Of a stretch of 64,000 bases of DNA, positions 1-64,000 are shown piece by piece (position 1 is the stretch's first letter; each line of letters begins with the position of its first letter). The translations under genes and the position numbers were made by a program. The stretch covers positions 1,960,501 to 2,024,500 of the forward strand of contig NZ_CP069811.1 of assembly GCF_016894385.1 (NCBI RefSeq). The letters run 5' to 3'. Origin of the DNA: Cupriavidus oxalaticus. GTDB lineage: Bacteria; Pseudomonadota; Gammaproteobacteria; Burkholderiales; Burkholderiaceae. Under the pieces are notes generated by a model. It ran no database searches and was not told where the DNA came from. It saw only the letters and a list, made by a program, of their open reading frames with translations.

Positions 1-700
1 GCGTGAACACGCCCAGTTCGCGTTCAGTGGGCGGGTATTCGCGCAGCGCGTTGAACAGGTTCTGGAAGAAGTCGAGCGCCTCGTTGCCGGTATCGCGCCA
101 GTCGCGCACGCATTGCGGCATGGCCTTGCCCGGCGCGTCGAGCGCAAAGCCGCTTTCGAACGCATGCGCCGCGGCCAGGTCCTCCGGTCCCTGCACCAGC
201 ACGCGGCCCAGCAGCCACACCAGCGAGGTCGGACAGGCCACCACATGCCCACCCTCGGCGTGCTGGCCCGGGCCAACCAGGGTCACCGTGCCGCCTTCGG
301 CCGGCACGTTGCGCGGGCCCAGGTTCTCGAAGTTGTTGGTGTAGGCATCCAGCAGCTCCACCACGTAGTAGCGGTCGCACTGCGGCAGCGGCGGCACGCG
401 CAGCGTGACCGGCCCGTCGGCCAGGTTGGCCCAGCCGCAGAAGTAGAGCAGGTCATTGGCGGGCGTGACGACGTCGCGGTCTTCATGCGTCCACTGGCGC
501 TCGCTGGCCGACAGCGTGTTGACCGGGGCGCGGCCATAGCCGGTGGCCTCGCTGACCGCGGTCTGCACCTTGCAGGTACGGATCGTTTCGACCAGCGGAT
601 AGCCGTAGATCGCCAGCGGTATGGCGGCGGCGGCGACCAGCGCTTCCTGGCTGGAGCTGTAGACGGGTGCGGCGAAGAACTGTGGCGCGGGATGGTTCAT
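1..700 (-). CDS. DUF1254-domain protein (3' end outside window)
   Basis: Reading the minus strand from ATG at 698-700 gives an open frame of 233 codons that runs off the left edge. The start has a GGAG ribosome site about 7 bases upstream. The protein contains the run YYVVELLDAYTNNF followed by ENLGPRN near residues 110-130, which is the hallmark of the DUF1254 family; family members normally continue into a DUF1214 domain that would lie outside the window. No signal peptide is visible in the first 30 residues. The biochemical role of the family is not established. It is the gene farthest downstream on the minus strand here, separated from the Bug gene at 900-1898 by an inserted palindromic element, so co-transcription with that operon is uncertain. 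Confidence 0.8.
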   Translation of the reverse strand, partial: MNHPAPQFFAAPVYSSSQEALVAAAAIPLAIYGYPLVETIRTCKVQTAVSEATGYGRAPVNTLSASERQWTHEDRDVVTPANDLLYFCGWANLADGPVTLRVPPLPQCDRYYVVELLDAYTNNFENLGPRNVPAEGGTVTLVGPGQHAEGGHVVACPTSLVWLLGRVLVQGPEDLAAAHAFESGFALDAPGKAMPQCVRDWRDTGNEALDFFQNLFNALREYPPTERELGVFT

Positions 701-719
701 GCAGGGCTCCGGAAAATGG

Positions 720-882
720 GCGGGAATAGCGGTAATGCCGCTCAGTTAAGGTATCAACCACTACGGTCATTCCCGCGAAGGCGGGAATCCAGCGTCTTCA
801 CGTCCCCTTCGGGGATAAAGTCACTGGGTTCCCGCCTTCGCGGGAACGACAGTAGTTAACTGAATGGCATTAGCGGGAATAG
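720..882. repeat. MITE-like palindromic insertion with flanking 10-bp direct repeats
   Basis: A large imperfect palindrome spans about 731-872. Its inner arms are ATTCCCGCGAAGGCGGGAA (769-787) and the inverted counterpart at 829-846; its outer arms TAATGCC-N2-TCAGTTAA (733-748) and TTAACTGAATGGCATTA (857-872) also pair. A small CCCCTTCGGGG hairpin lies in the centre. The element is bounded by GCGGGAATAG at 720-729 and again at 873-882, which looks like a target-site duplication. It has no coding capacity. The cggga/tcccg palindrome type is common as dispersed repeats in beta-proteobacteria; mobility is inferred only from the direct repeats. Confidence 0.65.
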
Positions 883-899
883 TGGGAACGCCTGGCGGC

Positions 900-1898
900 T
901 CATTCCTGGGCCGCGCCGCTCGACTTGACCAGCGCGGCCCAGGCGGGCACGTCGCTGCGCATCTGCGCGGCGAAGGCGCTGCGCGGCTGCGGGCTGTAGC
1001 GCATGCCGAGCGTGTCGGCCTGCGCCTTGATGGCGGGGTCGCGCATCACTGCAACCGTGGCGCGTTCGAGCTTGTCGACGATCTCGGCCGGCGTGCGCGC
1101 GGGGGCGAACAGCGCGAACCAGCTGTCCACGCCGAACGCCACGCCCGTCTCGGTAAAAGTCGGCACATCGGGCAGCGCGGGCGAGCGCTCGGAGCCGGTG
1201 ACGGCCAGCGCCCGCACCTTGCCGCTGCGGATCAGCGGCAGCGTGCCGGCGAGATCGGACATGGCCACCGGCAGCGTGCCGCCCATCACGTCGGTCAGCA
1301 TCGGGCTGACGCCCTTGTAGGGCACGTGGCGCAGGTGGATGCCGCCCAGCACGTTGAGGCTTTCGCCGGCGAGATGGCCGCCGGAGCCGTTGCCCCACGA
1401 GCCGTAGGTCAGGTCGGCGCCCGGCCGCCTGGCCGCGGCGATCAGCGCAGGCAGGTCGCGGCCGGCAAAGCCGGGGCCGGCGATCAGCACATTGCCGCCG
1501 TAGAAGAGCCGGCTGACGGGCACGAAATCGCGCAGCGGGTCATAGGGCAGCTTGGGGAAGATGGCCGGTGCGATCGCATGCGTGGCGGAGATGCCCAGCA
1601 CCAGCGTGTAGCCGTCGGGCGCGGCGCGCGCGACCTGCGCCGAGCCGATGGTGCCGGTGGCGCCGGCCACGTTCTCCACCACCACGGTCTTGCCGAGTTC
1701 CTTCGACAGGCCCGCCGCCAGCAGCCGGCCGACCACGTCGGTGCCGCCGCCCGGCGGGAACGGCACCACCAGCCGGATCGGCTTGTCGGGATAGGGGCCG
1801 GCGTGCGCGGGGATTGCCGCCCCGCAGAGCGCCACGGCGAGTGCGCCGAGTCCGCGCAGCGCGATGCGCCGCGCCGGCAAGTGCTTGTGCCTTTGCAT
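900..1898 (-). CDS. Bug-family (TctC-like) solute receptor
   Basis: A 332-residue tripartite tricarboxylate transporter receptor homologue. The start at 1898 follows GGAGACAAGC, the ribosome site seen at several genes in this window. Residues 1-30 form a signal peptide (Arg-rich n-region, hydrophobic core, cut after AHA), so the product is periplasmic. The family signatures are present: YPDKPIRLVVPFPPGGGTD at the mature N-terminus, APDGYTLVLG and YDPLRDFVPVS. Proteins of this family bind carboxylates or other small organic anions; the ligand cannot be read from sequence. It is the last gene of the iclR / acyl-CoA synthetase / Bug series, 92 bp after the synthetase, suggesting that it delivers an acid that the synthetase activates to a CoA thioester. 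No TctA/TctB membrane partners are nearby. Confidence 0.9.
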   Translation of the reverse strand: MQRHKHLPARRIALRGLGALAVALCGAAIPAHAGPYPDKPIRLVVPFPPGGGTDVVGRLLAAGLSKELGKTVVVENVAGATGTIGSAQVARAAPDGYTLVLGISATHAIAPAIFPKLPYDPLRDFVPVSRLFYGGNVLIAGPGFAGRDLPALIAAARRPGADLTYGSWGNGSGGHLAGESLNVLGGIHLRHVPYKGVSPMLTDVMGGTLPVAMSDLAGTLPLIRSGKVRALAVTGSERSPALPDVPTFTETGVAFGVDSWFALFAPARTPAEIVDKLERATVAVMRDPAIKAQADTLGMRYSPQPRSAFAAQMRSDVPAWAALVKSSGAAQE

Positions 1899-1990
1899 GC
1901 TTGTCTCCAGTCTTGTTCGAGGGACTGCGTCTTGCCGCGGGGCGGCGCCCGTCTGTGCGGGCATCCTGTCCACGGCGTTGCGAGCCATCG

Positions 1991-4156
1991 CTATGAAGCG
2001 GTGCGACGGTCCGGGCGAAGCGTGACCACCGCGTCGGCGGCGACCAGCCCCTGCGCGGTGACGATGAACGGATTGATCTCGAGCGTGTCCAGGCGCTCGC
2101 CCAGGTCGGCGGCGAGTTGCGATACCGTGGCCAGCACCTGCGCGGCAGCATCGAGGTCCACCACGGGGTTGCCGCGATGCCCTTCGCACAGCGCGGCGGC
2201 GCGGCTGTCGCGCAGCATGGCGCGCGCCTGTGCGCACGACAGCGGCGCCAGCCCGCAGGCGCTCTGGCGGAAGATCTCGACCGCCGTGCCGCCGATGCCC
2301 GCCAGCGCCACCAGCCCGAACACCGGGTCGCGCCGCACGCCGACCATCACCTCGCCCCAGCCGCGCACCATGCGCGCCACCAGCACGCCCTCGAACGGCA
2401 CCGGCGCGCCGCCATCGGTACGCGCCTGCGCCACCGCCTGCGCCATGCGGGCGAAGGCGTCGCGCACCGCCTGCGCATCGGCGAGGTTGAGGGCCACGCC
2501 GCCGACATCGCTCTTGTGCAGGATCTCGCGCGAGCACAGCTTCACCACCACGGGATAGCCGAGCCCTTCGGCGATGCGCACCGCCTCGTCCGCATCGTGC
2601 GCGAGCCCGTGCGGGGCCACCGGCACCCCGGCGTCGGCGAGCAGGCGCATGGCCTCATATTCGGACAGCGCCGCGGCTTCGGGCGGCAGGCCGCGCGGCA
2701 ACGCATCGCGCCGCGGCCCGGTCTCCGGCGACGTACCCCGGCCGGCCTCCAGCGCCGCCGCCCGCGCCAGCGTGGCAACCGCCTCGACCGCATGGCCCGG
2801 TTCGCTGAACACCAGGCAGCCGCGTGCTTCCAGCCATGCCCGCTTGTCGTCGTCGACGATGCCGGCGAGCAGCAGCGGTGCGGCGTGCGCATCCTCGCTC
2901 AACGCACCGATGGTCTGCTGCAGTTCCGGCCACAGCCGCGGCGCATTGGCGCCACCGGCCAGGAAGGCCGCCACGCAGCCATAGGCGCCGCTGCGCGCCA
3001 CGCCCGCGATGGCATCCATGAACACGCGCGGCTGTGCCACCACCTGCCCCGTCACGTCGATGGGATTGGCGGTGCTGGCGAACGGGATCGCGGTGCGCAG
3101 CGCCCCGGCCGCGTCATCCGGCATCGGCGGCAGCGGCAAACCCAGCTGCTCGGCGCGATCGGCCATCATGATGCCGACGCCGCCCGACACGGTCACGATC
3201 GCCAGCGGCGTGACGGCGGCGGCGCCGCTGCCTTCCGGGCGCTGCCAGGCCGCCGGCCGCCGCCCGCGCGACAGCACGTAGCCAAGCCGGAAGAACTCTT
3301 CCAGCGTATGGGCCCGGTGCACGCCATAGGCATCGAACACCGCCTGGTAGACCGCATCCTCGCCGGTCAGGCTGGCCGTGTGCGACTGCGCCGAGCGCGC
3401 GCCGGCCGCGGTGGTGCCGACCTTGGTCACCACCACCGGCTTGCCCGCCGCGCGCGCCGCGGCCAGCGCCTGGCGCAGGCGCTGGCCGTCGCGGCAGCCT
3501 TCGATGTAGGCGAGGATCACGCGGGTGTTCGGGTCATTGGCCAGCCACTCGATCACGTCGGCCACCTGCAGCCCGGCCTCGTTGCCGGTGGTGACCCAGT
3601 GGCTCAGGCCCAGGCCCGCCTCGCGGGCCAGCGCATAGGCATAGGCACCGAAGGCACCGCTCTGGCTGACCAGCCCGACTTCGCCGACCGGCGGCACGCC
3701 GCTGAGCGGGATCGGCGAAAAGGTGGCGAACATGCGCTCGCGCAGATTCATCGCGCCCAGGCAGTTGGGCCCCAGCAGCGTCACGCCCGCATCGCGCGCA
3801 CTGCGGGCCAGCATGTCCTGCATGCGCACGCCGCCCTCTCCGGCTTCCGCGAAGCCGGAAGTGAAGACCACCGCCGCGCGCGTGCCGTTGCCGGCCAACT
3901 GCGCCATCACGTCCTGGCTGGCGCTGGCGGGCACCGCCACGATCGCCAGGTCGACGGGCTCGCCGATGTCCGCCAGCGAGCCATAGGCGCGCAGGCCCTG
4001 CACTTCTGCGGCGGACGGGTTGACCGGATAGAGGCGTCCCGCGTAGCCCAGTTCGCGCAGCAGCCGGATCGGCATGCCGCCCACCTTGTCCGGCTGGGTG
4101 GAAGCACCGACCACCGCGATCGAACGCGGGTACAGCAGGGAATTCAGGTCAACCAT
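1991..4156 (-). CDS. NDP-forming acyl-CoA synthetase (acetate--CoA ligase family)
   Basis: A 721-residue fused acyl-CoA synthetase. An N-terminal CoA-binding Rossmann domain (residues about 8-135, SIAVVGAS and VNPSAAEVQG) is followed by a succinyl-CoA-ligase-like domain (SQSGAFG near 165; AQSHTASLTGED near 255-265, whose His is the likely phospho-His) and a C-terminal ATP-grasp domain (about 495-715, GYPVVVKLCSREILHKSD). The domains and length match single-chain ADP-forming acetate/acyl-CoA ligases, which use ATP and CoA to make an acyl-CoA through a phosphohistidine. Many such enzymes in catabolic clusters act on aromatic or branched acids rather than acetate, and the substrate here is unknown. 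The gene lies between iclR and a Bug receptor on the same strand. GGAGACTGCCAC precedes the start. Confidence 0.88.
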   Translation of the reverse strand: MVDLNSLLYPRSIAVVGASTQPDKVGGMPIRLLRELGYAGRLYPVNPSAAEVQGLRAYGSLADIGEPVDLAIVAVPASASQDVMAQLAGNGTRAAVVFTSGFAEAGEGGVRMQDMLARSARDAGVTLLGPNCLGAMNLRERMFATFSPIPLSGVPPVGEVGLVSQSGAFGAYAYALAREAGLGLSHWVTTGNEAGLQVADVIEWLANDPNTRVILAYIEGCRDGQRLRQALAAARAAGKPVVVTKVGTTAAGARSAQSHTASLTGEDAVYQAVFDAYGVHRAHTLEEFFRLGYVLSRGRRPAAWQRPEGSGAAAVTPLAIVTVSGGVGIMMADRAEQLGLPLPPMPDDAAGALRTAIPFASTANPIDVTGQVVAQPRVFMDAIAGVARSGAYGCVAAFLAGGANAPRLWPELQQTIGALSEDAHAAPLLLAGIVDDDKRAWLEARGCLVFSEPGHAVEAVATLARAAALEAGRGTSPETGPRRDALPRGLPPEAAALSEYEAMRLLADAGVPVAPHGLAHDADEAVRIAEGLGYPVVVKLCSREILHKSDVGGVALNLADAQAVRDAFARMAQAVAQARTDGGAPVPFEGVLVARMVRGWGEVMVGVRRDPVFGLVALAGIGGTAVEIFRQSACGLAPLSCAQARAMLRDSRAAALCEGHRGNPVVDLDAAAQVLATVSQLAADLGERLDTLEINPFIVTAQGLVAADAVVTLRPDRRTAS

Positions 4157-4217
4157 GTGGCAGTCTCCGGGTCTTGTCTTGTGGTTTGAATCGGTCGGGC
4201 CTGGCGGGCTATCGACG

Positions 4218-5024
4218 CTATTGCCGCAGGCCGGTGGCGGCCTCGATGGAGCGGACCATCTCCATCAGCAGCGGCGCCACCTTCTTTTCCATCATGCCGC
4301 GCTTCACCTGCGAGCCGGGCACGGCGCAGTTGAACAGCAGCGGGCGATTCAGGTAACTGATGCGCGAATAGACGCCCACGCCGTACACGCCGATGCCGGC
4401 GTCGCCCTCGTTGAGCGCGAAGCCGCGCTTGGGGTAGTGCGCCACGTTGTGGCACAGCGTGTCGTAGAACGACGCGTATTCCTCGGGCCGCTCGTCGCGG
4501 GCGGCCGCCATCAGCCCTTCGAACTGCGCCTTCGACAAGGTGCACAGGTAGGCCCGGCCCATGGCCGTGCTCAGCACCGAGCGCACGGCACCGGTTCCCG
4601 GCCGCGCCGGGGTGCCCTCGTTGTGGGTGCAGGACTGCAGGTAGGTCACGTCGAGCCGGTGCGCCACGCCCATCGACACCGCGCCTTCGATGCGGTCGGC
4701 CAGCGCCTGCATCAGCGGACGGGCCACGTGGCGCACCTGCAGCCCGGTCAGGTACGGATAGCCCAGCGCCAGCACCTGGGCGCTGACGAAGTACTTGTCG
4801 AGCTTGGGATCCCAGTCGAGATAGCCCAGCTCGAACAGCGTGCGGCAGATGCGCGAGACGGTGGCGCGCGGCAGCTGCAGCCGCTGCGCCAGCTCGCCGT
4901 TGCCGAGCGGGCGCGGCTCGTCGATAAAGCAGCGCAGCAGGGCGAAGCCCTTGGCCAGCAGGCCGCCGAAGGACGGATCCTCGCGGCGGCGTTCGGCGAT
5001 GAATTGTTCGACCGGCAGGTTCAT
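4218..5024 (-). CDS. IclR-family transcriptional regulator
   Basis: With the start at 5024 (preceded by GGGAAAACGCC) the protein has 268 residues. An in-frame ATG at 5072 would lie only 12 bp from the operator-like palindrome at 5085-5103 and is less likely. An N-terminal winged helix-turn-helix (GLLAKGFALLRCF ... LGNGELAQRLQLPRATVSRI, about residues 20-70) is followed by an IclR effector domain (about 90-265, with GAVRSVLSTAMGRAYL). IclR proteins repress or activate adjacent catabolic genes in response to an aromatic or short-chain acid. The gene heads the synthetase/Bug operon and is divergent from a second Bug gene at 5186, so both sides are plausible targets. Confidence 0.88.
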   Translation of the reverse strand: MNLPVEQFIAERRREDPSFGGLLAKGFALLRCFIDEPRPLGNGELAQRLQLPRATVSRICRTLFELGYLDWDPKLDKYFVSAQVLALGYPYLTGLQVRHVARPLMQALADRIEGAVSMGVAHRLDVTYLQSCTHNEGTPARPGTGAVRSVLSTAMGRAYLCTLSKAQFEGLMAAARDERPEEYASFYDTLCHNVAHYPKRGFALNEGDAGIGVYGVGVYSRISYLNRPLLFNCAVPGSQVKRGMMEKKVAPLLMEMVRSIEAATGLRQ

Positions 5025-5084
5025 GGCGTTTTCCCATTTACCCAGTCTGGACAGCGCGCCATCCAGTGTCAAAAAGCGGAATCA

Positions 5085-5103
5085 ATTTCCACATATTGGA
5101 AAT
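5085..5103. promoter_or_regulatory. Putative IclR operator in the iclR/Bug divergent promoter
   Basis: ATTTCCA-CATAT-TGGAAAT is a perfect 7+5+7 inverted repeat. TGGAAA/TTTCCA half-sites are known for IclR-family boxes. It lies 61 bp upstream of the chosen iclR start and 82 bp upstream of the divergent Bug gene, a position suited to controlling both. Binding itself is inferred. Confidence 0.6.
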
Positions 5104-5185
5104 ATAGGCCATCGCATTGACCCCTCCGGCGTATCGCCCCTAAGGTTCTCCGGCATCGGACACAGATTCGAAAAGGAGACAAGAC

Positions 5186-6192
5186 ATGGAGAACCGCACC
5201 CTTGCCCGCGGGCGGCGTGCCGTGCTGATCACCGCCGCGGCCCTGTGCCTGCAGCCCTTCGGCGCAAGCGCCGAGGATGCTTATCCGAGTTATCCGAGCA
5301 AGCCCGTGCGGCTGTTGGTGGCCTACCCGGCGGGCGGCCTGACCGACACGCTGGCGCGCGCGCTGGCGGAGGGTCTCGGCAAGCGGCTGGGCCAGACCAT
5401 CGTGGTCGAGAACAAGGGCGGCGCGGGCGGCATCATCGGCACTGACCAGGCGGTCAAGGCGGCGCCCGACGGCTACACCCTGCTGCTGACCATCCCGGTC
5501 CGATCACGTCGAACCTGGCGCTGTACAAGAAGCTGCCCTACGATCCGCGCACCGACCTGCGCCCGATTTCGGACATCGCCACCGCGCGCACCGTGCTGGC
5601 GGTCAATGCGGCCGTCCCCGCCCGGACCGTGGCCGAACTGATCGATTACGCGAAGAAGGAACCCGGCAAGCTGCGCATGGGTTCCTGGGGACCGGGCACC
5701 CAGCCGCACACGATCCAGACCTATATGGCCAGGAAGTATGGTGTCGACATCCTGCACGTGCCCTACCGTGGCGAGGGGCCGATGGTGACCGACCTGCTGG
5801 CCGGCCAGGTCAACGTCACGGTGGGCTCGGTCACCGCGCTGCAGCAGCACTTCGCCGGCGGCAAGCTGCGGCCGCTGGCCGTGGCCGGACCGCGCCGCGC
5901 CAAATCGCTGCCCGACGTGCCCACCTTTGCCGAGGCCGGCTATCCCGACGACGCCTACCGGCTGACCGGGCCGATCACGCTGATGGCGCCGGCCAAAACA
6001 CCCCAGCCCATCATCGACCGCCTGGGGCGCGAGGTCAGCGCGCTGGTGAAGAGCCCGGCTTTTTCGAAGCGGATCGAGGACATGGGCGCCGAGCCCGTCG
6101 GCAACACCCCGTCCGAGGCGGCCAGCGCCTACACGGCCTACCTGCCCGTGGTGCTGAAGCTGACCGCCGATACCGGGGTCACGCTGGACTGA
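5186..6192 (+). pseudogene. Bug-family solute receptor, single-base frameshift
   Basis: The first frame (from ATG 5186, AAAAGGAGACAAGAC upstream) encodes a signal peptide ending ASA and the Bug signatures YPSKPVRLLVAYPAGGLTD and APDGYTLLLTIP. After codon 104 (about 5497) the reading becomes non-homologous and stops at 5641. The rest of a normal Bug protein (ALYKKLPYDPRTDLRPIS, YGVDILHVPYRGEGPMVTD and so on) continues in the +1-shifted frame to the stop at 6192. Restoring one G near 5499 would read TIPGPITSNLALYKK and rejoin both halves into one receptor of about 335 residues. This is either a recent loss-of-function mutation or a sequencing error. No other damage is visible, which favours a very recent event or an error. 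It is divergent from iclR. Confidence 0.85.
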
Positions 6193-6214
6193 CGCCGTCA
6201 CCGGAGCGCCTGCC

Positions 6215-7204
6215 ATGCGGCTCAGCCAGATCCAGGACTTCATCGCGGTGGCGGAAGGCGGCAGCATCCGTGCCGCGGCCAGGACGCGCGACGTATCGGC
6301 ACCCGCCCTGACGAAGAGCATCCGGCAGCTCGAGGACGAGCTGCATGTGCCGCTGCTGACGCGCACCACCCGCGGCGTGGTGCTGTCGCACTACGGCGAG
6401 GCGTTCCTGCGCCGCGCGCGCCTGATCGCGGCCGAGGCGCGCAGGGCCACCGAGGAGATGACGCAGATGCTGGGCGCGCGCACCGGCACGGTCCGCCTGG
6501 GCGTCACCGGCGGACCGGCCCACCTGCTCGTGCCCGCGGCGCTGAACCGCTTCCGGCGACAGCACCCCGAGGTCCAGGTGTGCATCGACAGCGGCCGGTA
6601 TGCGGTGCACCTGCAGGATCTGCGCGCCGGCCTGATCGACATGGCGGTGAGCCCGGTTCCCGACCAGGGCATCGACCACGACTTTATCTGCGAGCCGCTC
6701 TACAACAACGACTCGGTGGTGGTGGCGCACCAGGAGCATCCGCTGCGCCATGCGCGCTCGCTGCGCGAGCTGGTGGGTTCCGAATGGATCCTGACGACCG
6801 CCGGCATGCACGGCCCGGGCGCGGCCATCATGGATGCCTTCCGGGCGCGCAACCTGCCGCTGCCGCGCGTGGCGGTGCGCTGCGATACCTTTGGCATGAT
6901 CCAGGCGCTGCTGCAGGACCGGAAGCTGCTGTGCATGGTGGCGCGCCAGCTGATGCAAGCCCGCACGTCGGCTGCAACCGGACTGGCGGTCCTGCCGATC
7001 GGGGACGTGCTGCCCAGCCACACCGTGTGCCTGATCTACCGCGCCGATTCGCCGATGCCCCCCGTCGTCGCCGGCTTTGCCGCACAGCTCCGGCGCGAGG
7101 CGCACTACCTGGTCAACATGCCGGACAGTCCACTGCGGCGGCCCGGCGCGACGCAGCCGGCGGGCGAGCCGGCGCCCCTTGCAAGTGGCGATCTGGTGAC
7201 TTGA
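6215..7204 (+). CDS. LysR-family transcriptional regulator
   Basis: A 329-residue LysR protein. The N-terminal winged helix (residues 1-60, QIQDFIAVAEGGSIRAAART ... PALTKSIRQLEDEL) is followed by the periplasmic-binding-like effector domain (about 90-300, GTVRLGVTGGPAHLLVPAAL). Its coding start lies only 22 bp after the broken Bug gene on the same strand, so the two are probably co-transcribed and it may control uptake or activation of the same ligand. It carries a Pro/Ala-rich tail of about 25 residues. The effector is unknown. Confidence 0.85.
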   Translation: MRLSQIQDFIAVAEGGSIRAAARTRDVSAPALTKSIRQLEDELHVPLLTRTTRGVVLSHYGEAFLRRARLIAAEARRATEEMTQMLGARTGTVRLGVTGGPAHLLVPAALNRFRRQHPEVQVCIDSGRYAVHLQDLRAGLIDMAVSPVPDQGIDHDFICEPLYNNDSVVVAHQEHPLRHARSLRELVGSEWILTTAGMHGPGAAIMDAFRARNLPLPRVAVRCDTFGMIQALLQDRKLLCMVARQLMQARTSAATGLAVLPIGDVLPSHTVCLIYRADSPMPPVVAGFAAQLRREAHYLVNMPDSPLRRPGATQPAGEPAPLASGDLVT

Positions 7205-7335
7205 AAGCGAGCCCGGCACGCCCCATGCGATTTGCAGGCCGCTAAACTCAGTTGTGACATTTTTTCCCACGGTTCAATGGAGGCACCCGCGGGCACTACA
7301 ATGCTGCAAAAAATGCACCGGCAGCGCCCGCTTCC

Positions 7336-8868
7336 ATGATCGACCTTGCAAGACGACGCCTGCGCGTACGCCTGAATCCCGCCGCGATGATCGTCCCGAT
7401 GACCATCGCCCTGGTGGTTGCCATCGCCGGGCTGGGCGCCGCGGCACTGGCCCAGATGCGCAGCGACGCCCTGGCCAGCGCCAGCGAAGCCTCGGCCAAC
7501 CTGGCGCTCACGCTGGAGCGCAGCATCTCGCGCAACCTGCATATCTACCAGTTCGCCCTCGCCGGGGTCGCCGATGCCATGCAGGACCCGGAAGTGATGC
7601 AACTGCCGACCGCCTTGCGCCAGCGCGTGCTGTTCGACCGCTCGATCAACGCCGAGGACATGGGGTCGCTGGTGGCTACCGATGCCAGCGGCAACCTGGT
7701 GCTCGATTCGCGAAAATGGCCGCCCCGCGCCATCAACCTTGCGGACCGCGACTATTTCCAGGCCCACGTGCACAACGCCGACGCCGGCATCTTCCTCAGC
7801 CAGCCGTTCCAGCCACAGGTCACCGCGGAGAGCAAGTCCATCGGCCTGAGCCGCCGGGTGTCGGGGCCTGACGGCGCTTTCCGCGGCATCGTCGTCGGCG
7901 CGCTGCGCCTGAACTACTTTCGCAAGCTGTTCAATGGCGTCAGTGTCGGCTCCGGCGGTACGCTGACGCTGCTGCGCACCGACGGGACCATCATCATGCG
8001 CCGCCCGTACGACGATGCGTCGGTGGGCCGCAATATCTCGGCCAGCCCTTCCTTCGCGCCGCTGCTGCGCGGCACCGAAGGCAGCTTTATCGGCGTCGCC
8101 GCGGTCGACGGCGTGCAGCGGCTGTACAGCTACCGGCGCCTGCCCGACTTCCCGCTGATGGTGGTGGTCGGGCTCTCGGTCCACGACGTGCTGGCCCCCT
8201 GGTACAAGCGCGCATGGTGGTTTGCCGGGCTGATCGCCGTGGTCGATGCACTGATCGTGGCGCTGGCGGTGCTGCTGTCGCGCCAGTGGCGGCGCCGCCT
8301 CGACATGGAGGCGCACCTGCGCCTGATGGTGAATACCGATGGCCTGACCGGCCTGGGCAGCCGGCGTGCGCTGGATGACGCCGCCGACAAGGAGTGGCGG
8401 CGGGCACGGCGCGACGGCCGGCCGCTGTCGCTGCTGATGGTCGATGTCGACCACTTCAAGCAGTTCAACGACCGCTACGGCCACCTTGCCGGCGACGATG
8501 CGCTGGCCGCGGTCGGCGACAGCATCCAGAAGCAGATCCGCCGGCCGGGCGACTATGCCGGCCGCTACGGCGGCGAGGAATTCGCGATCCTGCTGCCCGG
8601 CACGGCGGCCGCCGGCGCCGCCAGGGTCGCCGAGGCGATTCGCCATGCGGTGCAGGCACTGGAGATCCCGAACGCGGGCAGCCCGCTCGGCGCGGTGACG
8701 GTCAGCATCGGCGTTGCCACCAGTTCGGCCAGAGGCGGGGACGCCCAGCCGTTCGCGGACCTGCGCGCCTTCCTGCATGGCGGCGACCAGGCGCTCTACC
8801 TGGCCAAGCGCGACGGCCGCAACCGCGTGGTGGTATTGGGCGAGGCCACGCCGGCGCTGGCCATCTGA
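7336..8868 (+). CDS. Membrane-bound diguanylate cyclase with dCache sensor
   Basis: A 510-residue protein. A first membrane helix (about 16-40) and a second (about 294-316) bracket a 250-residue extracytoplasmic region of dCache/PDC type ([30 protein letters not shown]). The cytoplasmic part is a GGDEF domain (about 340-500): [15 protein letters not shown], the active-site GGEEF near 412 and the inhibitory I-site RPGD exactly five residues before it. It should make cyclic di-GMP from GTP and be subject to product inhibition, with the periplasmic domain sensing a small ligand. It stands alone on the plus strand between a LysR gene and the convergent BrkB gene. Confidence 0.92.
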
Positions 8869-8899
8869 GGCGGCGCCAGCCGCGCTGCAGCGACCCGGC

Positions 8900-8932
8900 C
8901 AGTGCCCTCAGTGCCCTCAGTGCCCTCAGTGC
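8900..8932. repeat. 9-bp tandem repeat overlapping the BrkB gene stop
   Basis: The unit CAGTGCCCT is repeated 3.7 times without change. It includes the TGA (complement of 8926-8928) of the BrkB-type gene, so repeat-number changes could extend or shorten that protein's C-terminus. Confidence 0.8.
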
Positions 8933-10203
8933 GTCCGGTGCAGGTAAGCCTCGACGTAGCTCACGCCGAACTGGATCAGGTCGCGGGTATCGCCTGAATG
9001 ATGTCCCGCCTCGGCAGCCACCACCAGCGCCTGCGCCAGTTCCCGCAGGCGGTTCCGCAAGGCCTGCTTGTCCGGCCCCGCTACGGTCCTGAAATGGGTA
9101 AAGGCTTTCTCGGCGGCGTCCGCGATGTCGACCGCCGTCGCCTGCCCCTGCTCTCCCGCCTTGACGGCAGCGTTCACGATCTCGTCGACATAGAGCGCCA
9201 CGATGGGCGTCACGCCGTCGTTGCCGGTCTTTACCGGATGGCGTGTCGCGTCGCCCCGGGCATGCTCGTCCACCATGACCGGCGCCCGCCCGCCTATCGG
9301 CGCGGTCGGCGCGGTCGGCGGCGCTGGCTGGCCGCTGTGCCGCAGCGAGCCGAAGCGCTGGGCAAAATGCCAGGTAAATTCGGCACCCAGCAGGAAAATC
9401 TGCGCGGCGTAGTACACCCATAACAGCAACACCACCAGCGACCCCGCGGCGCCATACCCGCTGGCCACGCCGCTCTTGCCGATGTACAGGCCGATCAGGA
9501 ACTTGCCCAGCGTGAACAGCAGCGCCGTGACGATGGCGCCCAGCCAGACGTCGAACCAGCGGATCTTGGTGCGCGGCATGATCTTGTAGATCATCGCGAA
9601 TACCACGGTCGTCAGCACCAGGCTGATGACGGTGTCCAGCACATGCCCGACCGCCTCGTCGATGCCCAGCAGCGGCCCCCACTCACGCCCCATCGCCGAG
9701 ATGCCGGCACTGAGCAGCAGCGAAACGACCAGCAGGAAGCCGATGCCCAGGATCATGCCGAACGACAGCAGCCGCGCGCGCAGCAGCGCAAACAGGCCCG
9801 AACTCTTCTGGCGCTGCGGTACCCGCCAGATGCGGTCGAGCGCCGACTGCAGTTCCGCGAACACCGTGGTTGCGCCCACCACCAATGCCACCACGCCCAG
9901 GATGGCGGTGACCGTACTGGCGGCCGGCTCGCTGACCGCGACCAGCATGTCTTCGACCACCTGTGCCCCTTCCGCGCCGATCAGCCCGTTCAGCTCGCTG
10001 ACGACCTCGCCGCGCGCCGCTTCGGCGCCGAATATCACGCCCGCCACGGTGATGACGATCATCAGCAGCGGGGCAATCGAGAAGACGGTGTAGTACGCCA
10101 GCGCCGCGCCCATGCTCGGGGCATAGTCGTCGATCCAGGAGTCGATGCTCTCGCGGATCAGCTCGAAGGCGGCGCGCGGCGACACGGGGCCAAGGGATAG
10201 CAT
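8926..10203 (-). CDS. YihY/virulence factor BrkB family membrane protein
   Basis: With the start at 10203 (AGGACCTCGC upstream) the protein has 425 residues. The first 280 hold about six membrane helices in the YihY/BrkB pattern: APSMGAALAYYTVFSIAPLLMIVI, the TVTAILGVVALVVGATTVFAELQSA-type stretch, and MPRTKIRWFDVWLGAI before helix 5. The hydrophilic C-terminal 120 residues extend beyond the usual YihY domain. The original RNase BN assignment for this family was wrong; it is now treated as a membrane protein of unknown transport role. It converges on the diguanylate cyclase gene and is probably monocistronic. Confidence 0.88.
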   Translation of the reverse strand: MLSLGPVSPRAAFELIRESIDSWIDDYAPSMGAALAYYTVFSIAPLLMIVITVAGVIFGAEAARGEVVSELNGLIGAEGAQVVEDMLVAVSEPAASTVTAILGVVALVVGATTVFAELQSALDRIWRVPQRQKSSGLFALLRARLLSFGMILGIGFLLVVSLLLSAGISAMGREWGPLLGIDEAVGHVLDTVISLVLTTVVFAMIYKIMPRTKIRWFDVWLGAIVTALLFTLGKFLIGLYIGKSGVASGYGAAGSLVVLLLWVYYAAQIFLLGAEFTWHFAQRFGSLRHSGQPAPPTAPTAPIGGRAPVMVDEHARGDATRHPVKTGNDGVTPIVALYVDEIVNAAVKAGEQGQATAVDIADAAEKAFTHFRTVAGPDKQALRNRLRELAQALVVAAEAGHHSGDTRDLIQFGVSYVEAYLHRTH

Positions 10204-10391
10204 GCGAGGTCCTGTCGCGTGTCCTGCATGGCAATAGCAAATCCCATTCCAGAGCACCGGGGCCCGCAATGCGGCGCCTGCGGCGGCCTCCTCGCGTTCC
10301 TTCCTGCAACGGGCGCTTCCGGAATTACCAGCCGCGTTTTTCTCCCCTGTGCGGCATGTGCCTGCCGGAATACCCGGCGGGCCGGTTCCGG

Positions 10392-11420
10392 TCAATCCAG
10401 CGACACCCCCAGCTTGCGGATCAGCTCGCCCCAGCGCTTGCTGCCGGCCGCCAGCCATGCCGTGGCCTGGGCGCCGTCGGTGGCCTGCGGCCTGACGCCT
10501 TGCGCCAGCAGCTTCTTCTGGAATCCCGCGTCCGCGAAGATCGTCTTCAGCTGCTGCTCCCAGCGCGTGCGGATCGGCGCGGGCGTGCCGGACGGCACCA
10601 GCATCACGAAAGCGAACTCGGCGTCGAAGCCGGATACGCCGGTCTCCGCCACGGTGGGCACATCGGGCAGCAAAGGATCGCGCCGCAGCCCGGATACCGC
10701 CAGCGGCACCAGCTTGCCGCTGCGGATGTACTGCACCGCGGTCGGCGTCGCCAGGAAGCCGGCCGGCACCTGCCCGGCGAGCACGTCGCTGAGCGCCGGG
10801 GCGTTGCCCTTGTATGGCACGTGCGTGCCCTGGATCTGCGTGCGCGCCTTCAGCATCTCGAAGGCGATATGCCCCGGCGACGCGATCCCCGCCGAGGCGT
10901 ACGACAGGTCCTGCGCCTTCGCCATGGCCAGGAACTTGTCCAGGCTCGCGACCTTGATGGCCGGGTGCGTCACCAGCACCTGGTTGAAGGTGCCGGCCAG
11001 GCCCACCGGCTGCAGGTCGCGCACCGGGTCGAACGACATCTTGCGGTAGGCGAACGGGTTGACCGTCACCAGCGTGTCGGTCGACATCAGCAGCGTGTAG
11101 CCGTCAGGGGTAGCGCGCGCGGCGGCCTCGGCACCGACGTTGCCGCCGGCCCCAGCGCGGTTTTCCACCACCACCGGCTGCTTCAGGTCACGGCCCGCGC
11201 GCTCCGCGACCAGCCGGGCCACGGTATCGAGCGGCCCGCCGGCCGGAAAGTTGACGATGATGCGGACCGGCCGCGACGGGTAGGCGTCTTGCCCGTGCGC
11301 GGGCAAGACGGCCAGCAATGCGTAGCCGGCAAGGGCGGCAAGGGTGGCAAGGGCCCCCCGTCGGGGCCGGTGCGCGGCGGTGGGCAAACCAGTGGGCCGG
11401 GTAGCCATGGGGCGGGTCAT
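10392..11420 (-). CDS. Bug-family solute receptor paired with a sulfatase
   Basis: A 342-residue receptor; the start at 11420 follows CGGAGACAACGC. A signal peptide of about 45 residues ends AHGQ. Bug signatures follow: YPSRPVRIIVNFPAGGPLD, TPDGYTLLMSTD, and GTHVPYKGNAPALSDVLAGQ. It is encoded 32 bp downstream of a sulfatase on the same strand, so it probably captures a sulfated or de-sulfated organic anion handled by that enzyme. The ligand is unknown and no permease is adjacent. Confidence 0.9.
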   Translation of the reverse strand: MTRPMATRPTGLPTAAHRPRRGALATLAALAGYALLAVLPAHGQDAYPSRPVRIIVNFPAGGPLDTVARLVAERAGRDLKQPVVVENRAGAGGNVGAEAAARATPDGYTLLMSTDTLVTVNPFAYRKMSFDPVRDLQPVGLAGTFNQVLVTHPAIKVASLDKFLAMAKAQDLSYASAGIASPGHIAFEMLKARTQIQGTHVPYKGNAPALSDVLAGQVPAGFLATPTAVQYIRSGKLVPLAVSGLRRDPLLPDVPTVAETGVSGFDAEFAFVMLVPSGTPAPIRTRWEQQLKTIFADAGFQKKLLAQGVRPQATDGAQATAWLAAGSKRWGELIRKLGVSLD

Positions 11421-11452
11421 GCGTTGTCTCCGTGTCTCTCGTTATCGATGGG

Positions 11453-13057
11453 TCAGGCCAGTGCGGTCGGGTTCGGGCTGGCATCGCTGTGCCCGATCAT
11501 CGTCAGCACCAGCTGGTGCAGCAGTTCCTGGCGCACGCCCGCCAGCGCGGGCTCGTGCCACAGGTTGTGCGATTCGGCCGGGTCGCTCTCCAGGTCGTAC
11601 AGTTCGCCCCAGTCCGCGCCCTCATAGAGGCTGAGCCGGTAGCGCGCGGTCTGCAGCGTGCGCATGCGCGTGCGCATCGGGAAATCGAACAGCGTGCGCT
11701 GGTTCTCTTCCTCGACCAGCACGGCCTCGCGCGGCAGCGGCTCGCCCGCCATGGCGGGCAGCAGCGACAAGCCCTGCATGCCGTTGTAGGGCAGGCAGCC
11801 GGCGCGCGCCAGGATGGTCGGGGCGATGTCGATGGTGGAACACAACGCCTGGCTGCGCACGGCCGGTGCCGTGGCCGGGGCCTGCGCGGCCCGCGCAGCG
11901 GGCTCGGACCACAGCAGCGGCGTGCGGATCAGGCCCTGGTAGTGCAGCGGTCCCTTCCACAGCAACTGGTGGTCGCCGAAGAAATCGCCGTGGTCGCTGG
12001 TGAACAGCACCACGGTATTGCGGTCCAGCCCCAGGGCCGCCAGCCGGGCCATCACCCGGCCGATGGTGTCGTCGATATGCGCGATCGAGCCATAGTTCAG
12101 CGCCAGCGCCTCGCGCGCCTCGCGCGCGGTGCAGGCGAACATCGCCGGCGTGTGCTTGACCGCGCGGCCGGCATCGCGCTGCGCGTGCATCCATTTGAGG
12201 TGCGGCGGCGCCAGCGCGGGATCGTCATGGAACGACGCGGGCAGCACCATGTCCTCGGGACGGTACATGTCCCAGTAGCGGCCGGGGGGCGTGAACGGGT
12301 GGTGCGGATCGGGGAACGAGCACTGGATCATGAACGGCGCGTCGGCCCGGGCGTATTGCTCCAGCAGGTCGATGGTGCGGTCGCCGATCCAGGCGGTGGT
12401 CGACAACGTCTCCGGCACGCGTGTGCGCCAGGCTTGCCGCGCGGCGCAGAGCGCGTAGTCCGGCGTCGGGATGGCGTGCTGCTGTCCGCACAGCGCAGCC
12501 ACTTCCGGATGGTGTTGTTCAAGCCAGCGGCGGTAATGGCCGCCGGCGGTGTCGCCATGGTCGATCACCAGCTGCACGTCGCCGAAGCCATAGAACGGCA
12601 GCGACATGTCGAAGCCCGGATCGTCGCGCCACGCCGGCGCCCATTCCTGGTCGAAGCGCCCGGCCTCGGGCCGGCGCGCCTCGCCTTCGGTGCGCGGATC
12701 CTGCGGGCGCGGCCATACCGGCGGCAGCCCCGTCATGTTCTGCAGGTGCGACTTGCCGACCAGTCCGGTGCGGTAGCCCGCCTCGCGCAGCCGCTCGACA
12801 AAGGTCACCTGCGACAGCGGCAGCGGAATGCCGTTGTGGCGCGCGCCATGGGCCGACGGCATGCGCCCGGTCATCAGCGACGAGCGGTTGGGCATGCAGA
12901 TCGGCGAGGCGACGTAGCAACGCTGCGCCACCCAGCCGCCGAGGCGGTCGATATTGGGCGTGCGCACGACATCGTTGCCATAAATGCCGAGGTGGTCGGC
13001 GCGGTGCTGGTCGGTGATGAAGAGCAGGAAATTGGGGCGCGGTGTCGGGTCGGACAT
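11453..13057 (-). CDS. Type I sulfatase (formylglycine-dependent)
   Basis: A 534-residue sulfatase of the alkaline-phosphatase fold. The N-terminus has PNFLLFITDQHRAD (metal-binding Asp near 16) and the active-site motif C54-M-P-N-R58 followed by SSLMTGR, which fits C-x-P-x-R-x4-T-G, the Cys being convertible to formylglycine. Further family features are VGKSHLQN near 100 and VVLFTSDHGDFFGDH near 330. There is no signal peptide, so it should act in the cytoplasm on a sulfate or phosphonate ester after uptake. Choline-sulfatase-like or arylsulfatase-like roles are both possible. It is first in a two-gene operon with a Bug receptor and divergent from a LysR gene. Confidence 0.9.
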   Translation of the reverse strand: MSDPTPRPNFLLFITDQHRADHLGIYGNDVVRTPNIDRLGGWVAQRCYVASPICMPNRSSLMTGRMPSAHGARHNGIPLPLSQVTFVERLREAGYRTGLVGKSHLQNMTGLPPVWPRPQDPRTEGEARRPEAGRFDQEWAPAWRDDPGFDMSLPFYGFGDVQLVIDHGDTAGGHYRRWLEQHHPEVAALCGQQHAIPTPDYALCAARQAWRTRVPETLSTTAWIGDRTIDLLEQYARADAPFMIQCSFPDPHHPFTPPGRYWDMYRPEDMVLPASFHDDPALAPPHLKWMHAQRDAGRAVKHTPAMFACTAREAREALALNYGSIAHIDDTIGRVMARLAALGLDRNTVVLFTSDHGDFFGDHQLLWKGPLHYQGLIRTPLLWSEPAARAAQAPATAPAVRSQALCSTIDIAPTILARAGCLPYNGMQGLSLLPAMAGEPLPREAVLVEEENQRTLFDFPMRTRMRTLQTARYRLSLYEGADWGELYDLESDPAESHNLWHEPALAGVRQELLHQLVLTMIGHSDASPNPTALA

Positions 13058-13198
13058 ATGGGGGGCTCAGGGGGCGGTCGGGGACGCTGTCGAAGCGACA
13101 TGGCGCCACGTGTGAAAAGTATGGCATTGGCCGGGATGACATGGAAATGATTAAAATGGTCACTGCTATAACATCTTTGGCATACCGGAAACCCCATC

Positions 13199-14107
13199 AT
13201 GGACTGGACCCAGCGCCTGCGCATCCGGCAACTGCATGTGCTGGTGGCGCTCTACGAAACCCGCAACGTCAGCCATACCGCGGAGCGGCTCAGCATGACG
13301 CAGCCGGCGCTGTCGCGCTGGCTGGCCGAGCTGGAAAGCGAACTCGGCGTCGCGCTGTTCGAGCGGCATTCGCGCGGCCTGGTGCCGACGCGTTTCTGCG
13401 AGGCGCTGGTGGTCCACGCCCGCACCATCCTCAGCGAGATCGAACGCACCCAGGCCACCATCCGCGTGATGGCGGACGGCGCGGCCGGGCAACTGGCGGT
13501 CGGCGCGACGCCGACGGTTGCGGTCGACCTGCTCCCCGCGGCGATCCGGCAATTCCGCGAGGCGTTTCCCGAGGCGCACCTGACGCTTGCCGAGGGCACC
13601 GTGGAAGACATGCTGCCGGCCCTGCGCGAAGGGCGGCTGGATTTCGTGGTCGGGCGCACCGAGGTGCAGGGCATCGACGCGCCGCTGCGCTGCGACCTGC
13701 TCTATCCCGAGACCATCCGCGTCATTGCCGGCCCGGCGCATCCGCTGGCGCGCCGGCGCAAGCTGCGCTGGGACGAGACGCGCGCCTATACATGGATCGG
13801 CCCGCCCGCCACCAGCCAGATCCGGCGCGAGCTGGACTACGAACTGGCACTGGCGGGCGAACCGGCGCCGACCGTGCGCATCGAGAGCGCCACGGTCCTG
13901 GCAAACGTGGCGCTGCTGCAGCAGAGCGAATTGCTGGCGGTGATGTCGGGGAGGATGACCGAGTTCTTTCGCGCCCTGGGACAGGTGGTGGCGTTGCCGC
14001 TGCCGTACCGGCGCGAAGGCACGGTGGGCGTGCTGCGGCATCGCGATGCCGAGCAGACGCCGCTGCGGCAGGCCTTCATGGCGGCGCTGGTGGCGGCGGC
14101 ACGCTAG
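13199..14107 (+). CDS. LysR-family regulator divergent from the sulfatase operon
   Basis: A 302-residue LysR protein. The helix-turn-helix lies at about residues 8-65 (IRQLHVLVALYETRNVSHTAERLSMTQPALSRWLAELE) and the substrate-binding-like domain at about 90-295 (GQLAVGATPTVAVDLLPAAI). It is transcribed away from the sulfatase/Bug pair across a 141-bp gap, the classical LysR arrangement, so it probably controls that operon. No convincing single T-N11-A box stood out in the gap. The start has no strong ribosome site. Confidence 0.87.
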   Translation: MDWTQRLRIRQLHVLVALYETRNVSHTAERLSMTQPALSRWLAELESELGVALFERHSRGLVPTRFCEALVVHARTILSEIERTQATIRVMADGAAGQLAVGATPTVAVDLLPAAIRQFREAFPEAHLTLAEGTVEDMLPALREGRLDFVVGRTEVQGIDAPLRCDLLYPETIRVIAGPAHPLARRRKLRWDETRAYTWIGPPATSQIRRELDYELALAGEPAPTVRIESATVLANVALLQQSELLAVMSGRMTEFFRALGQVVALPLPYRREGTVGVLRHRDAEQTPLRQAFMAALVAAAR

Positions 14108-14136
14108 CGCTGCCGCGCTCCCCCGCCCTTCCCCAC

Positions 14137-15174
14137 CTATGGCGCGTCGTCGCGCGGCGCGGCGGTGGAGCCGCGCACGATCAGCTGCGGCGTCAGCTGC
14201 ACGGTGACGGCATCGGATCCCGGCTTGTCGATCTGCCGCAGCAGCAGCCGCGCCGCCTCCTCGCCCATTTCATGGACGGCGATGCGCACCGTGGTCAGCG
14301 GCGGGGTCAGCGCATCGGCGAACGGCATGTCGTTGTGCCCGACCACCGAGATGTCGGCGGGGCAATCCAGTCCGCGTTCGCGCAGCAGGTCGTAGCAGCC
14401 CATCGCCACCAGGTCGTTGCCGGCGGCGATGGCGGTGACTGCCGGAAAGGCTTCCAGCAGTTGCGCGCACGCCAGCTTGCCGGCCTCGCGCGAATAGCTG
14501 GCGGCCTCGATCACGTGCCAGGCGTCGCGGCGCAGGCGGTGCCGCCTGACCGCCTGGACAAAGCCTTCGCGCCGCAGGAAGCCGGTGGACAGCGCGGCCG
14601 GGCCGGCGATATGGGCGATATGGCGATGGCCGAGGCCGACCAGGTGGTCTACCGTCAGCCGCATCGCCAGCAGGTTGTCGCTGACCACGCACGAGACCCG
14701 TCCCGTCTCTTCGCCGCGGTTGACCGTGACGACCGGGATATGCTGCCGGATGCAGTAGTCGAGCACCGCGTCCTCGCGCTCCGCCGTCGCCAGCACCAGC
14801 CCTTCGACCTGCCGGCCGATCATCTGGTCGATGATGAAGCGCTGCCGGCTCTTGTCGGTGCCGGCGTTGACGACGATGGGTACGTAGCCCTTTTGCGCCA
14901 GCACCGACTCGATCCCCGCCAGGATCGGCGGGAACACCGGGTTGGCGATATCGGGCAGCACCACGCCCACCAGCCCGGAGCGCTGCGTGCGCAAGCCCGC
15001 GGCGATGCGGTTGGGGCGGAAGCCGCGCGCCTCAGCCACTTCCAGGATGCGCGCCGCCACGTCCTGCGCCACCAGGTGCCGCGTGGCCGGGTTCATGACC
15101 CGCGAGACCGTCGAGTAATGCACGTCGATCTCGGCGGCCAGGTCTTTCAGGGTGAGGCGCTTGCGCTCGGGCAT
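14137..15174 (-). CDS. LacI-family regulator, likely master of the ring-cleavage block
   Basis: A 345-residue LacI/GalR repressor. The headpiece has TLKDLAAEIDVHYSTVSRVM (residues 7-26) and the hinge helix PNRIAAGLR with the Leu that pries open a central CpG in cognate operators. The sugar-binding-like core (60-335) has SGLVGVVLPDIANPVFPPI and DISVVGHNDMPFADALTPPLTTV. Two identical copies of TGCAAACGTTTGCA, a textbook operator for this family, lie upstream of the dioxygenase and of the porin in the same gene block, so this is the obvious candidate to bind them. The inducer is unknown; members acting on aromatic pathways are less common than sugar sensors. Confidence 0.9.
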   Translation of the reverse strand: MPERKRLTLKDLAAEIDVHYSTVSRVMNPATRHLVAQDVAARILEVAEARGFRPNRIAAGLRTQRSGLVGVVLPDIANPVFPPILAGIESVLAQKGYVPIVVNAGTDKSRQRFIIDQMIGRQVEGLVLATAEREDAVLDYCIRQHIPVVTVNRGEETGRVSCVVSDNLLAMRLTVDHLVGLGHRHIAHIAGPAALSTGFLRREGFVQAVRRHRLRRDAWHVIEAASYSREAGKLACAQLLEAFPAVTAIAAGNDLVAMGCYDLLRERGLDCPADISVVGHNDMPFADALTPPLTTVRIAVHEMGEEAARLLLRQIDKPGSDAVTVQLTPQLIVRGSTAAPRDDAP

Positions 15175-15339
15175 GACGGCAGGTGGCTGGGCGGCGGCCC
15201 GGGAATGGGGGAGGCGATATTTTAAGGTGCATTGCTGCTGGGGGTGGTTAATGAAGGTGGGGGCTTCACTTTGGCGTCATCTTGACGGGGCTGCGGCTGG
15301 GCATCTGGCGGATATTTGATATGCCCTGGTTTCGCCCTG

Positions 15340-15566
15340 AGGGCCGGAGCCTCCACGAAGTGCAGCGCTTCACTCCGTGGTCACGCCGGCCCTCACCCCA
15401 ACCCTCTCCCGCAAGCGGGAGAGGGAGCAAACCATCAGCAAGCTTGGCCATCAAGGGGCCGGGCACAGAACGCCCCGCTGCGCTCGCTTGGCGCCATCGC
15501 CGATGAGCCCACAGACCTATCCCTGCCCATTGCTTGCTCCCCTCTCCCGCAAGCGGGAGAGGGAGC
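15340..15566. repeat. Dispersed repeat unit with CTCTCCCGC/GCGGGAGAG palindromes
   Basis: One copy, in inverted orientation, of the unit that is arrayed in tandem at 32563-33248. It starts with GGGCCGGAGCCTCCACGAAG, carries a strong hairpin CCCTCTCCCGCAAGCGGGAGAGGG near 15401-15425 and ends with a second one at 15541-15563. It fills the gap between lacI and the Bug gene. It has no believable gene; overlapping open frames are by-products of the repeat. The hairpins could stop transcription. Confidence 0.8.
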
Positions 15567-15599
15567 ACACAACTGCAAGTCTGTGCCACCGCGCAACCC

Positions 15600-16592
15600 T
15601 TACTCCCCAGCCCTGACCCCTGACTGCCGCACCACCGGCGCCAGCTTGCCGATTTCCGCCTGGATATACGCGGCAAACTCCTGCGGCGACGAACGCCGCG
15701 GCTCGGCGCCCTGCGCGGCCAGGCGCTCGCGCACGTCGGGCGATGACAGCGCCTTGCCGATCTCGGCGTTGAGGGCATCGACGATCTCGCGCGGCGTGCC
15801 GGCCGGCGCGAGGACGCCGAACCACGAATCGAAGGCATAGGCGGGAAAGCCCGATTCCGCGACGGTCGGGATATCCGGCAGCGCACTGGCCCGCTTCGGC
15901 GTGGTCACCGCCAGCGCGCGCAGCTTGCCTTGCCTGACGAACGGCATGGCCGAGACGGTGGGCGCGAACATCATGTCGCCGCGGCCGGCCATGACGTCGG
16001 TCAGCGCTTCGCCGGTGCCCTTGTACGGGATATGCGTGATGTCGATGCCGGCCTGCATCTTGAACATCTCGCCGCTGAGGTGCGTGGAGCTGCCGGAGCC
16101 CGCGGAGTCAAAGTTCAGCGCGCCCGGCGTGGCCTTGGCCGCCGCCACCACGTCGCGCACCGACTTGTACTTGCTGGCCGCATTGACCACCAGCACGTTG
16201 GGCACGCTCGCCACCAGCGAGACCGGCGCGAAGTCCTTCACCGTGTCATAGCCGAGTTTGGGATACAGCGTGGCGTTGATCGCATGCCCGACCGACACCA
16301 GGATCAGCGTGTAGCCGTCCGGCGCCGCCTTGGCCACGCCGGTGGCGCCGACGGTGCCGCCCGCGCCGGGCCGGTTGTCGACGATCACCTGGTAGCTGCC
16401 GCCCTCGGCCATCTTGCTGCCGAGGATGCGCGCAAGGATATCGGTGGCGCTGCCGGCGGAAAACGGCACCACCAGCCGGATCGGCTTGCTGGGGTACTGG
16501 GGCTGCATACTGGCGGCGGAGGCGGCGGGGGCGGCCGCCAGCATCAACGATGAAGTCAGCGCCAGCACGGCGCCCTGGATGGATCGAATCAT
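15600..16592 (-). CDS. Bug-family solute receptor of the ring-cleavage block
   Basis: A 330-residue receptor. The start at 16592 is chosen because GAGGAGACAAGGA lies directly upstream; an in-frame ATG at 16607 lacks such a site. The signal peptide ends ASAAS. Signatures: YPSKPIRLVVPFSAGSATD, APDGYTLILVS and DITHIPYKGTGEALTDVMAG. It lies downstream of the porin, on the same strand with a 41-bp gap, which pairs outer-membrane entry with periplasmic capture of presumably the same aromatic or acidic substrate. Confidence 0.9.
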   Translation of the reverse strand: MIRSIQGAVLALTSSLMLAAAPAASAASMQPQYPSKPIRLVVPFSAGSATDILARILGSKMAEGGSYQVIVDNRPGAGGTVGATGVAKAAPDGYTLILVSVGHAINATLYPKLGYDTVKDFAPVSLVASVPNVLVVNAASKYKSVRDVVAAAKATPGALNFDSAGSGSSTHLSGEMFKMQAGIDITHIPYKGTGEALTDVMAGRGDMMFAPTVSAMPFVRQGKLRALAVTTPKRASALPDIPTVAESGFPAYAFDSWFGVLAPAGTPREIVDALNAEIGKALSSPDVRERLAAQGAEPRRSSPQEFAAYIQAEIGKLAPVVRQSGVRAGE

Positions 16593-16633
16593 TCCTTGTC
16601 TCCTCATTACCGGTGGGACGCGTGGGCCGCGCC

Positions 16634-17737
16634 TCAGAAGAAATGCCGCATGCCGAGCGCGACGGTCTGCGGGTCGGCGCCCGCGCTTACGCCCAGCTCG
16701 TTGATGGCGAAGTCATAGATCGCGTTGCGCTTGTTGTTGATGCGGCTGTAGTACGCATACAGCGCCGTGCGCTTGGACAACGGGTAGTCGTAGCCCACCG
16801 TGACCTGCGTCGCGCCCGTCTCCGCGCCGCTGCGGAAGAAGCCGACGGTCTCGGTGGCGTTGCCGGCGCCGTTGCTGGCGAGGCCAAAGCCGACCCGCAC
16901 GCTGCCGGGCCCCAGCTTCTGCACCACCGACGCGTAGTAGCCGTTGCGCGTCAGGTCGCCCGTGGCGGTGCGGTAATGCAGCCGTTCATAGAGCAGCGCG
17001 ACGGTGGTAGTCGGGAACTTGTAGGAAACGCCCGCCTTCATCGCATCGTCGTTGCGGTTCGCGGTCTGGTAGTGCTGGTGGATTTCATAGGCCAGCACCA
17101 CGTTGAGCGGACCGTTGTCGTAGGCGGCGGAGAACGAGTACAGCCCCGGGTTGCGCGGCACCGTGGTCTTTTCCTCGTTGATGCCCCACGCGGCCGCGCC
17201 GCTGAAGCCCGCCAGCGACGGCGTCTTGTAGACGATGATGTTTTTCTGCCGGCGGTCGAACGCGCTGGTGTCCTGCACGTTGTCCGAACTCGACGTGGAG
17301 CCGTTGCCGATCAGCGCCATATAGCCCGCCGTGGTCGGGTAATACGGATCGTAGGTCGAGGTCGCCTCGGTATAGGGCGTCTGCCAGTGCCCCATGAACA
17401 GCGTGCCGGCGCTGCCCTGCAGCCCGATGCGCGAGTTGCGCCCGGCGATCTGGCCCTGGCCGGTGTCGAGCGAGACGTTGCTCTCGATCTGCCAGATCGC
17501 CTTGAGGCTGCCGCCCAGCCCTTCCTCGCCGCGCATGCCAAACACGGAGCGGTTGTTGGTCAGGCGGCCGACGCCGCCAAGGCGCGCGCCGTCGGTCGCG
17601 GTATTGGCATAGGAATACTCCAGCGCGGTGTTCAGGCGCCCGTACAGCGTCACGGACGACTGCGCGCCGGCGTGGCCGCTGCAGGCCGCGCCCATGGCCA
17701 GCAGCAGCAAGCGGTACCGCTTCGGAACGGATGTCAT
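16634..17737 (-). CDS. Gram-negative general porin (Burkholderiales type)
   Basis: A 367-residue protein; the start at 17737 is preceded by AGGGGTAGACCA. The signal peptide is cut after AGA, giving mature QSSVTLYGRLNTALEYS, the standard start of trimeric 16-strand porins in this order. The loop and strand motifs FGMRGEEGLGGSLKAIWQIES and NRNSRIGLQG-like segments are present, and the chain ends GMRHFF with the terminal Phe needed for outer-membrane assembly. It is the first gene after an operator for the LacI-type regulator (17809-17822), 72 bp upstream, so it is likely induced with the catabolic genes. It probably admits the substrate of the pathway. Confidence 0.92.
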   Translation of the reverse strand: MTSVPKRYRLLLLAMGAACSGHAGAQSSVTLYGRLNTALEYSYANTATDGARLGGVGRLTNNRSVFGMRGEEGLGGSLKAIWQIESNVSLDTGQGQIAGRNSRIGLQGSAGTLFMGHWQTPYTEATSTYDPYYPTTAGYMALIGNGSTSSSDNVQDTSAFDRRQKNIIVYKTPSLAGFSGAAAWGINEEKTTVPRNPGLYSFSAAYDNGPLNVVLAYEIHQHYQTANRNDDAMKAGVSYKFPTTTVALLYERLHYRTATGDLTRNGYYASVVQKLGPGSVRVGFGLASNGAGNATETVGFFRSGAETGATQVTVGYDYPLSKRTALYAYYSRINNKRNAIYDFAINELGVSAGADPQTVALGMRHFF

Positions 17738-17808
17738 TGGTCTACCCCTGTGGTTGTGGTGATTCTTTTTGTAGTCACTTTTGTGGTCAGCGCTATGTAC
17801 TTCCGCGC

Positions 17809-17822
17809 TGCAAACGTTTGCA
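17809..17822. promoter_or_regulatory. LacI-family operator upstream of the porin
   Basis: TGCAAACGTTTGCA is a perfect 14-bp palindrome with a central CpG, typical for LacI/GalR regulators. The same 14 bases recur at 21870-21883 upstream of the dioxygenase. It sits between the cupin stop and the porin start and gives the porin/Bug segment its own control point. Confidence 0.8.
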
Positions 17823-17837
17823 TTCCAGCCCAAGAAA

Positions 17838-18179
17838 TCAGACCTTCGGATATGGCATCGCCAGCAGCAGCAAGGCGGGCCGGTTGCCGGGATTGGACAC
17901 CTGCCGCGCTTCGCCCGGCGCGAGGCGCACCGAGTCGTACTGTCCCAGCGTGACGGCCTCGTCCGGCGTGCGCACGCAGACTTCCCCTTCGAGCACGACG
18001 TAATGCTTTTCCACCGGCGAAGCATCCAGCGCGGTATGGCCGCCGGGCAGCAGCACCGAGACCCCGAGCCACAGTGCCTCCGACGGTCCGGCCTCGTGCC
18101 CCTGCAGCCGCAGGCAATGCATGCCGTCGTGATTGGGCGGGAAATACGCCGGCGCCTGGGCAAACCGGGTCGTGTTCAT
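17838..18179 (-). CDS. Small single-domain cupin protein
   Basis: A 113-residue cupin. The beta-barrel motifs are LLPGGHTALDASPVEKHYVVLEGEV (motif 1; only part of the usual metal ligand set is evident, one His in GGHTA and one in EKHY) and NPGNRPALLLLAMPYP (end of motif 2). Its start overlaps the stop of the upstream reductase by ATGA, so the two are translationally coupled. Small cupins in aromatic operons can be isomerases or decarboxylases of ring-cleavage products or simple binding proteins; the reaction is not known. It is the last gene before the porin operator. Confidence 0.8.
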   Translation of the reverse strand: MNTTRFAQAPAYFPPNHDGMHCLRLQGHEAGPSEALWLGVSVLLPGGHTALDASPVEKHYVVLEGEVCVRTPDEAVTLGQYDSVRLAPGEARQVSNPGNRPALLLLAMPYPKV

Positions 18180-19153
18180 GGCTTGAGCACCACGCGCTCG
18201 GTGGCGCCTTGCAGGACCGCGCGGTACGCGTCCTTGGCATTGGCCAGTGCATAGGTGTAATCGGACAGCACCGGGAACGGCCGCAGTTCACCCGAGGCAA
18301 ACATCGGCGCAAGCTGGTCCAGGATCTGCGCGCAGGCGCCGCTGTCCAGCGCCAGCGTGTCGACGCCGACGTAGGTATGCTGGCCGCGGTAGAAGGCGAA
18401 GATGTCGAACGGCACCGGCTTCTCGATGGTCGAGATAAAAATCTGCGTCGCGCCGGTTGCCATCGCCCGGTTGGCCTGCTCGAAATATGGGCTGCCGACG
18501 GTGTTGTAGACGATATCGGCACCATGGCCGCCGGTCTCGTCGCGCACCACCTCGGCGATCGCTTCGCGGCTGGCGTCGATCATGCGCACTTCGCCGCTGG
18601 CATGGCCGCGATAAGGCACGGCCGTGCGCTCGACGGCAAAGACGCGCGCACCCAGTGCCGTGGCAATCTGGATGGTGGCCTGCCCGACCTTGCCGTTGCC
18701 GCCGCAGACCAGCACGGTGCTGCCGGCCTGCGGCATGCCGGCGCGGCGCAGGCCTTCAAAGGCGGTGATGAACGGCACGCCCACGGCGCCGGCCTCAAGC
18801 AGCGACACCGAGGCCGGCTTGGCGCGCACCGCGCTGGCCTGGATGCTCAGGTATTTGCCATGCGTGCCGTCGCGGCGGATACCCAGCTCGCCGCCGCTGC
18901 CCCACACCTGCAGGCCCAGCAGCGCGGCGGGCCCGTCGACCACCAGGCCGGCATAGTCGCGGCCCGGGGTGCGCGGCCACACCGCATGCGGCATCAGGCC
19001 CAGCGTCGCCTTCACGTCGCTGGGATTGACCCCGGCACTGGCGACTTCGATGATGCATTGGTCCGCCGCGGCATCGGGGCGCGGCACGCCGAGCAGTTCG
19101 AGCTGCAGCGCTTCGATATCGGCGGCTTTCTGGTTCACACGGATGGTGTTCAT
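18176..19153 (-). CDS. Zinc-independent MDR oxidoreductase (quinone/enoyl reductase type)
   Basis: A 325-residue medium-chain dehydrogenase/reductase; the start at 19153 follows AAAGGACAAACCTT. It has the GroES-like N-domain (AGVNPSDVK near 45) and a nucleotide fold with VLVCGGNGKVGQATIQIA near 150. The catalytic Cys and structural Cys4 zinc ligands of alcohol dehydrogenases are absent, which places it with NADPH:quinone oxidoreductases and enoyl reductases that reduce C=C bonds next to a carbonyl. In this operon it could reduce an unsaturated ring-cleavage product such as maleylacetate; that is inference. It lies between BKACE and the cupin, with which it overlaps by four bases. Confidence 0.85.
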   Translation of the reverse strand: MNTIRVNQKAADIEALQLELLGVPRPDAAADQCIIEVASAGVNPSDVKATLGLMPHAVWPRTPGRDYAGLVVDGPAALLGLQVWGSGGELGIRRDGTHGKYLSIQASAVRAKPASVSLLEAGAVGVPFITAFEGLRRAGMPQAGSTVLVCGGNGKVGQATIQIATALGARVFAVERTAVPYRGHASGEVRMIDASREAIAEVVRDETGGHGADIVYNTVGSPYFEQANRAMATGATQIFISTIEKPVPFDIFAFYRGQHTYVGVDTLALDSGACAQILDQLAPMFASGELRPFPVLSDYTYALANAKDAYRAVLQGATERVVLKP

Positions 19154-19195
19154 AAGGTTTGTCCTTTCAGTGTTCGGCAATACGGTTGGCGGGAT

Positions 19196-20080
19196 TCAGG
19201 CTTCGCGCAGCCCCAGCGTACGGCGCGCCTCCACCGGCGACGCGATCTCGCCGCCGAGCGAGCGCACGATGTCGCGCGCCTTGGCGACCAGCGCGGCGTT
19301 GCTCGGGGCCAGCACGCCCTTCTCCAGGTAGATGTTGTCTTCCAGGCCCACGCGCACGTGGCCGCCGGCCAGCCATGCCTGCGCCACGATCGGGAACTCG
19401 GCGCGGCCGATGCCGAAGGCAGACCAGTGCGCGCCGGGGGGCAGCATGTTGCGCGCGTAGAAGATCGTCTCGGGCGTGGGCGCGAAGCCGTACTTGACGC
19501 CCAGCACGAAGGTCCACAGGCCGGGCCCGTCGAGCACGCCGTCGCGGATGAAATCGAGCGCCATGTTGAGGTCGCCCGAATCGAAGATCTCCAGCTCCGG
19601 CATGACGCCGGCGGCGCGGATCGCGGCGGCCATCTTGCGCACGTTGGCGGGTGTGTTGATGACCACGTCGCCGCCGGAGTTCATGGTGTTGAGATCGAGC
19701 GAGCACACATCCGGACGCAGCGCGGTGATGTGCTCGACGCGCTTGCCCGGCGGCAGCAGCGTGGTGCCCGGCGCCGCCACGCGCGGCTCGTCCTCGCTCG
19801 GCACGAAGCGGCCGCCGGGACCGGTGGTGAGGTTGATGATCAGCGTGCGGTGGCGCGTGCGGATGCGGTCGATGACATCGGCGTAGTACTCGAGCGCCAT
19901 CGACGGGCGGCCCGTTTCGGGATCGCGCACGTGGATATGAGCCGCGGCGGCGCCGGCCTCGGCGGCTTCGAGCGCGGCGTCGGCGATCTGCGCCGGCGTG
20001 ACCGGCAGGCCGGGATGCTGCTCGGGGGTGACGATATTGCCGGTCACCGCGCAGGTGATGATGGTCTTGCGTGCGTGCAT
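19196..20080 (-). CDS. Beta-keto acid cleavage enzyme (BKACE, DUF849 family)
   Basis: A 294-residue BKACE protein from ATG 20080. The N-terminus KTIITCAVTGNI and the metal-binding HIHVRDPETGRPS (His near 46 and 48) are diagnostic; INLTTGPGG, PDVCSLDLNTMN and LEDNIYLEKGVLA complete the family pattern. These zinc enzymes take a beta-keto acid plus acetyl-CoA and yield acetoacetate plus a new CoA thioester; the founder cleaves 3-keto-5-aminohexanoate. Specificity varies by member. Here it sits downstream of an intradiol dioxygenase and an SDR, so a ring-derived beta-keto acid such as 3-oxoadipate is a reasonable guess. The ribosome site is weak. Confidence 0.9.
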   Translation of the reverse strand: MHARKTIITCAVTGNIVTPEQHPGLPVTPAQIADAALEAAEAGAAAAHIHVRDPETGRPSMALEYYADVIDRIRTRHRTLIINLTTGPGGRFVPSEDEPRVAAPGTTLLPPGKRVEHITALRPDVCSLDLNTMNSGGDVVINTPANVRKMAAAIRAAGVMPELEIFDSGDLNMALDFIRDGVLDGPGLWTFVLGVKYGFAPTPETIFYARNMLPPGAHWSAFGIGRAEFPIVAQAWLAGGHVRVGLEDNIYLEKGVLAPSNAALVAKARDIVRSLGGEIASPVEARRTLGLREA

Positions 20081-20129
20081 GAGCGAACGTTGGTGAAGAA
20101 CAAGGGGGAAAAAGGAGCGCGGCGCCGGC

Positions 20130-20879
20130 CTAGCCGAGCTGCCGGCCGCCGTCGACGACGATGGTGGTGCCGGTGGCAAAGCGCAGCGAGGTTGCGCACG
20201 CGGCGATGGCATCGGCCACGTCCTGCGCCTGGCCGATGCGTTGCAGCGGCGTCGTCCTCGCGGCGCGCTCGTTGAAGCCGCTGTCGCGGCCGGGCACGAA
20301 GGCGCTGTCGACCACGCCGGGCGAGACGTTCAGCACGCGGATCTGCGGCGCCAGTGCGCGCCCGAGCGACATCGCCATGACGTCGAGCCCCGCCTTGGCC
20401 GCGCAGTACGCCACGTTGCTGCCCTGCCCGTTGCGCCCCGCGATGGAGCCGACATTGACCACCAGTCCGTCGCCGCTGGCGCGCAGGTGCGGCGCAAAGG
20501 CGCGGATCGCGGCGAACTGGCCGCGCCAGTTGATGGCGAAGAGCTCGTCGATCAGCGCGTCGTCGAGCGCGTCGAGGTCGGCGTGCGGGATCGCCCGCGT
20601 AAAGCCGGCGGTATTGACCAGCATGTCGACGCGGCCGTAATGGCTGATGACTTCGTCGGCCAGCGCGCGCAGCGAGGCGCTGTCGGCGATTTCCGCGACG
20701 GCGGCAAGGTGGTTGCCGGCCGGCAGCGCGGCCGCCGCGCTGGCCGCCTTGTCGGCGTCGCGGCCGGCCAGGACGATGCTCGCGCCGAGGCAGGCCAGCG
20801 TTTCACCGGTGGCAAGGCCGATGCTGCCGGAGCCGCCGAGGATGACGGCAACCTTGCCGGAAAGAGGAGATGCGCTCAT
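20130..20879 (-). CDS. Short-chain dehydrogenase/reductase (SDR)
   Basis: A 249-residue classical SDR. The cofactor loop GGSGSIG is at residues 15-21 (the usual first Thr replaced by Gly), NTAG near 90 substitutes for NNAG, and the catalytic Ser (VGSIAG) and YCAAK (Tyr-x3-Lys) near 155-160 are intact; NVSPGVVDSAF and the terminal TTIVVDGGRQLG are typical. It should oxidise or reduce an alcohol/ketone with NAD(P). It lies second in the operon, 41 bp after the dioxygenase, followed by BKACE after 49 bp, so it likely forms or consumes the keto group used by BKACE. Confidence 0.88.
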   Translation of the reverse strand: MSASPLSGKVAVILGGSGSIGLATGETLACLGASIVLAGRDADKAASAAAALPAGNHLAAVAEIADSASLRALADEVISHYGRVDMLVNTAGFTRAIPHADLDALDDALIDELFAINWRGQFAAIRAFAPHLRASGDGLVVNVGSIAGRNGQGSNVAYCAAKAGLDVMAMSLGRALAPQIRVLNVSPGVVDSAFVPGRDSGFNERAARTTPLQRIGQAQDVADAIAACATSLRFATGTTIVVDGGRQLG

Positions 20880-20920
20880 GTTCGGAGTGGGAATCTGCGT
20901 GAAAGGAAATCGGCCAGCGT

Positions 20921-21856
20921 TCAGTCGATCGGCGGCTTGGGAAACGTCTGCTGCCCGGGCTCCAGCGTGAAGTCGAAGTCCAGCGTGTAGAACGGCGCTG
21001 GCACCTCGCCCCACGGGCTGCGGCCCTGGTCGTGCAGCTGCAGCGTGCCGACCAGTTGCCGGTGCACGCCGAAGGTGACATCCGAGGCCAGCTTGTCGGC
21101 CTCGTCGGCAAACACCTGCGTCACCAGCGTCCGGTATCCCGGCGCCGCGACGATGAAATGGATATGCGCCGGCCGGTACGGATGGCGCTGTTGCGCGGCC
21201 AGCAGCGCGCCCACCGGGCCGTCGGTCGGCACTGGATAGCCGGCCGGGCGCACCGTGCGGAAGCGGTAGCCGCCATCGGCATCGGTATGGAAGCAGCCGC
21301 GCAGGTTGCGGTCGGGCTGGGTCGGGTCCTGGTTGTCGTACAGGCCGACCGGCGAGGCCTGCCACACCTCGACCAGCGCGCCGGCCAGCGGCGTGCCGTC
21401 GGTGCCGCGCACGGTGCCGCTGACCAGCAGCGGCAGGCCGGGCGCATCGTCCTGCACCACGCAGTCGCCGCAGGCATAGCGCGGCGCGTTGGCGCGGTAG
21501 AACGGTCCCAGCAGGGCGCCGGGCGTGCGGCCGTCGCGGGTGCTGTTGTTCATCACGGTCACCAGCGTCGACAGGCCCAGCACGTCCGCCGCCAGCACGA
21601 CCTCGTTGTGCGTGGCGTGCGTCGCGTGGCCGAGGCTGGCGAGCCAGCCCATCGCAAACTCGAATTCTTCGTCGGTCAGGCGCACCTCGCGCACGAAGCC
21701 GTGCAGGTGCCGGACCAGCGCATCCATGACCTGGCGCAGGCGCGGATCGGCGGTATCCGCCATCGCGGCCTGGACGATGCCGGTCACCGAATGCTCGTCG
21801 TCTATCAGCGTGGGGCGCGGGGCCGGCGATACCTGCCGCGCGATCGATGTCTCCAT
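20921..21856 (-). CDS. Intradiol ring-cleavage dioxygenase (catechol/hydroxyquinol 1,2-dioxygenase family)
   Basis: A 311-residue non-haem Fe(III) dioxygenase. ATG 21856 follows AAAGGAGGCATGAC; an in-frame ATG at 21874 would lie inside the operator and is rejected. An N-terminal helical linker domain (about 25-100) is followed by the catalytic beta-sandwich with GPFYRANAP. The four iron ligands are visible: Tyr in VGLYDNQ, Tyr in PAGYPVPTDGP and the His pair in RPAHIHF. The family inserts O2 between the two hydroxyl-bearing carbons of catechols. The N-terminal domain and length resemble hydroxyquinol or chlorocatechol enzymes more than protocatechuate subunits. First gene of the operon, directly behind a LacI-type operator. 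Confidence 0.92.
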   Translation of the reverse strand: METSIARQVSPAPRPTLIDDEHSVTGIVQAAMADTADPRLRQVMDALVRHLHGFVREVRLTDEEFEFAMGWLASLGHATHATHNEVVLAADVLGLSTLVTVMNNSTRDGRTPGALLGPFYRANAPRYACGDCVVQDDAPGLPLLVSGTVRGTDGTPLAGALVEVWQASPVGLYDNQDPTQPDRNLRGCFHTDADGGYRFRTVRPAGYPVPTDGPVGALLAAQQRHPYRPAHIHFIVAAPGYRTLVTQVFADEADKLASDVTFGVHRQLVGTLQLHDQGRSPWGEVPAPFYTLDFDFTLEPGQQTFPKPPID

Positions 21857-21869
21857 GTCATGCCTCCTT

Positions 21870-21883
21870 TGCAAACGTTTGCA
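21870..21883. promoter_or_regulatory. LacI-family operator upstream of the dioxygenase
   Basis: A second exact copy of TGCAAACGTTTGCA, immediately upstream of the AAAGGAGG ribosome site of the dioxygenase gene. The close position implies a transcription start at or inside the operator, so a bound repressor would block initiation. Confidence 0.8.
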
Positions 21884-22324
21884 GTGATTGGCAGCATTAT
21901 CGGCGGCCAGCGCGGAAGGTCAAGGCGAAAGTTCGGCCAGGCGGCGGCCCGACGCCCTTCGCCTCGCCGGAAATCACAATCAAAACAAGCCGCTACGCCT
22001 CGCCTTCAGGACAAACCCTAGGCGGGTCTCGCCCGGGCGGAAGGTGGCATTTCGGGGTATATCTGCCTATATGTGCCTTAACAGGCACTAAGCGGTGTGA
22101 ACTGGACATGCCAGCGAGCGCCGGCCGCGCCACAATGCAACGGCAGCGTGGCCCTTCCCGCTCAAACAAGCGTTGAACTGGTGGAAGCCCGGTCACAATC
22201 GACACCGAGGACTTGGCACGGTGATCGCTGACGGGCGGACGCCCCGACTTGCCTGCAATGCCCAGTCCCTGGCCATGCCGCCAGCGATCCCCTTCGACCC
22301 GCCCCACCGACCCGAGGAAAACCG
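21884..22324. other. Intergenic region between the dioxygenase operon and the autoinducer synthase
   Basis: About 440 bp without a credible gene. It must carry the divergent promoters of the dioxygenase operon and of the synthase. A short perfect hairpin GTGCCT-TAAC-AGGCAC lies at 22073-22088. No clear -35/-10 pair was recognised. Open frames here lack homology-like composition. Confidence 0.5.
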
Positions 22325-23629
22325 ATGTTCTCCGCCGCCCAGCGTCCGCAGCCGACGCACTCCGTTCCCTGCTCCCCCCGCAGCGTGGCCACGCCGCCGC
22401 TGCCGCAGTGGATCGCAGCCCGCATGTCAGAGCACTTCGACGCCCGGCTGGGCAAGCTCTGGGGCGGCGACCACCTGCTGCACGGGCGCAAGCCGGGTCC
22501 CGACGCGCTGCACCTGAGCAGCAACGACTACCTGTGCCTGCTGGGCGAGCGGGCGTTGCTGGAGGCGCAGGCCCGCGCGCTGCTGGACGAGCAGCCCGAG
22601 CTGCTGATGTCGTCCGTGTTCCAGTACGGCGAGACGCCGCAACGGCACGTCGAGCGCAAGCTGGCCAACCTGATGCAGGCCGAGGACGGGCTGATCGCGC
22701 AGTCCGGCTGGGCCGCCAACGTCGGCCTGGTGCAATGCATCGCCGGGCCGGGCGTGCCGGTCTATATCGACATGAACGGCCACGCCTCGCTGTGGGAGGG
22801 CATCACCGCCGCCGGCGCGCAGGCCGTGCCGATCCGCCACAACGACGTGGCCCATGCGCGCCGCCAGGCCGAACGCTTCGGGCCGGGCGTGATCATGGTC
22901 GACGCGGTCTACTCGACGACTGGCAGCGTGGCGCCGCTGGAGGAATATGTCGCGGTGGCGGAAGCGTCGGGTTCGGTGCTGGTCGTGGATGAGTCGCACT
23001 CGCTCGGCACCCACGGGCCGTCGGGCGGTGGGCTGGTGCCGGCGCTGGGGCTGTCGGAGCGGGTGCATTTCCGCACCGCTTCGCTGGCCAAGGCCTTCGC
23101 CGGGCGCGCAGGCTTCGTCACCTGCTCCAGCAGGTTCAAGGACTTCTTCGCGGTCGAGTCGCGGCCGGCCATTTTCAGTTCGGGCCTGCTGCGCCACGAA
23201 ATCGCGTGGTTCGACGCCGCCATCGATTTCATCGCCGCGGCGGACCAGCGGCGCGAACAGCTGCATGCGATCACCCGCACAACCCGCGCAGCGATCAGTG
23301 CGCTGGGATACAACATCAGCGACGGCTCCGAGCAGATCATCGGGCTGGAGGCCGGCACCGAGCCGCAGGTGATGGTCCTGCGCAACGCGCTGCAGCAACG
23401 CGGCATCTTCGGCGCGGTATTCTGCTCGCCGGCAACCCCCAGGAATCGGGCATTGATGCGACTTACCCTGCATGCGAAACTTAGCGCCGGTGAAATCGAC
23501 CGGCTGGTCAGCGTTCTCGCCAGTATCCGCGACGAGGTGCGTCTGGAAGAATGGTCATCGACGCGCCGCAGCCGGCGCAAATCCCTCAATCCCAAAGAGG
23601 AGCTCGCCGCAAGCTCCCGCGAGGAGTAG
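22325..23629 (+). CDS. cqsA: Alpha-hydroxyketone autoinducer synthase (CqsA/LqsA-like)
   Basis: A 434-residue PLP enzyme of the alpha-oxoamine synthase family; GAGGAAAACCG precedes ATG 22325. Motifs: LSSNDYLCL near 65, VVDESHSLGTHGPSGGG near 220 (Asp for the PLP nitrogen) and TASLAKAFAGRAGF near 255 with the PLP Lys. CqsA/LqsA enzymes join a fatty acyl-CoA to an amino acid or S-adenosylmethionine-derived donor to make CAI-1/LAI-1-type 3-hydroxy-ketone signals. The neighbour 3 bp downstream is a membrane histidine kinase resembling CqsS/LqsS, which strongly supports a signalling role over biotin or haem synthesis (KBL/ALAS/BioF relatives). It has a basic C-terminal extension of about 30 residues. 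Confidence 0.85.
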   Translation: MFSAAQRPQPTHSVPCSPRSVATPPLPQWIAARMSEHFDARLGKLWGGDHLLHGRKPGPDALHLSSNDYLCLLGERALLEAQARALLDEQPELLMSSVFQYGETPQRHVERKLANLMQAEDGLIAQSGWAANVGLVQCIAGPGVPVYIDMNGHASLWEGITAAGAQAVPIRHNDVAHARRQAERFGPGVIMVDAVYSTTGSVAPLEEYVAVAEASGSVLVVDESHSLGTHGPSGGGLVPALGLSERVHFRTASLAKAFAGRAGFVTCSSRFKDFFAVESRPAIFSSGLLRHEIAWFDAAIDFIAAADQRREQLHAITRTTRAAISALGYNISDGSEQIIGLEAGTEPQVMVLRNALQQRGIFGAVFCSPATPRNRALMRLTLHAKLSAGEIDRLVSVLASIRDEVRLEEWSSTRRSRRKSLNPKEELAASSREE

Positions 23630-23632
23630 CCG

Positions 23633-24961
23633 TTGGAGATGGAAGCAGAGTTGGCCGACTCAGGCGGCCGCAAGCGCCGTTCCGGCCTGCCGGGACTTGC
23701 CGGCCTTGCCCGCCGGAGCTGGCAGTCGGTGTTCGAAACCGCGGCGCGGGCCATCCTGCTCGACGAGGAAAGCGTCATCCGCCTGCGGCGGATCCAGATG
23801 GTAGGCGCGCTGGGGGTGATCGGGCACCCGCTCTACTACCTGATCTGGTCCTATGTGTTCCCGCAGCCCTACGAGAACCTGTGGCTGCGGCTGGCCTGCA
23901 CCGCGCTGTTCGTGCCGCTGCTGTTTGCCAGGGCCTTCTCGCACCGGCGCTGGCTGCCGCCCTATGCATTGTTTGCGATCACGGTAGGCATGCCGTTCGC
24001 CTTCATCTTCCTGTACCTGGAGAACGGCGGGTCGATGGCCTGGGCCGAGTCGGTCATCATCGCCGTGGTGATCCTCTACCACTTCAATACGGCGTTCGCG
24101 ACCATCTCGCTGCTGTCCGGCGCGGCCGCCGCGGTGGCGCTGTTCGTGCTGGCCGGCAACTCCATGGGCGGGATCCCGTGGGAGCCGGTACTGCTGCAGT
24201 TGCCGATCATCGGCTTCGTGATTTCGGTGCTGGTGGTGATCAAGCTCGACCGGCAGCTGCTGATCGAGCAGAAGCGGCGCGGCATGGCGGCGGCGCTGGC
24301 CACCGTCGCGCACGAGCTGCGTACGCCGCTGACCAGCCTGAGCATCAGCGCGGGGGGCCTCAAGGCGCGGCTGCCGGCAGCGCTGGACCAGGACGCGCCG
24401 CGCCGCGAGGGGCTGATGCAGGCGGTGGCGCGCATGGAATCCGACATCGCGCATATCAGCAACAGCATCGAACTGCTGGTGGCCAACTCCAAGAACCCGG
24501 AAAAGGCCACGCGCGAGCTGTTCGAGCTGGGCGGCGTGATCCGCGACACCATCGCCCGGTTTCCGTTCGATGAGCCGGGCGGCGACATCGTCACGATCGA
24601 TCTGCCCGGCCCGGTGCGCGTGCTCGGCAACGCGCAGCTGTTCGGGCTGGTCATGACCAACCTGCTGAAGAACGCGCTCGAAGCGATCAAGCGCGCCGGC
24701 AAGGGCGATATCCAGATCCGCTGCGAGGTGCGGCCGGACGCGGTGCACGTCACCTTCCGCGACACCGCGACCGGGGTGCCGCCGCAGGTGCTGGCGCGCA
24801 TGTTCCAGCCCTTCTTTTCCTATCCGGCGCACCGCGGCACCGGCATCGGGCTGGCGTTCTGCCAGAACGTGCTGACCAGCTGGGGCGCCGGCATCAGTTG
24901 CCGTTCCGTCGAGCACGAATTCACGGAGTTCAACATCCGCTTCCCGCACAAGGACCACTGA
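23633..24961 (+). CDS. CqsS/LqsS-like sensor histidine kinase
   Basis: A 442-residue kinase. Translation starts at TTG 23633 (GAGGAG six bases upstream, overlapping the end of the synthase) or ATG 23639; the former has the better spacing. About six membrane helices occupy residues 55-210, then a short linker, the phospho-acceptor VAHELRTPLTSLS (His near 227), the N-box LLKNALEAI and the G-box GTGIGLAFCQNVL. The multi-helix sensor without a periplasmic loop matches receptors for alpha-hydroxyketone signals. Unlike Vibrio CqsS there is no C-terminal receiver domain, and no response regulator lies next to it, so the phosphate must go to a partner elsewhere. Translationally coupled to the synthase. 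Confidence 0.88.
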   Translation: MEMEAELADSGGRKRRSGLPGLAGLARRSWQSVFETAARAILLDEESVIRLRRIQMVGALGVIGHPLYYLIWSYVFPQPYENLWLRLACTALFVPLLFARAFSHRRWLPPYALFAITVGMPFAFIFLYLENGGSMAWAESVIIAVVILYHFNTAFATISLLSGAAAAVALFVLAGNSMGGIPWEPVLLQLPIIGFVISVLVVIKLDRQLLIEQKRRGMAAALATVAHELRTPLTSLSISAGGLKARLPAALDQDAPRREGLMQAVARMESDIAHISNSIELLVANSKNPEKATRELFELGGVIRDTIARFPFDEPGGDIVTIDLPGPVRVLGNAQLFGLVMTNLLKNALEAIKRAGKGDIQIRCEVRPDAVHVTFRDTATGVPPQVLARMFQPFFSYPAHRGTGIGLAFCQNVLTSWGAGISCRSVEHEFTEFNIRFPHKDH

Positions 24962-24967
24962 GCCGCA

Positions 24968-25561
24968 TCAGCCTGACAGCGCCAGCGCCACCTGCTGGCG
25001 CAGCAGCGGCAGCACCTCGGCGTCAAACCAAGGGTGGCGCCGCAGCCAGAAGCGGTTGCGCGGGCTGGGGTGCGGCAGCGGGAAGAACGCCGGCAGGAAG
25101 TCGGCGCAGGCGGCGACGGTATCGGCCAGCGTCGCTCCGGCCCGGCGGCCGAGGTAGTACGCCTGTGCATGGCGGCCGATCAGCAGCGTCAGGCGGATAT
25201 CGGGCATGGACGCCAGCAGCGGCGCATGCCACAAGGGCGCGCATTCGCGCCGCGGCGGCAGGTCGCCGCTGGCGCCCTTGCCGGGATAGCACAGCCCCAT
25301 CGGCACGATCGCCACCTTGCCGGCGTCATAGAACTGTTCCGGCGTCAGCTGCAGCCAGCTGCGCAGCAGGTCGCCGGACGGGTCGTTCCATGGGATGCCG
25401 GTTTCATGCACGCGCCGTCCGGGTGCCTGGCCGACGATCAGCAGGCGCGCATGGGCGCCGGCCTGCACCACCGGCCTGGGCTCGTGAGGCAAGGCGCAGG
25501 CGCGGCAGGCGGCGATGTCGGCGAGGAGCCGGCCAAGCCTGGCGGAGCGGGGACGAGGCAA
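24968..25561 (-). CDS. Uracil-DNA glycosylase superfamily protein
   Basis: A 197-residue member of the UDG superfamily (family 4/5-like fold). Motif 1 is LLIVGQAPGRRVHETGIPWND (about 38-58) and the C-terminal motif LPHPSPRNRFWLRRHPWF (about 165-182) contains the HPSxxN-type leucine-loop signature. CAACRACALP near the N-terminus has Cys residues in the region where family 4 enzymes bind an iron-sulfur cluster, but the full Cys4 set is not evident. It would remove uracil or a related base from DNA. It follows the PLP enzyme gene after 21 bp on the same strand and converges on the sensor kinase gene. Confidence 0.82.
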   Translation of the reverse strand: MPRPRSARLGRLLADIAACRACALPHEPRPVVQAGAHARLLIVGQAPGRRVHETGIPWNDPSGDLLRSWLQLTPEQFYDAGKVAIVPMGLCYPGKGASGDLPPRRECAPLWHAPLLASMPDIRLTLLIGRHAQAYYLGRRAGATLADTVAACADFLPAFFPLPHPSPRNRFWLRRHPWFDAEVLPLLRQQVALALSG

Positions 25562-25582
25562 ATCAGAGGGCCAGGGCGATGG

Positions 25583-26722
25583 TCAACGGCTGAGCCCGCG
25601 CGCCTCGATGGCCCATACCGCTTCCACGCGCTCGCCGCGCACGCAGGCATAGGCATCGTGCAGGTTGGCGGTGGGATCGCAATGGCCCGGCACCAGCCAC
25701 AGCCGCTCGCCCAGCAGGTCGCGGCTGTCGGCCCCGGTCACGCTCAGCACGCCATGCTCGTCGTTGGCGGCAACGTACTCCAGCGCACCATCGGCATCGC
25801 GCGGCCACACGTGCGGCAGGCCGGAATCGACCGCGACCGACTTCAGGCCCACATCGCACACGGCCACGCCGGCGCGCGCCGCGCTCATCACGGTCGATGC
25901 CACGAACAGGGAATGCAGCGGCCGCAGCGCGCCTTCCCATTCAAGCGAGCCGTAATGGCCGTCGAGAAACAGGTACGAACCCGGCTGGATCTCGGTGTAG
26001 ACGCCGCTCTCCAGGTCGAACTCGGCGGTGCCGGTGCCGCCGCCGGTCACCACCGGGCAGCGCAGCCCGCGCCGCTCCAGCGCGCGCAGGTAGCCGGCGG
26101 TGGCCTCGGCCGCGCGCTGCGCGGCCTCGCGCCGCTGCGCCCATGCCTCGATATGCTGGATACCGCCGTGATAGCCCTGCACGCCGCCGAAATCCAGCGC
26201 GGCTTCGGCGTCGATCGCGTCGACCAGCGCCAGCAGCGCGTCGTCGTTGGCCACGCCGCAGCGGCCCTGTCCCACGTCGACCTCCGGCAATACCGCGATG
26301 CGCACACCGGCGCGCGCGGCGGCGGCGCCGACCTGGCTGACCTGGCGCACGTCGTCCACGCAGATCGACAGACGCGCGTGGCGGGCCAGTTCGGCCGCCA
26401 TCGCGGCCTTGTCGGCGCCGACGAATTCATTGCTCAGGTGGATGCTGCCGATGCCGGCCGCGGCAAAGGGATACGCCTCGGACAGCTTCTGGCAGCAGAT
26501 GCCCACCGCGCCCGCGTCGACCTGCCGCTGCGCGATCGCCACGGACTTGTGCGCCTTGGCATGCGGGCGCAGCGCAACGCCGGCGCGTTCGGCAAGTTCC
26601 GCCATGCGCGCCAGGTTGGCTTCAAAGGCATCGAGTTCGATCAGCAGCGCAGGCGTCGGCAGCGCTGACAACAATTGGCCGGCCGCCGCGTGCGGCGGCC
26701 GGAAAACGCTGGCTTCATGCAT
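25583..26722 (-). CDS. DSD1-family PLP enzyme (D-serine/D-threonine or 3-hydroxy-D-aspartate lyase)
   Basis: A 379-residue fold-type III PLP enzyme with an alanine-racemase-like N-terminal barrel: LPTPALLIELDAFEANLARM and LRPHAKAHKS (PLP Lys). The C-terminal metal site reads PGHCDPTANLHD. The order His-Cys-Asp gives His-x-Asp, the pair used by D-threonine aldolase and 3-hydroxy-D-aspartate aldolase, while the Cys between them is a metal ligand only if the spacing differs as in D-serine dehydratases. Aldolase activity on a D-3-hydroxyamino acid is therefore slightly favoured. It is upstream of the glycosylase gene in a two-gene operon, a link with no obvious metabolic sense. Confidence 0.85.
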   Translation of the reverse strand: MHEASVFRPPHAAAGQLLSALPTPALLIELDAFEANLARMAELAERAGVALRPHAKAHKSVAIAQRQVDAGAVGICCQKLSEAYPFAAAGIGSIHLSNEFVGADKAAMAAELARHARLSICVDDVRQVSQVGAAAARAGVRIAVLPEVDVGQGRCGVANDDALLALVDAIDAEAALDFGGVQGYHGGIQHIEAWAQRREAAQRAAEATAGYLRALERRGLRCPVVTGGGTGTAEFDLESGVYTEIQPGSYLFLDGHYGSLEWEGALRPLHSLFVASTVMSAARAGVAVCDVGLKSVAVDSGLPHVWPRDADGALEYVAANDEHGVLSVTGADSRDLLGERLWLVPGHCDPTANLHDAYACVRGERVEAVWAIEARGLSR

Positions 26723-26812
26723 GGTGTGGGGCCCGGTGGCGGCAGTGCTTGCCGTGGGCCCTCACGATAACACCGGCGCGGGCTTGCGCACAGGCTTGCG
26801 CGCGCAACAGCA

Positions 26813-27574
26813 CTATCGGCGCGTGGCCAGCAGGCGGTAGCCGCGTCCGCAGTGCTCGGCGGCAGCGGCGCGGGCCACGTCGGCATCGTCGAACAGTCCG
26901 GCCTGCGCGATCGACTTCACCATCACCCCCTCGCCGCGCTCGTTGGCGAGGAAACGCCCGTCCCAGCCTTGCACGATGTACAGCACGTCGCCGGCCGGGG
27001 AGCCGACCTGCCGGCGCTCGCCGGTGGACTGGCCGACCCGCTGCGCATTCTGGTCCTGGCCCTGGCCACGCGCGGCGCCGCCGCCACGCTCGCGGAGTCC
27101 GCCATTGCCGCCGCTTGCGGCGCCGTTGCCCGGCCGCGCCATCTGGATGTTGTTGCGCACTTCGCTGACGCCGAGCACATCCTCGGCCAATTGCTCGATG
27201 CGGAACTTGACCTCGCGGTCCCGGACGGTGCCGGCCAGCGTGACGATGCCCGAGCCGACGTCGACGGTGACATCCGAGACATCGTCATCGGCGTGTGCGA
27301 GCCGTTCGCACAAGTCATCGCGAATGCGGGCGTCGGTGCGCTGGTAGCCCTTGGGCATGCGGCGCGACCCCGCCTGCGCGGCCCAGCGCGAAGGACGCGG
27401 GGGCCGCTCGTCGTCTTCATCCTCCATGCCATAGCGGGCCTCGCCATAGCCATACGGCGAGCCGCCAGTGTCGCCGCTGCGCCAATGGTGTGCCGGGCGG
27501 CTAACCTCGGGTTCATCAGCGTAGCCGCGATGGCGCCAGGTTTCCCGGATTTCCGACGGTGGGTAGTCTTTCAT
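26813..27574 (-). CDS. BON-domain protein with disordered flanks
   Basis: A 253-residue soluble protein; the start at 27574 is preceded by GGAGGCAATCC. A charged, Tyr/Gly-rich N-terminus (1-75) leads to a BON domain at about 80-150 (TDARIRDDLCERLAHADDDVSDVTVDVGSGIVTLAG ... EVRNNIQ). A Gly/Gln-rich linker and a C-terminal segment of about 60 residues (VLYIVQGWDGRFLANERGEGVMV) follow. BON domains bind phospholipid or peptidoglycan-associated surfaces; no signal peptide is visible here. Such proteins are frequent stress genes in Burkholderiaceae. The function is otherwise unknown. Confidence 0.8.
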   Translation of the reverse strand: MKDYPPSEIRETWRHRGYADEPEVSRPAHHWRSGDTGGSPYGYGEARYGMEDEDDERPPRPSRWAAQAGSRRMPKGYQRTDARIRDDLCERLAHADDDVSDVTVDVGSGIVTLAGTVRDREVKFRIEQLAEDVLGVSEVRNNIQMARPGNGAASGGNGGLRERGGGAARGQGQDQNAQRVGQSTGERRQVGSPAGDVLYIVQGWDGRFLANERGEGVMVKSIAQAGLFDDADVARAAAAEHCGRGYRLLATRR

Positions 27575-27701
27575 GGATTGCCTCCGATCTGACGTCCTAG
27601 CCTGGTATCGGTAGCACAAAACATGCCCTTGCGCCGGGGCTTGCCGCGCGGCGCTCCGGGCGGCGCCGCGGGACGCAGTTTTTACACGATGCGCAACATC
27701 G

Positions 27702-28373
27702 TCATGCGCTTCGGCCCTCCCCGTCGGGCCGGTCGAGATACTGGCCGACGATGCGCACCAGCAACGGCAGCCTGCCGGTAAAGAAATGATCGGCGCCCGG
27801 GACCACCACCACGGGCAACGCCTGCGGACGGGCCCAGTCGAACAGCGCGGCCAGTTCTGCGCGCTCGTCGCGCTCGCCATGCACCACCAGGCAATCGGCG
27901 GGCACGGCCGGCGTGTCATAGCTGCGATGGGCCTTGACCGTGCCATACGGCAGGCCGGCCAGCACGAGGTGGCGGATCGGCACGCCCTGCGCCGCCAGCC
28001 TGGCGGCCACCTGCGCCATCACGAACGCCCCGAACGAAAAACCCGCCAGCGCCAGCGGCAGGCCGGGGTGGTCGTCGCGCAGCTGCGCCACCACGGCCAG
28101 CATGTCGTCGGTCTCGCCGCGGCCCTGGTCGTGCTCGCCGCCCGAGCCCGCCACGCCGCGGAAGTTGGGCCGCACGGCCAGATAGCCGCGCGCCAGCAGC
28201 ACCTTGGCCAACTGGTGCGGCACCTTGTGCGTGGCCGAGCCGCCCAGCAGCGGGTGCGGATGCGACACCACCGCGATGCCGCGCGGCATGCCGGCGGGAC
28301 GGTCGACCAGCATTTCGATCGGCCCGGCGGCGCCGGCGCGGTGCGCCGTTTCCGTGGCGGACGGTACTCCCAT
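27702..28373 (-). CDS. Alpha/beta hydrolase of the COG2945 type
   Basis: A 223-residue hydrolase; the start at 28373 is placed after AAGGAGCATTC. The order of motifs fits the family: VVSHPHPLLGGSATHKV (oxyanion region), RPNFRGVAGSGGEHDQG, the nucleophile elbow GFSFGAF with Ser near 115, and a C-terminal GADHFFTG giving the catalytic His. The acid is probably in VVHGERDE. It is cytoplasmic. Family members are annotated as esterases of unknown substrate. It stands alone between the BON gene and the divergent channel gene. Confidence 0.85.
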   Translation of the reverse strand: MGVPSATETAHRAGAAGPIEMLVDRPAGMPRGIAVVSHPHPLLGGSATHKVPHQLAKVLLARGYLAVRPNFRGVAGSGGEHDQGRGETDDMLAVVAQLRDDHPGLPLALAGFSFGAFVMAQVAARLAAQGVPIRHLVLAGLPYGTVKAHRSYDTPAVPADCLVVHGERDERAELAALFDWARPQALPVVVVPGADHFFTGRLPLLVRIVGQYLDRPDGEGRSA

Positions 28374-28556
28374 GAATGCTCCTTGCAATGTCGGTGCGGG
28401 CCGCATGCCGGCCGTTTGCCGGCGGTTTGCCGGCCGGCGAAAGCCGTGATGGTAATGCGATTGTGGCGAACATGCCGCCCGCGCTGTCTCCACACACGGC
28501 CACGCACGGCACCGATGCGCAAAATTCTGCCCTCCGGTGCCCCATGCGCCGCCTGT

Positions 28557-28590
28557 GCGGGGCATGTGACCCGAACGCTTTCGTATAATG
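28557..28590 (+). promoter_or_regulatory. Possible promoter of the mechanosensitive channel gene
   Basis: A perfect TATAAT at 28584-28589 stands out in this high-GC gap of 510 bp (28374-28883) between divergent genes. The -35 region 17 bp upstream (GCATGT) is a poor match, so assignment rests on the -10 alone. It lies about 290 bp before the ATG at 28884. The rest of the gap shows only GCCGGC-rich short repeats near 28410-28440 and no convincing gene. Confidence 0.4.
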
Positions 28591-28883
28591 GCCCGAACCG
28601 CGGCACCCCCGGCAAACGGGTTCGCCGCGTTCGGTCAGCACGACCCGTGCCACGCATTGCCGGCCTGTGGCTTCGCCCGCAGGCCTTTCTCGTGGCTGAC
28701 CCAAATTCGCCGAAGCGGATGGCCGGTACGCAGCCATCCCTTCCCGTGTTCATCGCCGGTGTCCCGGCCGTTCCGCAGCGGAATCGCGACGCAGCGCCAT
28801 GTGGCCCTGCCCGCACCGTGCCTTGCCATTTCCATCCGCCGCCGGAGCGCCCGCAAGCCGTCACCATCCGACGAGAATCCGCC

Positions 28884-31343
28884 ATGAGCAAAGTTTCACG
28901 GCTCGCACTGGGCCTTGCGCTCGCCGCGCTATGCCACCTGATGCCGGTTACGCTGCCCGCCGTCCATGCCGCAGAGACCGCATCGGAAGCCGAGGCCGCC
29001 GCACAAGCGCCCGCGCTGACCCACGCCGAGGCCACCGCCGAACTCAAGCGCCTGCAGACCGAGCAGGACAGCGTCAAGCAGCAGGCCTCCGACCCCGACG
29101 GCAATACCAGGCTGCATGACCTGCAAGAGACGCTGCGGCGGCTGGATGCCGATGCCGACAAGCTCGGCGCCGCCCTGGCGCCACAACGCGAGCAGTTGCA
29201 GGCACAGCTCGACGTGCTCGGTCCGCCACCGGTCGACGGCACCACCAGGGAAGCCCCCGCGGTGGTGAAGCAGCGCGCCGAGCTGAACACGCGCCGCACG
29301 CAGCTCGACGCGCATCTCAAGCAGGCTTCCGAGAGCAAGGAGAACATCGCCAACCTGAGCGAGCAGCTGGCGCGGCTGGAGCGCGGCCACCTGAAAGACC
29401 AGCTCGCGCTGCGCTCGGAAAGCATCCTCAACCCGCAGTTCTGGCAGCCGCTGTTCAGCCCGCCGCCGGAAGACCAGGCGCGGCTGGACGGCTTCCGCGA
29501 CCAGGTGGTGCCGATGCTGCAGCTGGCGTGGCAGCCGTCGCAGCGCGCGGCCACGGTGGCCCTGCTGCTGCTCGCGCTGGCGGTATGGACGCTGGGACGG
29601 CGCCTGGCCGAGCGCGCGCTGGCGTGGTTCTGCCTGACCCGGCTGCCCGAGACGCGCCTGCGCCGCAGCGCGCTGGCGCTGGCGACCACGCTGGCGACGG
29701 TCTGCACGACCGGTCTCGCGGTGCAGCTGGTCTACCACGCCTTCGCGCGCAGCGATGAATTGCCGCCCGACGTGATGGCGCTCTACGCGCAGCTGGTCAA
29801 GCTGACGCTGACCAGCGCGCTGATCGTCGGGCTGGGGCGCGCGTTGCTGTGCACGCGGCATCCCAGCTGGCGCCTGCCCGCGCTGGCCGATCCGGTCGCG
29901 CTGGCAATGAAGCCCTTCCCCGCCGTACTGGCCGGCCTGTTGCTGCTGGCCGGCACGCTCGAGCAGATCAACCGCATCGCCGACACCAGCGTGCAGGTCA
30001 CGCTGCTGGGCCGCGGGCTGGTGTCGCTGGTGGTGGTGCTGACCATCGGCGCGGCGCTGCTGCGCGCCAACCGCGTGCGCAATGAACTCGCCGCCGCGGG
30101 CGAACGCCCGGAGGCGCGCGCCACGCTGGCCGGCATGATCCACGCCGCCGTGACCGTGCTGGTGATCGTATCGATGGTCGCGCTGCTGGCCGGCTATATC
30201 AGCTTCGCGCGCTTCCTGACCTATGAGCTGGTCTGGTTCGACATCGTGCTGTGCAGCATGTACCTGCTGACACAGGTCACGCGCGATGTGTGCGAGGCCG
30301 TGCTGTCGACCAACCACGCCAGCGGCCGCGTCATCAAGCAGCTGTTCGGCGTCGACGATTCGCACCTGGAGCAGGCCTCGACCATCCTGTCGGGCATCGG
30401 TGCCAGCATGCTGCTGCTGGTCGCCGTGGTGGCGCTGCTGACCGGAGGCTTCGGCACCACGCCGGTTGACCTGCTCAACAGCCTGCTGACGGTGCTGGGC
30501 GGCGAGAAGCTGCGCAGCCTGAACATCATGCCGGACCGCATCCTGAATGCGGTGCTGGCGCTCGGCGTGGGCATCTGGCTGCTGCGTTCGGTGCGGCGCT
30601 GGCTCGATGCCGAGCTGCTGCCCAAGGTGTGCAAGGAGCCGGGGCTGCGCGCCTCGCTGATCACGCTGTTCAGCAATGTCGGCTACGTGCTGCTGGTACT
30701 GCTGACGCTGTCGCTGCTGGGCGTGCGCTGGGACAACCTGGCCTGGATCGTCAGCGCGCTGTCGGTGGGGATCGGCTTTGGCCTGCAGGAGATCGTGAAG
30801 AACTTTGTCTCGGGCCTGATCCTGCTGACCGAGCGCCCGGTCAAGGTCGGCGACATGGTCAGCCTGGCCGGCGTTGAGGGCGACATCCGCCGCATCAACG
30901 TGCGCGCGACCGAGATCCAGCTGGGCGACCGCTCGACCGTGATCGTGCCCAACTCGCAGCTGATCTCGCAGAACGTGCGCAACGTGACCATGAGCAACAG
31001 CACGCAGGGCGTGGCGTCGCTGCAGCTGACGTTCCCGCTCAATACCGATCCGGAACAGCTGCGCGACCTGCTGATCGATGTCTACAAGGAGAACGAGTCC
31101 ATCCTGGACGTGCCGGCGCCATCGGTCATGTTCAGCCAGCTGGCGCCCAACGGCATCACGCTGTCGGTGACAGGCTACGTCAGCAGCCCGCGCATCGCCG
31201 CGACCACGCGCAGCAACCTGCTGTTCGAGATCCTCAAGCGGTTGCGCGCCGCGGACATTGCGCTGACCGAACCGCAATCGCTGCGGCTGGAGAACCTGCC
31301 GCCGTTCGGCGAAGCCTCGCAGCGCGCATACGCGGCGGGATAA
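28884..31343 (+). CDS. Large MscS-family mechanosensitive ion channel (DUF3772 type)
   Basis: An 819-residue protein from ATG 28884. The signal peptide ends VHAAE; a periplasmic coiled-coil stretch (about 40-200, rich in Lys/Glu/Gln heptads, e.g. ATAELKRLQTEQDSVKQQ) precedes roughly ten membrane helices (about 215-620). The MscS core is plain: SALSVGIGFGLQEIVKNFVSG near 630, followed by LILLTERPVKVGDMVSL and the beta domain DRSTVIVPNSQLISQNV. These channels release solutes upon hypo-osmotic shock. The length and N-terminal region match MscK/DUF3772-type giants rather than the 280-residue MscS. Monocistronic. Confidence 0.92.
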   Translation: MSKVSRLALGLALAALCHLMPVTLPAVHAAETASEAEAAAQAPALTHAEATAELKRLQTEQDSVKQQASDPDGNTRLHDLQETLRRLDADADKLGAALAPQREQLQAQLDVLGPPPVDGTTREAPAVVKQRAELNTRRTQLDAHLKQASESKENIANLSEQLARLERGHLKDQLALRSESILNPQFWQPLFSPPPEDQARLDGFRDQVVPMLQLAWQPSQRAATVALLLLALAVWTLGRRLAERALAWFCLTRLPETRLRRSALALATTLATVCTTGLAVQLVYHAFARSDELPPDVMALYAQLVKLTLTSALIVGLGRALLCTRHPSWRLPALADPVALAMKPFPAVLAGLLLLAGTLEQINRIADTSVQVTLLGRGLVSLVVVLTIGAALLRANRVRNELAAAGERPEARATLAGMIHAAVTVLVIVSMVALLAGYISFARFLTYELVWFDIVLCSMYLLTQVTRDVCEAVLSTNHASGRVIKQLFGVDDSHLEQASTILSGIGASMLLLVAVVALLTGGFGTTPVDLLNSLLTVLGGEKLRSLNIMPDRILNAVLALGVGIWLLRSVRRWLDAELLPKVCKEPGLRASLITLFSNVGYVLLVLLTLSLLGVRWDNLAWIVSALSVGIGFGLQEIVKNFVSGLILLTERPVKVGDMVSLAGVEGDIRRINVRATEIQLGDRSTVIVPNSQLISQNVRNVTMSNSTQGVASLQLTFPLNTDPEQLRDLLIDVYKENESILDVPAPSVMFSQLAPNGITLSVTGYVSSPRIAATTRSNLLFEILKRLRAADIALTEPQSLRLENLPPFGEASQRAYAAG

Positions 31344-31594
31344 GGCCGCCGGCTGCGCTGCTCACTGATCCGGCTCGGAACATCGGTGCGCCCGCCCTGC
31401 GCTGGCCCCGGGCGGGCTGGCCCGAACCCTGAAAGAGGGGTTCCGGACAGGGGCCATATTACGGTCCGTTAAAAAACGGGCCGGTAAAAAGCCCCCGTTA
31501 CAAAGCTAACAAGTCGGCCTCCGCGGCGAAACACCTTGCCGGGCAGTTTGCATCCATCATTCAGGGACACAAGCTGCATCACAAGGAGTCCGAC
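31344..31594. other. Intergenic region with three stacked hairpins after the channel gene
   Basis: Inverted repeats GCCCGCC/GGCGGGC (31390-31417), GAACCC/GGGTTC (31424-31443) and CCGTT/AACGG around an A-run (31466-31479) follow one another. The first two may end the channel transcript although no T-run follows them. The remaining bases up to 31594 should hold the promoter of the small exported protein gene, whose ribosome site AAGGAG lies at about 31580. Confidence 0.45.
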
Positions 31595-31948
31595 ATGCGC
31601 CCCTCCACCCGAATCGTCGCCGCGGCCGCCCTGACCGTGGCCCTGGTTGCCGCCGGCCCCGCGTCCGCGCGCGGCCGCCATCATGGCGGCGGGTCGAATG
31701 CCGGCGCGGTGCTCGCCGTCGGCGCGCTGGTGGGCCTGGCATTCGGCGCCGCGCTGGCCTCGGCGCCGGTAGTGGCAGCACCCGTGGCGGTGGCGCCGCC
31801 GCCGGTCACCTATGCCCCCGCGCCGGTCTCGTACGCGCCGCCTGCGGTGCCGCCCGGCTATTGCTACCGCGACTACGACCGCGCGTACGTGCCGTGCGGC
31901 CCGCAGCCGTCCGGCTACTACCAGCAAGCGCCGTACTACGGCTACTGA
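31595..31948 (+). CDS. Small exported Pro/Ala/Tyr-rich protein
   Basis: A 117-residue protein with a clean signal peptide (cleavage near PASARG), a His/Gly patch, a hydrophobic glycine-zipper-like stretch (GAVLAVGALVGLAFGAALAS) and a low-complexity tail with PVTYAP/PVSYAP repeats and two Cys (YCYRDYDRAYVPC). It is preceded by AAGGAGTCCGAC. Probably a surface or periplasmic protein of unknown role; similar proteins are widespread as hypotheticals in Burkholderiaceae. The next gene starts 2 bp after its stop. Confidence 0.72.
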   Translation: MRPSTRIVAAAALTVALVAAGPASARGRHHGGGSNAGAVLAVGALVGLAFGAALASAPVVAAPVAVAPPPVTYAPAPVSYAPPAVPPGYCYRDYDRAYVPCGPQPSGYYQQAPYYGY

Positions 31949-31950
31949 AC

Positions 31951-32523
31951 ATGCCGGTCGACCGCGAATACTTCAGCCGGCAGGACGACCCCTGGGGCAT
32001 CGGCACGCGCTGGTACGAGGCGCGCAAGCGCGCGCTGCTGATGGCCACGCTGCCGCGCGAACGCTTCGCACGCGCGTTCGAGCCCGGCTGCGGCGGCGGG
32101 CATCTTACCGTCGAGCTGGCGCCGCGCTGCGATGCGCTGGTGGCAATGGAGCTGGCCGACAGCGCTGCCGGGCAGGCGCGGCAACGCGTGGCGGAGTTTG
32201 CGCACGTGCAGGTGCTGACGGGGGAACTGCCGCAGCATTGGCCCGAAGGATCGTTCGACCTGATCGTGTTTTCCGAACTGGGGTATTACTTTCCGAAGTC
32301 CGACTGGCACGAGGTCGCGGCGCTTGCGGCGGGGGCATTGAGCGATGACGGCGTCATTGTCGCCTGCCATTTCCGGCATCTGTTCGCGGAGCAGCAGATC
32401 ACGGCGCAGGCGGTGCATGATGCGATCGATTCTCAGCCTGGGCTGTATCGGCATATTCATCACCAGGAGCCGGATTTCACGATGGATTTGTGGTCCAGGC
32501 GGTTGGAGATGAGGGTGGCTTGA
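31951..32523 (+). CDS. SAM-dependent methyltransferase, NodS-like
   Basis: A 190-residue class I methyltransferase. The start MPVDREYFSRQDDPWGIGTRWYEARKRAL is characteristic of NodS-type enzymes; motif I is FEPGCGGGHLTVELAPRC (about 42-59), the acidic strand end VAMEL follows, and motif IV is SFDLIVFSELGYYF near 105. NodS N-methylates an amino sugar in Nod factors, but this subgroup is common in non-nodulating bacteria, often next to PIG-L deacetylases and glycosyltransferases, none of which is present here. The acceptor is unknown. It starts 2 bp after the stop of the small exported protein, so they are co-transcribed. Confidence 0.8.
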   Translation: MPVDREYFSRQDDPWGIGTRWYEARKRALLMATLPRERFARAFEPGCGGGHLTVELAPRCDALVAMELADSAAGQARQRVAEFAHVQVLTGELPQHWPEGSFDLIVFSELGYYFPKSDWHEVAALAAGALSDDGVIVACHFRHLFAEQQITAQAVHDAIDSQPGLYRHIHHQEPDFTMDLWSRRLEMRVA

Positions 32524-32562
32524 GGGTGGAATTTGGGGTTCGGGCTGCTGGCACCAAACGTG

Positions 32563-33248
32563 CTGATTGTGTGCTCCCTCTCCCGCTTGCGGGAGAGGGT
32601 TGGGGAGAGGGCCGGCGTGTCTACAAAGTGAAGCGCTGCACCTCGTGGAGGCTCCGGCCCTCACCCCCGGCCCCTCTCCCGCGGGCGGGAGAGGGGAGCA
32701 AACAATGGGCAGGGATAGGTCTGTGGGCTCATCGGCGATGGCGCCAAGCGAGCGCAGCGGGGCGTTCTGTGCCCGGCCCCTTGATGGCCAAGCTTGCTGA
32801 TGGTTTGCTCCCTCTCCCGCTTGCGGGAGAGGGTTGGGGTGAGGGCCGGCGTGACCACGGAGTGAAGCGCTGCACTTCGTGGAGGCTCCGGCCCTCTCCC
32901 GCGGCCCCTCTCCCGCGGGCGGGAGAGGGGAGCAAACAATGGGCAGGGATAGGTTTGTAGGCTCATCGGCGATGGCGCGAAGCGAGCGCAGCGGGGCGTT
33001 CTGTGCCCGGCCCCTTGATGGCCAAGCTTGCTGATGGTTTGCTCCCTCTCCCGCTTGCGGGAGAGGGTTGGGGTGAGGGCCGGCGTGACCACGGAGTGAA
33101 GCGCTGCACTTCGTGGAGGCTCCGGCCCTCTCCCCCGGCCCCTCTCCCGCGGGCGGGAGAGGGGAGCAAACAATGGGCAGGGATAGGTTTGTAGGCTCAT
33201 CGGCGATGGCGCGAAGCGAGCGCAGCGACGCGTTCTGTGTCGGAGCCC
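32563..33248. repeat. Tandem array of three 234-bp palindrome-rich repeat units
   Basis: Three near-identical units follow one another with a period of 234 bp (for example the run GCCCGGCCCCTTGATGGCCA begins at 32771 and 33005). Each unit holds CTCTCCCGC-TT-GCGGGAGAG and CTCTCCCGCGGGCGGGAGAG hairpins, and the segment GGGCTCATCGGCGATGGCGC or a close variant. A single inverted copy lies at 15340-15566. The units are non-coding; long open frames through them arise from the 3-divisible period (234 = 3 x 78). The array separates the methyltransferase gene from the metal-efflux operon and may stop transcription. Confidence 0.85.
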
Positions 33249-33319
33249 TTGACCTGAGATGCTGCCGGCGCGCAGCGCAGCCGTAGGCGTTCCGACGTTG
33301 ACCCACGCAGCGTAGAAAA

Positions 33320-33433
33320 CTGTTACCTATGTGCTTGAACTGTTCTGTTACCTATGTGGGTGAACCGTACCTCAACGCGCTTTCTGGTGACTCTTTGTCG
33401 CTCGGACAAAGAGTTACCCGCCCTTTAGGGCGG
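33320..33433. repeat. Direct repeat plus two hairpins, possible insertion-sequence remnant
   Basis: CTGTTACCTATGTG occurs at 33320-33333 and again at 33345-33358, a paired arrangement reminiscent of the ends of some IS481-type elements. Downstream are two perfect hairpins: CTCTTTGTC/GACAAAGAG (33391-33413) and CCGCCC/GGGCGG (33418-33433). No transposase fragment is recognisable. Origin from a decayed element is a guess. Confidence 0.4.
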
Positions 33434-33477
33434 AACCGGGCATATCAAGCACCACCAGATGCCTGCCGCAGCATAAT

Positions 33478-33518
33478 CCAAAAAAAACGCCCCACACGCA
33501 TTCAGCGCCCAGGGCGTC
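33478..33518 (-). terminator. Rho-independent terminator of the metal-efflux operon
   Basis: Read on the minus strand: ACGCCC (33517-33512), a loop, GGGCGT (33492-33487), then a run of eight T (33487-33480). It begins 27 bp after the stop of the czcA-like gene. Confidence 0.8.
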
Positions 33519-33544
33519 CCACTACCTAAACAAAAACAAAAATC

Positions 33545-36500
33545 TTACACCGGCACATCCCTAGTCGGATCCGGCTTGCGATCATCAAACCACCGATACA
33601 ACGTCGGCACCATCACCAGCGTCAGCAGCGTCGACGTAATCAGCCCGCCGATCACCACCACCGCCAGCGGCCGCTGCACCTCCGAGCCAGGCCCGGTCGA
33701 GAACAAAAACGGCACCAGCCCCAGCATCGCAATGGTCGCAGTCATCATCACCGGACGGAACCGCTGCGTCGCGCCCTGCACCACCGCCTCGTCGACCGAC
33801 AAGCCCGAATCGCGCAGCGAACGGATATACGACACCAGCACCACCCCGTTCAGCACCGCCATGCCCCACAGCGCGATAAAGCCCACCGACGCCGGCACCG
33901 ACAGGTATTCGCCGGTGACGAACAGCCCGATGATGCCGCCGATCGATGCGAACGGCAGCACCGTGATGATCAGCGTGGCAAAGCGCAGCGAGTTGAACAG
34001 CAGGAACAGCAGGAAGAAAATCGCGGCGATGGTCACCGGCACGATGATCTTCAGGTGGCCCATGGCGCGCTCCATGTTCTGGAACTGGCCGCCCCACTCC
34101 AGGTAGTAGCCTTCCGGCAGCTTGACCTTGGATGCCGTGGCCTGCTGCAGCTCGGCCACGAAGCCGCCGAGGTCGCGGTCCTTCACGTTGATCATCACCA
34201 CGACGCGGCGCTTGGCCATTTCGCGGCTGATCTGGGCCGGGCCGTCGTTGACTTCGATCCTGGCCACGCTCTGCAGCGGCACCTGCATGCCGTCCGGGGT
34301 GTTCACCAGCAGCTGGCGGATCGCCTGCACGTTGCTGCGGAAGTCTTCCGGCAGGCGCACGGCCGCGGCAAAGCGGCGTTCGCCCTCGAAGATGTCCGTG
34401 GCGCGCTTGCCGCCGATCGCGATCTCGATCACGTCGTGGATGTCGGAGACGTTCAGCCCGTAGCGCGCAATCGCCTGGCGGTCGATCTCGATCGACAGGT
34501 ACTGCTGCCCCGAGACACGCTCGATACGGATGTCCTGCGAGCCCTGGATGCCGCCGGCCACGCGCGAGATCTCGCCCGCCAGCTCGCGCAGCTTGTCCAG
34601 GTCGTCGCCGAACACCTTCACCGCCACGTCCGAACGCACGCCGCTGACCATTTCGTCGACGCGGTCCGAGATCGGCTGCGCCATCACGATCTGCACGCCG
34701 GGAATGGCCTTGAGCTTCTCGCGGATGGCGTTGGCGATATCGTCCTGGGTCCAGCCGTCCGGCCACTCGTCGCGGTCCTTCAGGCTGGCGATCGGGGTCG
34801 ATTCGTTCTGGCCCTGCGGATCGGCCGGGCTTTCGCCGCGGCCCACGCCCGACACCACCGACTTGACGCCGGGCACGCCCAGCACCAGCTTGTTGGCTTC
34901 CTTCTCCAGCTTGATCGACTCTTCCAGCGAGATGTTCGGCACGCGGTCGATCGCGGGAACGATCGAGCCCTCCTTCATCTCCGGAATGAACGACGTACCG
35001 AGCAGCGGCACGATCAGCAGCGTGGCAACGAACGCGCCCACCGCGCTGAGCACGGTCTTGCGGCTGTTGCCCAGCGCCCAGTGCAGCATGCGCAGGTAGT
35101 GGCGCTTCATGAACGCGATCACGCGCGTGTCATGCTCGGCGCCGCCCTTGAGCAGGTACGACGACAGCACCGGCGACAGCGTCAGCGACAGGAACAGCGA
35201 GATCGCCAGCGCGATCGAGATGGTGAACGCCAGCGGCGCGAACATCTTGCCTTCCATGCCGGACAGCGTCATCAGCGGCAGGAACACCAGGATGATGATG
35301 CCCACGCCCACGATCACCGGCGTGGCCACTTCCTGCACCGCCTTGACCAGGATCTCGGTCTTGGTCAGGCCCGGCTCCTTGTGGCCGAGCCGCTCGAACG
35401 CGTTCTCGACCACCACCACCGAGCCGTCGACCATCAGGCCGATGGCGATCGCCAGCCCCCCCAGCGACATCAGGTTGGCCGACAGGCCCACCTCGTTCAT
35501 CACCATAAAGGTCAGCAACGGCGTCAGCACCAGCGTGGCCAGCACGATCACCGACGAGCGCACGTCACCCAGGAACAGGAACAGCACGATCACCACCAGC
35601 ACCACGCCTTCGAGCAGCACCTTGGTCACGGTCCACAGCGCGGCATCGACCAGCTCGCTGCGGTCGTAGTACGGCACGATCTGCAGCTTGCCGGGCAGCA
35701 TGCCGCGCTCGTTGATCTCGGCCACGCGTGCCTTCACGCGGCTGACCACTTCCTTGGCATTGCCGCCGCGCATCATCATGACGATGCCGCCGACGGCCTC
35801 GGTCTGGCCGTTCTTGACCAGCGCGCCCTGCCGCACCTCATGGCCGATGGTGACGTTGGCCACGTCGCGCAGGTAGACCGGGGTGCCTTCGACCTCCTTG
35901 AGCACGATGCTGCCCAGGTCCTCCACTCCCTTGGCCAGGCCCACGCCGCGGATCAGGTACTGCTCGGCGTAGTGCGGCAGCACGCCGCCGCCGGAGTTGG
36001 CGTTGTTGCGCGCCAGTGCCTGATACACCTGCTGGATCGATACCCCGTAGTGGCGCATCCGCTCCGGGTTGACCAGCGCCTGGTATTGCCGCACGTAGCC
36101 GCCCTGCGAGTTGATCTCGGCCACGCCGGGGATCGAGCGCAGCAGCGGGCGCACCACCCAGTCCTGGGCGATGCGGCGCTCGGCCAGCTCTTCCTGGGTC
36201 AGCTCGCGGTCGCCGTCGTCGGCGCGGTCCAGCGTGTATTGGTAGACCTCGCCCAGGCCGGTCGAGACCGGTCCCAGCACCGGCGACACGCCTTCCGGCA
36301 TGCGCCCGGCGACTTCGATCAGCCGCTCCAGCACCAGCTGGCGTGCGAAGTACACGTCCGTGGCATCGGTAAACACCAGCGTGATCAGCGACAGGCCCGC
36401 CTTGTTCAGCGAGCGCATCTCTTCCAGGCCCGGCAGGCCCGTCATCGCCATTTCCACGGGCACGGTGACAAAGCGCTCGACTTCCTCGGGCGAGCGGCCC

Positions 36501-36661
36501 GCGGCTTCGGTGGCGATCTGCACCTGCACGTTGGTCACATCGGGGAAAGCGTCCACCGACAGCTTGGTGGCAGCGTTCAGGCCGAAGAAGAACAGCACCA
36601 CGGCGATCACGCAAACCACCAGCCGCTGCTTGATGGCGGCTTCGACTAGGGATTTCATCAT
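33545..36661 (-). CDS. czcA: CzcA-family heavy-metal RND efflux pump
   Basis: A 1038-residue inner-membrane RND transporter with the duplicated layout of one helix, a large periplasmic loop and six helices. The N-terminus KQRLVVCVIAVVLFFFGLNA and motif FPDVTNVQVQIATEAAGRSPEEVE belong to the HME subfamily. Helix 4 reads AIAIGLMVDGSVVVVEN: the Asp of VDG and the Glu of VEN are kept but the first Asp of the CzcA/CnrA pattern DFGxxxDG is Ala, which argues for a different HME subclass with its own metal range. It pumps divalent cations from the periplasm (or cytoplasm) through the adaptor and outer channel encoded just upstream; the adaptor stop is 6 bp away. Confidence 0.92.
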   Translation of the reverse strand: MMKSLVEAAIKQRLVVCVIAVVLFFFGLNAATKLSVDAFPDVTNVQVQIATEAAGRSPEEVERFVTVPVEMAMTGLPGLEEMRSLNKAGLSLITLVFTDATDVYFARQLVLERLIEVAGRMPEGVSPVLGPVSTGLGEVYQYTLDRADDGDRELTQEELAERRIAQDWVVRPLLRSIPGVAEINSQGGYVRQYQALVNPERMRHYGVSIQQVYQALARNNANSGGGVLPHYAEQYLIRGVGLAKGVEDLGSIVLKEVEGTPVYLRDVANVTIGHEVRQGALVKNGQTEAVGGIVMMMRGGNAKEVVSRVKARVAEINERGMLPGKLQIVPYYDRSELVDAALWTVTKVLLEGVVLVVIVLFLFLGDVRSSVIVLATLVLTPLLTFMVMNEVGLSANLMSLGGLAIAIGLMVDGSVVVVENAFERLGHKEPGLTKTEILVKAVQEVATPVIVGVGIIILVFLPLMTLSGMEGKMFAPLAFTISIALAISLFLSLTLSPVLSSYLLKGGAEHDTRVIAFMKRHYLRMLHWALGNSRKTVLSAVGAFVATLLIVPLLGTSFIPEMKEGSIVPAIDRVPNISLEESIKLEKEANKLVLGVPGVKSVVSGVGRGESPADPQGQNESTPIASLKDRDEWPDGWTQDDIANAIREKLKAIPGVQIVMAQPISDRVDEMVSGVRSDVAVKVFGDDLDKLRELAGEISRVAGGIQGSQDIRIERVSGQQYLSIEIDRQAIARYGLNVSDIHDVIEIAIGGKRATDIFEGERRFAAAVRLPEDFRSNVQAIRQLLVNTPDGMQVPLQSVARIEVNDGPAQISREMAKRRVVVMINVKDRDLGGFVAELQQATASKVKLPEGYYLEWGGQFQNMERAMGHLKIIVPVTIAAIFFLLFLLFNSLRFATLIITVLPFASIGGIIGLFVTGEYLSVPASVGFIALWGMAVLNGVVLVSYIRSLRDSGLSVDEAVVQGATQRFRPVMMTATIAMLGLVPFLFSTGPGSEVQRPLAVVVIGGLITSTLLTLVMVPTLYRWFDDRKPDPTRDVPV

Positions 36662-36667
36662 GTCCGA

Positions 36668-37828
36668 TTACCCTTGCTCGATGCGCTTGCGCTCGTTGTC
36701 CAGGTGGAACGCGCCATCGACCACGATGCGGTCGCCGGCCTTCACGCCGTTCTGCACCACGCGCATGCCGTCGCTCTCGGCACCCAGCTTGACCTTGGTC
36801 AGGCGGAACTTGTTGCCCGGCATCTCGACATAGACCAGCTCGTCGTTGCCGTCACGCACCACCGCGGCCGCGGGGATCACCAGCTGGTCCTGCGGCTTGC
36901 CGGCGATCAGCATGCTGGCGAGCATGGCGGGCTTCAGGCGCCCCTCGCGATTCTCCAGCTCGGTGCGGACCAGCACGGTGCGCGACTGCGGGCTGACCGT
37001 GCGGCCCACGTAGATCAGCTTGCCGGTGATGGTGTTGCCGCCCTTGCCGTTGGCCAGCGACGGCACCTCGATCTCCACGCTCTGCCCTTCGGCCACCTGC
37101 GCGGCCTGCTGCTCGGGCACCTCGGCCACGACCCACACGCGCGACAGGTCGGCCACGGTGTAGAGCGCATCGGCAGGCTGCACCACCTGGCCCTGCGCCA
37201 CGTTGCGCTCGACCACGGTGCCGCTGATGCTCGAATACACCGGCGAATGCGAGTTGATGCTGCCGTTCTTCGCCAGCTCGGCGATCGAGCCCTGCGACAT
37301 GCCCAGCACGCGCAGCTGGTCGCGGTAGGCGCGCATCTCGGCGGAGGCAATCGCCAGTTCGCTCTCGCGGCGCTGCAGCTCGCCGCGGCCGATCACGTCG
37401 GCGGCAAACAGCTGGCGCGCGCGCTCGGCGTTGCGCACCTGCAGGTCGTGCTGGGCCTCGCTCTTCAGGAACGACATCTGCGCCGCGCCCAGCTCGCTGC
37501 TGTGCAGGCGCGCCAGCACCTGGCCGGCCTTCACTTCCTGGCCCAGCGTGGCATACAGGTCGGTGACGCGCCCGGTCACGCTGGCGCCGATGCGCGAGAC
37601 GCGCTGCTCGTCGAAGTCGATGCGGCCGGCCACGCGCAGCATCTCGCTGAACGGAGAGGTGGTAACCGGCGCCACCTTCAGCGACTGCTGCAGGTTGCCT
37701 TCCGGCTGGATCACGCCGGGCGGCAGCTTGGGCGCCTCGGCCACGGGTTCAGGCTTGTCGGAACAGGCCGCCAGGCTGAACGTCAGGACGGCAGCGGCCG
37801 TCAGCGATAGCAGGAAATTGGGACGCAT
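36668..37828 (-). CDS. czcB: RND efflux periplasmic adaptor (CzcB-like lipoprotein)
   Basis: A 386-residue membrane-fusion protein. The signal peptide ends in the lipobox LAAC (Cys near 22), so it is anchored to a membrane by lipid. A beta-barrel/barrel-sandwich order is visible: VAGRIDFDEQRVSRIGASVTGRVTDL, GQEVKAGQVLARLHSSEL, a helical hairpin (about 115-190), then SPVYSSISGTVVERNVAQGQVV. It links the CzcA-type pump to the outer channel. There is no N-terminal His-rich metal-binding extension like that of CzcB itself. Its stop is 6 bp from the pump gene; it begins 2 bp after the channel gene ends. Confidence 0.9.
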   Translation of the reverse strand: MRPNFLLSLTAAAVLTFSLAACSDKPEPVAEAPKLPPGVIQPEGNLQQSLKVAPVTTSPFSEMLRVAGRIDFDEQRVSRIGASVTGRVTDLYATLGQEVKAGQVLARLHSSELGAAQMSFLKSEAQHDLQVRNAERARQLFAADVIGRGELQRRESELAIASAEMRAYRDQLRVLGMSQGSIAELAKNGSINSHSPVYSSISGTVVERNVAQGQVVQPADALYTVADLSRVWVVAEVPEQQAAQVAEGQSVEIEVPSLANGKGGNTITGKLIYVGRTVSPQSRTVLVRTELENREGRLKPAMLASMLIAGKPQDQLVIPAAAVVRDGNDELVYVEMPGNKFRLTKVKLGAESDGMRVVQNGVKAGDRIVVDGAFHLDNERKRIEQG

Positions 37829-37830
37829 GG

Positions 37831-39303
37831 TTAGTTCTGTTCGATGGTGGAGGTCGGCGGCAGGCCCGGCGCGGCAGTGGTGCCCGGGGCGCTCGACATG
37901 AGCTTTTCGATCTGGATGGCGGCCAGCTGCTGCTCGTACTGGGCGGCGATCAGCTCGTTGCGCGCGCTGCGCAGCACGCGCTGGGCATCGATGAAGTCCA
38001 GGATGCCACGCTCGCCGAAGCGATAGGCGGACTCGGCCACGCCCAGCGCCGACTCGGCCTCGCGCACGATGCCGGACTCCAGCGCGGTCACCTGCGCCTG
38101 CGTGATCTCGTACTGGCGGTAGGCCGATTCCAGTTCCTGCGTCAGCTCGAACTCGCGCATTTCCAGCGCGCTCTGCGCCTGCGTCGCCTGCGCGGTGGCT
38201 TCGCCCACGGGGCCGCGGCGGCGGTCCCACAGCGGGATGGTCATGACCAGGCCGATCTGCGAGACGTTGTTGTCGGGCTGGCGGTCGGTGCTGGCGCGCA
38301 CCGCCACTTCCGGCCAGCGCAGCGAACGCTGGTAGTCGACACCCAGGCGGGCGCGCTCCAGCTCCGTGCGGCGCTGGACCAGCTCGGCATTGCTCGCGGT
38401 CATGGTGTCGCGCAGCACCGGCAGCGGCGGCACGTCCGGCGACTGTCCCAGCGTGCCGGCCAGCGAGAACTGGCCCGGCATGGCGCCGCCGACCTGCTGG
38501 CGCAGCGCGGCCTTGGCCTGGTTCACGCGCAGCTCGGCGGTCTGCTGGCTCTTCTGCGAGGCCAGCAGTTCGGTCTCGGCCTTGATCAGTTCATAACGCG
38601 GCGCCTCGCCCACTTCCACGCGCAGCCGTGCGCGCGAATGGATCTGCCGCATCATCGCCAGGTCTTCCTCGGCGGCATGCAGCTCGCTTTCGCGGCGCAG
38701 CACATCGTAGTAAGAGGTCTTGACGCGCGCGGCGAGGTCGGCGCGGAAACCCTGCCGAGCCGCTTGCGACGACTCCAGGCCGCGCGACGCCATGGCCTCG
38801 CGCAGGCTGCGCTGGTGCGGGTAGTCCAGCTTCTGCACCACGGCGTAGCTGGGCGCATTGCCGCTGGTCACGCCGGGCTGCTTGCCGGACAGGCGGCCGT
38901 ACATCACCTCGACCTGCGGATTGGGATAGGCGCGCGCGCTGCTGATGGCGGCGCTGGCGGCATCGACGTTGGCCTCGGCCGCGGCAACGCCCTTGTTGGT
39001 CGACTGCGCCATGTCGAGCAGTTGCGGCAGCGAGAAAGCGGGGCCGGCTGCGGGGCCGGCCGGGCGTGCCGAATTTGTCTTCGGCACGGTTGTGGCGGCC
39101 AGCAGTTCTGCGCCCGGCGTGGGCAGCAAGGCGGAAGATTTCGAAGCAGGCTTGGAGAGCGGTGCGGCCGGGGCGGCGGGTACGGTGCCCGCTGCCCCCG
39201 CGGCCTTCGCCGGCGCGGCGCCCTGCTCGCCGGCATGGGCCGGGGCAGCGGCGAACGCGAGCAGCGAAAGCGACGCGATCAGGGTCAGCTTGGTTGTTGT
39301 CAT
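37831..39303 (-). CDS. czcC: TolC-family outer-membrane efflux channel (CzcC-like)
   Basis: A 490-residue protein; start at 39303. The signal peptide ends AHAG and is followed by an unusual 60-residue Ala/Pro-rich linker before the first TolC repeat (FSLPQLLDMAQSTNKGVAAAEANVDAA, near 85). The second repeat begins near 290 (MTASNAELVQRRTELERARL). Long coiled helices form the periplasmic tunnel. It is the exit duct for the CzcBA-type pump. The next gene overlaps its transcription unit after 2 bp. The ribosome site is weak. Confidence 0.9.
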   Translation of the reverse strand: MTTTKLTLIASLSLLAFAAAPAHAGEQGAAPAKAAGAAGTVPAAPAAPLSKPASKSSALLPTPGAELLAATTVPKTNSARPAGPAAGPAFSLPQLLDMAQSTNKGVAAAEANVDAASAAISSARAYPNPQVEVMYGRLSGKQPGVTSGNAPSYAVVQKLDYPHQRSLREAMASRGLESSQAARQGFRADLAARVKTSYYDVLRRESELHAAEEDLAMMRQIHSRARLRVEVGEAPRYELIKAETELLASQKSQQTAELRVNQAKAALRQQVGGAMPGQFSLAGTLGQSPDVPPLPVLRDTMTASNAELVQRRTELERARLGVDYQRSLRWPEVAVRASTDRQPDNNVSQIGLVMTIPLWDRRRGPVGEATAQATQAQSALEMREFELTQELESAYRQYEITQAQVTALESGIVREAESALGVAESAYRFGERGILDFIDAQRVLRSARNELIAAQYEQQLAAIQIEKLMSSAPGTTAAPGLPPTSTIEQN

Positions 39304-39514
39304 GAGTCCGGAATGCAAGCAATACGACGCCTGCGCCATGCCGCCGCGCGCCCCGGCGTGCGCGGGCACGGCAGGACGGCAACGGCTTACCCGCGCGGCA
39401 AGGCCGCGGGCAGGCTGGCGATATCAGGCATGGGGGCGCGGCCCGCGGCACGGCCGCTGCATGCGCAGCGCGTGCGTGCGGGAGCGAGCGGCAAGGCGTG
39501 CAAACGCCTGGCGC

Positions 39515-39916
39515 TCAGGAGAGGAATATCGGTGGCCGGAAGAAGGCGGTAGGCGGCGGCTCGGCGCGGCCAGGGGGATACTGCGCAATGTCGCCGGTGG
39601 GCAGCAGCAGCTTCACCGGCGGCAAGGCAAAGAGGGCGCTGGACTCTTCGATCTCGTCGAGCACGTCCAGCGGATCGAGCAGGTCGGCCGACCAGATATT
39701 GCAGTATCCGGGCGGCGGGTCTGCACAGATGTCGTCGTCATTCAGGCCATCGTCGCCGGGAACGATGACGCGGCCCAGGTCGTCCACCGGCTGCAGCGCG
39801 GCCAGTTCGGTACTGGCCTGCACCTCCGGCTGCACCGACGCGCGCGCATCCGCCACGGCTCCGAAGGAGAGCAGCGACAGGCACATGGCGGTCAGCAGCA
39901 GGAACAACAATCGCAT
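39515..39916 (-). CDS. Small exported protein at the head of the metal-efflux operon (CzcI-like position)
   Basis: With the start at 39916 the protein has 133 residues: a hydrophobic signal segment (MRLLFLLLTAMCLSLLSFGAV), an acidic middle part (VDDLGRVIVPGDDGLNDDDIC, then LLDPLDVLDEIEESS) with two Cys and a Pro-rich end. It is preceded by no strong ribosome site. Position and size recall CzcI, the small periplasmic protein encoded before czcCBA in Cupriavidus metallidurans, but sequence identity cannot be judged here. The Asp-rich stretch could bind cations. A gap of 211 bp (39304-39514) with no gene separates it from the channel gene. Confidence 0.6.
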   Translation of the reverse strand: MRLLFLLLTAMCLSLLSFGAVADARASVQPEVQASTELAALQPVDDLGRVIVPGDDGLNDDDICADPPPGYCNIWSADLLDPLDVLDEIEESSALFALPPVKLLLPTGDIAQYPPGRAEPPPTAFFRPPIFLS

Positions 39917-39990
39917 GAGTCGGGGGCTTGGAGCACGGGGCGGAAGCACCATTTGGCCATGGCGCACGCCGTGCTGCGGTACAGCATTGT

Positions 39991-40027
39991 AACGTAACGA
40001 TTACCATTGACAGGAAATCGTTACGTT
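39991..40027. promoter_or_regulatory. Large inverted repeat over the metal-efflux promoter
   Basis: AACGTAACGATT (39991-40002) and AATCGTTACGTT (40016-40027) are perfect 12-bp inverted arms with a 13-bp spacer. On the minus strand a possible CTGTCA -35 and TACAAT -10 (16-bp spacing) overlap the repeat, about 70 bp before the small exported protein gene. It is therefore a likely operator for the efflux operon; the cognate regulator is not encoded nearby. It also lies 127 bp before the LysR gene. Confidence 0.6.
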
Positions 40028-40153
40028 CGTTCCCTGGAAAGAGGCAATAGAAGCTGCGCCGGGACTGAAATCTTCTGGCCGTGGATATTCCAACGCGGCA
40101 TAGTTGCGTCCAAGCCTGCCATCGCCGTTTCCCGGCCGCCTCCAGTTACTTCC

Positions 40154-41137
40154 ATGAGTCAGATCCCTGTTTCCCTAAGCCGAAAGCTGCGCTTTTCCCA
40201 GATCGTCGTGTTCGAGCAAGTGCTGCGCAGCGGATCGATCCTGCGCGCGGCGCAAGCGCTCAACATGACGCAGTCGGCGGTGACCAAGGTGGTCCACGAA
40301 CTGGAAAATCAGCTCGGCGCGCCCTTGCTGGTACGGGGGAATCGGGGTGTCAGCGCGACGGAGTTCGGCGAGCTGGTTGCCAAGAGAGCAAAGTCGCTGC
40401 TGGCCGAACTGCGCTACATGACCGAGGAGGTCAATGCATTTCGAACCGGCGCAGCCGGGCATGTGTTCGTCGGCACGTTGATCTCGGCGTCGGCCGCGCT
40501 GCTGCCGCGCGCGATCCAGTTACTCAAGGCCAAAGCGCCGGCCGTGGTCGTGACGCTACGCGTCGCGCAAATGGATCAGCTGCTGCCTGCCTTGATCGCC
40601 GGGGATCTCGACCTCGTCGTCGGACGCGTGCCCGAAGATGGCAGCTGGCACGCCAAGTCGCCGCAGCTTGAAGCCGAGACCTTGTATCGGGAGCCGCTCT
40701 GCGCCGTGGGGGGCGTACACCATCCACTGGCGTCGCACACGGCGACCGGGCTCATGGACATGCTCGAGTTTCCGTGGATTCTCCCGACGCGCGATTCCTC
40801 GTTGCGGCTGACAGCGGATCGCATGTTCCACAAGGCCGGCCTGCCGGGGCCGTCGAACGTGGTGGAATCGCTCTCGGTGATGACCAATGTCGCCCTGATG
40901 CTGGACCAGATGACCGTCGGCCTGATGCCGCATTCGGCAGCGCAACAGTTCGCGCAAGCCGGTCTCCTTGCAGTATTGCCAATCGCAGGCCTGCCCGAAT
41001 TCGGCGAGATCGGCTGCTTTGCCTTCACTGGGCGGGCGCCGGGTCCGGCCGTCGAACTGTTCAGAAACTGCCTGCGCGAGGCAGCCACGGGGATGGTGCC
41101 CCCGGCAAAGAGTGACTCACGGAGCCGCCCCTCGTAG
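40154..41137 (+). CDS. LysR-family regulator of the aminomuconate operon
   Basis: A 327-residue LysR protein from ATG 40154. The helix-turn-helix lies at about 10-70 (LRFSQIVVFEQVLRSGSILRAAQALNMTQSAVTKVVHELE); the effector domain begins near 100 (GHVFVGTLISASAALLPRAI). It belongs to the pca/GbpR-like subset by its SAVTKV recognition helix. It lies directly upstream of, and in the same direction as, the eight-enzyme catabolic operon, with a 35-bp inverted repeat in the gap, and so probably fills the role that NbaR plays in the Pseudomonas nba cluster, although gene order differs. Confidence 0.85.
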   Translation: MSQIPVSLSRKLRFSQIVVFEQVLRSGSILRAAQALNMTQSAVTKVVHELENQLGAPLLVRGNRGVSATEFGELVAKRAKSLLAELRYMTEEVNAFRTGAAGHVFVGTLISASAALLPRAIQLLKAKAPAVVVTLRVAQMDQLLPALIAGDLDLVVGRVPEDGSWHAKSPQLEAETLYREPLCAVGGVHHPLASHTATGLMDMLEFPWILPTRDSSLRLTADRMFHKAGLPGPSNVVESLSVMTNVALMLDQMTVGLMPHSAAQQFAQAGLLAVLPIAGLPEFGEIGCFAFTGRAPGPAVELFRNCLREAATGMVPPAKSDSRSRPS

Positions 41138-41220
41138 CGGAGTTCACGCCATCCAACAGGAGTTCCAGCAGGAACCTCAACGTCTGGTCGGCAACAGTCG
41201 AGGTCAGTCGGGGTTCGCAT

Positions 41221-41255
41221 CGCCTCATATATTCCAGACAGGAATACATGAGGCG
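41221..41255. promoter_or_regulatory. 15+5+15 inverted repeat, putative operator of the nba-like operon
   Basis: Arms CGCCTCATATATTCC (41221-41235) and GGAATACATGAGGCG (41241-41255) pair with one mismatch around AGACA. The inner ATTCC-N5-GGAAT fits a T-N11-A LysR box. It is 68 bp before the dehydrogenase start. A factor-independent terminator for the LysR gene is less likely because no T-run follows directly. Confidence 0.6.
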
Positions 41256-41323
41256 GAAAGTTTCATTTTTCAGGAAAGGCAGGCGTCTCTACACTGCAAC
41301 GCAAACAAGCCTTGGAGACCGCT

Positions 41324-42787
41324 GTGCTGCCCCACCCCAACCTGTATCGAAACTATGTCGACGGTCGCTTCGTGCAGGCCGCCAAGACCTTTCCAAACGT
41401 TTCGCCGATCAACGGTGCCGCGATTGGCCAGGTCTGCGAGGCCGATGCCGCGCTGGTAGACCGCGCCGTGCGCGCTGCGCGCCAAGCCATGGAAGGTCCA
41501 TGGGGCAAGACCAGCGCCGCCGAGCGTGCCAGGGTGCTGCACGCCATCGCCGACGGGATCGAAAAGCGCTTTGACGCATTTGTAAAGGCGGAGGTCGCCG
41601 ACACCGGGCGGCCGGAACACCAGGCGCGCAGCCTGGACATCCGCCGCGGCGTGCAAAATTTCCGTACGTTTGCCGAACTGGCCAGCCAGGCTGGCGGCGA
41701 ATACTTCGACATGCGCACCGCCGATGGAGATGTCTTCAGCTATGCCGTTCGCAAGCCCCACGGCGTGATCGGGATCATCTCTCCCTGGAACCTGCCGATG
41801 CTGCTGATGACCTGGAAGGTGGCACCGGCGCTGGCCTGTGGCAACGCCGTCGTGGTCAAGCCCTCCGAGGAAACGCCGGGCAGCGCGACCCTGCTGGCCG
41901 AGGTCATGGACGAGGCCGGTGTTCCGCCGGGCGTCTTCAATCTCGTGCATGGTTTCGGTGGCGGCTCGGCCGGCGAATTCCTTTCGCGCCATCCGGGCAT
42001 CGACGCCATCACTTTCACCGGGGAGTCTCGCACCGGCAGCACCATCATGAAGGCGGTCGCCGATGGCGTGAAGGAAGTGTCCTTCGAACTTGGCGGCAAG
42101 AATGCTGCCGTCGTGTTCGCCGATTGCGATTTTGACAAGGCCGTGGCGGGCGTCATCCGTTCGAGCTTCACCAATACCGGCCAGGTCTGCCTGTGCTCGG
42201 AGCGCGTCTATGTGGAGCGCCCCATCTTCGATCGGTTTGTGGCGGCAATGAAGGAGCGCGCCGAAGCGCTCAAGATCGATTATCCCAACGCCGATGGCGT
42301 GGAAATGGGCTCGCTGATCTCGCATGGCCATCGCGACAAGGTGTTGTCCTACTTCGCGCTGGCGCGTGAAGAGGGCGCTACCGTGGTCACAGGCGGAGGC
42401 GTACCGCGCTTCGGCGACGAGCGGGACAACGGTGCCTACGTACAGCCGACGATCTGGACCGGACTGCCGGACTCGGCGCGCTGCGTGCAGGAGGAGGTCT
42501 TCGGACCGGTCTGTCATATCGCTCCCTTCGACAGCGACGACGAGGTGGTGGCGCGCGTCAACGACTCCCGCTATGGCCTGGCCGCCTCCGTCTGGACGCG
42601 CGACCTGGCGCGCGCCCACCGCGTGACCCGGCAGTTCGACGTTGGCATCGTCTGGGTCAACACCTGGTTCCTGCGCGACCTGCGCACGCCCTTCGGTGGC
42701 ACACGCCTGTCAGGCATCGGCCGGGAAGGTGGGCGTCATTCGCTCGATTTCTACTCCTCCCTGACCACGATTTGCGTCAACCCCTGA
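41324..42787 (+). CDS. nbaE: 2-aminomuconate 6-semialdehyde (2-hydroxymuconic semialdehyde) dehydrogenase
   Basis: A 487-residue aldehyde dehydrogenase. GTG 41324 is taken as start because TTGGAGACC lies six bases upstream and the length then equals that of DmpC/XylG; a TTG at 41312 is the alternative. Motifs: [29 protein letters not shown] (catalytic Glu), [12 protein letters not shown] (catalytic Cys near 285) and the family-specific end [25 protein letters not shown]. In the 3-hydroxyanthranilate route it oxidises 2-aminomuconate semialdehyde to 2-aminomuconate with NAD. The linked 3-HAO and ACMSD genes point to the amino substrate over the hydroxy one. First gene of the operon. Confidence 0.88.
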
Positions 42788-42806
42788 GCCCATCGCGAGA
42801 GACCGC

Positions 42807-43631
42807 ATGCTGAATCCTGAACTCATTCAGGCGGCGGACCAGCTCTGGTCCGCCGCCGAGCATCGCCAGCCCTGCCCGCCTGTGCGCGAAGCCATTGCGC
42901 AAGCCGCCGCCAGTGGCGCCGATCCGGTTGCGCTGGCCTACGCCATCCAGCAGCACAACACCGAGCGCGCGCGCGCTGCCGGGCGGCGCCTGGTCGGCCG
43001 CAAGATCGGCCTGACTTCCACGGCGGTGCAGCGCCAGCTCGGCGTTGACCAGCCGGACTTCGGCATGCTGTTTGCCGACATGGCCCGCCAGGACGGCGAG
43101 GATATCGATTGCGGCGATGTCTTGCAGCCCAAGGTCGAGGCCGAGGTCGCCCTGGTGTTGGAGCGCGACCTGCCGCACGCCACGCTCACCGTTGCCGACG
43201 TGATCCGGGCCACCGCCTTCGCGCTGCCGGCCATCGAGATCGTCGGCAGCCGCATCGCCGACTGGAATATCCGCCTGACCGACACCGTTGCCGATAACGC
43301 CTCCTCCGGCCTCTTCGTGCTGGGCACGCGCCCCGTGGCGCTCGCCGCGCTGGACCTGGTCAACTGTGGCATGAGCATGGAACTCGCCGGCGAGCCCGTC
43401 TCTGTCGGTGCCGGCGCCGCGTGCCTGGGCAACCCGCTCAACGCCGCCGTCTGGCTGGCCAATACCATGGCCCGCGTCGGTGCGCCGCTCAAGGCCGGCG
43501 ACGTGATCCTGACCGGCGCCCTCGGCCCCATGGTGCCGGTCCGGCCGGGCAATGTCTTCACCGCACATATCGAAGGTTTGGGCGCCGTGACTGCGTCGTT
43601 CCGGACCGCCAGCAAGGAAGGAAATGCCTGA
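42807..43631 (+). CDS. dmpE: 2-oxopent-4-enoate hydratase
   Basis: A 274-residue member of the MhpD/DmpE hydratase family (NbaH in the nba naming). Characteristic segments: [23 protein letters not shown] (about 65-88), [15 protein letters not shown] with the metal-binding Glu pair, and [15 protein letters not shown] near 145. It hydrates 2-oxopent-4-enoate to 4-hydroxy-2-oxovalerate. It lies 19 bp after the dehydrogenase and overlaps the next gene by eight bases. It is a paralogue of the decarboxylase at 45628, with which DmpE-type enzymes form a complex. Confidence 0.9.
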
Positions 43632-44583
43632 CATGAAAGCACCCTGCAAAGTCGCCATCATCGGTTCCGGCAATATCGGCACCGACCTGATGATCAAGGT
43701 CCTGCGCCACGGCAAGCACGTGGCCATGGGGGCCATGGTGGGCATCGACCCCGCCTCCGAGGGGCTGGCGCGTGCGGCGCGCCTTGGCGTGCCCGTGACG
43801 GCCGAAGGCATCGACGGCCTGTTGGCCATGCCGGACCTGGGTGACATCCGCATTGCGTTCGATGCCACCAGCGCCGGCGCCCACGCGCGCCACAATGCAG
43901 CATTGCAGGCGCGAGGCGTGCGCGTGATCGACCTGACGCCTGCCGCCATCGGCCCCTACGTGGTGCCGAGCGTCAACGCCGGGGAGCACCTCGACGCACC
44001 GAACATCAATATGGTCACCTGTGGCGGCCAGGCCACCATCCCGATGGTCGCAGCGGTGGCCAGCGTGACCAAGGTCCACTACGCCGAGATCGTCGCCTCC
44101 ATTGCCAGCAAGTCCGCCGGCCCGGGCACTCGCGCCAATATCGATGAATTCACCGAGACCACGTCGCGCGCCATCGAGACCGTGGGCGGCGCCACCAAGG
44201 GCAAGGCCATCATCATCCTCAATCCTGCCGAGCCGCCGTTGATCATGCGCGACACCGTGTGCTGCCTCACGGATGAGGCCGATACCGACGTCATCGAGGC
44301 AGCCGTGGCAGCCATGGTGGCGCGCGTGCAGGCCTATGTCCCCGGCTACCGCCTCAAGCAGCGCGTGCAGTTCGACCGTATCGACGCGCCCGTGCCCGTG
44401 CCGGGCGTAGGCCGCAAGACCGGCCTGAAGACATCGATCTTCCTGGAGGTGGAAGGCGCCGCGCACTACCTGCCTGCCTATGCGGGCAACCTTGACATCA
44501 TGACCAGCGCCGCACTGGTTTGCGCCGAGCGCCTGGCGCAAACGCTGGTTGGCGCCAAGGCCACGTCGGCAGCATCAGCCTGA
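43624..44583 (+). CDS. mhpF: Acetaldehyde dehydrogenase (acetylating)
   Basis: A 319-residue enzyme of the DmpF/MhpF/NbaJ family. The N-terminal Rossmann motif is [21 protein letters not shown] and the catalytic Cys lies in [14 protein letters not shown] (near 130); [21 protein letters not shown] and [22 protein letters not shown] segments follow. It converts acetaldehyde, CoA and NAD to acetyl-CoA. The start at 43624 follows AAGGAAGGAA inside the end of the hydratase gene; ATG 43633 is possible. It normally binds the aldolase encoded next, which channels acetaldehyde to it. Confidence 0.93.
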
Positions 44584-44593
44584 GGAGTCAATC

Positions 44594-45631
44594 ATGACGA
44601 ACAAGAAGCTCTATATTTCGGACGTGACGCTGCGCGACGGCAGCCATGCCGTGCGTCACCAGTATTCGGTCGAGCAGGTCCGTACCATTGCCCGCGCACT
44701 CGACCAGGCCGGCGTCGATTCGATCGAGGTGGCGCACGGCGATGGCCTGGCGGGCTCCAGTTTCAACTACGGATTTGGCGCCCATACCGATGTGGAATGG
44801 ATTGCCGCCGTGGCGCAGACCGTGCAGCGCGCCAGGGTTGCCACCTTGCTGCTACCTGGCATCGGTACCTTGCATGACCTGACCGAAGCCCATGCGGCCG
44901 GTGCACGCGTGGTCCGGGTCGCAACGCACTGCACCGAGGCCGACACGGCGCGCCAGCACATCGAGACAGCCCGCGCCATGGATATGAACGTGGCCGGCTT
45001 CCTGATGATGAGTCATATGGCGTCGCCAGCCAAGCTGGCCGAGCAAGCCAAGCTGATGGAAAGCTATGGCGCGCACTGTGTCTATGTGGTGGACTCCGGC
45101 GGCGCCCTCACCATGGACGACGTGCGCGAGCGCTTCCGCGCCTTCAAGGACGTGCTGAAACCAGAGACAGAGACCGGCATCCACGCCCACCACAACCTCA
45201 GCCTGGGCGTGGCCAACAGCATCGTCGCGGTCGAGGAAGGCTGCGACCGCATCGACGCCAGCCTGGCCGGCATGGGCGCGGGCGCGGGCAATGCGCCGCT
45301 GGAGGTCTTCATCGCCGCGGCCGAACGCCTGGGCTGGCACCACGGCTGCGATCTTTACCGCCTGATGGACGCCGCCGACGACATCGTCCGTCCGCTGCAG
45401 GATCGGCCCGTCCGGGTCGACCGGGAAACGCTGGCACTGGGCTATGCCGGGGTGTATTCCAGCTTCCTGCGCCATGCCGAAGCAGCGGCTGCAAAGTACC
45501 GGCTCAAGACCGTGGACATCCTGGTGGAACTGGGGCGTCGGCGCATGGTGGGGGGCCAGGAAGACATGATTGTCGATGTGGCACTTGACCTTCTCCAGCG
45601 CCGGGAAACCTTCCGCACGGAGGCAGCATGA
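44594..45631 (+). CDS. dmpG: 4-hydroxy-2-oxovalerate aldolase
   Basis: A 345-residue Mn-dependent class II aldolase (DmpG/MhpE/NbaI). The start follows [32 protein letters not shown] near the N-terminus contains the metal Asp; [17 protein letters not shown] and the metal-binding [15 protein letters not shown] (HxH near 200) are conserved; the C-terminal DmpG-like communication domain is present. It splits 4-hydroxy-2-oxovalerate into pyruvate and acetaldehyde, the latter passed to MhpF-type dehydrogenase. It overlaps the decarboxylase gene by ATGA. Confidence 0.94.
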
Positions 45632-46395
45632 GCAGCCATCACGCATCCGTCGCCGCCGCGCTGGACGATGCCGCACGCAAGGCCGTCGCAGTCCCCCAGT
45701 TCAGCGGCAGCACACCGTTTTCCATCGAGGAGGCCTACCGCATCCAGGCCCTCTCGATCGAGCGCCGCTGCCAACGCGGCGAACGCCGCATCGGCATCAA
45801 GCTGGGCTTCACCAGCCGCGCCAAGATGGTCCAGATGGGGGTCGACAGCCTGATCTGGGGCTGGCTCACTGACGACATGGTCGAGGAGGATGGCGGCAGC
45901 GTGCAGCTGGAGAAGTACATCCACCCGCGCGCGGAGCCCGAGATCTGCTTCCTGTCACGGCGCGACATCGACCGGCCGTTGACCCTGCTTGAGGCGGTCC
46001 ACTATATCGAAGCGGTCGCACCCGCCATCGAAATCATCGACTCACGTTACGAAGCGTTCAGGTTCACGCTGGAAGACGTGGTAGCGGACAACTGCTCATC
46101 CGCCGGCCTCGTGGTGGGGCCGTGGTCGGGCAAGCGCGACGCGCTTGCGAATCTCGGCGTTGTGATGCGCGTCGACGGGCGTGTCGCGCAGACCGGCTCG
46201 ACCGCCGCCATCCTGGGTCATCCGCTGCGCAGCCTGGTCCAGGCTTCGCAGATCCTGGCCACGACCGGCACGATATTGCCCGCCGGAAGCCTGATCATGG
46301 CCGGCGCGGCTACGGCGGCTGAGGTGCTCGCGCGCGGCAACCATGTGTCAGCGATGGTCAGCGGACTTGGCACCGCGGCCTTTCATGCGGCATGA
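45628..46395 (+). CDS. dmpH: 4-oxalocrotonate decarboxylase
   Basis: A 255-residue DmpH/NbaG-type enzyme. Diagnostic segments are [45 protein letters not shown] with the metal-binding Glu residues, and [30 protein letters not shown]. It decarboxylates 2-oxohex-3-enedioate (4-oxalocrotonate) to 2-oxopent-4-enoate. It is coupled to the aldolase gene by a four-base overlap. No 4-oxalocrotonate tautomerase gene is present, which fits the amino route where deamination of 2-aminomuconate already gives the keto form. Confidence 0.92.
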
Positions 46396-46448
46396 ACGCA
46401 GTCCGCAAGGTCGCAAGGTTGATGGATGCCGCCAAGGAGGAGCTCTCA

Positions 46449-47432
46449 ATGTCCAGGACCAAGTTTCGCATCGCCGCATTGCTTCCGGTTATCGCCATGC
46501 TGACGTCAAGCCCGCCGGTGACGGCCGAAACCTATCCGGCCCGGCCGATAAGCCTGATCGTGCCGGGACCGGCCGGCGGCACGCCGGACGTCGTGGCAAG
46601 GCTGATTGGCGAATCGCTGCGCGGCAGGCTCGGGCAGCAGATCGTGGTCGATAACCGCGCCGGCGCCAATGGCTTTATCGGAGTGCAGGGCGCGGCGCGC
46701 GCGCAGCCCGACGGCTATACCCTGCTGATGGGCTTTGCCCAGACCATGGCACTGAACCCGGTAACGTTCAAACGCATTCCCTACGACCCGCTTCGCGACT
46801 TCGCACCGATTGCCCGCCTGGTTGAATTCGAACTGGTGCTGGCCGTGCCCGCGGCACTGCCAGTCAAGAGCGTGGCCGACCTGGTCAAATGGCTCAAGGC
46901 AAACAAGGGCAAGGCTGCCTTTGGTTCCTTCGGAGCGGGTTCGCCTTCGCAGTTCGCCGGCGAGATGTTCGCCAGGAGTGCTGGCTCGGACGCGCAGCAC
47001 GTGGCGTACAAAGGCTCGGCGCCCCTGGTGACTGACCTGGTTGGCGGCCAGGTGCAGTATGGCTTCGTAGTGCTGCAGGTCGCCCAGCAGCTGGCCAGGG
47101 CCGGCAAGGTCCGGTTGCTTGCCGTGACCGGCAGCAAGCGCCAGGCGGCGGCTCCTGACCTGCCAACCATGGCAGAGGCCGGATATGGCGACGTGGTTGC
47201 CACCGGCTGGTATGGGCTCTATGCGCCCAAGGGCACGCCCGAGCCCATCCTGAAGCGGCTCGAGCAGGAGGTTGGCGTCGTTTTGCAGAATCCGGACTTG
47301 CAGCACAAGCTCTCCGGGCAAGGTGTGCGTCCGGCCTTCATCGGCAGCGCGGCGTTCCAATCCTATGCCCAGAGTGAAATCGAGCGCTGGCGCGCCATCG
47401 TGGCCAAGACCGGCTTCACCGCGCAGGACTGA
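46449..47432 (+). CDS. Bug-family solute receptor inside the aminomuconate operon
   Basis: A 327-residue receptor with the start at 46449, preceded by AAGGAGGAGCTCTCA; an in-frame ATG at 46392 overlaps the previous gene but has no ribosome site and would hide the signal peptide. The signal sequence ends VTAE. Signatures: YPARPISLIVPGPAGGTPD, QPDGYTLLMGFAQ and PYDPLRDFAPIARL. The typical VPYKG motif reads VAYKG. It is embedded between the decarboxylase and a sulfatase, where canonical nba clusters have no transport gene, and so likely feeds this pathway or the sulfatase. The ligand is unknown. Confidence 0.9.
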   Translation: MSRTKFRIAALLPVIAMLTSSPPVTAETYPARPISLIVPGPAGGTPDVVARLIGESLRGRLGQQIVVDNRAGANGFIGVQGAARAQPDGYTLLMGFAQTMALNPVTFKRIPYDPLRDFAPIARLVEFELVLAVPAALPVKSVADLVKWLKANKGKAAFGSFGAGSPSQFAGEMFARSAGSDAQHVAYKGSAPLVTDLVGGQVQYGFVVLQVAQQLARAGKVRLLAVTGSKRQAAAPDLPTMAEAGYGDVVATGWYGLYAPKGTPEPILKRLEQEVGVVLQNPDLQHKLSGQGVRPAFIGSAAFQSYAQSEIERWRAIVAKTGFTAQD

Positions 47433-47465
47433 GCGCCCGCCATCATGCCATCTGCCAGGAAAACC

Positions 47466-48785
47466 ATGGATTCCTCCCGCCACCAGTCTCAGGCCAGGCC
47501 CAACCTGGTCTTCATCCTCGCCGACGACCTCGGCTACGCCGACCTGGGGTGCTATGGCGGCCGCGCTCCGGTCTCGCCCAATCTGGACCGGCTGGCGGCC
47601 GAGGGGGTGCGCTTCACCGACGCCTATGCCAACTCTCCGGTCTGCTCGCCCAGCCGCTTTGCGTTGATGACCGGGCGGTACCAGTATCGGCTGCGCGGCG
47701 GCGCTGAAGAGCCGATGACCGGGCGCGCGCGCGGGCAGCAGCACCTGGGCCTGCCGCCCGAGCATCCGACCTTGCCATCACTGCTGCGGGAGCAAGGCTA
47801 CCGCACCGCCCTGATCGGCAAGTGGCACCTGGGCTTCCCGCCACACTTCGGCCCGCTCAAGAGCGGCTATGGCGAGTTCTACGGACCCTATGGCGGCGGC
47901 GTCGACTACTTCACCCACTGCGACCGCAGCGGCACGCACGACCTCTATGAGGACGAACGGGAAGTGGAGCGCAGCGGCTACCTGACCGACATCATCAGCG
48001 AACGCGCGCTCAACTGGCTGCAGGCAGCGCCGGCAGATTCCCCCTTCATGCTGAGCGTGCATTACACCGCCCCGCATTGGCCCTGGGAGACCCGTTTCGA
48101 CGAGGCGGAATCGGCGCGTATCCGGGGGGCCATCCAGCATACCGATGGCGGCTCGGTCGAAACCTACCAGACCATGATCCGCCATATGGACGAAGGTATC
48201 GGACGCATTCTGGACGTCCTGGCCAGCAAGGGATTGGCGGAGAACACGCTGGTGGTCTTCACCAGCGACAACGGCGGCGAGCGCTTCTCCGACACCTGGC
48301 CATTGTCGGGCAAGAAGATGGATCTCCTCGAAGGCGGCATCCGCGTACCGCTGATCGCCCGGTGGCCGGCTCGGATCCCGCCGGGCGGGGTCACCGCCCA
48401 GGTGGCCATGACCATGGACTGGTGCCCGACAATGCTCGATGCCGCCGGTATTGCGCCTGCGGCCACCCACGCGCCAGATGGCATCTCCCTGTTGCCGTGC
48501 CTGGCCGACCCGGCCCAGGCAAGCCCGCGCAAGGTGTTCTGGCGAATGAAATATCGCGCCCAGCGTGCGGTACGCCAAGACAACTGGAAGTACTTGTCGG
48601 TGGACGGCAACGAATACCTGTTCGACCTGTCGCGGGATGCGCGCGAGCGCGCCAATCTGGCCAGCCGCGAGCCCGGCATGCTGGATGTCCTGCGCCAGTG
48701 CTACCAGGACTGGGCGCAGGAGATGCCCGACATCCCGGCGGAGGCCGGCTTCGAACTGGTCTATACACCCAAAGACATGCCGTAA
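47466..48785 (+). CDS. Type I sulfatase embedded in the aminomuconate operon
   Basis: With ATG 47466 (CAGGAAAACC upstream) the protein has 439 residues. [17 protein letters not shown] gives the metal Asp pair (near 20-21); the active site is C60-S-P-S-R64 in [12 protein letters not shown], the ideal formylglycine sequence; GKWHLG near 118 and VVFTSDNGG near 265 complete the sulfatase pattern. No signal peptide is present, so it is cytoplasmic. It resembles arylsulfatase A-type enzymes. Its place among 3-hydroxyanthranilate genes suggests that the physiological substrate is a sulfate ester of an aminophenolic compound taken up by the adjacent Bug system; this is inference. Confidence 0.9.
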
Positions 48786-48810
48786 AAGGCGGCAAGCAAG
48801 GAGAACACGC

Positions 48811-49793
<983 letters not shown>

Positions 49794-49819
49794 GCCGCAA
49801 TGAAACGGACGCAAGCAAC

Positions 49820-50821
49820 ATGAAAAAGATTGATATGCACGCCCACTTCTTTCCGCGCATCACGCAGAAGGAAGCGGCCATGCTCGACGCGGAACGCGCC
49901 CCCTGGCTCGCCACCGAAGCAGATGGCGAATCCGGCCACATCATGACCGGTGATACCCGCTTCCGGCCAGTCTATCGCGCGCTGTGGGATCCCGCCCTGC
50001 GGATTGAGGAAATGGACCGCCACGAACTGGACGTCCAGATCGTGTGCGCAACCCCCGTGATGTTCGGCTACCGCTACGAAGCCGCGGCGACGGCTGCGTG
50101 GGCAGAGCGGATGAACGACCTTGCCCTCGAACACTGTTCCTATCGCCCTGCCCGCCTGAAGGCGCTGGCCCAGGTGCCGCTGCAGAACCTGGAGCTTGCC
50201 TGCCGCGAAGCCACGCGCGCCAAGGCTGCGGGCCATGTTGGCGTACAGATTGGAAACCACCTCGGACCACGCGATCTGGACGACGCCCACCTGGTTGATT
50301 TTCTCGTCCATTGTGCCAACGACGGCATCCCGGTGCTGGTGCATCCCTGGGACATGATGACCGACGGGCGCATGAAGAAATGGATGTTGCCGTGGCTGGT
50401 TTCGATGCCGGCGGAAACGCAGCTTGGCATCCTCTCGCTGATCCTCTCAGGCGCCTTCGAGCGGATTCCGGAAACGCTCAAGCTCTGTTTTGCCCACGGC
50501 GGCGGCGGCTTCGCCTTCCTGCTTGGCCGCGCGGAGAACGCTTGGCACTGCCGCGACATCGTCCGCGAGGATTGCCCCCAGCCGCCCTCGCACTACCTGA
50601 AGCGCTTCTTCGTCGACAGCGCCGTCTTCGACGATCACGCGCTGCGCCTGCTGGTCGAGGTTATGGGCGCAGACCGGGTCATGCTGGGCTCGGACTACCC
50701 CTTCCCGCTGGGCGAACAGGAGATCGGCAAGCTGGTGGCGGGCAATCCATGGCTGGGCGACGACGTGCGCGCACAGATACTCGCAGGGAATGCGACGCGC
50801 TTCTTCGGCCTGTCCAGCTGA
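49820..50821 (+). CDS. nbaD: 2-amino-3-carboxymuconate-6-semialdehyde decarboxylase (ACMSD)
   Basis: A 333-residue amidohydrolase-family decarboxylase. Metal ligands are in place: HAH at residues 7-9, His in LVHPWDMM near 175, His in CFAHGGGG near 227 (proposed catalytic) and Asp in [10 protein letters not shown] near 292. It removes CO2 from the 3-HAO product to give 2-aminomuconate semialdehyde, the substrate of the dehydrogenase encoded at 41324. Last gene of the operon, 26 bp after the dioxygenase. A C/G-rich hairpin lies at 50845-50859. Confidence 0.94.
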
Positions 50822-50844
50822 TTGGGGGTGGTCGCGTGCCTCGA

Positions 50845-50859
50845 CCGGGCTTCGCCCGG
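50845..50859. terminator. Hairpin between the convergent nba-like and reductase genes
   Basis: CCGGGC-TTC-GCCCGG is a perfect stem 23 bp after the ACMSD stop. No T-run follows on either strand, so intrinsic termination is uncertain. Confidence 0.35.
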
Positions 50860-50966
50860 CCCATCACGCCGTCCCACCCCGCATGTCCCCCATGGGCACG
50901 CAGCCGCTCGCCATGCTGACGCCGGCAGCGCCGGGTTGAACCGGCGCTGGCATGGCTTCTCTTCGC

Positions 50967-51935
50967 TCACAAATCCAGCACCAGCCGCCCACCACAAGCC
51001 CGCGACACGCACGGCGTCAGGAACGACTGCCGCTGCGCCTCGTCGAGTATGTAGTCCTGGTGGTCGACCTCTCCGCTCACGTAGCGCACCTTGCACGTGC
51101 CGCACAGCCCGGACTGGCACGAGGTTTCCAGCGCGATGCCGGCGGACTGCAGCGCTTCGGCCAGGTTCTGTCCCGCGCCGACCATGATCTCCTGCCCGGT
51201 GCCGGCGATCTGGGCAATGTAGCCGCCGGTGGCAACCGCGGCGCGGGCCGGCACGGTGGGGGCCTTGAAGTGCTCGCAGTGGACGGTGCCCGCGGGCCAG
51301 TGCGCCGAGGCATCGCCGCAGGCTTTCATGAAGCCGCCGGGGCCGCAGTAATACAGGTGCGTGCCGGCCGCGGGCTGCGCCAGCATGCCGGCAATGTCCA
51401 GGCCGTTGGCGGGATTGCCACCGTCGAAGTGGTAGTGGACATGGCCGCCGAGCTCCGACAGTTCCTCGCAGAACGCGGCACAGTCCGGCGCCTTGGCGCA
51501 ATAGTGGAGCTCGAAGTCTGCGCCGTCCGCCTGCAGGCGATGCGCCATTGCCTTGAGCGGCGTCACGCCGATGCCGCCTGCCAGCAGCACCACCTTGCGC
51601 GCGCCGCCGGCCAGCGCGAAGTGGTTGCGCGGCGCGCTGACGGCAACGCGGTCGCGCACGCGGAGGCGCTCATGCACCGCGCGCGAGCCGCCGCGCCCGC
51701 CTTCATCGCGCAGCACGGCAATGACATAGCGGTGGCGCTCGGCCGGATCGTTGCACAGCGAGTATTGCCGCACCAGCCCGGGCGCGACATGCACGTCGAT
51801 ATGCGCGCCCGCGGTGAACGGCGGCAGCGGCCGGCCGTCGGGCTCGACCAGTTCATAGGCATTGATGCCGGCGGCTTCGGCGCGGATCTGCCGGACCAGC
51901 AGTTCGATCGGGGCGGATTCAGGGGTAGTGCTCAT
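50967..51935 (-). CDS. Oxygenase reductase (phthalate/vanillate reductase type, FMN + 2Fe-2S)
   Basis: A 322-residue class IA reductase; the start at 51935 follows AAGGAAAGCGAA. An FMN/NAD ferredoxin-reductase part comes first (AHIDVHVAPGLVRQYSLCND with the RxYS flavin motif; VVLLAGGIGVTPLKAM for NAD) and a plant-type 2Fe-2S domain last with C-x4-C-x2-C-x~25-C (SCQSGLCGTC ... TPCVSRA). It passes electrons from NADH to the Rieske oxygenase encoded 82 bp upstream on the same strand, making a two-component system like phthalate dioxygenase or vanillate demethylase. Confidence 0.93.
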   Translation of the reverse strand: MSTTPESAPIELLVRQIRAEAAGINAYELVEPDGRPLPPFTAGAHIDVHVAPGLVRQYSLCNDPAERHRYVIAVLRDEGGRGGSRAVHERLRVRDRVAVSAPRNHFALAGGARKVVLLAGGIGVTPLKAMAHRLQADGADFELHYCAKAPDCAAFCEELSELGGHVHYHFDGGNPANGLDIAGMLAQPAAGTHLYYCGPGGFMKACGDASAHWPAGTVHCEHFKAPTVPARAAVATGGYIAQIAGTGQEIMVGAGQNLAEALQSAGIALETSCQSGLCGTCKVRYVSGEVDHQDYILDEAQRQSFLTPCVSRACGGRLVLDL

Positions 51936-52017
51936 TTCGCTTTCCTTCACGGCTTGGGCTGTTGCACGGGCGGCGCGCACACCAGGTGCTGCCGCCCGCC
52001 CGTTCACGCTGCGCGCC

Positions 52018-53559
52018 TCAGGCGCGGAAGCTCTGCTCCAGGGCCTCGAACCGGTCGCGCACGAACTTCGCCCGCGCCGCGCCCTTGAGGCTGTCCGACT
52101 CGTTCAGGATGGCCACCACCTCGCGTGCCAGGCGGCGGCGATTGGCGACTTCCTGCTCCACGGTCGCGGCTTCGGGAATTGCGAACACATTGCCCGAGCA
52201 GAAGCTGTTGGGCTCGCCGCTGACCGCGCGCAGCCAGTCGGCAAACCCGCGCGCCTCGGATGAGACATTGGTGCCGCGCACCGCCTCGCGCAGCATCTTG
52301 CGGAAGGCAAACAGGCCGGCGTCGAACTTGGTCGGGTTTTCCAGCGCGTGCACGGCGATCGGGCGCTGGCTGATGATGGCCTCGTAGTCGCCGGGCGCGT
52401 ACTGGGCCGCCTTGTAGTCGTGGCGCTCGCGGTGGTTCGGGGGGATCGGGGGCAGGTCTTCCAGCTTGTACTTGCCGAACCGCTCCGGGCGGCGCATCGC
52501 CACCTGCCCTTCCAGGAAGTCGATGGTTTCATAGCCGACCATGCTCTTGTCGCCCACGCCGCGCGTGTCGATGCCCGGCCCCATCACGCGCCAGCCGATC
52601 ATCTTGCTGTTCTCGTCGTCGACCGGCACGGTCCAGCGGATGATATGGAAGCGGCTGAACAGCTTCTTCTCCGAGCCGTCCTCCGAGGTGTAGGCGTGCA
52701 GGCTCAGGTTCGGCAACACCTGGTGCTGCACGCGCAGGAACAGCTTGTCCTTGTCGACGCGGCGCGCGCCGGCGCACGCCAGCCCGCGGCCCTGGTGCAC
52801 CGGGATGAACTGCATGTCGGGCGCGACTTCCATCGACGCGGCGCCCACTTCATCGAAGGTCGTGCCCTGGTAGTTGCCGCCGACCACGTTCCTGGCCGCA
52901 TGCAGCGCGGTCGGGTGGAAATTGTCGGCGGCATTGTCCTGGACCTGGAGCCAGTTGCAGTGCTGGAAGTTGCTGTACGGCACCAGTTCGTCGCCCGGCA
53001 GCACCGTGAAATCCGCTTCCCACTCGGGGAACGGCGGCTCTTCGTCGGGCGGTCCCATGTACGCAAACACCAGCCCGTTGCGCTCGAATGCCTTGTACGC
53101 GCCCTGGCGGATCGAGCAGGCGTACTTCTCGGCCTCTTTCTCCTCGCCCTTGGGAAACGGCACATGCAGGCAGGCGCCGTCCACGTCGAACACCATGCCG
53201 TGGTAGCAGCACTTGATGCCGCGCTCCTGGATCGCGCCGTATTCCAGCGAGGCGCCGCGGTGGACGCAATGCGCATGCAGCACGCCGACGCGGCCGCTGC
53301 CGTCGCGGAAGGCGACCAGTTCCTCGCCCAGGATCTTGAGGAAGCGCGGGGTGTCGGTCAGTTCCAGCGACATGCACACGGGGTGCCAGAAACGGCGCAT
53401 GTACTCTCCCATCGGGGTGCCGGCGCCGGTTTCGGTCAGTTCGGGGTCGTGGTCGGGAATACGGTTGGCGTAGTAGCCGCCGTAGGGAATCAGCTTCCTG
53501 GCGACGGCATTGCCGCCGGCGGTGCGGGGGGTATCGAGCTTCTCGGACGTCTGGGTCAT
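52018..53559 (-). CDS. Rieske non-haem iron aromatic oxygenase, alpha subunit
   Basis: A 513-residue oxygenase; CGGAGACAAGCC precedes ATG 53559. The Rieske cluster ligands are CVH (in AHCVHRGASLEYG, near 97) and CCYH (near 117), and the mononuclear iron motif is DNAADNFHPTALH (near 210-222, two His and an upstream Asp). Sequence flavour and the partner reductase suggest the phthalate 4,5-dioxygenase/O-demethylase branch rather than benzoate-type alpha-beta enzymes; no beta subunit is present. At 513 residues it is longer than the 430-450 usual in that branch because of an extended C-terminus. The substrate is unknown. A GntR operator precedes the gene. Confidence 0.92.
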   Translation of the reverse strand: MTQTSEKLDTPRTAGGNAVARKLIPYGGYYANRIPDHDPELTETGAGTPMGEYMRRFWHPVCMSLELTDTPRFLKILGEELVAFRDGSGRVGVLHAHCVHRGASLEYGAIQERGIKCCYHGMVFDVDGACLHVPFPKGEEKEAEKYACSIRQGAYKAFERNGLVFAYMGPPDEEPPFPEWEADFTVLPGDELVPYSNFQHCNWLQVQDNAADNFHPTALHAARNVVGGNYQGTTFDEVGAASMEVAPDMQFIPVHQGRGLACAGARRVDKDKLFLRVQHQVLPNLSLHAYTSEDGSEKKLFSRFHIIRWTVPVDDENSKMIGWRVMGPGIDTRGVGDKSMVGYETIDFLEGQVAMRRPERFGKYKLEDLPPIPPNHRERHDYKAAQYAPGDYEAIISQRPIAVHALENPTKFDAGLFAFRKMLREAVRGTNVSSEARGFADWLRAVSGEPNSFCSGNVFAIPEAATVEQEVANRRRLAREVVAILNESDSLKGAARAKFVRDRFEALEQSFRA

Positions 53560-53615
53560 GGCTTGTCTCCGTGAGGGTGAGGGATGCCGGTTTCATTACC
53601 GGCTACCGAATTCTG

Positions 53616-53633
53616 AACTCTGTATACAGAGTT
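53616..53633. promoter_or_regulatory. GntR-type operator of the Rieske operon
   Basis: AACTCTGTATACAGAGTT is a perfect 18-bp palindrome around GTATAC, the core recognised by FCD-type GntR regulators such as VanR. It lies 57 bp before the oxygenase start, over its likely promoter, and faces the divergent gntR gene. Confidence 0.8.
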
Positions 53634-53709
53634 TAGGCGCAGAAGGCGCCAATGCAAGTCAAGGTTTACCCCGGGGCATGGTTCATTCACTCCTGTTTGA
53701 ATTCCGTTG

Positions 53710-53739
53710 CCGGCAGCCGCAATCGGTTTTTGCTGCCGG
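53710..53739. other. Inverted repeat in the Rieske/gntR intergenic region
   Basis: CCGGCAGC (53710-53717) and GCTGCCGG (53732-53739) are perfect arms around a 14-base loop ending in five T. It sits between the two divergent genes and has no clear role. Confidence 0.4.
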
Positions 53740-53798
53740 GATTCAGTCTTTTGCCACCCTGCCTTGTCCCGGATTGACGGCGCGCGAGCGCGCCGTGT

Positions 53799-53821
53799 AG
53801 TCTGAATACAAAGTGCAGACT
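53799..53821. promoter_or_regulatory. Second, imperfect GntR site before gntR
   Basis: Arms AGTCTG and CAGACT flank 11 bases that contain GAATACAAAG, a degenerate form of the GTATACAGAG half-site. It ends 8 bp before the gntR start, so it may allow autoregulation. Confidence 0.45.
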
Positions 53822-53829
53822 GCCCTACC

Positions 53830-54510
53830 ATGACCGCCATCCTCCCCAAGATCCAGACCCGCCCCGACTATGTCGACGAGGTGTACAAGATGCTCCTCGA
53901 CGCCATCAGCGATGGCACCCTGGCCCCGGGCACGCGCCTGACGCAGGAAGAGATCGCCGACCAGATGCAGGTGTCGCGCTCGCCTGTGCTGCAGGCGCTG
54001 CGGTTGCTGAAGAAAGACGGCCTGGTGCAGGACGCGCCCGGCCGCGGCGTGCTGGTGACCCCGCTCGATGCGGCGGCGGTCGGCCACTACTACGAGGTCC
54101 GCGGCGCCCTTGACGCGCTGGCCGCGCGCCTGGCCGCGGCGCGGCGCTTCCGGGTCGACCCCGCGCTGATCGCGCAGGGCCGCCGTGCCGCGCGCGGCAA
54201 GGACGTGAAGGCGATGATGGATGCCGACATGGCCTTCCACCACGCCATCTACGAGGCCGCCGGCAACCCGCTGCTGGCGCAGAGCGCCGAGATGTACTGG
54301 GTCCACCTGCGCCGCGCCATGGGCGCGGTGCTGCAGTCCTCGGCGCAGCGCGAGTCGATCTGGGACGAGCATGAAGCCATCGCCGACGCCATCGCCGCCG
54401 GCGACGCGGTCCGCGCCGCCGAACTGACCGACCTGCACACCACCCGCGCCCGCGAGAACCTGACGCGCCGGCTTGGCGAATTCCTGGGCGAGGCGCGCCA
54501 GCTCGCCTGA
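53830..54510 (+). CDS. GntR-family (FadR/FCD type) regulator
   Basis: A 226-residue regulator. The winged helix occupies residues 12-75 (LAPGTRLTQEEIADQMQVSRSPVLQALRLLKKDGLV) and the all-helical FCD domain 85-215 with metal-binding His residues (DADMAFHHAIYEAAGN; DLHTTRA). It is divergent from the Rieske oxygenase gene and flanked by GTATAC palindromes. Regulators of this class usually repress until an aromatic acid binds. A CCGCC/GGCGG hairpin at 54528-54541 separates it from the convergent MFS gene. Confidence 0.9.
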   Translation: MTAILPKIQTRPDYVDEVYKMLLDAISDGTLAPGTRLTQEEIADQMQVSRSPVLQALRLLKKDGLVQDAPGRGVLVTPLDAAAVGHYYEVRGALDALAARLAAARRFRVDPALIAQGRRAARGKDVKAMMDADMAFHHAIYEAAGNPLLAQSAEMYWVHLRRAMGAVLQSSAQRESIWDEHEAIADAIAAGDAVRAAELTDLHTTRARENLTRRLGEFLGEARQLA

Positions 54511-54548
54511 ACGCACGCGCCTGCCCCCCGCCTTGCGGCGGCCCATCG

Positions 54549-55865
54549 TCAGTCCTTGCGCGCCGCGCTGTTGACCAGGCTGGCGGGCACCGTAAACACC
54601 AGCATGCCGCCGATCACCAGGCTCGCCGCCAGCACCAGCACGCCGTTGCCGGTGGTGCCGGTGCTCGACTGCACCCAGCCGATCAGGTAAGGGCTGATCA
54701 CGCCCGAGATGCTGCCGACCGAATTGGCCAGCGCGATGCCCGCCGCGGCCGCCGCACCGCCAAGAATCGCGGGCGGCAGCGTCCAGAACTGCGAGATGGT
54801 GGTCATGATGCCCATGGTGCCGATGGTCAGGGCGAGCATCGCCAGCGCGGTGTTGCCGGCAAAGGCCACGCTCAGGCACAGGCCCGCCGCGCCAAGCACG
54901 CCCGGCACGGCCAGGTGCCAGCGCCGCTCGCCACGCGCATCGGAACGCTGGCCGACCAGGATCATCGATACCGTCGCCGCGGCATACGGGATCGCGGACA
55001 GCAGGCCGATATCGAGCGGATCGGATACGCCGCTGGCCTTGACGATGGTCGGCAGCCAGAAGCTGACGCCGTACAGCCCCATGGTGAAGAAGAAATAGAT
55101 CACGCTGAGCAGCAGGATGCGCGGGTTGGTCAGCCCGTCGCGCACCGAATGCAACGCATGGCCGCGGCTTTCGGCCGCGAGGTTGGTCTCGATCATGGCG
55201 CGCTGCTGTGCCGTCAGCCACTTCGCATCGGCCACCTTGTCATCCAGGTAGAAATACGCGATCACGCCCACCAGCACCGTCGGAATGCCTTCCAGCAGGA
55301 ACAGCCATTGCCAGCCCGCCCAGCCGTGCGAGCCGTGCATGGCGCTCATGATCCAGCCCGACAGCGGCCCGCCGATCACGCCGGACATCGGGATGCCGGT
55401 CAGGAACAGCGCGGTCACCTTGCTGCGCCGTGACGCGGGAAACCAGTACGTCAGGTACAGCAGGATCGCGGGGATGAAGCCGGCCTCGGCCACGCCCAGC
55501 AGGAAACGCATGATGTAGAAGCTGGTGGGCGACTTCACGAACATCATCGCGGCGGAGATGACGCCCCACGTGACCATGATGCGCGCGATCCAGCGCCGCG
55601 CGCCGACGCGCAGCAGGATCAGGTTGCTGGGCACCTCGAACAGCAGGTAGCCGACGAAGAAGATGCCGGCGCCCAGGCCATAGACGGCGTCGCTCAGGCC
55701 AAGGTCCTGCATCATCTGCAGCTTGGCGTAGCCGACGTTGATGCGGTCAAGGTAGGCGCACAGGTAGCACAGGAACAGGAACGGCAATAGCCGCCACATG
55801 ACCCGGGTATAGGTTTCCGACTCGGCGGCGGCGAACGGCGCCGCGGTTGCGCTGGGTGATTGCAT
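54549..55865 (-). CDS. MFS transporter, anion:cation symporter family
   Basis: A 438-residue 12-helix permease; CAGGAGACACCC precedes ATG 55865. The motif LCAYLDRINVGYAKLQMMQDLGLSDAVYGLGAGIFFVGY marks the ACS family (phthalate, tartrate, 4-hydroxyphenylacetate and nicotinate carriers). It imports an organic anion with protons. It lies downstream of the aldolase-like gene on the same strand (113-bp gap) and next to the Rieske/gntR genes, so it likely brings in the aromatic acid or its breakdown product. Confidence 0.9.
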   Translation of the reverse strand: MQSPSATAAPFAAAESETYTRVMWRLLPFLFLCYLCAYLDRINVGYAKLQMMQDLGLSDAVYGLGAGIFFVGYLLFEVPSNLILLRVGARRWIARIMVTWGVISAAMMFVKSPTSFYIMRFLLGVAEAGFIPAILLYLTYWFPASRRSKVTALFLTGIPMSGVIGGPLSGWIMSAMHGSHGWAGWQWLFLLEGIPTVLVGVIAYFYLDDKVADAKWLTAQQRAMIETNLAAESRGHALHSVRDGLTNPRILLLSVIYFFFTMGLYGVSFWLPTIVKASGVSDPLDIGLLSAIPYAAATVSMILVGQRSDARGERRWHLAVPGVLGAAGLCLSVAFAGNTALAMLALTIGTMGIMTTISQFWTLPPAILGGAAAAAGIALANSVGSISGVISPYLIGWVQSSTGTTGNGVLVLAASLVIGGMLVFTVPASLVNSAARKD

Positions 55866-55978
55866 GGGTGTCTCCTGGGGGCGTCATCGCTGTAGTGGCG
55901 TGATCTGGCGGGGAACTGCATCGGCGGCCGCCCGTGCCATGCGAGCACGCGGCGGCCGCGGCAAGCGGGCGTGCCCGC

Positions 55979-56821
55979 TCAGTCGAACATGTCGGGCTGG
56001 GTGGCGCAGAGGTGGTCCCAGATCGGCTGGAAGTGCAGCCAGCCGATGTAGTCGCTGCCGACGTGCTCGCGGCTGTAGCGCGCGCGCTCCGGCGCAACCA
56101 GGCGCGGCGTGATGCCGGTCGCCGCCACCATCAGCTGCTGCTTGCAGCAGCGCTCCAGCGCGATAAACCAGAACGCGGCCGACTCGATGCTGTGCCGGCT
56201 CGCGGTCAGCAGGCCGTGGTTCTGGTGGATCGCCGCCTTGACGCCCTTGAACGCATGGGCGACCTTGTGGCCGCCCTTGACCTCGACCGCGACCTTGCCG
56301 GCCTCGTCGCCGATCACCACGTGGTCTTCATAGAACGCGGCCGCGTCCTGCGTGATCGGCTCGACCGGCTTGCCCAGCGAGGCGAACGCGGTGCCGTATT
56401 CGGTGTGCGCGTGGCACATCGCCACAATGTCCTGGTGCATCTCATGCACGGCGGCATGCAGCACGAAGCCGGCGCGGTTGATGGCATGGCGGCCTTCCAC
56501 GACCTTGCCCTCGTGGTCCGCGCAGATCAGGTTCGATACCTGCACCTGCGCAAAATGGATCGCCATCGGGTTGGTCCAGTACAGCTCCGGGTGCTCCGGG
56601 TCGCGCACCGTGAGATGGCCGGCAAAGCCGTAGTCGTAGCCTTCCAGCGCGAAGGCGCGGCACGCCGCGACCAGGCGCTCCTTGCGGTACTGGCGCTCTT
56701 CGGCAAAGGAAGCGAACTTCGGGATCGACGGGAAGATCAGGCCGCGCTGTTCGGGCTGATAGATGGAAACGCGTGCTTCGTCGTTGAAGACCTGCGCGGT
56801 GCGTTCGAGGACTGCCGCCAT
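55979..56821 (-). CDS. Class II aldolase/adducin family protein
   Basis: A 280-residue member of the class II aldolase/adducin fold. The metal-binding motifs are VAMCHAHTEYG (near 135-145) and AIHQNHGLLT (near 200-210), with GFAGHLTVRDPE near 70 matching the phosphate/carboxylate loop. The acidic residue used for proton transfer is not certain. In this setting it could be an aldolase or a decarboxylase of a dihydroxylated aromatic acid (the family includes 4,5-dihydroxyphthalate decarboxylase-like enzymes). It is divergent from a LysR gene and upstream of the MFS gene. CAGGAGCAGTC precedes the start. Confidence 0.87.
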   Translation of the reverse strand: MAAVLERTAQVFNDEARVSIYQPEQRGLIFPSIPKFASFAEERQYRKERLVAACRAFALEGYDYGFAGHLTVRDPEHPELYWTNPMAIHFAQVQVSNLICADHEGKVVEGRHAINRAGFVLHAAVHEMHQDIVAMCHAHTEYGTAFASLGKPVEPITQDAAAFYEDHVVIGDEAGKVAVEVKGGHKVAHAFKGVKAAIHQNHGLLTASRHSIESAAFWFIALERCCKQQLMVAATGITPRLVAPERARYSREHVGSDYIGWLHFQPIWDHLCATQPDMFD

Positions 56822-56830
56822 GACTGCTCC

Positions 56831-56866
56831 TGTTGGGTTGCGTGTTGGGTTGCGTGTTGGGTTGCG
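56831..56866. repeat. 12-bp tandem repeat upstream of the aldolase-like gene
   Basis: TGTTGGGTTGCG occurs three times without change, starting 10 bp before the ATG and covering its ribosome-site edge. Copy-number change would alter leader length. Confidence 0.8.
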
Positions 56867-56954
56867 AAGGGAACCGTGGTTGCGACGACGCCGGGCAGCA
56901 TCGTCGCGTTGGACGCATGGTCGCGCCGGGCAGACGTGTTGACAAACGATGGGT

Positions 56955-56972
56955 GTTCATGAAAGCATGAAC
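56955..56972. promoter_or_regulatory. Putative LysR box between aldolase-like gene and lysR
   Basis: GTTCATG-AAAG-CATGAAC is a perfect inverted repeat, with a further TTCATG half-site at 56978-56983. TTGACA at 56939-56944 could be a -35 element for lysR. It lies 34 bp before the LysR start. Confidence 0.55.
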
Positions 56973-57005
56973 TGCATTCATGGATTGGCGCTGAGGGGAA
57001 CTGCA

Positions 57006-57938
57006 ATGCGGCGTGTACCAAACTTCGTGCTGCTGCGCGCCTTCGAAGCGGCAGCCCGGCTGGAGAGCTTTACGCTGGCGGCCAGCGAGCTGCACCTGAC
57101 CCAATCGGCGATCAGCCACCAGGTGCGCGAGCTGGAGGACTACTTCGGGCGCAAGCTGTTCGTGCGCCGCAACCGCCGTGTAGAACCGACGCCCGAGGGC
57201 CGGCGCCTGCTGGAAAGCCTGTCGCGCGTGTTCGACGTGATCGAGGCCGCATGCAATGAGGTCGCGCTGGCGCCGCAGGCGCAGGTGCTGGCGGTGTACA
57301 GCGCGCCCAGCTTCGCGGTGAAATGGCTGGGGCCGCGGCTGCCGGCGTTCATGCAGCAGCATCCCGACATCACCATCCGCCTGTCTTCCGGTGCCGAGCC
57401 GATCGACATGACGCTGGCGCGCGAAGTCGATCTCGCCATCACCTATGGCACCGCCCAGGCGCGCGCAGGGGTCATCGTCACGCCGCTGGGCAAGGAGCGG
57501 ATCCTGCCGCTGTGTTCGCCCCGGCTGCTCGACGATGGCTTGCCGGCGCGCACGCAGATGCAGTCGCTGCCATTGATCGACTCGCAGCTCAGCCGCGTGA
57601 CCTGGCCCGACTGGTTCGACGCCAACGGCATGGTGTGCCCGACGCGGCCGCGCGCGTCATTCGACCGCGGCGCACTGGCGATCTCCGCGGCGGTCGACGG
57701 CATGGGCGTGGCGCTGGAAAGTATCCGCCTGGCCGAGCGCGAACTGGCGCGCGGCGACCTGGTGCCGGTCGGCGAAGGCGAGTTCCGGCCGGTCGCGCGT
57801 GAAACCCACTTCCTGTGCTACCGGCAGAACGAAGCGCACTTGCCGAAGATCGCGACCCTGGTCGCCTGGCTGTGCGCCGAGCTGGGCCTCGATCCAGGCC
57901 CGGAAGCGGGCGGCACGGGTGCGCGCCGCCCGAAGTGA
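57006..57938 (+). CDS. LysR-family (GcvA-like) regulator
   Basis: With ATG 57006 (GAGGGGAACTGCA upstream) the protein has 310 residues; an upstream in-frame ATG at 56949 lies before the operator repeat and is rejected. The N-terminus RRVPNFVLLRAFEAAARLESFTLAASELHLTQSAISHQVRELED with the GRKLFVRRNRRVEPT wing is typical for the GcvA/AmpR branch. The effector domain starts near 90. It is divergent from the aldolase/MFS genes, which are its likely targets. Confidence 0.88.
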   Translation: MRRVPNFVLLRAFEAAARLESFTLAASELHLTQSAISHQVRELEDYFGRKLFVRRNRRVEPTPEGRRLLESLSRVFDVIEAACNEVALAPQAQVLAVYSAPSFAVKWLGPRLPAFMQQHPDITIRLSSGAEPIDMTLAREVDLAITYGTAQARAGVIVTPLGKERILPLCSPRLLDDGLPARTQMQSLPLIDSQLSRVTWPDWFDANGMVCPTRPRASFDRGALAISAAVDGMGVALESIRLAERELARGDLVPVGEGEFRPVARETHFLCYRQNEAHLPKIATLVAWLCAELGLDPGPEAGGTGARRPK

Positions 57939-57944
57939 GGCTGA

Positions 57945-59594
57945 TCAGGCCACCCTGAACCCGTGCGTGCCGTCGCGCTCCAGTTGCGCGATCAGCCCGA
58001 ATTCCCAGTCGAGGTAGCCCTGCATCGCCTCGCGCGGGTTGTCGGTGCCTTCATACGGCCGGCGATAGCGGTCGGTGCGCTCTGACGCCAGATGCGTCTC
58101 GCCGGACTCCAGCGGCAGCCCGGCCGCGATCCACGCCTGCGTGCCGCCCTCCAGCACCGCCACCTCCGCATCGGTCAGCCGCTGCAGGTCGGCGGCGGCA
58201 AAGCGCGCGAGCAGGCTGGAGCCGCAAGTCAGCACATAGCGCCGTGCCGGCGGGATACGCACCAGCGCATCGGCCAGCTGCGCGCGGATGACGAAGTACG
58301 CGCCCGGGAGATGGCGCTTGACGTAGTTGGCGCTGGCGGTGAAATCGAGCACCACGGTGCCGCCGTGCGCGTCCTTGTCGAGCCACGCGGCCAGTTCGGC
58401 GGGCGCCACCGTCGGCACCGCCGGCGGCACCGGCACGCTGGCCGCCACCGCGCCGGCCTCGCTGCGCGCGGCCGCATCGGCTGGCTCCACCACCCAGACG
58501 TCCCAGCCCATCTGCGCCAGCCATGAGGCGGTCATGCCGGCGCGCACGTCGTCGTCATCGGCCAGCACGATGCGCGCGCCGCGCACCGGGGCGTTGTGGT
58601 CGGTTTCCTGCACCAGCTGTCCGCCCGGCACATTGACGAAGCCAGGCAGGTGGCCATCGGCGAATTCCTCGGGCGTGCGCACATCGAAGCGGTACACGGT
58701 GCGCCCCGGCTCCTGCAGCGATGGCAACGCCGCCAGCGCGATGCGGCGCACGCCGGCGCGGTCGGCGATCTCGCGCGCGCCGCGGCGGGCGCTGTCGCGG
58801 TTGTCGGCGCCGACCGCGGCAGGCGCGCGGCGGCTGGCGCCGCGATCGAGCCGCTGGCCCGCCAGCGTCCAGCCGATGGTGCCGTTGCGCAGCGCCGCCA
58901 CCGGGTTGGGAATGCCGGCGTTGACCAGCGACTGCGTGCCGATGATGCTGCGCGTGCGGCCGGCGCAGTTGACGATCACCTGCGTGCGCGGGTCGGGTGC
59001 CAGCTCGCGCACGCGCAGCACCAGCTCGGCGCCGGGCACGCTGGTGGCCGTGGGAATGCTCATGGTCTGGTATTCGTCGAAGCGGCGCGCGTCGACGATC
59101 ACCGCGTCGGCCTTGCTGTCGATCAGCGCCTGCACTTGCTCGGCGGACAGCGACGGCGTATGGCGCTGTGCCTCGACCACTTCACCGAACGACTTGCTCG
59201 GCACGTTGACGTCGCGGAACACTTCACCGCCCTCGGCGATCCAGGCGGCGAGTCCGCCTTCGAGCCGGTGCACGTTGGTATAGCCCAGCGCTTGCAGCAC
59301 CGACGCCGCGCGCGGCGCGAGGTCTTCGCCGGCGTGCTCGCCGTAGACCACGATCAGCGTGTCGCGGCGCGGGATGCGCGGCCACGCTTCCAGCTCGAGC
59401 TTCGACAGCGGGAAGTTGGCGGCCCACAGCGGATGCGCCTGCGCGAACGGGTCTTCCTCGCGCACGTCGATCAGCGCGATCTCGGCGCCGGCCAGCAGGG
59501 CCTGGCGCACCTGCGCGCGGGTGAAAGTCGGGAATGCCGGGGTGGCTGGCGTGGTGGCTGGCGTGGTGGATGGCGTGGCGTGCTGGATAGTCAT
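57945..59594 (-). CDS. Four-domain rhodanese-like sulfurtransferase
   Basis: A 549-residue protein from ATG 59594, whose start overlaps the stop of the thiol dioxygenase gene by four bases. Four rhodanese domains follow one another (about 15-120, 135-245, 260-385, 400-500). Domain 2 has an intact loop VNCAGRTRS and domain 4 has LTCGSSLLAR; domains 1 (VVYGEHAGED) and 3 (VLADDDDVRAG) lack the catalytic Cys. The very N-terminus is a TPATTPAT repeat encoded by a 12-bp tandem repeat (59541-59576). It probably moves sulfane sulfur or processes sulfite/thiosulfate released from organosulfur breakdown in partnership with the dioxygenase. Confidence 0.9.
   Translation of the reverse strand: MTIQHATPSTTPATTPATPAFPTFTRAQVRQALLAGAEIALIDVREEDPFAQAHPLWAANFPLSKLELEAWPRIPRRDTLIVVYGEHAGEDLAPRAASVLQALGYTNVHRLEGGLAAWIAEGGEVFRDVNVPSKSFGEVVEAQRHTPSLSAEQVQALIDSKADAVIVDARRFDEYQTMSIPTATSVPGAELVLRVRELAPDPRTQVIVNCAGRTRSIIGTQSLVNAGIPNPVAALRNGTIGWTLAGQRLDRGASRRAPAAVGADNRDSARRGAREIADRAGVRRIALAALPSLQEPGRTVYRFDVRTPEEFADGHLPGFVNVPGGQLVQETDHNAPVRGARIVLADDDDVRAGMTASWLAQMGWDVWVVEPADAAARSEAGAVAASVPVPPAVPTVAPAELAAWLDKDAHGGTVVLDFTASANYVKRHLPGAYFVIRAQLADALVRIPPARRYVLTCGSSLLARFAAADLQRLTDAEVAVLEGGTQAWIAAGLPLESGETHLASERTDRYRRPYEGTDNPREAMQGYLDWEFGLIAQLERDGTHGFRVA
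59541..59576. repeat. 12-bp tandem repeat inside the rhodanese gene
   Basis: GGTGGCTGGCGT twice, then GGTGGATGGCGT. Being a multiple of three it changes only the number of Thr-Pro-Ala-Thr repeats near the protein N-terminus. Confidence 0.75.
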
Positions 59595-60208
59595 GACTTC
59601 GAGACTTCGCGGGAACGGTCCCACAGGTTGGGCAGGGTCGGGTTGGAATACCCGGAGACAAAGGGCTTGCGCGTGCCGTCCTCGGCGTAGACCGAGCGGC
59701 GCACCGCGCCGATATTGGCGCCGTACACGTGGATGCTGATCGAGACGCGGTCGTCATGCGCGTTGTTGACGCGATGGATGTCGCCCACCGCCGGCGACAC
59801 GGCTTCGACCTGCCCCGGCAGCAGCCGCACCGGCTCGCCATGCGGCACGGGGCGGCCGGCGGCGTCGAGCACGAACGGCTGCGAGTCCTCCGCGCCGCGC
59901 AGCATGCCGATCAGCCCCCAGACGGTGTGGTCGTGGATGGGCGTGCGCTGCCCCGGGCCCCAGACAAAGCTGACGATCGAGAAGCGCTCGGCGGAATCGC
60001 AATGCAGCAGGTGCTGCTGGTAGTACTCGGGGTGGGGTTCGGCCCAGGCCTCGGGCAGCCAGTCGTCGTTTGCCACCAGCCGCGCGAGCAGCGCCCCGCC
60101 CTCGCGCAGGATGCGCGGCTCGTCGGGATGCTGGTCCAGCAGCGCGGCCAGGCCGGTGATGAAATCGCGCAGCGGTGCGAGCCCGCTGGCTTCGGGGGAA
60201 CTGCTCAT
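59591..60208 (-). CDS. Thiol dioxygenase (3-mercaptopropionate / cysteine dioxygenase)
   Basis: A 205-residue cupin; GGAGGCATTCC precedes ATG 60208. Iron ligands are the two His of TPIHDHTVWG (near 90) and His in VGDIHRV (near 142). The pattern VSFVWGPGQRTPIHDHTVWGLIGMLRGAE and the SIHVYGANIGAVRR segment resemble bacterial 3-mercaptopropionate dioxygenases (Arg type) more than mammalian CDO, and no Cys is found where CDO forms its Cys-Tyr crosslink. It would oxidise a thiol to a sulfinate. The downstream rhodanese overlaps its stop; the upstream neighbour is an SfnB-like flavoprotein. Confidence 0.88.
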   Translation of the reverse strand: MSSSPEASGLAPLRDFITGLAALLDQHPDEPRILREGGALLARLVANDDWLPEAWAEPHPEYYQQHLLHCDSAERFSIVSFVWGPGQRTPIHDHTVWGLIGMLRGAEDSQPFVLDAAGRPVPHGEPVRLLPGQVEAVSPAVGDIHRVNNAHDDRVSISIHVYGANIGAVRRSVYAEDGTRKPFVSGYSNPTLPNLWDRSREVSKS

Positions 60209-60312
60209 GGAATGCCTCCGGGGATGTTTCTGACTTCGGGCCCTCTGTGGGGCGCTGCCGCTGCAAACATAACACGGCGCGGCGGCCGCGTTCATGCCAG
60301 CGCTGCATGCCC

Positions 60313-61524
60313 CTACAGCCCCAGGTGGTGCTTGCCGGCGGCGACCAGGATCGAATCGTTCTGCGGCGTATGGATGCGGCTGCACAGCACGTCGCGATAG
60401 TGCCGCTCGAGCGGATTGCTGCGGCTCAGGCCGTGGTTGCCCGCCAGCTGCAGCGCCAGCTCCACCGCGCGGATCGCATTGCCGGTCACGGTGAACTTGT
60501 GCAGGCCGCTGTCGGCGGCGGCGGGCGGCGCATTGGCGTCGGTGCGCGCGGCGGCATCGTCGAGCAGCACCTGGTTGGTCCGCAGCAGCGCGGCGATCTC
60601 GCCGATGGTTTCCTGCACGCGCGGCAGCGTCGTCAGCGGCGCGCCCAGGCTGCCCGGTGCGCGCTCGCGCACGAAGCCGCGCACCCATGACGCCGCGGCG
60701 CGCGCCACGGCGTCATAGAGGCTGCCGAGCAGCACGATCATCCACGCCTGCTGGTCGGCACTGGCGTCGATGTCGGCCTGGCTCGCACCCGCCGGCGCCC
60801 ATGCCGCGGGCGGCCGGATATCGACGGCGTGGTCGAGCGGGATCCAGATATTGTCGAGCACGGTCTCGTGGCTGCCGGAGGCGCGCAAGCCCAGGTGGTT
60901 CCAGTTCTCGACGATGCGCACGCCGGCCACGCCCGCTGCCGGCCCCGGCACCAGGAACACGCCCACGCGCGGCTGCGGCTCGTCGGTGCGCGCCCATACC
61001 GCCAGCCAGCGCAGTGCCGGGATGCCGGTGCTGTACAGCTTGCGGCCGCTCAGGCGCCAGCCATCGCCGACCCGCGTGGCGATGGTGCCGGGCAGGCCGC
61101 CGCGTGCAGGGGAGCCGAGCTCAGGCTCGACGCGCAGCGCGTTGATCAGCGCCCCGTCCTGCACCGCATCGGCAAAGACCTGCTCGCGCACCACGTGCGG
61201 CCAGCGCGAATCGGGGCGCGCGATGGCGCGATGCTGCAGGTAGGTCATGGTCAGCACCAGCGCCGTGGCCGGGTCGCCACCCGCGACCGCCGCGATGATG
61301 CGGCGCGCCTGCGCCAGCCCGGCCCCGCCACCGCCGTAGTCGCGCGGCACCACCTGCGCGACCAGGCCTTGCGCGTGCAGCTGCGCGACATTGTCATGCG
61401 GGAAGCTGGCCGCGGCGTCGTGCGCGGCGGCGCCGGCGGCAAAGCGCGCCGACAGTTCGGCCAGCACTTCGCCAAGGCGCGCGTCGCCGGCGGGCACGCG
61501 GCGCAGGGAAGACGTTGAAGACAT
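60313..61524 (-). CDS. Acyl-CoA dehydrogenase-like flavoprotein (SfnB type)
   Basis: A 403-residue acyl-CoA dehydrogenase-fold protein from ATG 61524 (GGAG upstream). It has the N-terminal helical domain (LHAQGLVAQVVPRDYGGGGAGLAQA), the beta-domain (WRLSGRKLYSTGIPALRWLAVWART; NHLGLRASGSHETVLDN) and C-terminal helices with LAGNHGLSRSNPLERHYRDVLC. The catalytic Glu of true acyl-CoA dehydrogenases is not evident. Members of this kind (SfnB, DszC, DszC-like) are FMN-dependent monooxygenases or unassigned proteins of sulfur acquisition. Divergent from the LLM monooxygenase gene, which strengthens the sulfur link. Confidence 0.85.
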   Translation of the reverse strand: MSSTSSLRRVPAGDARLGEVLAELSARFAAGAAAHDAAASFPHDNVAQLHAQGLVAQVVPRDYGGGGAGLAQARRIIAAVAGGDPATALVLTMTYLQHRAIARPDSRWPHVVREQVFADAVQDGALINALRVEPELGSPARGGLPGTIATRVGDGWRLSGRKLYSTGIPALRWLAVWARTDEPQPRVGVFLVPGPAAGVAGVRIVENWNHLGLRASGSHETVLDNIWIPLDHAVDIRPPAAWAPAGASQADIDASADQQAWMIVLLGSLYDAVARAAASWVRGFVRERAPGSLGAPLTTLPRVQETIGEIAALLRTNQVLLDDAAARTDANAPPAAADSGLHKFTVTGNAIRAVELALQLAGNHGLSRSNPLERHYRDVLCSRIHTPQNDSILVAAGKHHLGL

Positions 61525-61619
61525 GGAACGGCACTCCGGGGGAAGGACAGTTGGCAATCCAGGCAGCTTGGGCCGGTTGCCATGAATGCCGCATAGCGTA
61601 GCGCCGCGCCTGCGTTCCG

Positions 61620-61653
61620 AAAACGACGCTTATTGAATATGGTCCGTCGTTTT
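61620..61653. promoter_or_regulatory. Inverted repeat in the SfnB-like/LLM divergent promoter
   Basis: AAAACGACG (61620-61628) and CGTCGTTTT (61645-61653) are perfect arms with a 16-base AT-rich spacer containing TATTGAATA. It is central in the 228-bp gap, about 96 bp from one start and 100 bp from the other, suitable for joint control. Confidence 0.55.
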
Positions 61654-61752
61654 TATTCGTTAGTCGAAGCGCGCCGCTGGCTTACTTTGTTTCCCAGTCC
61701 ATACCAAGCCCGGGCGGCACGCCGCCGCCATCACCGCATCAGGAGCGTACGC

Positions 61753-62850
61753 ATGAGCGTCGATTTCATCGGCATGATCCAGAGCCAGAAGCAGTCCGAG
61801 ATCCACCCGCCTGCGGGCCCCGTGATCGACCGCGACTATGTGCGCGCCTTTGCGCAGGCGCACGAGCAGGCCGGCTTCGACCGCATCCTGGTGCCGCACC
61901 ATTCGACCGGGCCGTCGGCCACGCTGACGATCGCCTATGCCGCGAGCGTGACCGAACGCATCCATTTCATGCTGGCGCACCGGCCCGGCTTTACCGCGCC
62001 GACGCTGGCCGCGCGCCAGATCGCCACGCTCGACCAGTTCAGCGGCGGGCGGCTGGGCGTGCATGTCATCTCCGGCGGCTCCGACAGCGAACAGCAGCGC
62101 GACGGCGATTTCCTCGACCATGACCAGCGCTACGCACGCACCGACGAGTACCTGCAGATCCTGCGCCGCATCTGGACCGAGCCGCAACCGTTCGACCATG
62201 CTGGCGAGTTTTACCGTTTCACGCAGGGCTTTTCCGAAGTCAAGCCGGCACAGCAGCCGCATGTGCCGGTCTATTTCGGCGGCGCGTCAGAAGCGGCGCT
62301 GAAGGTCGCCGGCAAGCACGCCGACGTCTATGCACTGTGGGGCGAATCGCTCGACCAGGTGCGCGAACTGACCACCCGCGTGCGTGCGGAGGCGGCAAGC
62401 CATGGCCGCACGGTGCGCTTCTCGGTCTCGTTCCGCCCGGTGCTGGCCAAGACCGAGGAGAAGGCGTGGGCACGCGCCGACAGCATCCTGGAACGCACCC
62501 GCGCGCTGCGCGTGCAGGCCGGCTACAGCCGGGGCGGCCCGCAGCAGAGCGAAGGCGCGCGCCGGCTGCTCGCCGCCGCCGACAGAGGCGACCGCGTCGA
62601 CCAGCGGCTGTGGACCGCAATCGCGCGCGAGACCGGCGGGCGCTCCAACTCGACCGGCCTGGTCGGCACGCCCGAGCAGGTGGCGCAGGCACTGCTGGCC
62701 TATTACGAACTGGGCGTGACCACCTTCCTGATCCGCGGCTTCGACCCGCTCGAAGACGCCATCGACTATGGCCGCGAGCTGATCCCGCGCGTGCGCGAGC
62801 TGGTGGCGCAGCACGATGCCGCGCACCTCGCGCAGCGCCGCGCCGCCTGA
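61753..62850 (+). CDS. LLM-class flavin-dependent monooxygenase (SsuD-like)
   Basis: A 365-residue bacterial-luciferase-fold enzyme; AGGAGCGTACGC precedes ATG 61753. VDFIGMIQSQ, the FDRILVPHHSTGPSATLTIAYAA segment, AHRPGFTAPTLAARQIATLDQFSGGRLGVHVISGG and the RYARTDEYLQILRRIW helix are typical of SsuD and related alkanesulfonate monooxygenases, which use FMNH2 and O2 to release sulfite from sulfonates. The position before an ABC-type binding protein matches ssu-like operons. No flavin reductase gene is in the window. Confidence 0.92.
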   Translation: MSVDFIGMIQSQKQSEIHPPAGPVIDRDYVRAFAQAHEQAGFDRILVPHHSTGPSATLTIAYAASVTERIHFMLAHRPGFTAPTLAARQIATLDQFSGGRLGVHVISGGSDSEQQRDGDFLDHDQRYARTDEYLQILRRIWTEPQPFDHAGEFYRFTQGFSEVKPAQQPHVPVYFGGASEAALKVAGKHADVYALWGESLDQVRELTTRVRAEAASHGRTVRFSVSFRPVLAKTEEKAWARADSILERTRALRVQAGYSRGGPQQSEGARRLLAAADRGDRVDQRLWTAIARETGGRSNSTGLVGTPEQVAQALLAYYELGVTTFLIRGFDPLEDAIDYGRELIPRVRELVAQHDAAHLAQRRAA

Positions 62851-62882
62851 ACACCCACAACAAGAATCGGGGAGTTATCACC

Positions 62883-63908
62883 ATGAGCCAGAAGCACAAC
62901 CACAACGACAACGACACCGACCCGCGCCGCCGCAGCGTGCTGCGCCTGGCCGGCGCCGCCGCCATCGCCGCGCCCGCGCTGATCCTGGGGCGCCAGGCGT
63001 GGTCGGCGCCGCGCAAGCTGACCTTTGCCTGGAACCAGAATGCCTTCTGCCTGACGCCCATCGTGGTGGCGCAGGAGAAAGGCTTCTTCGAGAAAAACGG
63101 CCTGCAGGTCGATTTGATCAACTACAGCGGCTCGACCGACCAGCTGCTGGAATCGATCGCCACCGGCAAGGCCGATGCCGCGGTCGGCATGATCCACCGC
63201 TGGCTCAAGCCGCTGGAGGCAGGCTTCGACGTCAAGATCATCGGCAGCTCGCACGGCGGCTGCGTGCGGCTGGTGGGAGCGAAGGCAGCGGGCGTGACCA
63301 GCCTGCAGCACCTGAAGGGCAAGACCGTGGGCGTCAGCGACCTGGCCGCGCCGGGCAAGCACTTCTTCACCATCCTGCTGGCCAAGAACGGCATCGACCC
63401 GGACAAGGACATCACCTGGCGCCAGTACCCGGCCGACCTGCTCGGCGTGGCGGTCGACAAGGGCGAGATCCAGGCCATCGCCGACGGCGATCCCAACCTG
63501 TACCTGCTGGAGAAGCGCACCAACGGCGCCTACGTGGAACTGGCCACCAACCTCACCGGCGAATACGCGCGCAAGGTCTGCTGCGTGGTCGGCGCGCGCG
63601 GGGAACTGGTGCGCAATGACAAGCCCACCGCAGCGGCGCTGGCACGTGCCATCGTGCAGGCCACCGACTATGTCGACGAGAACCCGAACGAAGCCGCCAA
63701 GGTCTTTGCAAAGTACTCGCCCAAGATCAACCCCGAGGACTTGCGCAAGCTGTTCGCCACGCTGACCTTCAACCACCACCCGACCGGCGTCGACCTGCGC
63801 GAGGAGATCGCGTTCTACGCCGACGATTTCCGCCGCATCGGCGTGCTGAAGAAGAGCACCGATGCCAAACGCCTGGCGCAGCATGTCTACGCCAATGTCC
63901 TGGGGTAA
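62883..63908 (+). CDS. ABC-transporter substrate-binding protein (SsuA/NrtA-like)
   Basis: A 341-residue periplasmic protein. The N-terminus has a twin-arginine-like RRRSVLRLAGAAAIAAPALI signal. The mature part KLTFAWNQNAFCLTPIVVAQEKGFFEKNGLQVDLI belongs to the sulfonate/nitrate/taurine binding family (SsuA-like), with GSTDQLLESIATGKADAAVGM near 90. It delivers the sulfur compound to an ABC importer. It follows the LLM monooxygenase by 32 bp and precedes the next gene by 3 bp. Confidence 0.9.
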   Translation: MSQKHNHNDNDTDPRRRSVLRLAGAAAIAAPALILGRQAWSAPRKLTFAWNQNAFCLTPIVVAQEKGFFEKNGLQVDLINYSGSTDQLLESIATGKADAAVGMIHRWLKPLEAGFDVKIIGSSHGGCVRLVGAKAAGVTSLQHLKGKTVGVSDLAAPGKHFFTILLAKNGIDPDKDITWRQYPADLLGVAVDKGEIQAIADGDPNLYLLEKRTNGAYVELATNLTGEYARKVCCVVGARGELVRNDKPTAAALARAIVQATDYVDENPNEAAKVFAKYSPKINPEDLRKLFATLTFNHHPTGVDLREEIAFYADDFRRIGVLKKSTDAKRLAQHVYANVLG

Positions 63909-63911
63909 GCG

Positions 63912-64000
63912 ATGACGACAAGCCAACCTGCACTCGATGCGCGGCTGGCGCGCCAGCCGGCCGCCGCGGCTTCCGGCGTGCGCGCGCAGGATGCCAGCGC
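63912..64000 (+). CDS. Start of next gene, cut by the window edge (probable ABC permease)
   Basis: Only 29 codons are visible (MTTSQPALDARLARQPAAAA and on), polar and Ala-rich. It begins 3 bp after the binding-protein stop with GGGGTAAGCG upstream. That it encodes the membrane subunit of the same ABC importer is inferred from position alone. Confidence 0.5.
   Translation, partial: MTTSQPALDARLARQPAAAASGVRAQDAS

Follow-up and report, generated by a model that had tools for sequence, protein, structure and literature searches.

A conserved operon combining a hydroxyquinol 1,2-dioxygenase-type enzyme with a BKACE family protein, and its putative role in completing intradiol ring cleavage

Gene content and layout of the locus

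The window analyzed here, a 64,000-nucleotide stretch of the Cupriavidus oxalaticus genome, carries a minus-strand block (window positions 21856 to 17838) of five genes predicted to encode, in that order, a ring-cleavage dioxygenase (DOX), three further enzymes (SDR, BKACE, and a zinc-less MDR), and a small cupin. Downstream of the cupin, the same conserved unit continues with a porin gene, a gene for a TctC/Bug receptor, and a LacI regulator gene. The features and their profile matches were as follows.

21870 to 21883, no strand: predicted LacI-type operator, TGCAAACGTTTGCA, an exact palindrome, 13 nt ahead of the start codon of DOX
20921 to 21856, minus strand: DOX, hydroxyquinol 1,2-dioxygenase type, 311 aa (Pfam PF04444 and PF00775)
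20130 to 20882, minus strand: SDR reductase/dehydrogenase, 250 aa (PF00106, 138.5 bits)
19196 to 20080, minus strand: BKACE (DUF849), Phe166/Arg91 subclass, 294 aa (PF05853, 334.6 bits)
18176 to 19153, minus strand: MDR without zinc ligands, enone/enoyl-reductase-like, 325 aa (PF00107/PF13602)
17838 to 18179, minus strand: small cupin, 113 aa (PF07883, 29.5 bits; cut-off, 27.2)
17809 to 17822, no strand: second operator copy, TGCAAACGTTTGCA, an exact palindrome before the porin gene
16634 to 17737, minus strand: porin (PF13609, 181 bits)
15600 to 16607, minus strand: TctC/Bug solute receptor (PF03401, 266 bits)
14137 to 15174, minus strand: LacI-family gene, probable operon regulator (PF00356 and Peripla_BP_3)

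The cupin start and the MDR stop overlap by 4 nt (ATGA), and the remaining gaps from DOX through SDR and BKACE to MDR are 38, 49, and 42 nt. These profile matches bore out the coordinates and five-gene content given for the block in a preliminary description, whose interval stopped short of the porin, Bug receptor, and LacI genes. That description had also reported the usual partners missing, and among the operon genes a profile scan found no cycloisomerase, Fe-ADH, CoA-transferase, or thiolase; no member of the canonical beta-ketoadipate set (cycloisomerase, enol-lactonase, CoA-transferase, and thiolase) was present among them. Three pcaJ/scoB-family and seven Fe-ADH matches above cut-off were found in the rest of the genome.

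The 64 kb hold just two exact copies of the 14-bp palindrome, one ahead of DOX and the other ahead of the porin gene (with ≤2 mismatches, the expected mean was 0.16 copies, and ≥2 copies arose in 1 of 100 shuffles). The DOX-upstream operator was exact in all 37 genus loci, and of 53 usable named loci outside Cupriavidus, 47 had it with ≤2 mismatches; the LacI-family protein is predicted to bind there. Transporters differed among loci (Bug, RbsABC, TRAP, Liv, and MFS types) and thus indicate no single substrate.

Conservation of the operon across genomes

DOX, SDR, MDR, and cupin genes were all found beside the BKACE gene in 37/37 genus neighborhoods (loci picked by DOX), 74/80 named loci and 20/34 mostly family-level stretches (both picked by BKACE), and 3/11 phylum/order stretches, with some genomes shared among these sets. 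Gene order was unchanged in all 37 fetched genus neighborhoods, each of which also contained the TctC/Bug receptor and LacI genes, with the porin present in 32; the LacI gene was found in 68 of the 80 named loci. Six of six alphaproteobacterial plasmid loci examined carried DOX, SDR, BKACE, MDR, cupin, and LacI complete. Co-occurrence of the five families outside this strain, which the preliminary description had set beforehand as the test on which its proposal could fall, therefore held in the genus, named, and plasmid loci. The five genes are one conserved operon, and conservation in these three sets rules out a chance or strain-specific neighborhood.

DOX (≥71%) was detected in 38 of 60 genus genomes, all of them within the 39 that have the BKACE. 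Counting the source genome in each set, the BKACE was found at E ≤ 1e-105 in 66/398 family genomes and at E ≤ 1e-95 in 11/398 phylum genomes and 2/399 order genomes. The operon is spread over many Burkholderiales genera as well as Azospirillaceae, Rhizobiaceae, and Boseaceae, and this wide conservation suggests that it probably acts on a common natural compound. Its hosts include many soil and root bacteria, with a nearly constant gene order.

DOX was missing from 8/11 phylum/order and 10/34 family stretches. Within a genus of approximately 2-Mb genomes, presumably Polynucleobacter, five of six genomes retained this BKACE without DOX (E ≤ 1e-20), an observation that speaks against a cleavage pathway; one 2-Mb genome, also presumably Polynucleobacter, carries the operon. 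A Trinickia copy (L125/L189) has the arrangement SDR-BKACE-gammaCA, with no DOX within the stretch. Both occurrences would suit a role in which DOX acts on a side branch and the SDR, BKACE, MDR, and cupin break down a hydroxy acid of open-chain or alicyclic type, as would the LacI gene and the RbsABC transporters of many Paraburkholderia loci, which point to a sugar-like inducer, and the SDR and BKACE put forward for deoxyribonate use by Pseudomonas simiae (PMC6365646). However, DOX is the first gene after the operator and was present in 78/80 named loci, one of the two exceptions (L213) being truncated by a contig end, and such a nonaromatic role is judged improbable.

Some relatives carry accessory genes for a molybdenum hydroxylase, RidA, a TRZ/ATZ-type amidohydrolase, an enolase-superfamily protein, or an alpha/beta hydrolase with 2,6-dihydroxypseudooxynicotine hydrolase as its top match in the PDB. 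No accessory gene was common to every cluster inspected. Nicotine/pyridine, cyclitol, and aminated-ring substrates were considered and are unsupported, the hints being accessory genes of some relatives only.

The ring-cleavage dioxygenase

DOX contains Dioxygenase_N and Dioxygenase_C domains (153 bits; cut-off, 27) and, as previously described, all four iron ligands (Y173, Y207, H231, and H233), which were kept in 116/116 distinct sequences of ≥48% identity (window copy counted); these domains and ligands are those expected of a hydroxyquinol 1,2-dioxygenase. The nearest solved structures were 1TMX (217 bits; 43% identical over 267 positions) and PnpC (204 bits), with catechol dioxygenases at ≤146 bits, and identity to three aligned hydroxyquinol dioxygenases was 39 to 43%.

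The pocket positions described for 1TMX (Asp83, Phe108, Phe111, Ile199, and Val251) were compared across these enzymes. At the Asp83 and Phe111 equivalents, DOX has the same residues as 3/3 aligned hydroxyquinol dioxygenases, and the CatA of this genome has Pro and Leu. The Phe108 equivalent is Leu116 in 116/116 DOX sequences and Phe in 1TMX, 3N9T, and 8R2X; because Leu also occupies this position in 8R2W, a named hydroxyquinol 1,2-dioxygenase, and in 8R2V, Leu116 does not exclude hydroxyquinol. The Ile199 equivalent is Val209 in 116/116, with Ile in the aligned hydroxyquinol enzymes, and the Val251 equivalent varies (Thr in 63, Val in 51, and Ala in 2). By sequence, DOX is closest to the hydroxyquinol 1,2-dioxygenases, and its activity on hydroxyquinol is putative.

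The SDR, MDR, and cupin

Residues N90, S146, Y159, and K163 of the SDR were present in 119/119 aligned rows, and Arg41, at the cofactor position, was present in 92/119 and is presumably NADP(H)-like. The MDR is quinone-reductase/PKS-enoyl-reductase-like, with PKS enoyl-reductase structures among its matches, and scored 105.8 bits on the PIG3 quinone oxidoreductase model, under the 296.8 cut-off. Inspection by eye agreed with the earlier report of a zinc-less MDR, finding no Cys or His at the presumed positions of the catalytic zinc; the protein looks like an enone/enoyl reductase. In the cupin, E57, K58, Y60, D82, S83, E90, R92, and N96 were invariant in 115/115 distinct rows, no metal histidines were conserved, and a PDB search gave no useful relative (best E value, 0.0044).

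Active-site residues of the BKACE

BKACEs cleave beta-keto acids with the help of acetyl-CoA, the products being acetoacetate and a CoA thioester. The predicted protein belongs to this family by its PF05853 score (cut-off, 24.8 bits), and the HIHVRD motif noted earlier contributes the metal ligands H48 and H50, the third ligand being E247. These ligands, F166, and R91 were kept in 139/139 BKACE rows of ≥45% identity (131 distinct, window copy counted), a set with no carnitine-dehydrogenase neighbors inside it. Of the 41 operon-linked BKACEs in a tree built from 81 chosen rows, 38 fell together on the 44-row side of a 99/96 branch. On the NCBIfam 3-oxoadipate:acetyl-CoA acetyltransferase model (NF053568), the BKACE scored 178.8 bits, under the cut-off of 350, and 7/7 other BKACEs scored from the same genome, which has 10, also fell short of the cut-off; the low score of the operon's BKACE is a point against a cleavage pathway.

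The canonical catalytic tyrosine of BKACEs is Tyr145 in CcaKce and Tyr173 in PdKce (PMC12871164), and the window BKACE has F166 instead. This position is Phe in 3C6C and Gly and Thr in two paralogues from the same genome (L006 and L008), and the catalytic tyrosine may not define BKACEs. All 20 BKACEs adjoining L-carnitine dehydrogenase genes (identity of the dehydrogenase confirmed for 3 of the 20) carry Phe166 together with Asp91, and carnitine catabolism in P. aeruginosa includes a BKACE leading to betainyl-CoA (PMC12482172). Phe166 therefore seems compatible with cleavage, and the proposition that Phe166 alone excludes it was rejected on these 20 proteins.

The closest PDB sequence was BsfD (9ZSC, 364 bits), with F166 and R91 at identical numbering. 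Against a cleavage pathway, this nearest solved relative acetylates with decarboxylation and without cleavage, a divergent chemistry to which Phe166 may contribute in the view of the BsfD authors (PMC12871164); family group G6 likewise has decarboxylation without cleavage activity (PMC4922564, Table 7). The operon BKACE might similarly acetylate a beta-keto acid, with decarboxylation following to give a 1,3-diketone. Phe166 of the carnitine-linked BKACEs and the betainyl-CoA route argue otherwise, as does the catabolic appearance of the operon, where a diketone would not be an expected product, and BsfD-like chemistry is held to be unlikely. The combination of Phe166 and Arg91 is common to the whole subclass, and no phosphonate biosynthesis genes were found among the ten neighboring proteins scanned.

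The occurrence of Arg91 in 139/139 rows versus Asp91 in the 20 carnitine-linked proteins, which have a cationic substrate, suggests that residue 91 may read substrate charge in Phe166 BKACEs. Arg91 would suit an oxoadipate or another anionic keto acid, and in BsfD, Arg91 is near the phosphonate (PMC12871164). Residue 91 is no proof of a ring-cleavage substrate, because Arg91 is also found in BKACEs adjoining class III transaminases (read by eye; L145 and L241) and 3C6C has Phe.

Proposed pathway

A LacI-controlled catabolic operon, in which hydroxyquinol-type cleavage and reduction are followed by a BKACE step replacing CoA-transferase and thiolase, is favored with moderate confidence. The porin and solute receptor would admit a small aromatic compound with several hydroxyls, or its precursor, and DOX would cut the ring between two adjacent hydroxyls beside a further hydroxyl, with maleylacetate or a substituted analogue as the unsaturated keto-dicarboxylate product. 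The zinc-less MDR would saturate the enone, the SDR, most likely as an NADPH reductase, would alter another oxygen function along the opened chain, and the cupin would probably transfer protons (tautomerization or isomerization). With Arg91 holding the resulting beta-keto dicarboxylate, the BKACE would use acetyl-CoA to cleave this compound to acetoacetate plus succinyl- or malyl-CoA as the C4-dicarboxyl-CoA, in place of the CoA-transferase and thiolase reactions.

Nested inside this pathway, so that the likelihoods given to the two are not mutually exclusive, is a narrow version in which hydroxyquinol is converted to maleylacetate and 3-oxoadipate, the BKACE yields acetoacetate and succinyl-CoA, and the SDR is accessory. 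The nearest relatives of DOX, the enone-reductase-like MDR, and the existence of the NF053568 enzyme family are consistent with it. Weighing against it are the NF053568 score of the BKACE, the fixed Val209 of DOX (a mild change), and the SDR and cupin, which are equally conserved yet have no role in the scheme. C. metallidurans CH34, for which the gene is known at the species level, did not grow on hydroxyquinol (PMC8879955), a result tempered by the autoxidation of this compound, and the narrow version is rather doubtful. An aromatic richer in oxygen than hydroxyquinol (e.g., a tetrahydroxybenzene or precursor) could instead give a dioxoadipate, reduced by the SDR to a hydroxy-oxoadipate that the Arg91 BKACE would cleave with acetyl-CoA to acetoacetate and malyl-CoA; this more specific proposal is unlikely as it stands, and if true, a phenol would reach the TCA cycle by a widespread, aerobic route that needs neither thiolase nor CoA-transferase and passes through no lactone.

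The pathway of the preliminary description, ring cleavage and reduction followed by BKACE cleavage, is plausible in outline: the conserved unit, the DOX and MDR types, and Arg91 agree with it, and the NF053568 score, the nongrowth of CH34, the roleless SDR and cupin, and the DOX-less 2-Mb genomes do not. If the route works as proposed, it would be another way of finishing intradiol ring cleavage. A preference for anionic beta-keto acids with Arg91 and for cationic ones with Asp91, both alongside Phe166, would provide a testable rule for part of the large BKACE family, and the carnitine-linked Phe166 bears on the published suggestion of a part for Phe166 in BsfD chemistry (PMC12871164).

Comparison with known systems

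No earlier description of the operon was found among the matches listed from the open-licence PMC literature; the preliminary description likewise knew of no pathway with this gene set. BKACE action after intradiol cleavage, on beta-ketoadipate, has nonetheless been proposed for cat/pca clusters (PMC6449761 and PMC8963497), making the present scheme a variant of an existing proposal, and beta-ketoadipate activity of the family has been credited to Bastard 2014 (PMC4922564, Table 7). The R. eutropha H16 CatM/BenM regulon (PMC6449761) and the Methylobacterium pca clusters (PMC8963497) share with the operon a COG3246/DUF849 gene and intradiol cleavage, with the BKACE proposed instead of the later thiolytic steps. 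Those clusters act on catechol or protocatechuate, whereas the operon has a hydroxyquinol-type DOX, SDR, MDR, cupin, and LacI gene, lacks a lactone-forming gene, and has a BKACE scoring under the 3-oxoadipate model.

DOX has the domains and iron ligands of the hydroxyquinol 1,2-dioxygenases (1TMX, PnpC/3N9T, 8R2X, and 8R2W) and resembles them over much of the pocket, the Asp83 and Phe111 equivalents included, with differences at Leu116 (shared with 8R2W) and Val209; unlike the systems of those enzymes, the operon has no iron-type maleylacetate reductase. The flavophos enzyme BsfD has F166, R91, H48, H50, and E247 in common with the BKACE but belongs to a phosphonate biosynthetic cluster with a diketone-type product, in contrast to the catabolic context in the window (PMC12871164). 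The anaerobic phloroglucinol pathway of Clostridium scatologenes also combines an SDR with a BKACE relative, triacetate acetoacetate-lyase, that yields acetoacetate, but there the ring is opened reductively by a cyclohydrolase, with no oxygen and no dioxygenase (PMC10470551). In deoxyribonate oxidation, an SDR-made beta-keto acid is likewise proposed to be cleaved by a BKACE to acetoacetate and an acyl-CoA, starting, unlike in the operon, from a sugar acid without ring cleavage (PMC6365646).

Gene organization and conservation of the operon

The genes of interest lie on the minus strand of a 6.69-Mb, two-contig genome of the genus Cupriavidus:

21856-20921, minus, hydroxyquinol-type intradiol dioxygenase (DOX)
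20882-20130, minus, reductase/dehydrogenase-type enzyme (SDR)
20080-19196, minus, beta-keto acid cleavage-type enzyme (BKACE)
19153-18176, minus, reductase-type enzyme (MDR)
18179-17838, minus, small cupin
17737-16634, minus, porin
16607-15600, minus, TctC/Bug receptor
15174-14137, minus, LacI

The first five genes are almost contiguous, with the MDR stop overlapped by the cupin start. Between the Bug and LacI genes, positions 15338-15570 hold a 29-nt inverted repeat and a pair of GC-rich palindromic repeats, each 31 nt long and spaced 138 nt apart. Adjoining DOX and divergent from it (22325-24961, plus strand) are an alpha-hydroxyketone autoinducer synthase, presumably of the CqsA/LqsA type (NF005526 score of 580 against a cut-off of 428), and then a histidine kinase, likely a quorum-sensing pair.

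DOX was present at at least 71% identity in 38 of 60 genus genomes. BKACE (E ≤ 1e-105) was found in all of these and in a 39th, G058, where the cluster was rearranged and DOX was 52 to 53% identical. The order DOX-SDR-BKACE-MDR-cupin-(porin)-Bug-LacI was retained in all 37 neighborhoods compared (the window's own left out), with the porin not found in 5 of the 37.

The preliminary description had left in question whether the five genes occur together beyond the C. oxalaticus strain; they do. DOX, SDR, MDR, and cupin were all found in the BKACE stretch in 37/37 genus loci (chosen by DOX), 74/80 named-genome loci (the top 80 among 348 confirmed relatives), 20/34 loci mostly of the same family (chosen by BKACE), and 3/11 phylum/order loci; these sets share genomes, and stretches end at contig ends (e.g., locus L213). 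In the named set, 25 loci had ≥87% identity (23 from named Cupriavidus), and the other 55 came mostly from Variovorax and Paraburkholderia. All five genes and LacI were present in 6/6 plasmid loci examined: five from the 43 BKACE-bearing records (Skermanella, Rhizobium sp. T136, R. bangladeshense, Bosea, and R. leguminosarum) and one from Shinella, found via DOX. Gene order was retained in four. The other two were R. bangladeshense, where two inserted genes separated SDR from BKACE, and Skermanella, whose cupin was on the opposite side, adjoining LacI. Transporter types varied among lineages carrying the operon. Many relatives had a gamma-carbonic-anhydrase/PaaY-like gene, scoring below both models' cut-offs, in the BKACE-MDR interval or 3' of the cupin.

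Putative operator

The window contained exactly two exact copies of TGCAAACGTTTGCA, one 13 nt upstream of the DOX start codon and one upstream of the porin. From 350 bases upstream of DOX to 90 bases inside it, the sequence was exact upstream of DOX in 37/37 genus loci and was found with at most two mismatches in 47/53 usable named non-Cupriavidus loci (55 in total), 21/27 usable family/alphaproteobacterial loci (28 in total), and 3/6 plasmid loci; such matches occurred in 0 to 0.4% of resampled sequences. Because of the palindrome type, the linked LacI gene, and this co-conservation, the operon's LacI is predicted to bind TGCAAACGTTTGCA.

Dioxygenase and its relatives

The best structure match of DOX was the hydroxyquinol 1,2-dioxygenase 1TMX (217 bits; 43% identity across 267 positions), with catechol dioxygenases at ≤146 bits. 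Equivalents of Asp83, Phe111, and Arg218, which we take to be pocket positions of hydroxyquinol dioxygenase, were retained; the own-genome CatA shares the Arg and has Pro and Leu at the first two. Leu116 and Val209 were invariant in 116/116 distinct DOX sequences and correspond to Phe and Ile in 1TMX, 3N9T, and 8R2X. Since Leu also occupies the position equivalent to 116 in 8R2V and in the named hydroxyquinol 1,2-dioxygenase 8R2W, the predicted pocket neither identifies hydroxyquinol as the substrate nor rules it out. Hydroxyquinol autoxidizes. A species-level C. metallidurans record (P0031) encoded an 82% identical DOX, and a table in PMC8879955 reports no growth of strain CH34 on hydroxyquinol.

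The own genome encodes a second hydroxyquinol-type dioxygenase (G000:C1:2093359-2094195, L013), 47 to 49% identical to DOX. Relatives at 48 to 49% in Sagittula (L249) and M. nodulans (L250) adjoin annotated 2-oxo-hept-4-ene-1,7-dioate hydratase and aldolase genes, with Gfo/Idh/MocA and type II dehydroquinase genes also in Sagittula, possibly another intradiol route. In a rearranged Cupriavidus cluster (L148, L149, and L150), RidA and an NMT1-type receptor adjoin a 52 to 53% identical DOX; L148 and L149 each have two LacI genes, and no cupin was found in L150. C. basilensis OR16 (L167 and L174) and C. yeoncheonensis (L168 and L157) each have this cluster, which perhaps serves a second substrate, alongside the usual operon.

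SDR, MDR, and cupin

SDR had a complete catalytic tetrad, with an NADP(H)-type residue in 92/119 rows, and MDR was of the quinone-reductase/enoyl-reductase type. Across 115 distinct aligned cupin sequences, no conserved metal histidines were found, yet Glu57, Lys58, Tyr60, Asp82, Ser83, Glu90, Arg92, and Asn96 were invariant (115/115), making proton transfer likelier than an oxygenase role.

BKACE residues and phylogeny

The nearest solved relative of the window BKACE was BsfD (9ZSC), of the flavophos pathway, described in PMC12871164 as acetylating and decarboxylating without cleavage; its authors note that Phe166 replaces the catalytic Tyr and that Arg91 lies near the phosphonate. Both residues, with identical numbering, are in the window BKACE and in all 139 BKACE rows at ≥45% identity (131 distinct; the window's own copy counted, some genomes twice). 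The six rows below 45% (five distinct proteins) had Tyr166 and no Arg91. Residue 166 varies: in the own-genome alignment it was Tyr in L001/L005 (one hit), L002, L004, and L007, Gly in L006, and Thr in L008.

BKACEs beside carnitine dehydrogenase (L259 to L278, the best 20 loci of 49 matching genomes) had Phe166 and Asp91 in 20/20 loci, with the motif GGD versus GGR in the window type. The neighboring dehydrogenases were found with a longer bifunctional model, all below its cut-off; the L-carnitine dehydrogenase model confirmed 3/20 (649 to 667 bits versus 414). Their Phe166 conflicts with PMC12871164, which states that Tyr occupies this position in all BKACE sequences. Because P. aeruginosa carnitine breakdown is described as proceeding via BKACE to betainyl-CoA (PMC12482172), Phe166 seems compatible with cleavage. 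Residue 91 seems to be Asp for a cationic substrate and Arg for a phosphonate, and Arg would presumably also suit a carboxylate; 3C6C has Phe. Arg91 thus favors a keto-dicarboxylate such as oxoadipate without proving it, since it is also carried by BKACEs adjoining genes that, judged by eye, resemble class III transaminases.

In a tree of 81 chosen BKACE rows, 38/41 operon-linked sequences fell on one side (44 rows) of a 99/96 branch; two alphaproteobacterial ones lay near that branch, and L236 lay elsewhere, which suggests replacement. The window BKACE scored below the NCBIfam 3-oxoadipate cut-off. Two of the 10 own-genome BKACEs (L001, C1:1405576; L002, C1:1522636) passed the 3,5-dioxohexanoate:acetyl-CoA acetone transferase model. 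Operon-type BKACE can serve a keto acid from another source, because 5/6 genomes carrying it in one ~2-Mb genus (g12, presumably Polynucleobacter) had no DOX genome-wide at E ≤ 1e-20. Decarboxylation without cleavage activity is described for BKACE group G6 (PMC4922564).

Proposed pathway and comparison with known systems

We infer all reactions of the operon. Most likely, the substrate would be taken up, DOX would open its ring, MDR would reduce a C=C bond, and SDR would alter a second oxygen function; the cupin would then transfer a proton, and a retro-Claisen transfer catalyzed by BKACE would yield acetoacetate and a C4-dicarboxyl-CoA. Given two NAD(P)H-type enzymes and a BKACE needing a free beta-ketone, the ring-cleavage product may have an additional oxygen; on this bolder and less likely reading, the C4-dicarboxyl-CoA would be malyl-CoA. 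Counting against the pathway are the g12 genomes that carry BKACE without DOX, the reported lack of CH34 growth on hydroxyquinol, the sub-cut-off 3-oxoadipate score of the window BKACE, the G6 precedent for decarboxylation without cleavage, and the lineage-dependent transporters.

The novelty suggested in the preliminary description appears to hold for the gene set, of which no description was found in open-licence literature, but not for BKACE after intradiol cleavage: such a role in cat and pca clusters appears as a proposal in PMC6449761 and PMC8963497, and Table 7 of PMC4922564 credits beta-ketoadipate activity within the family to Bastard 2014. The operon is a variation on an already proposed intradiol-BKACE theme, with a gene set that is apparently new.
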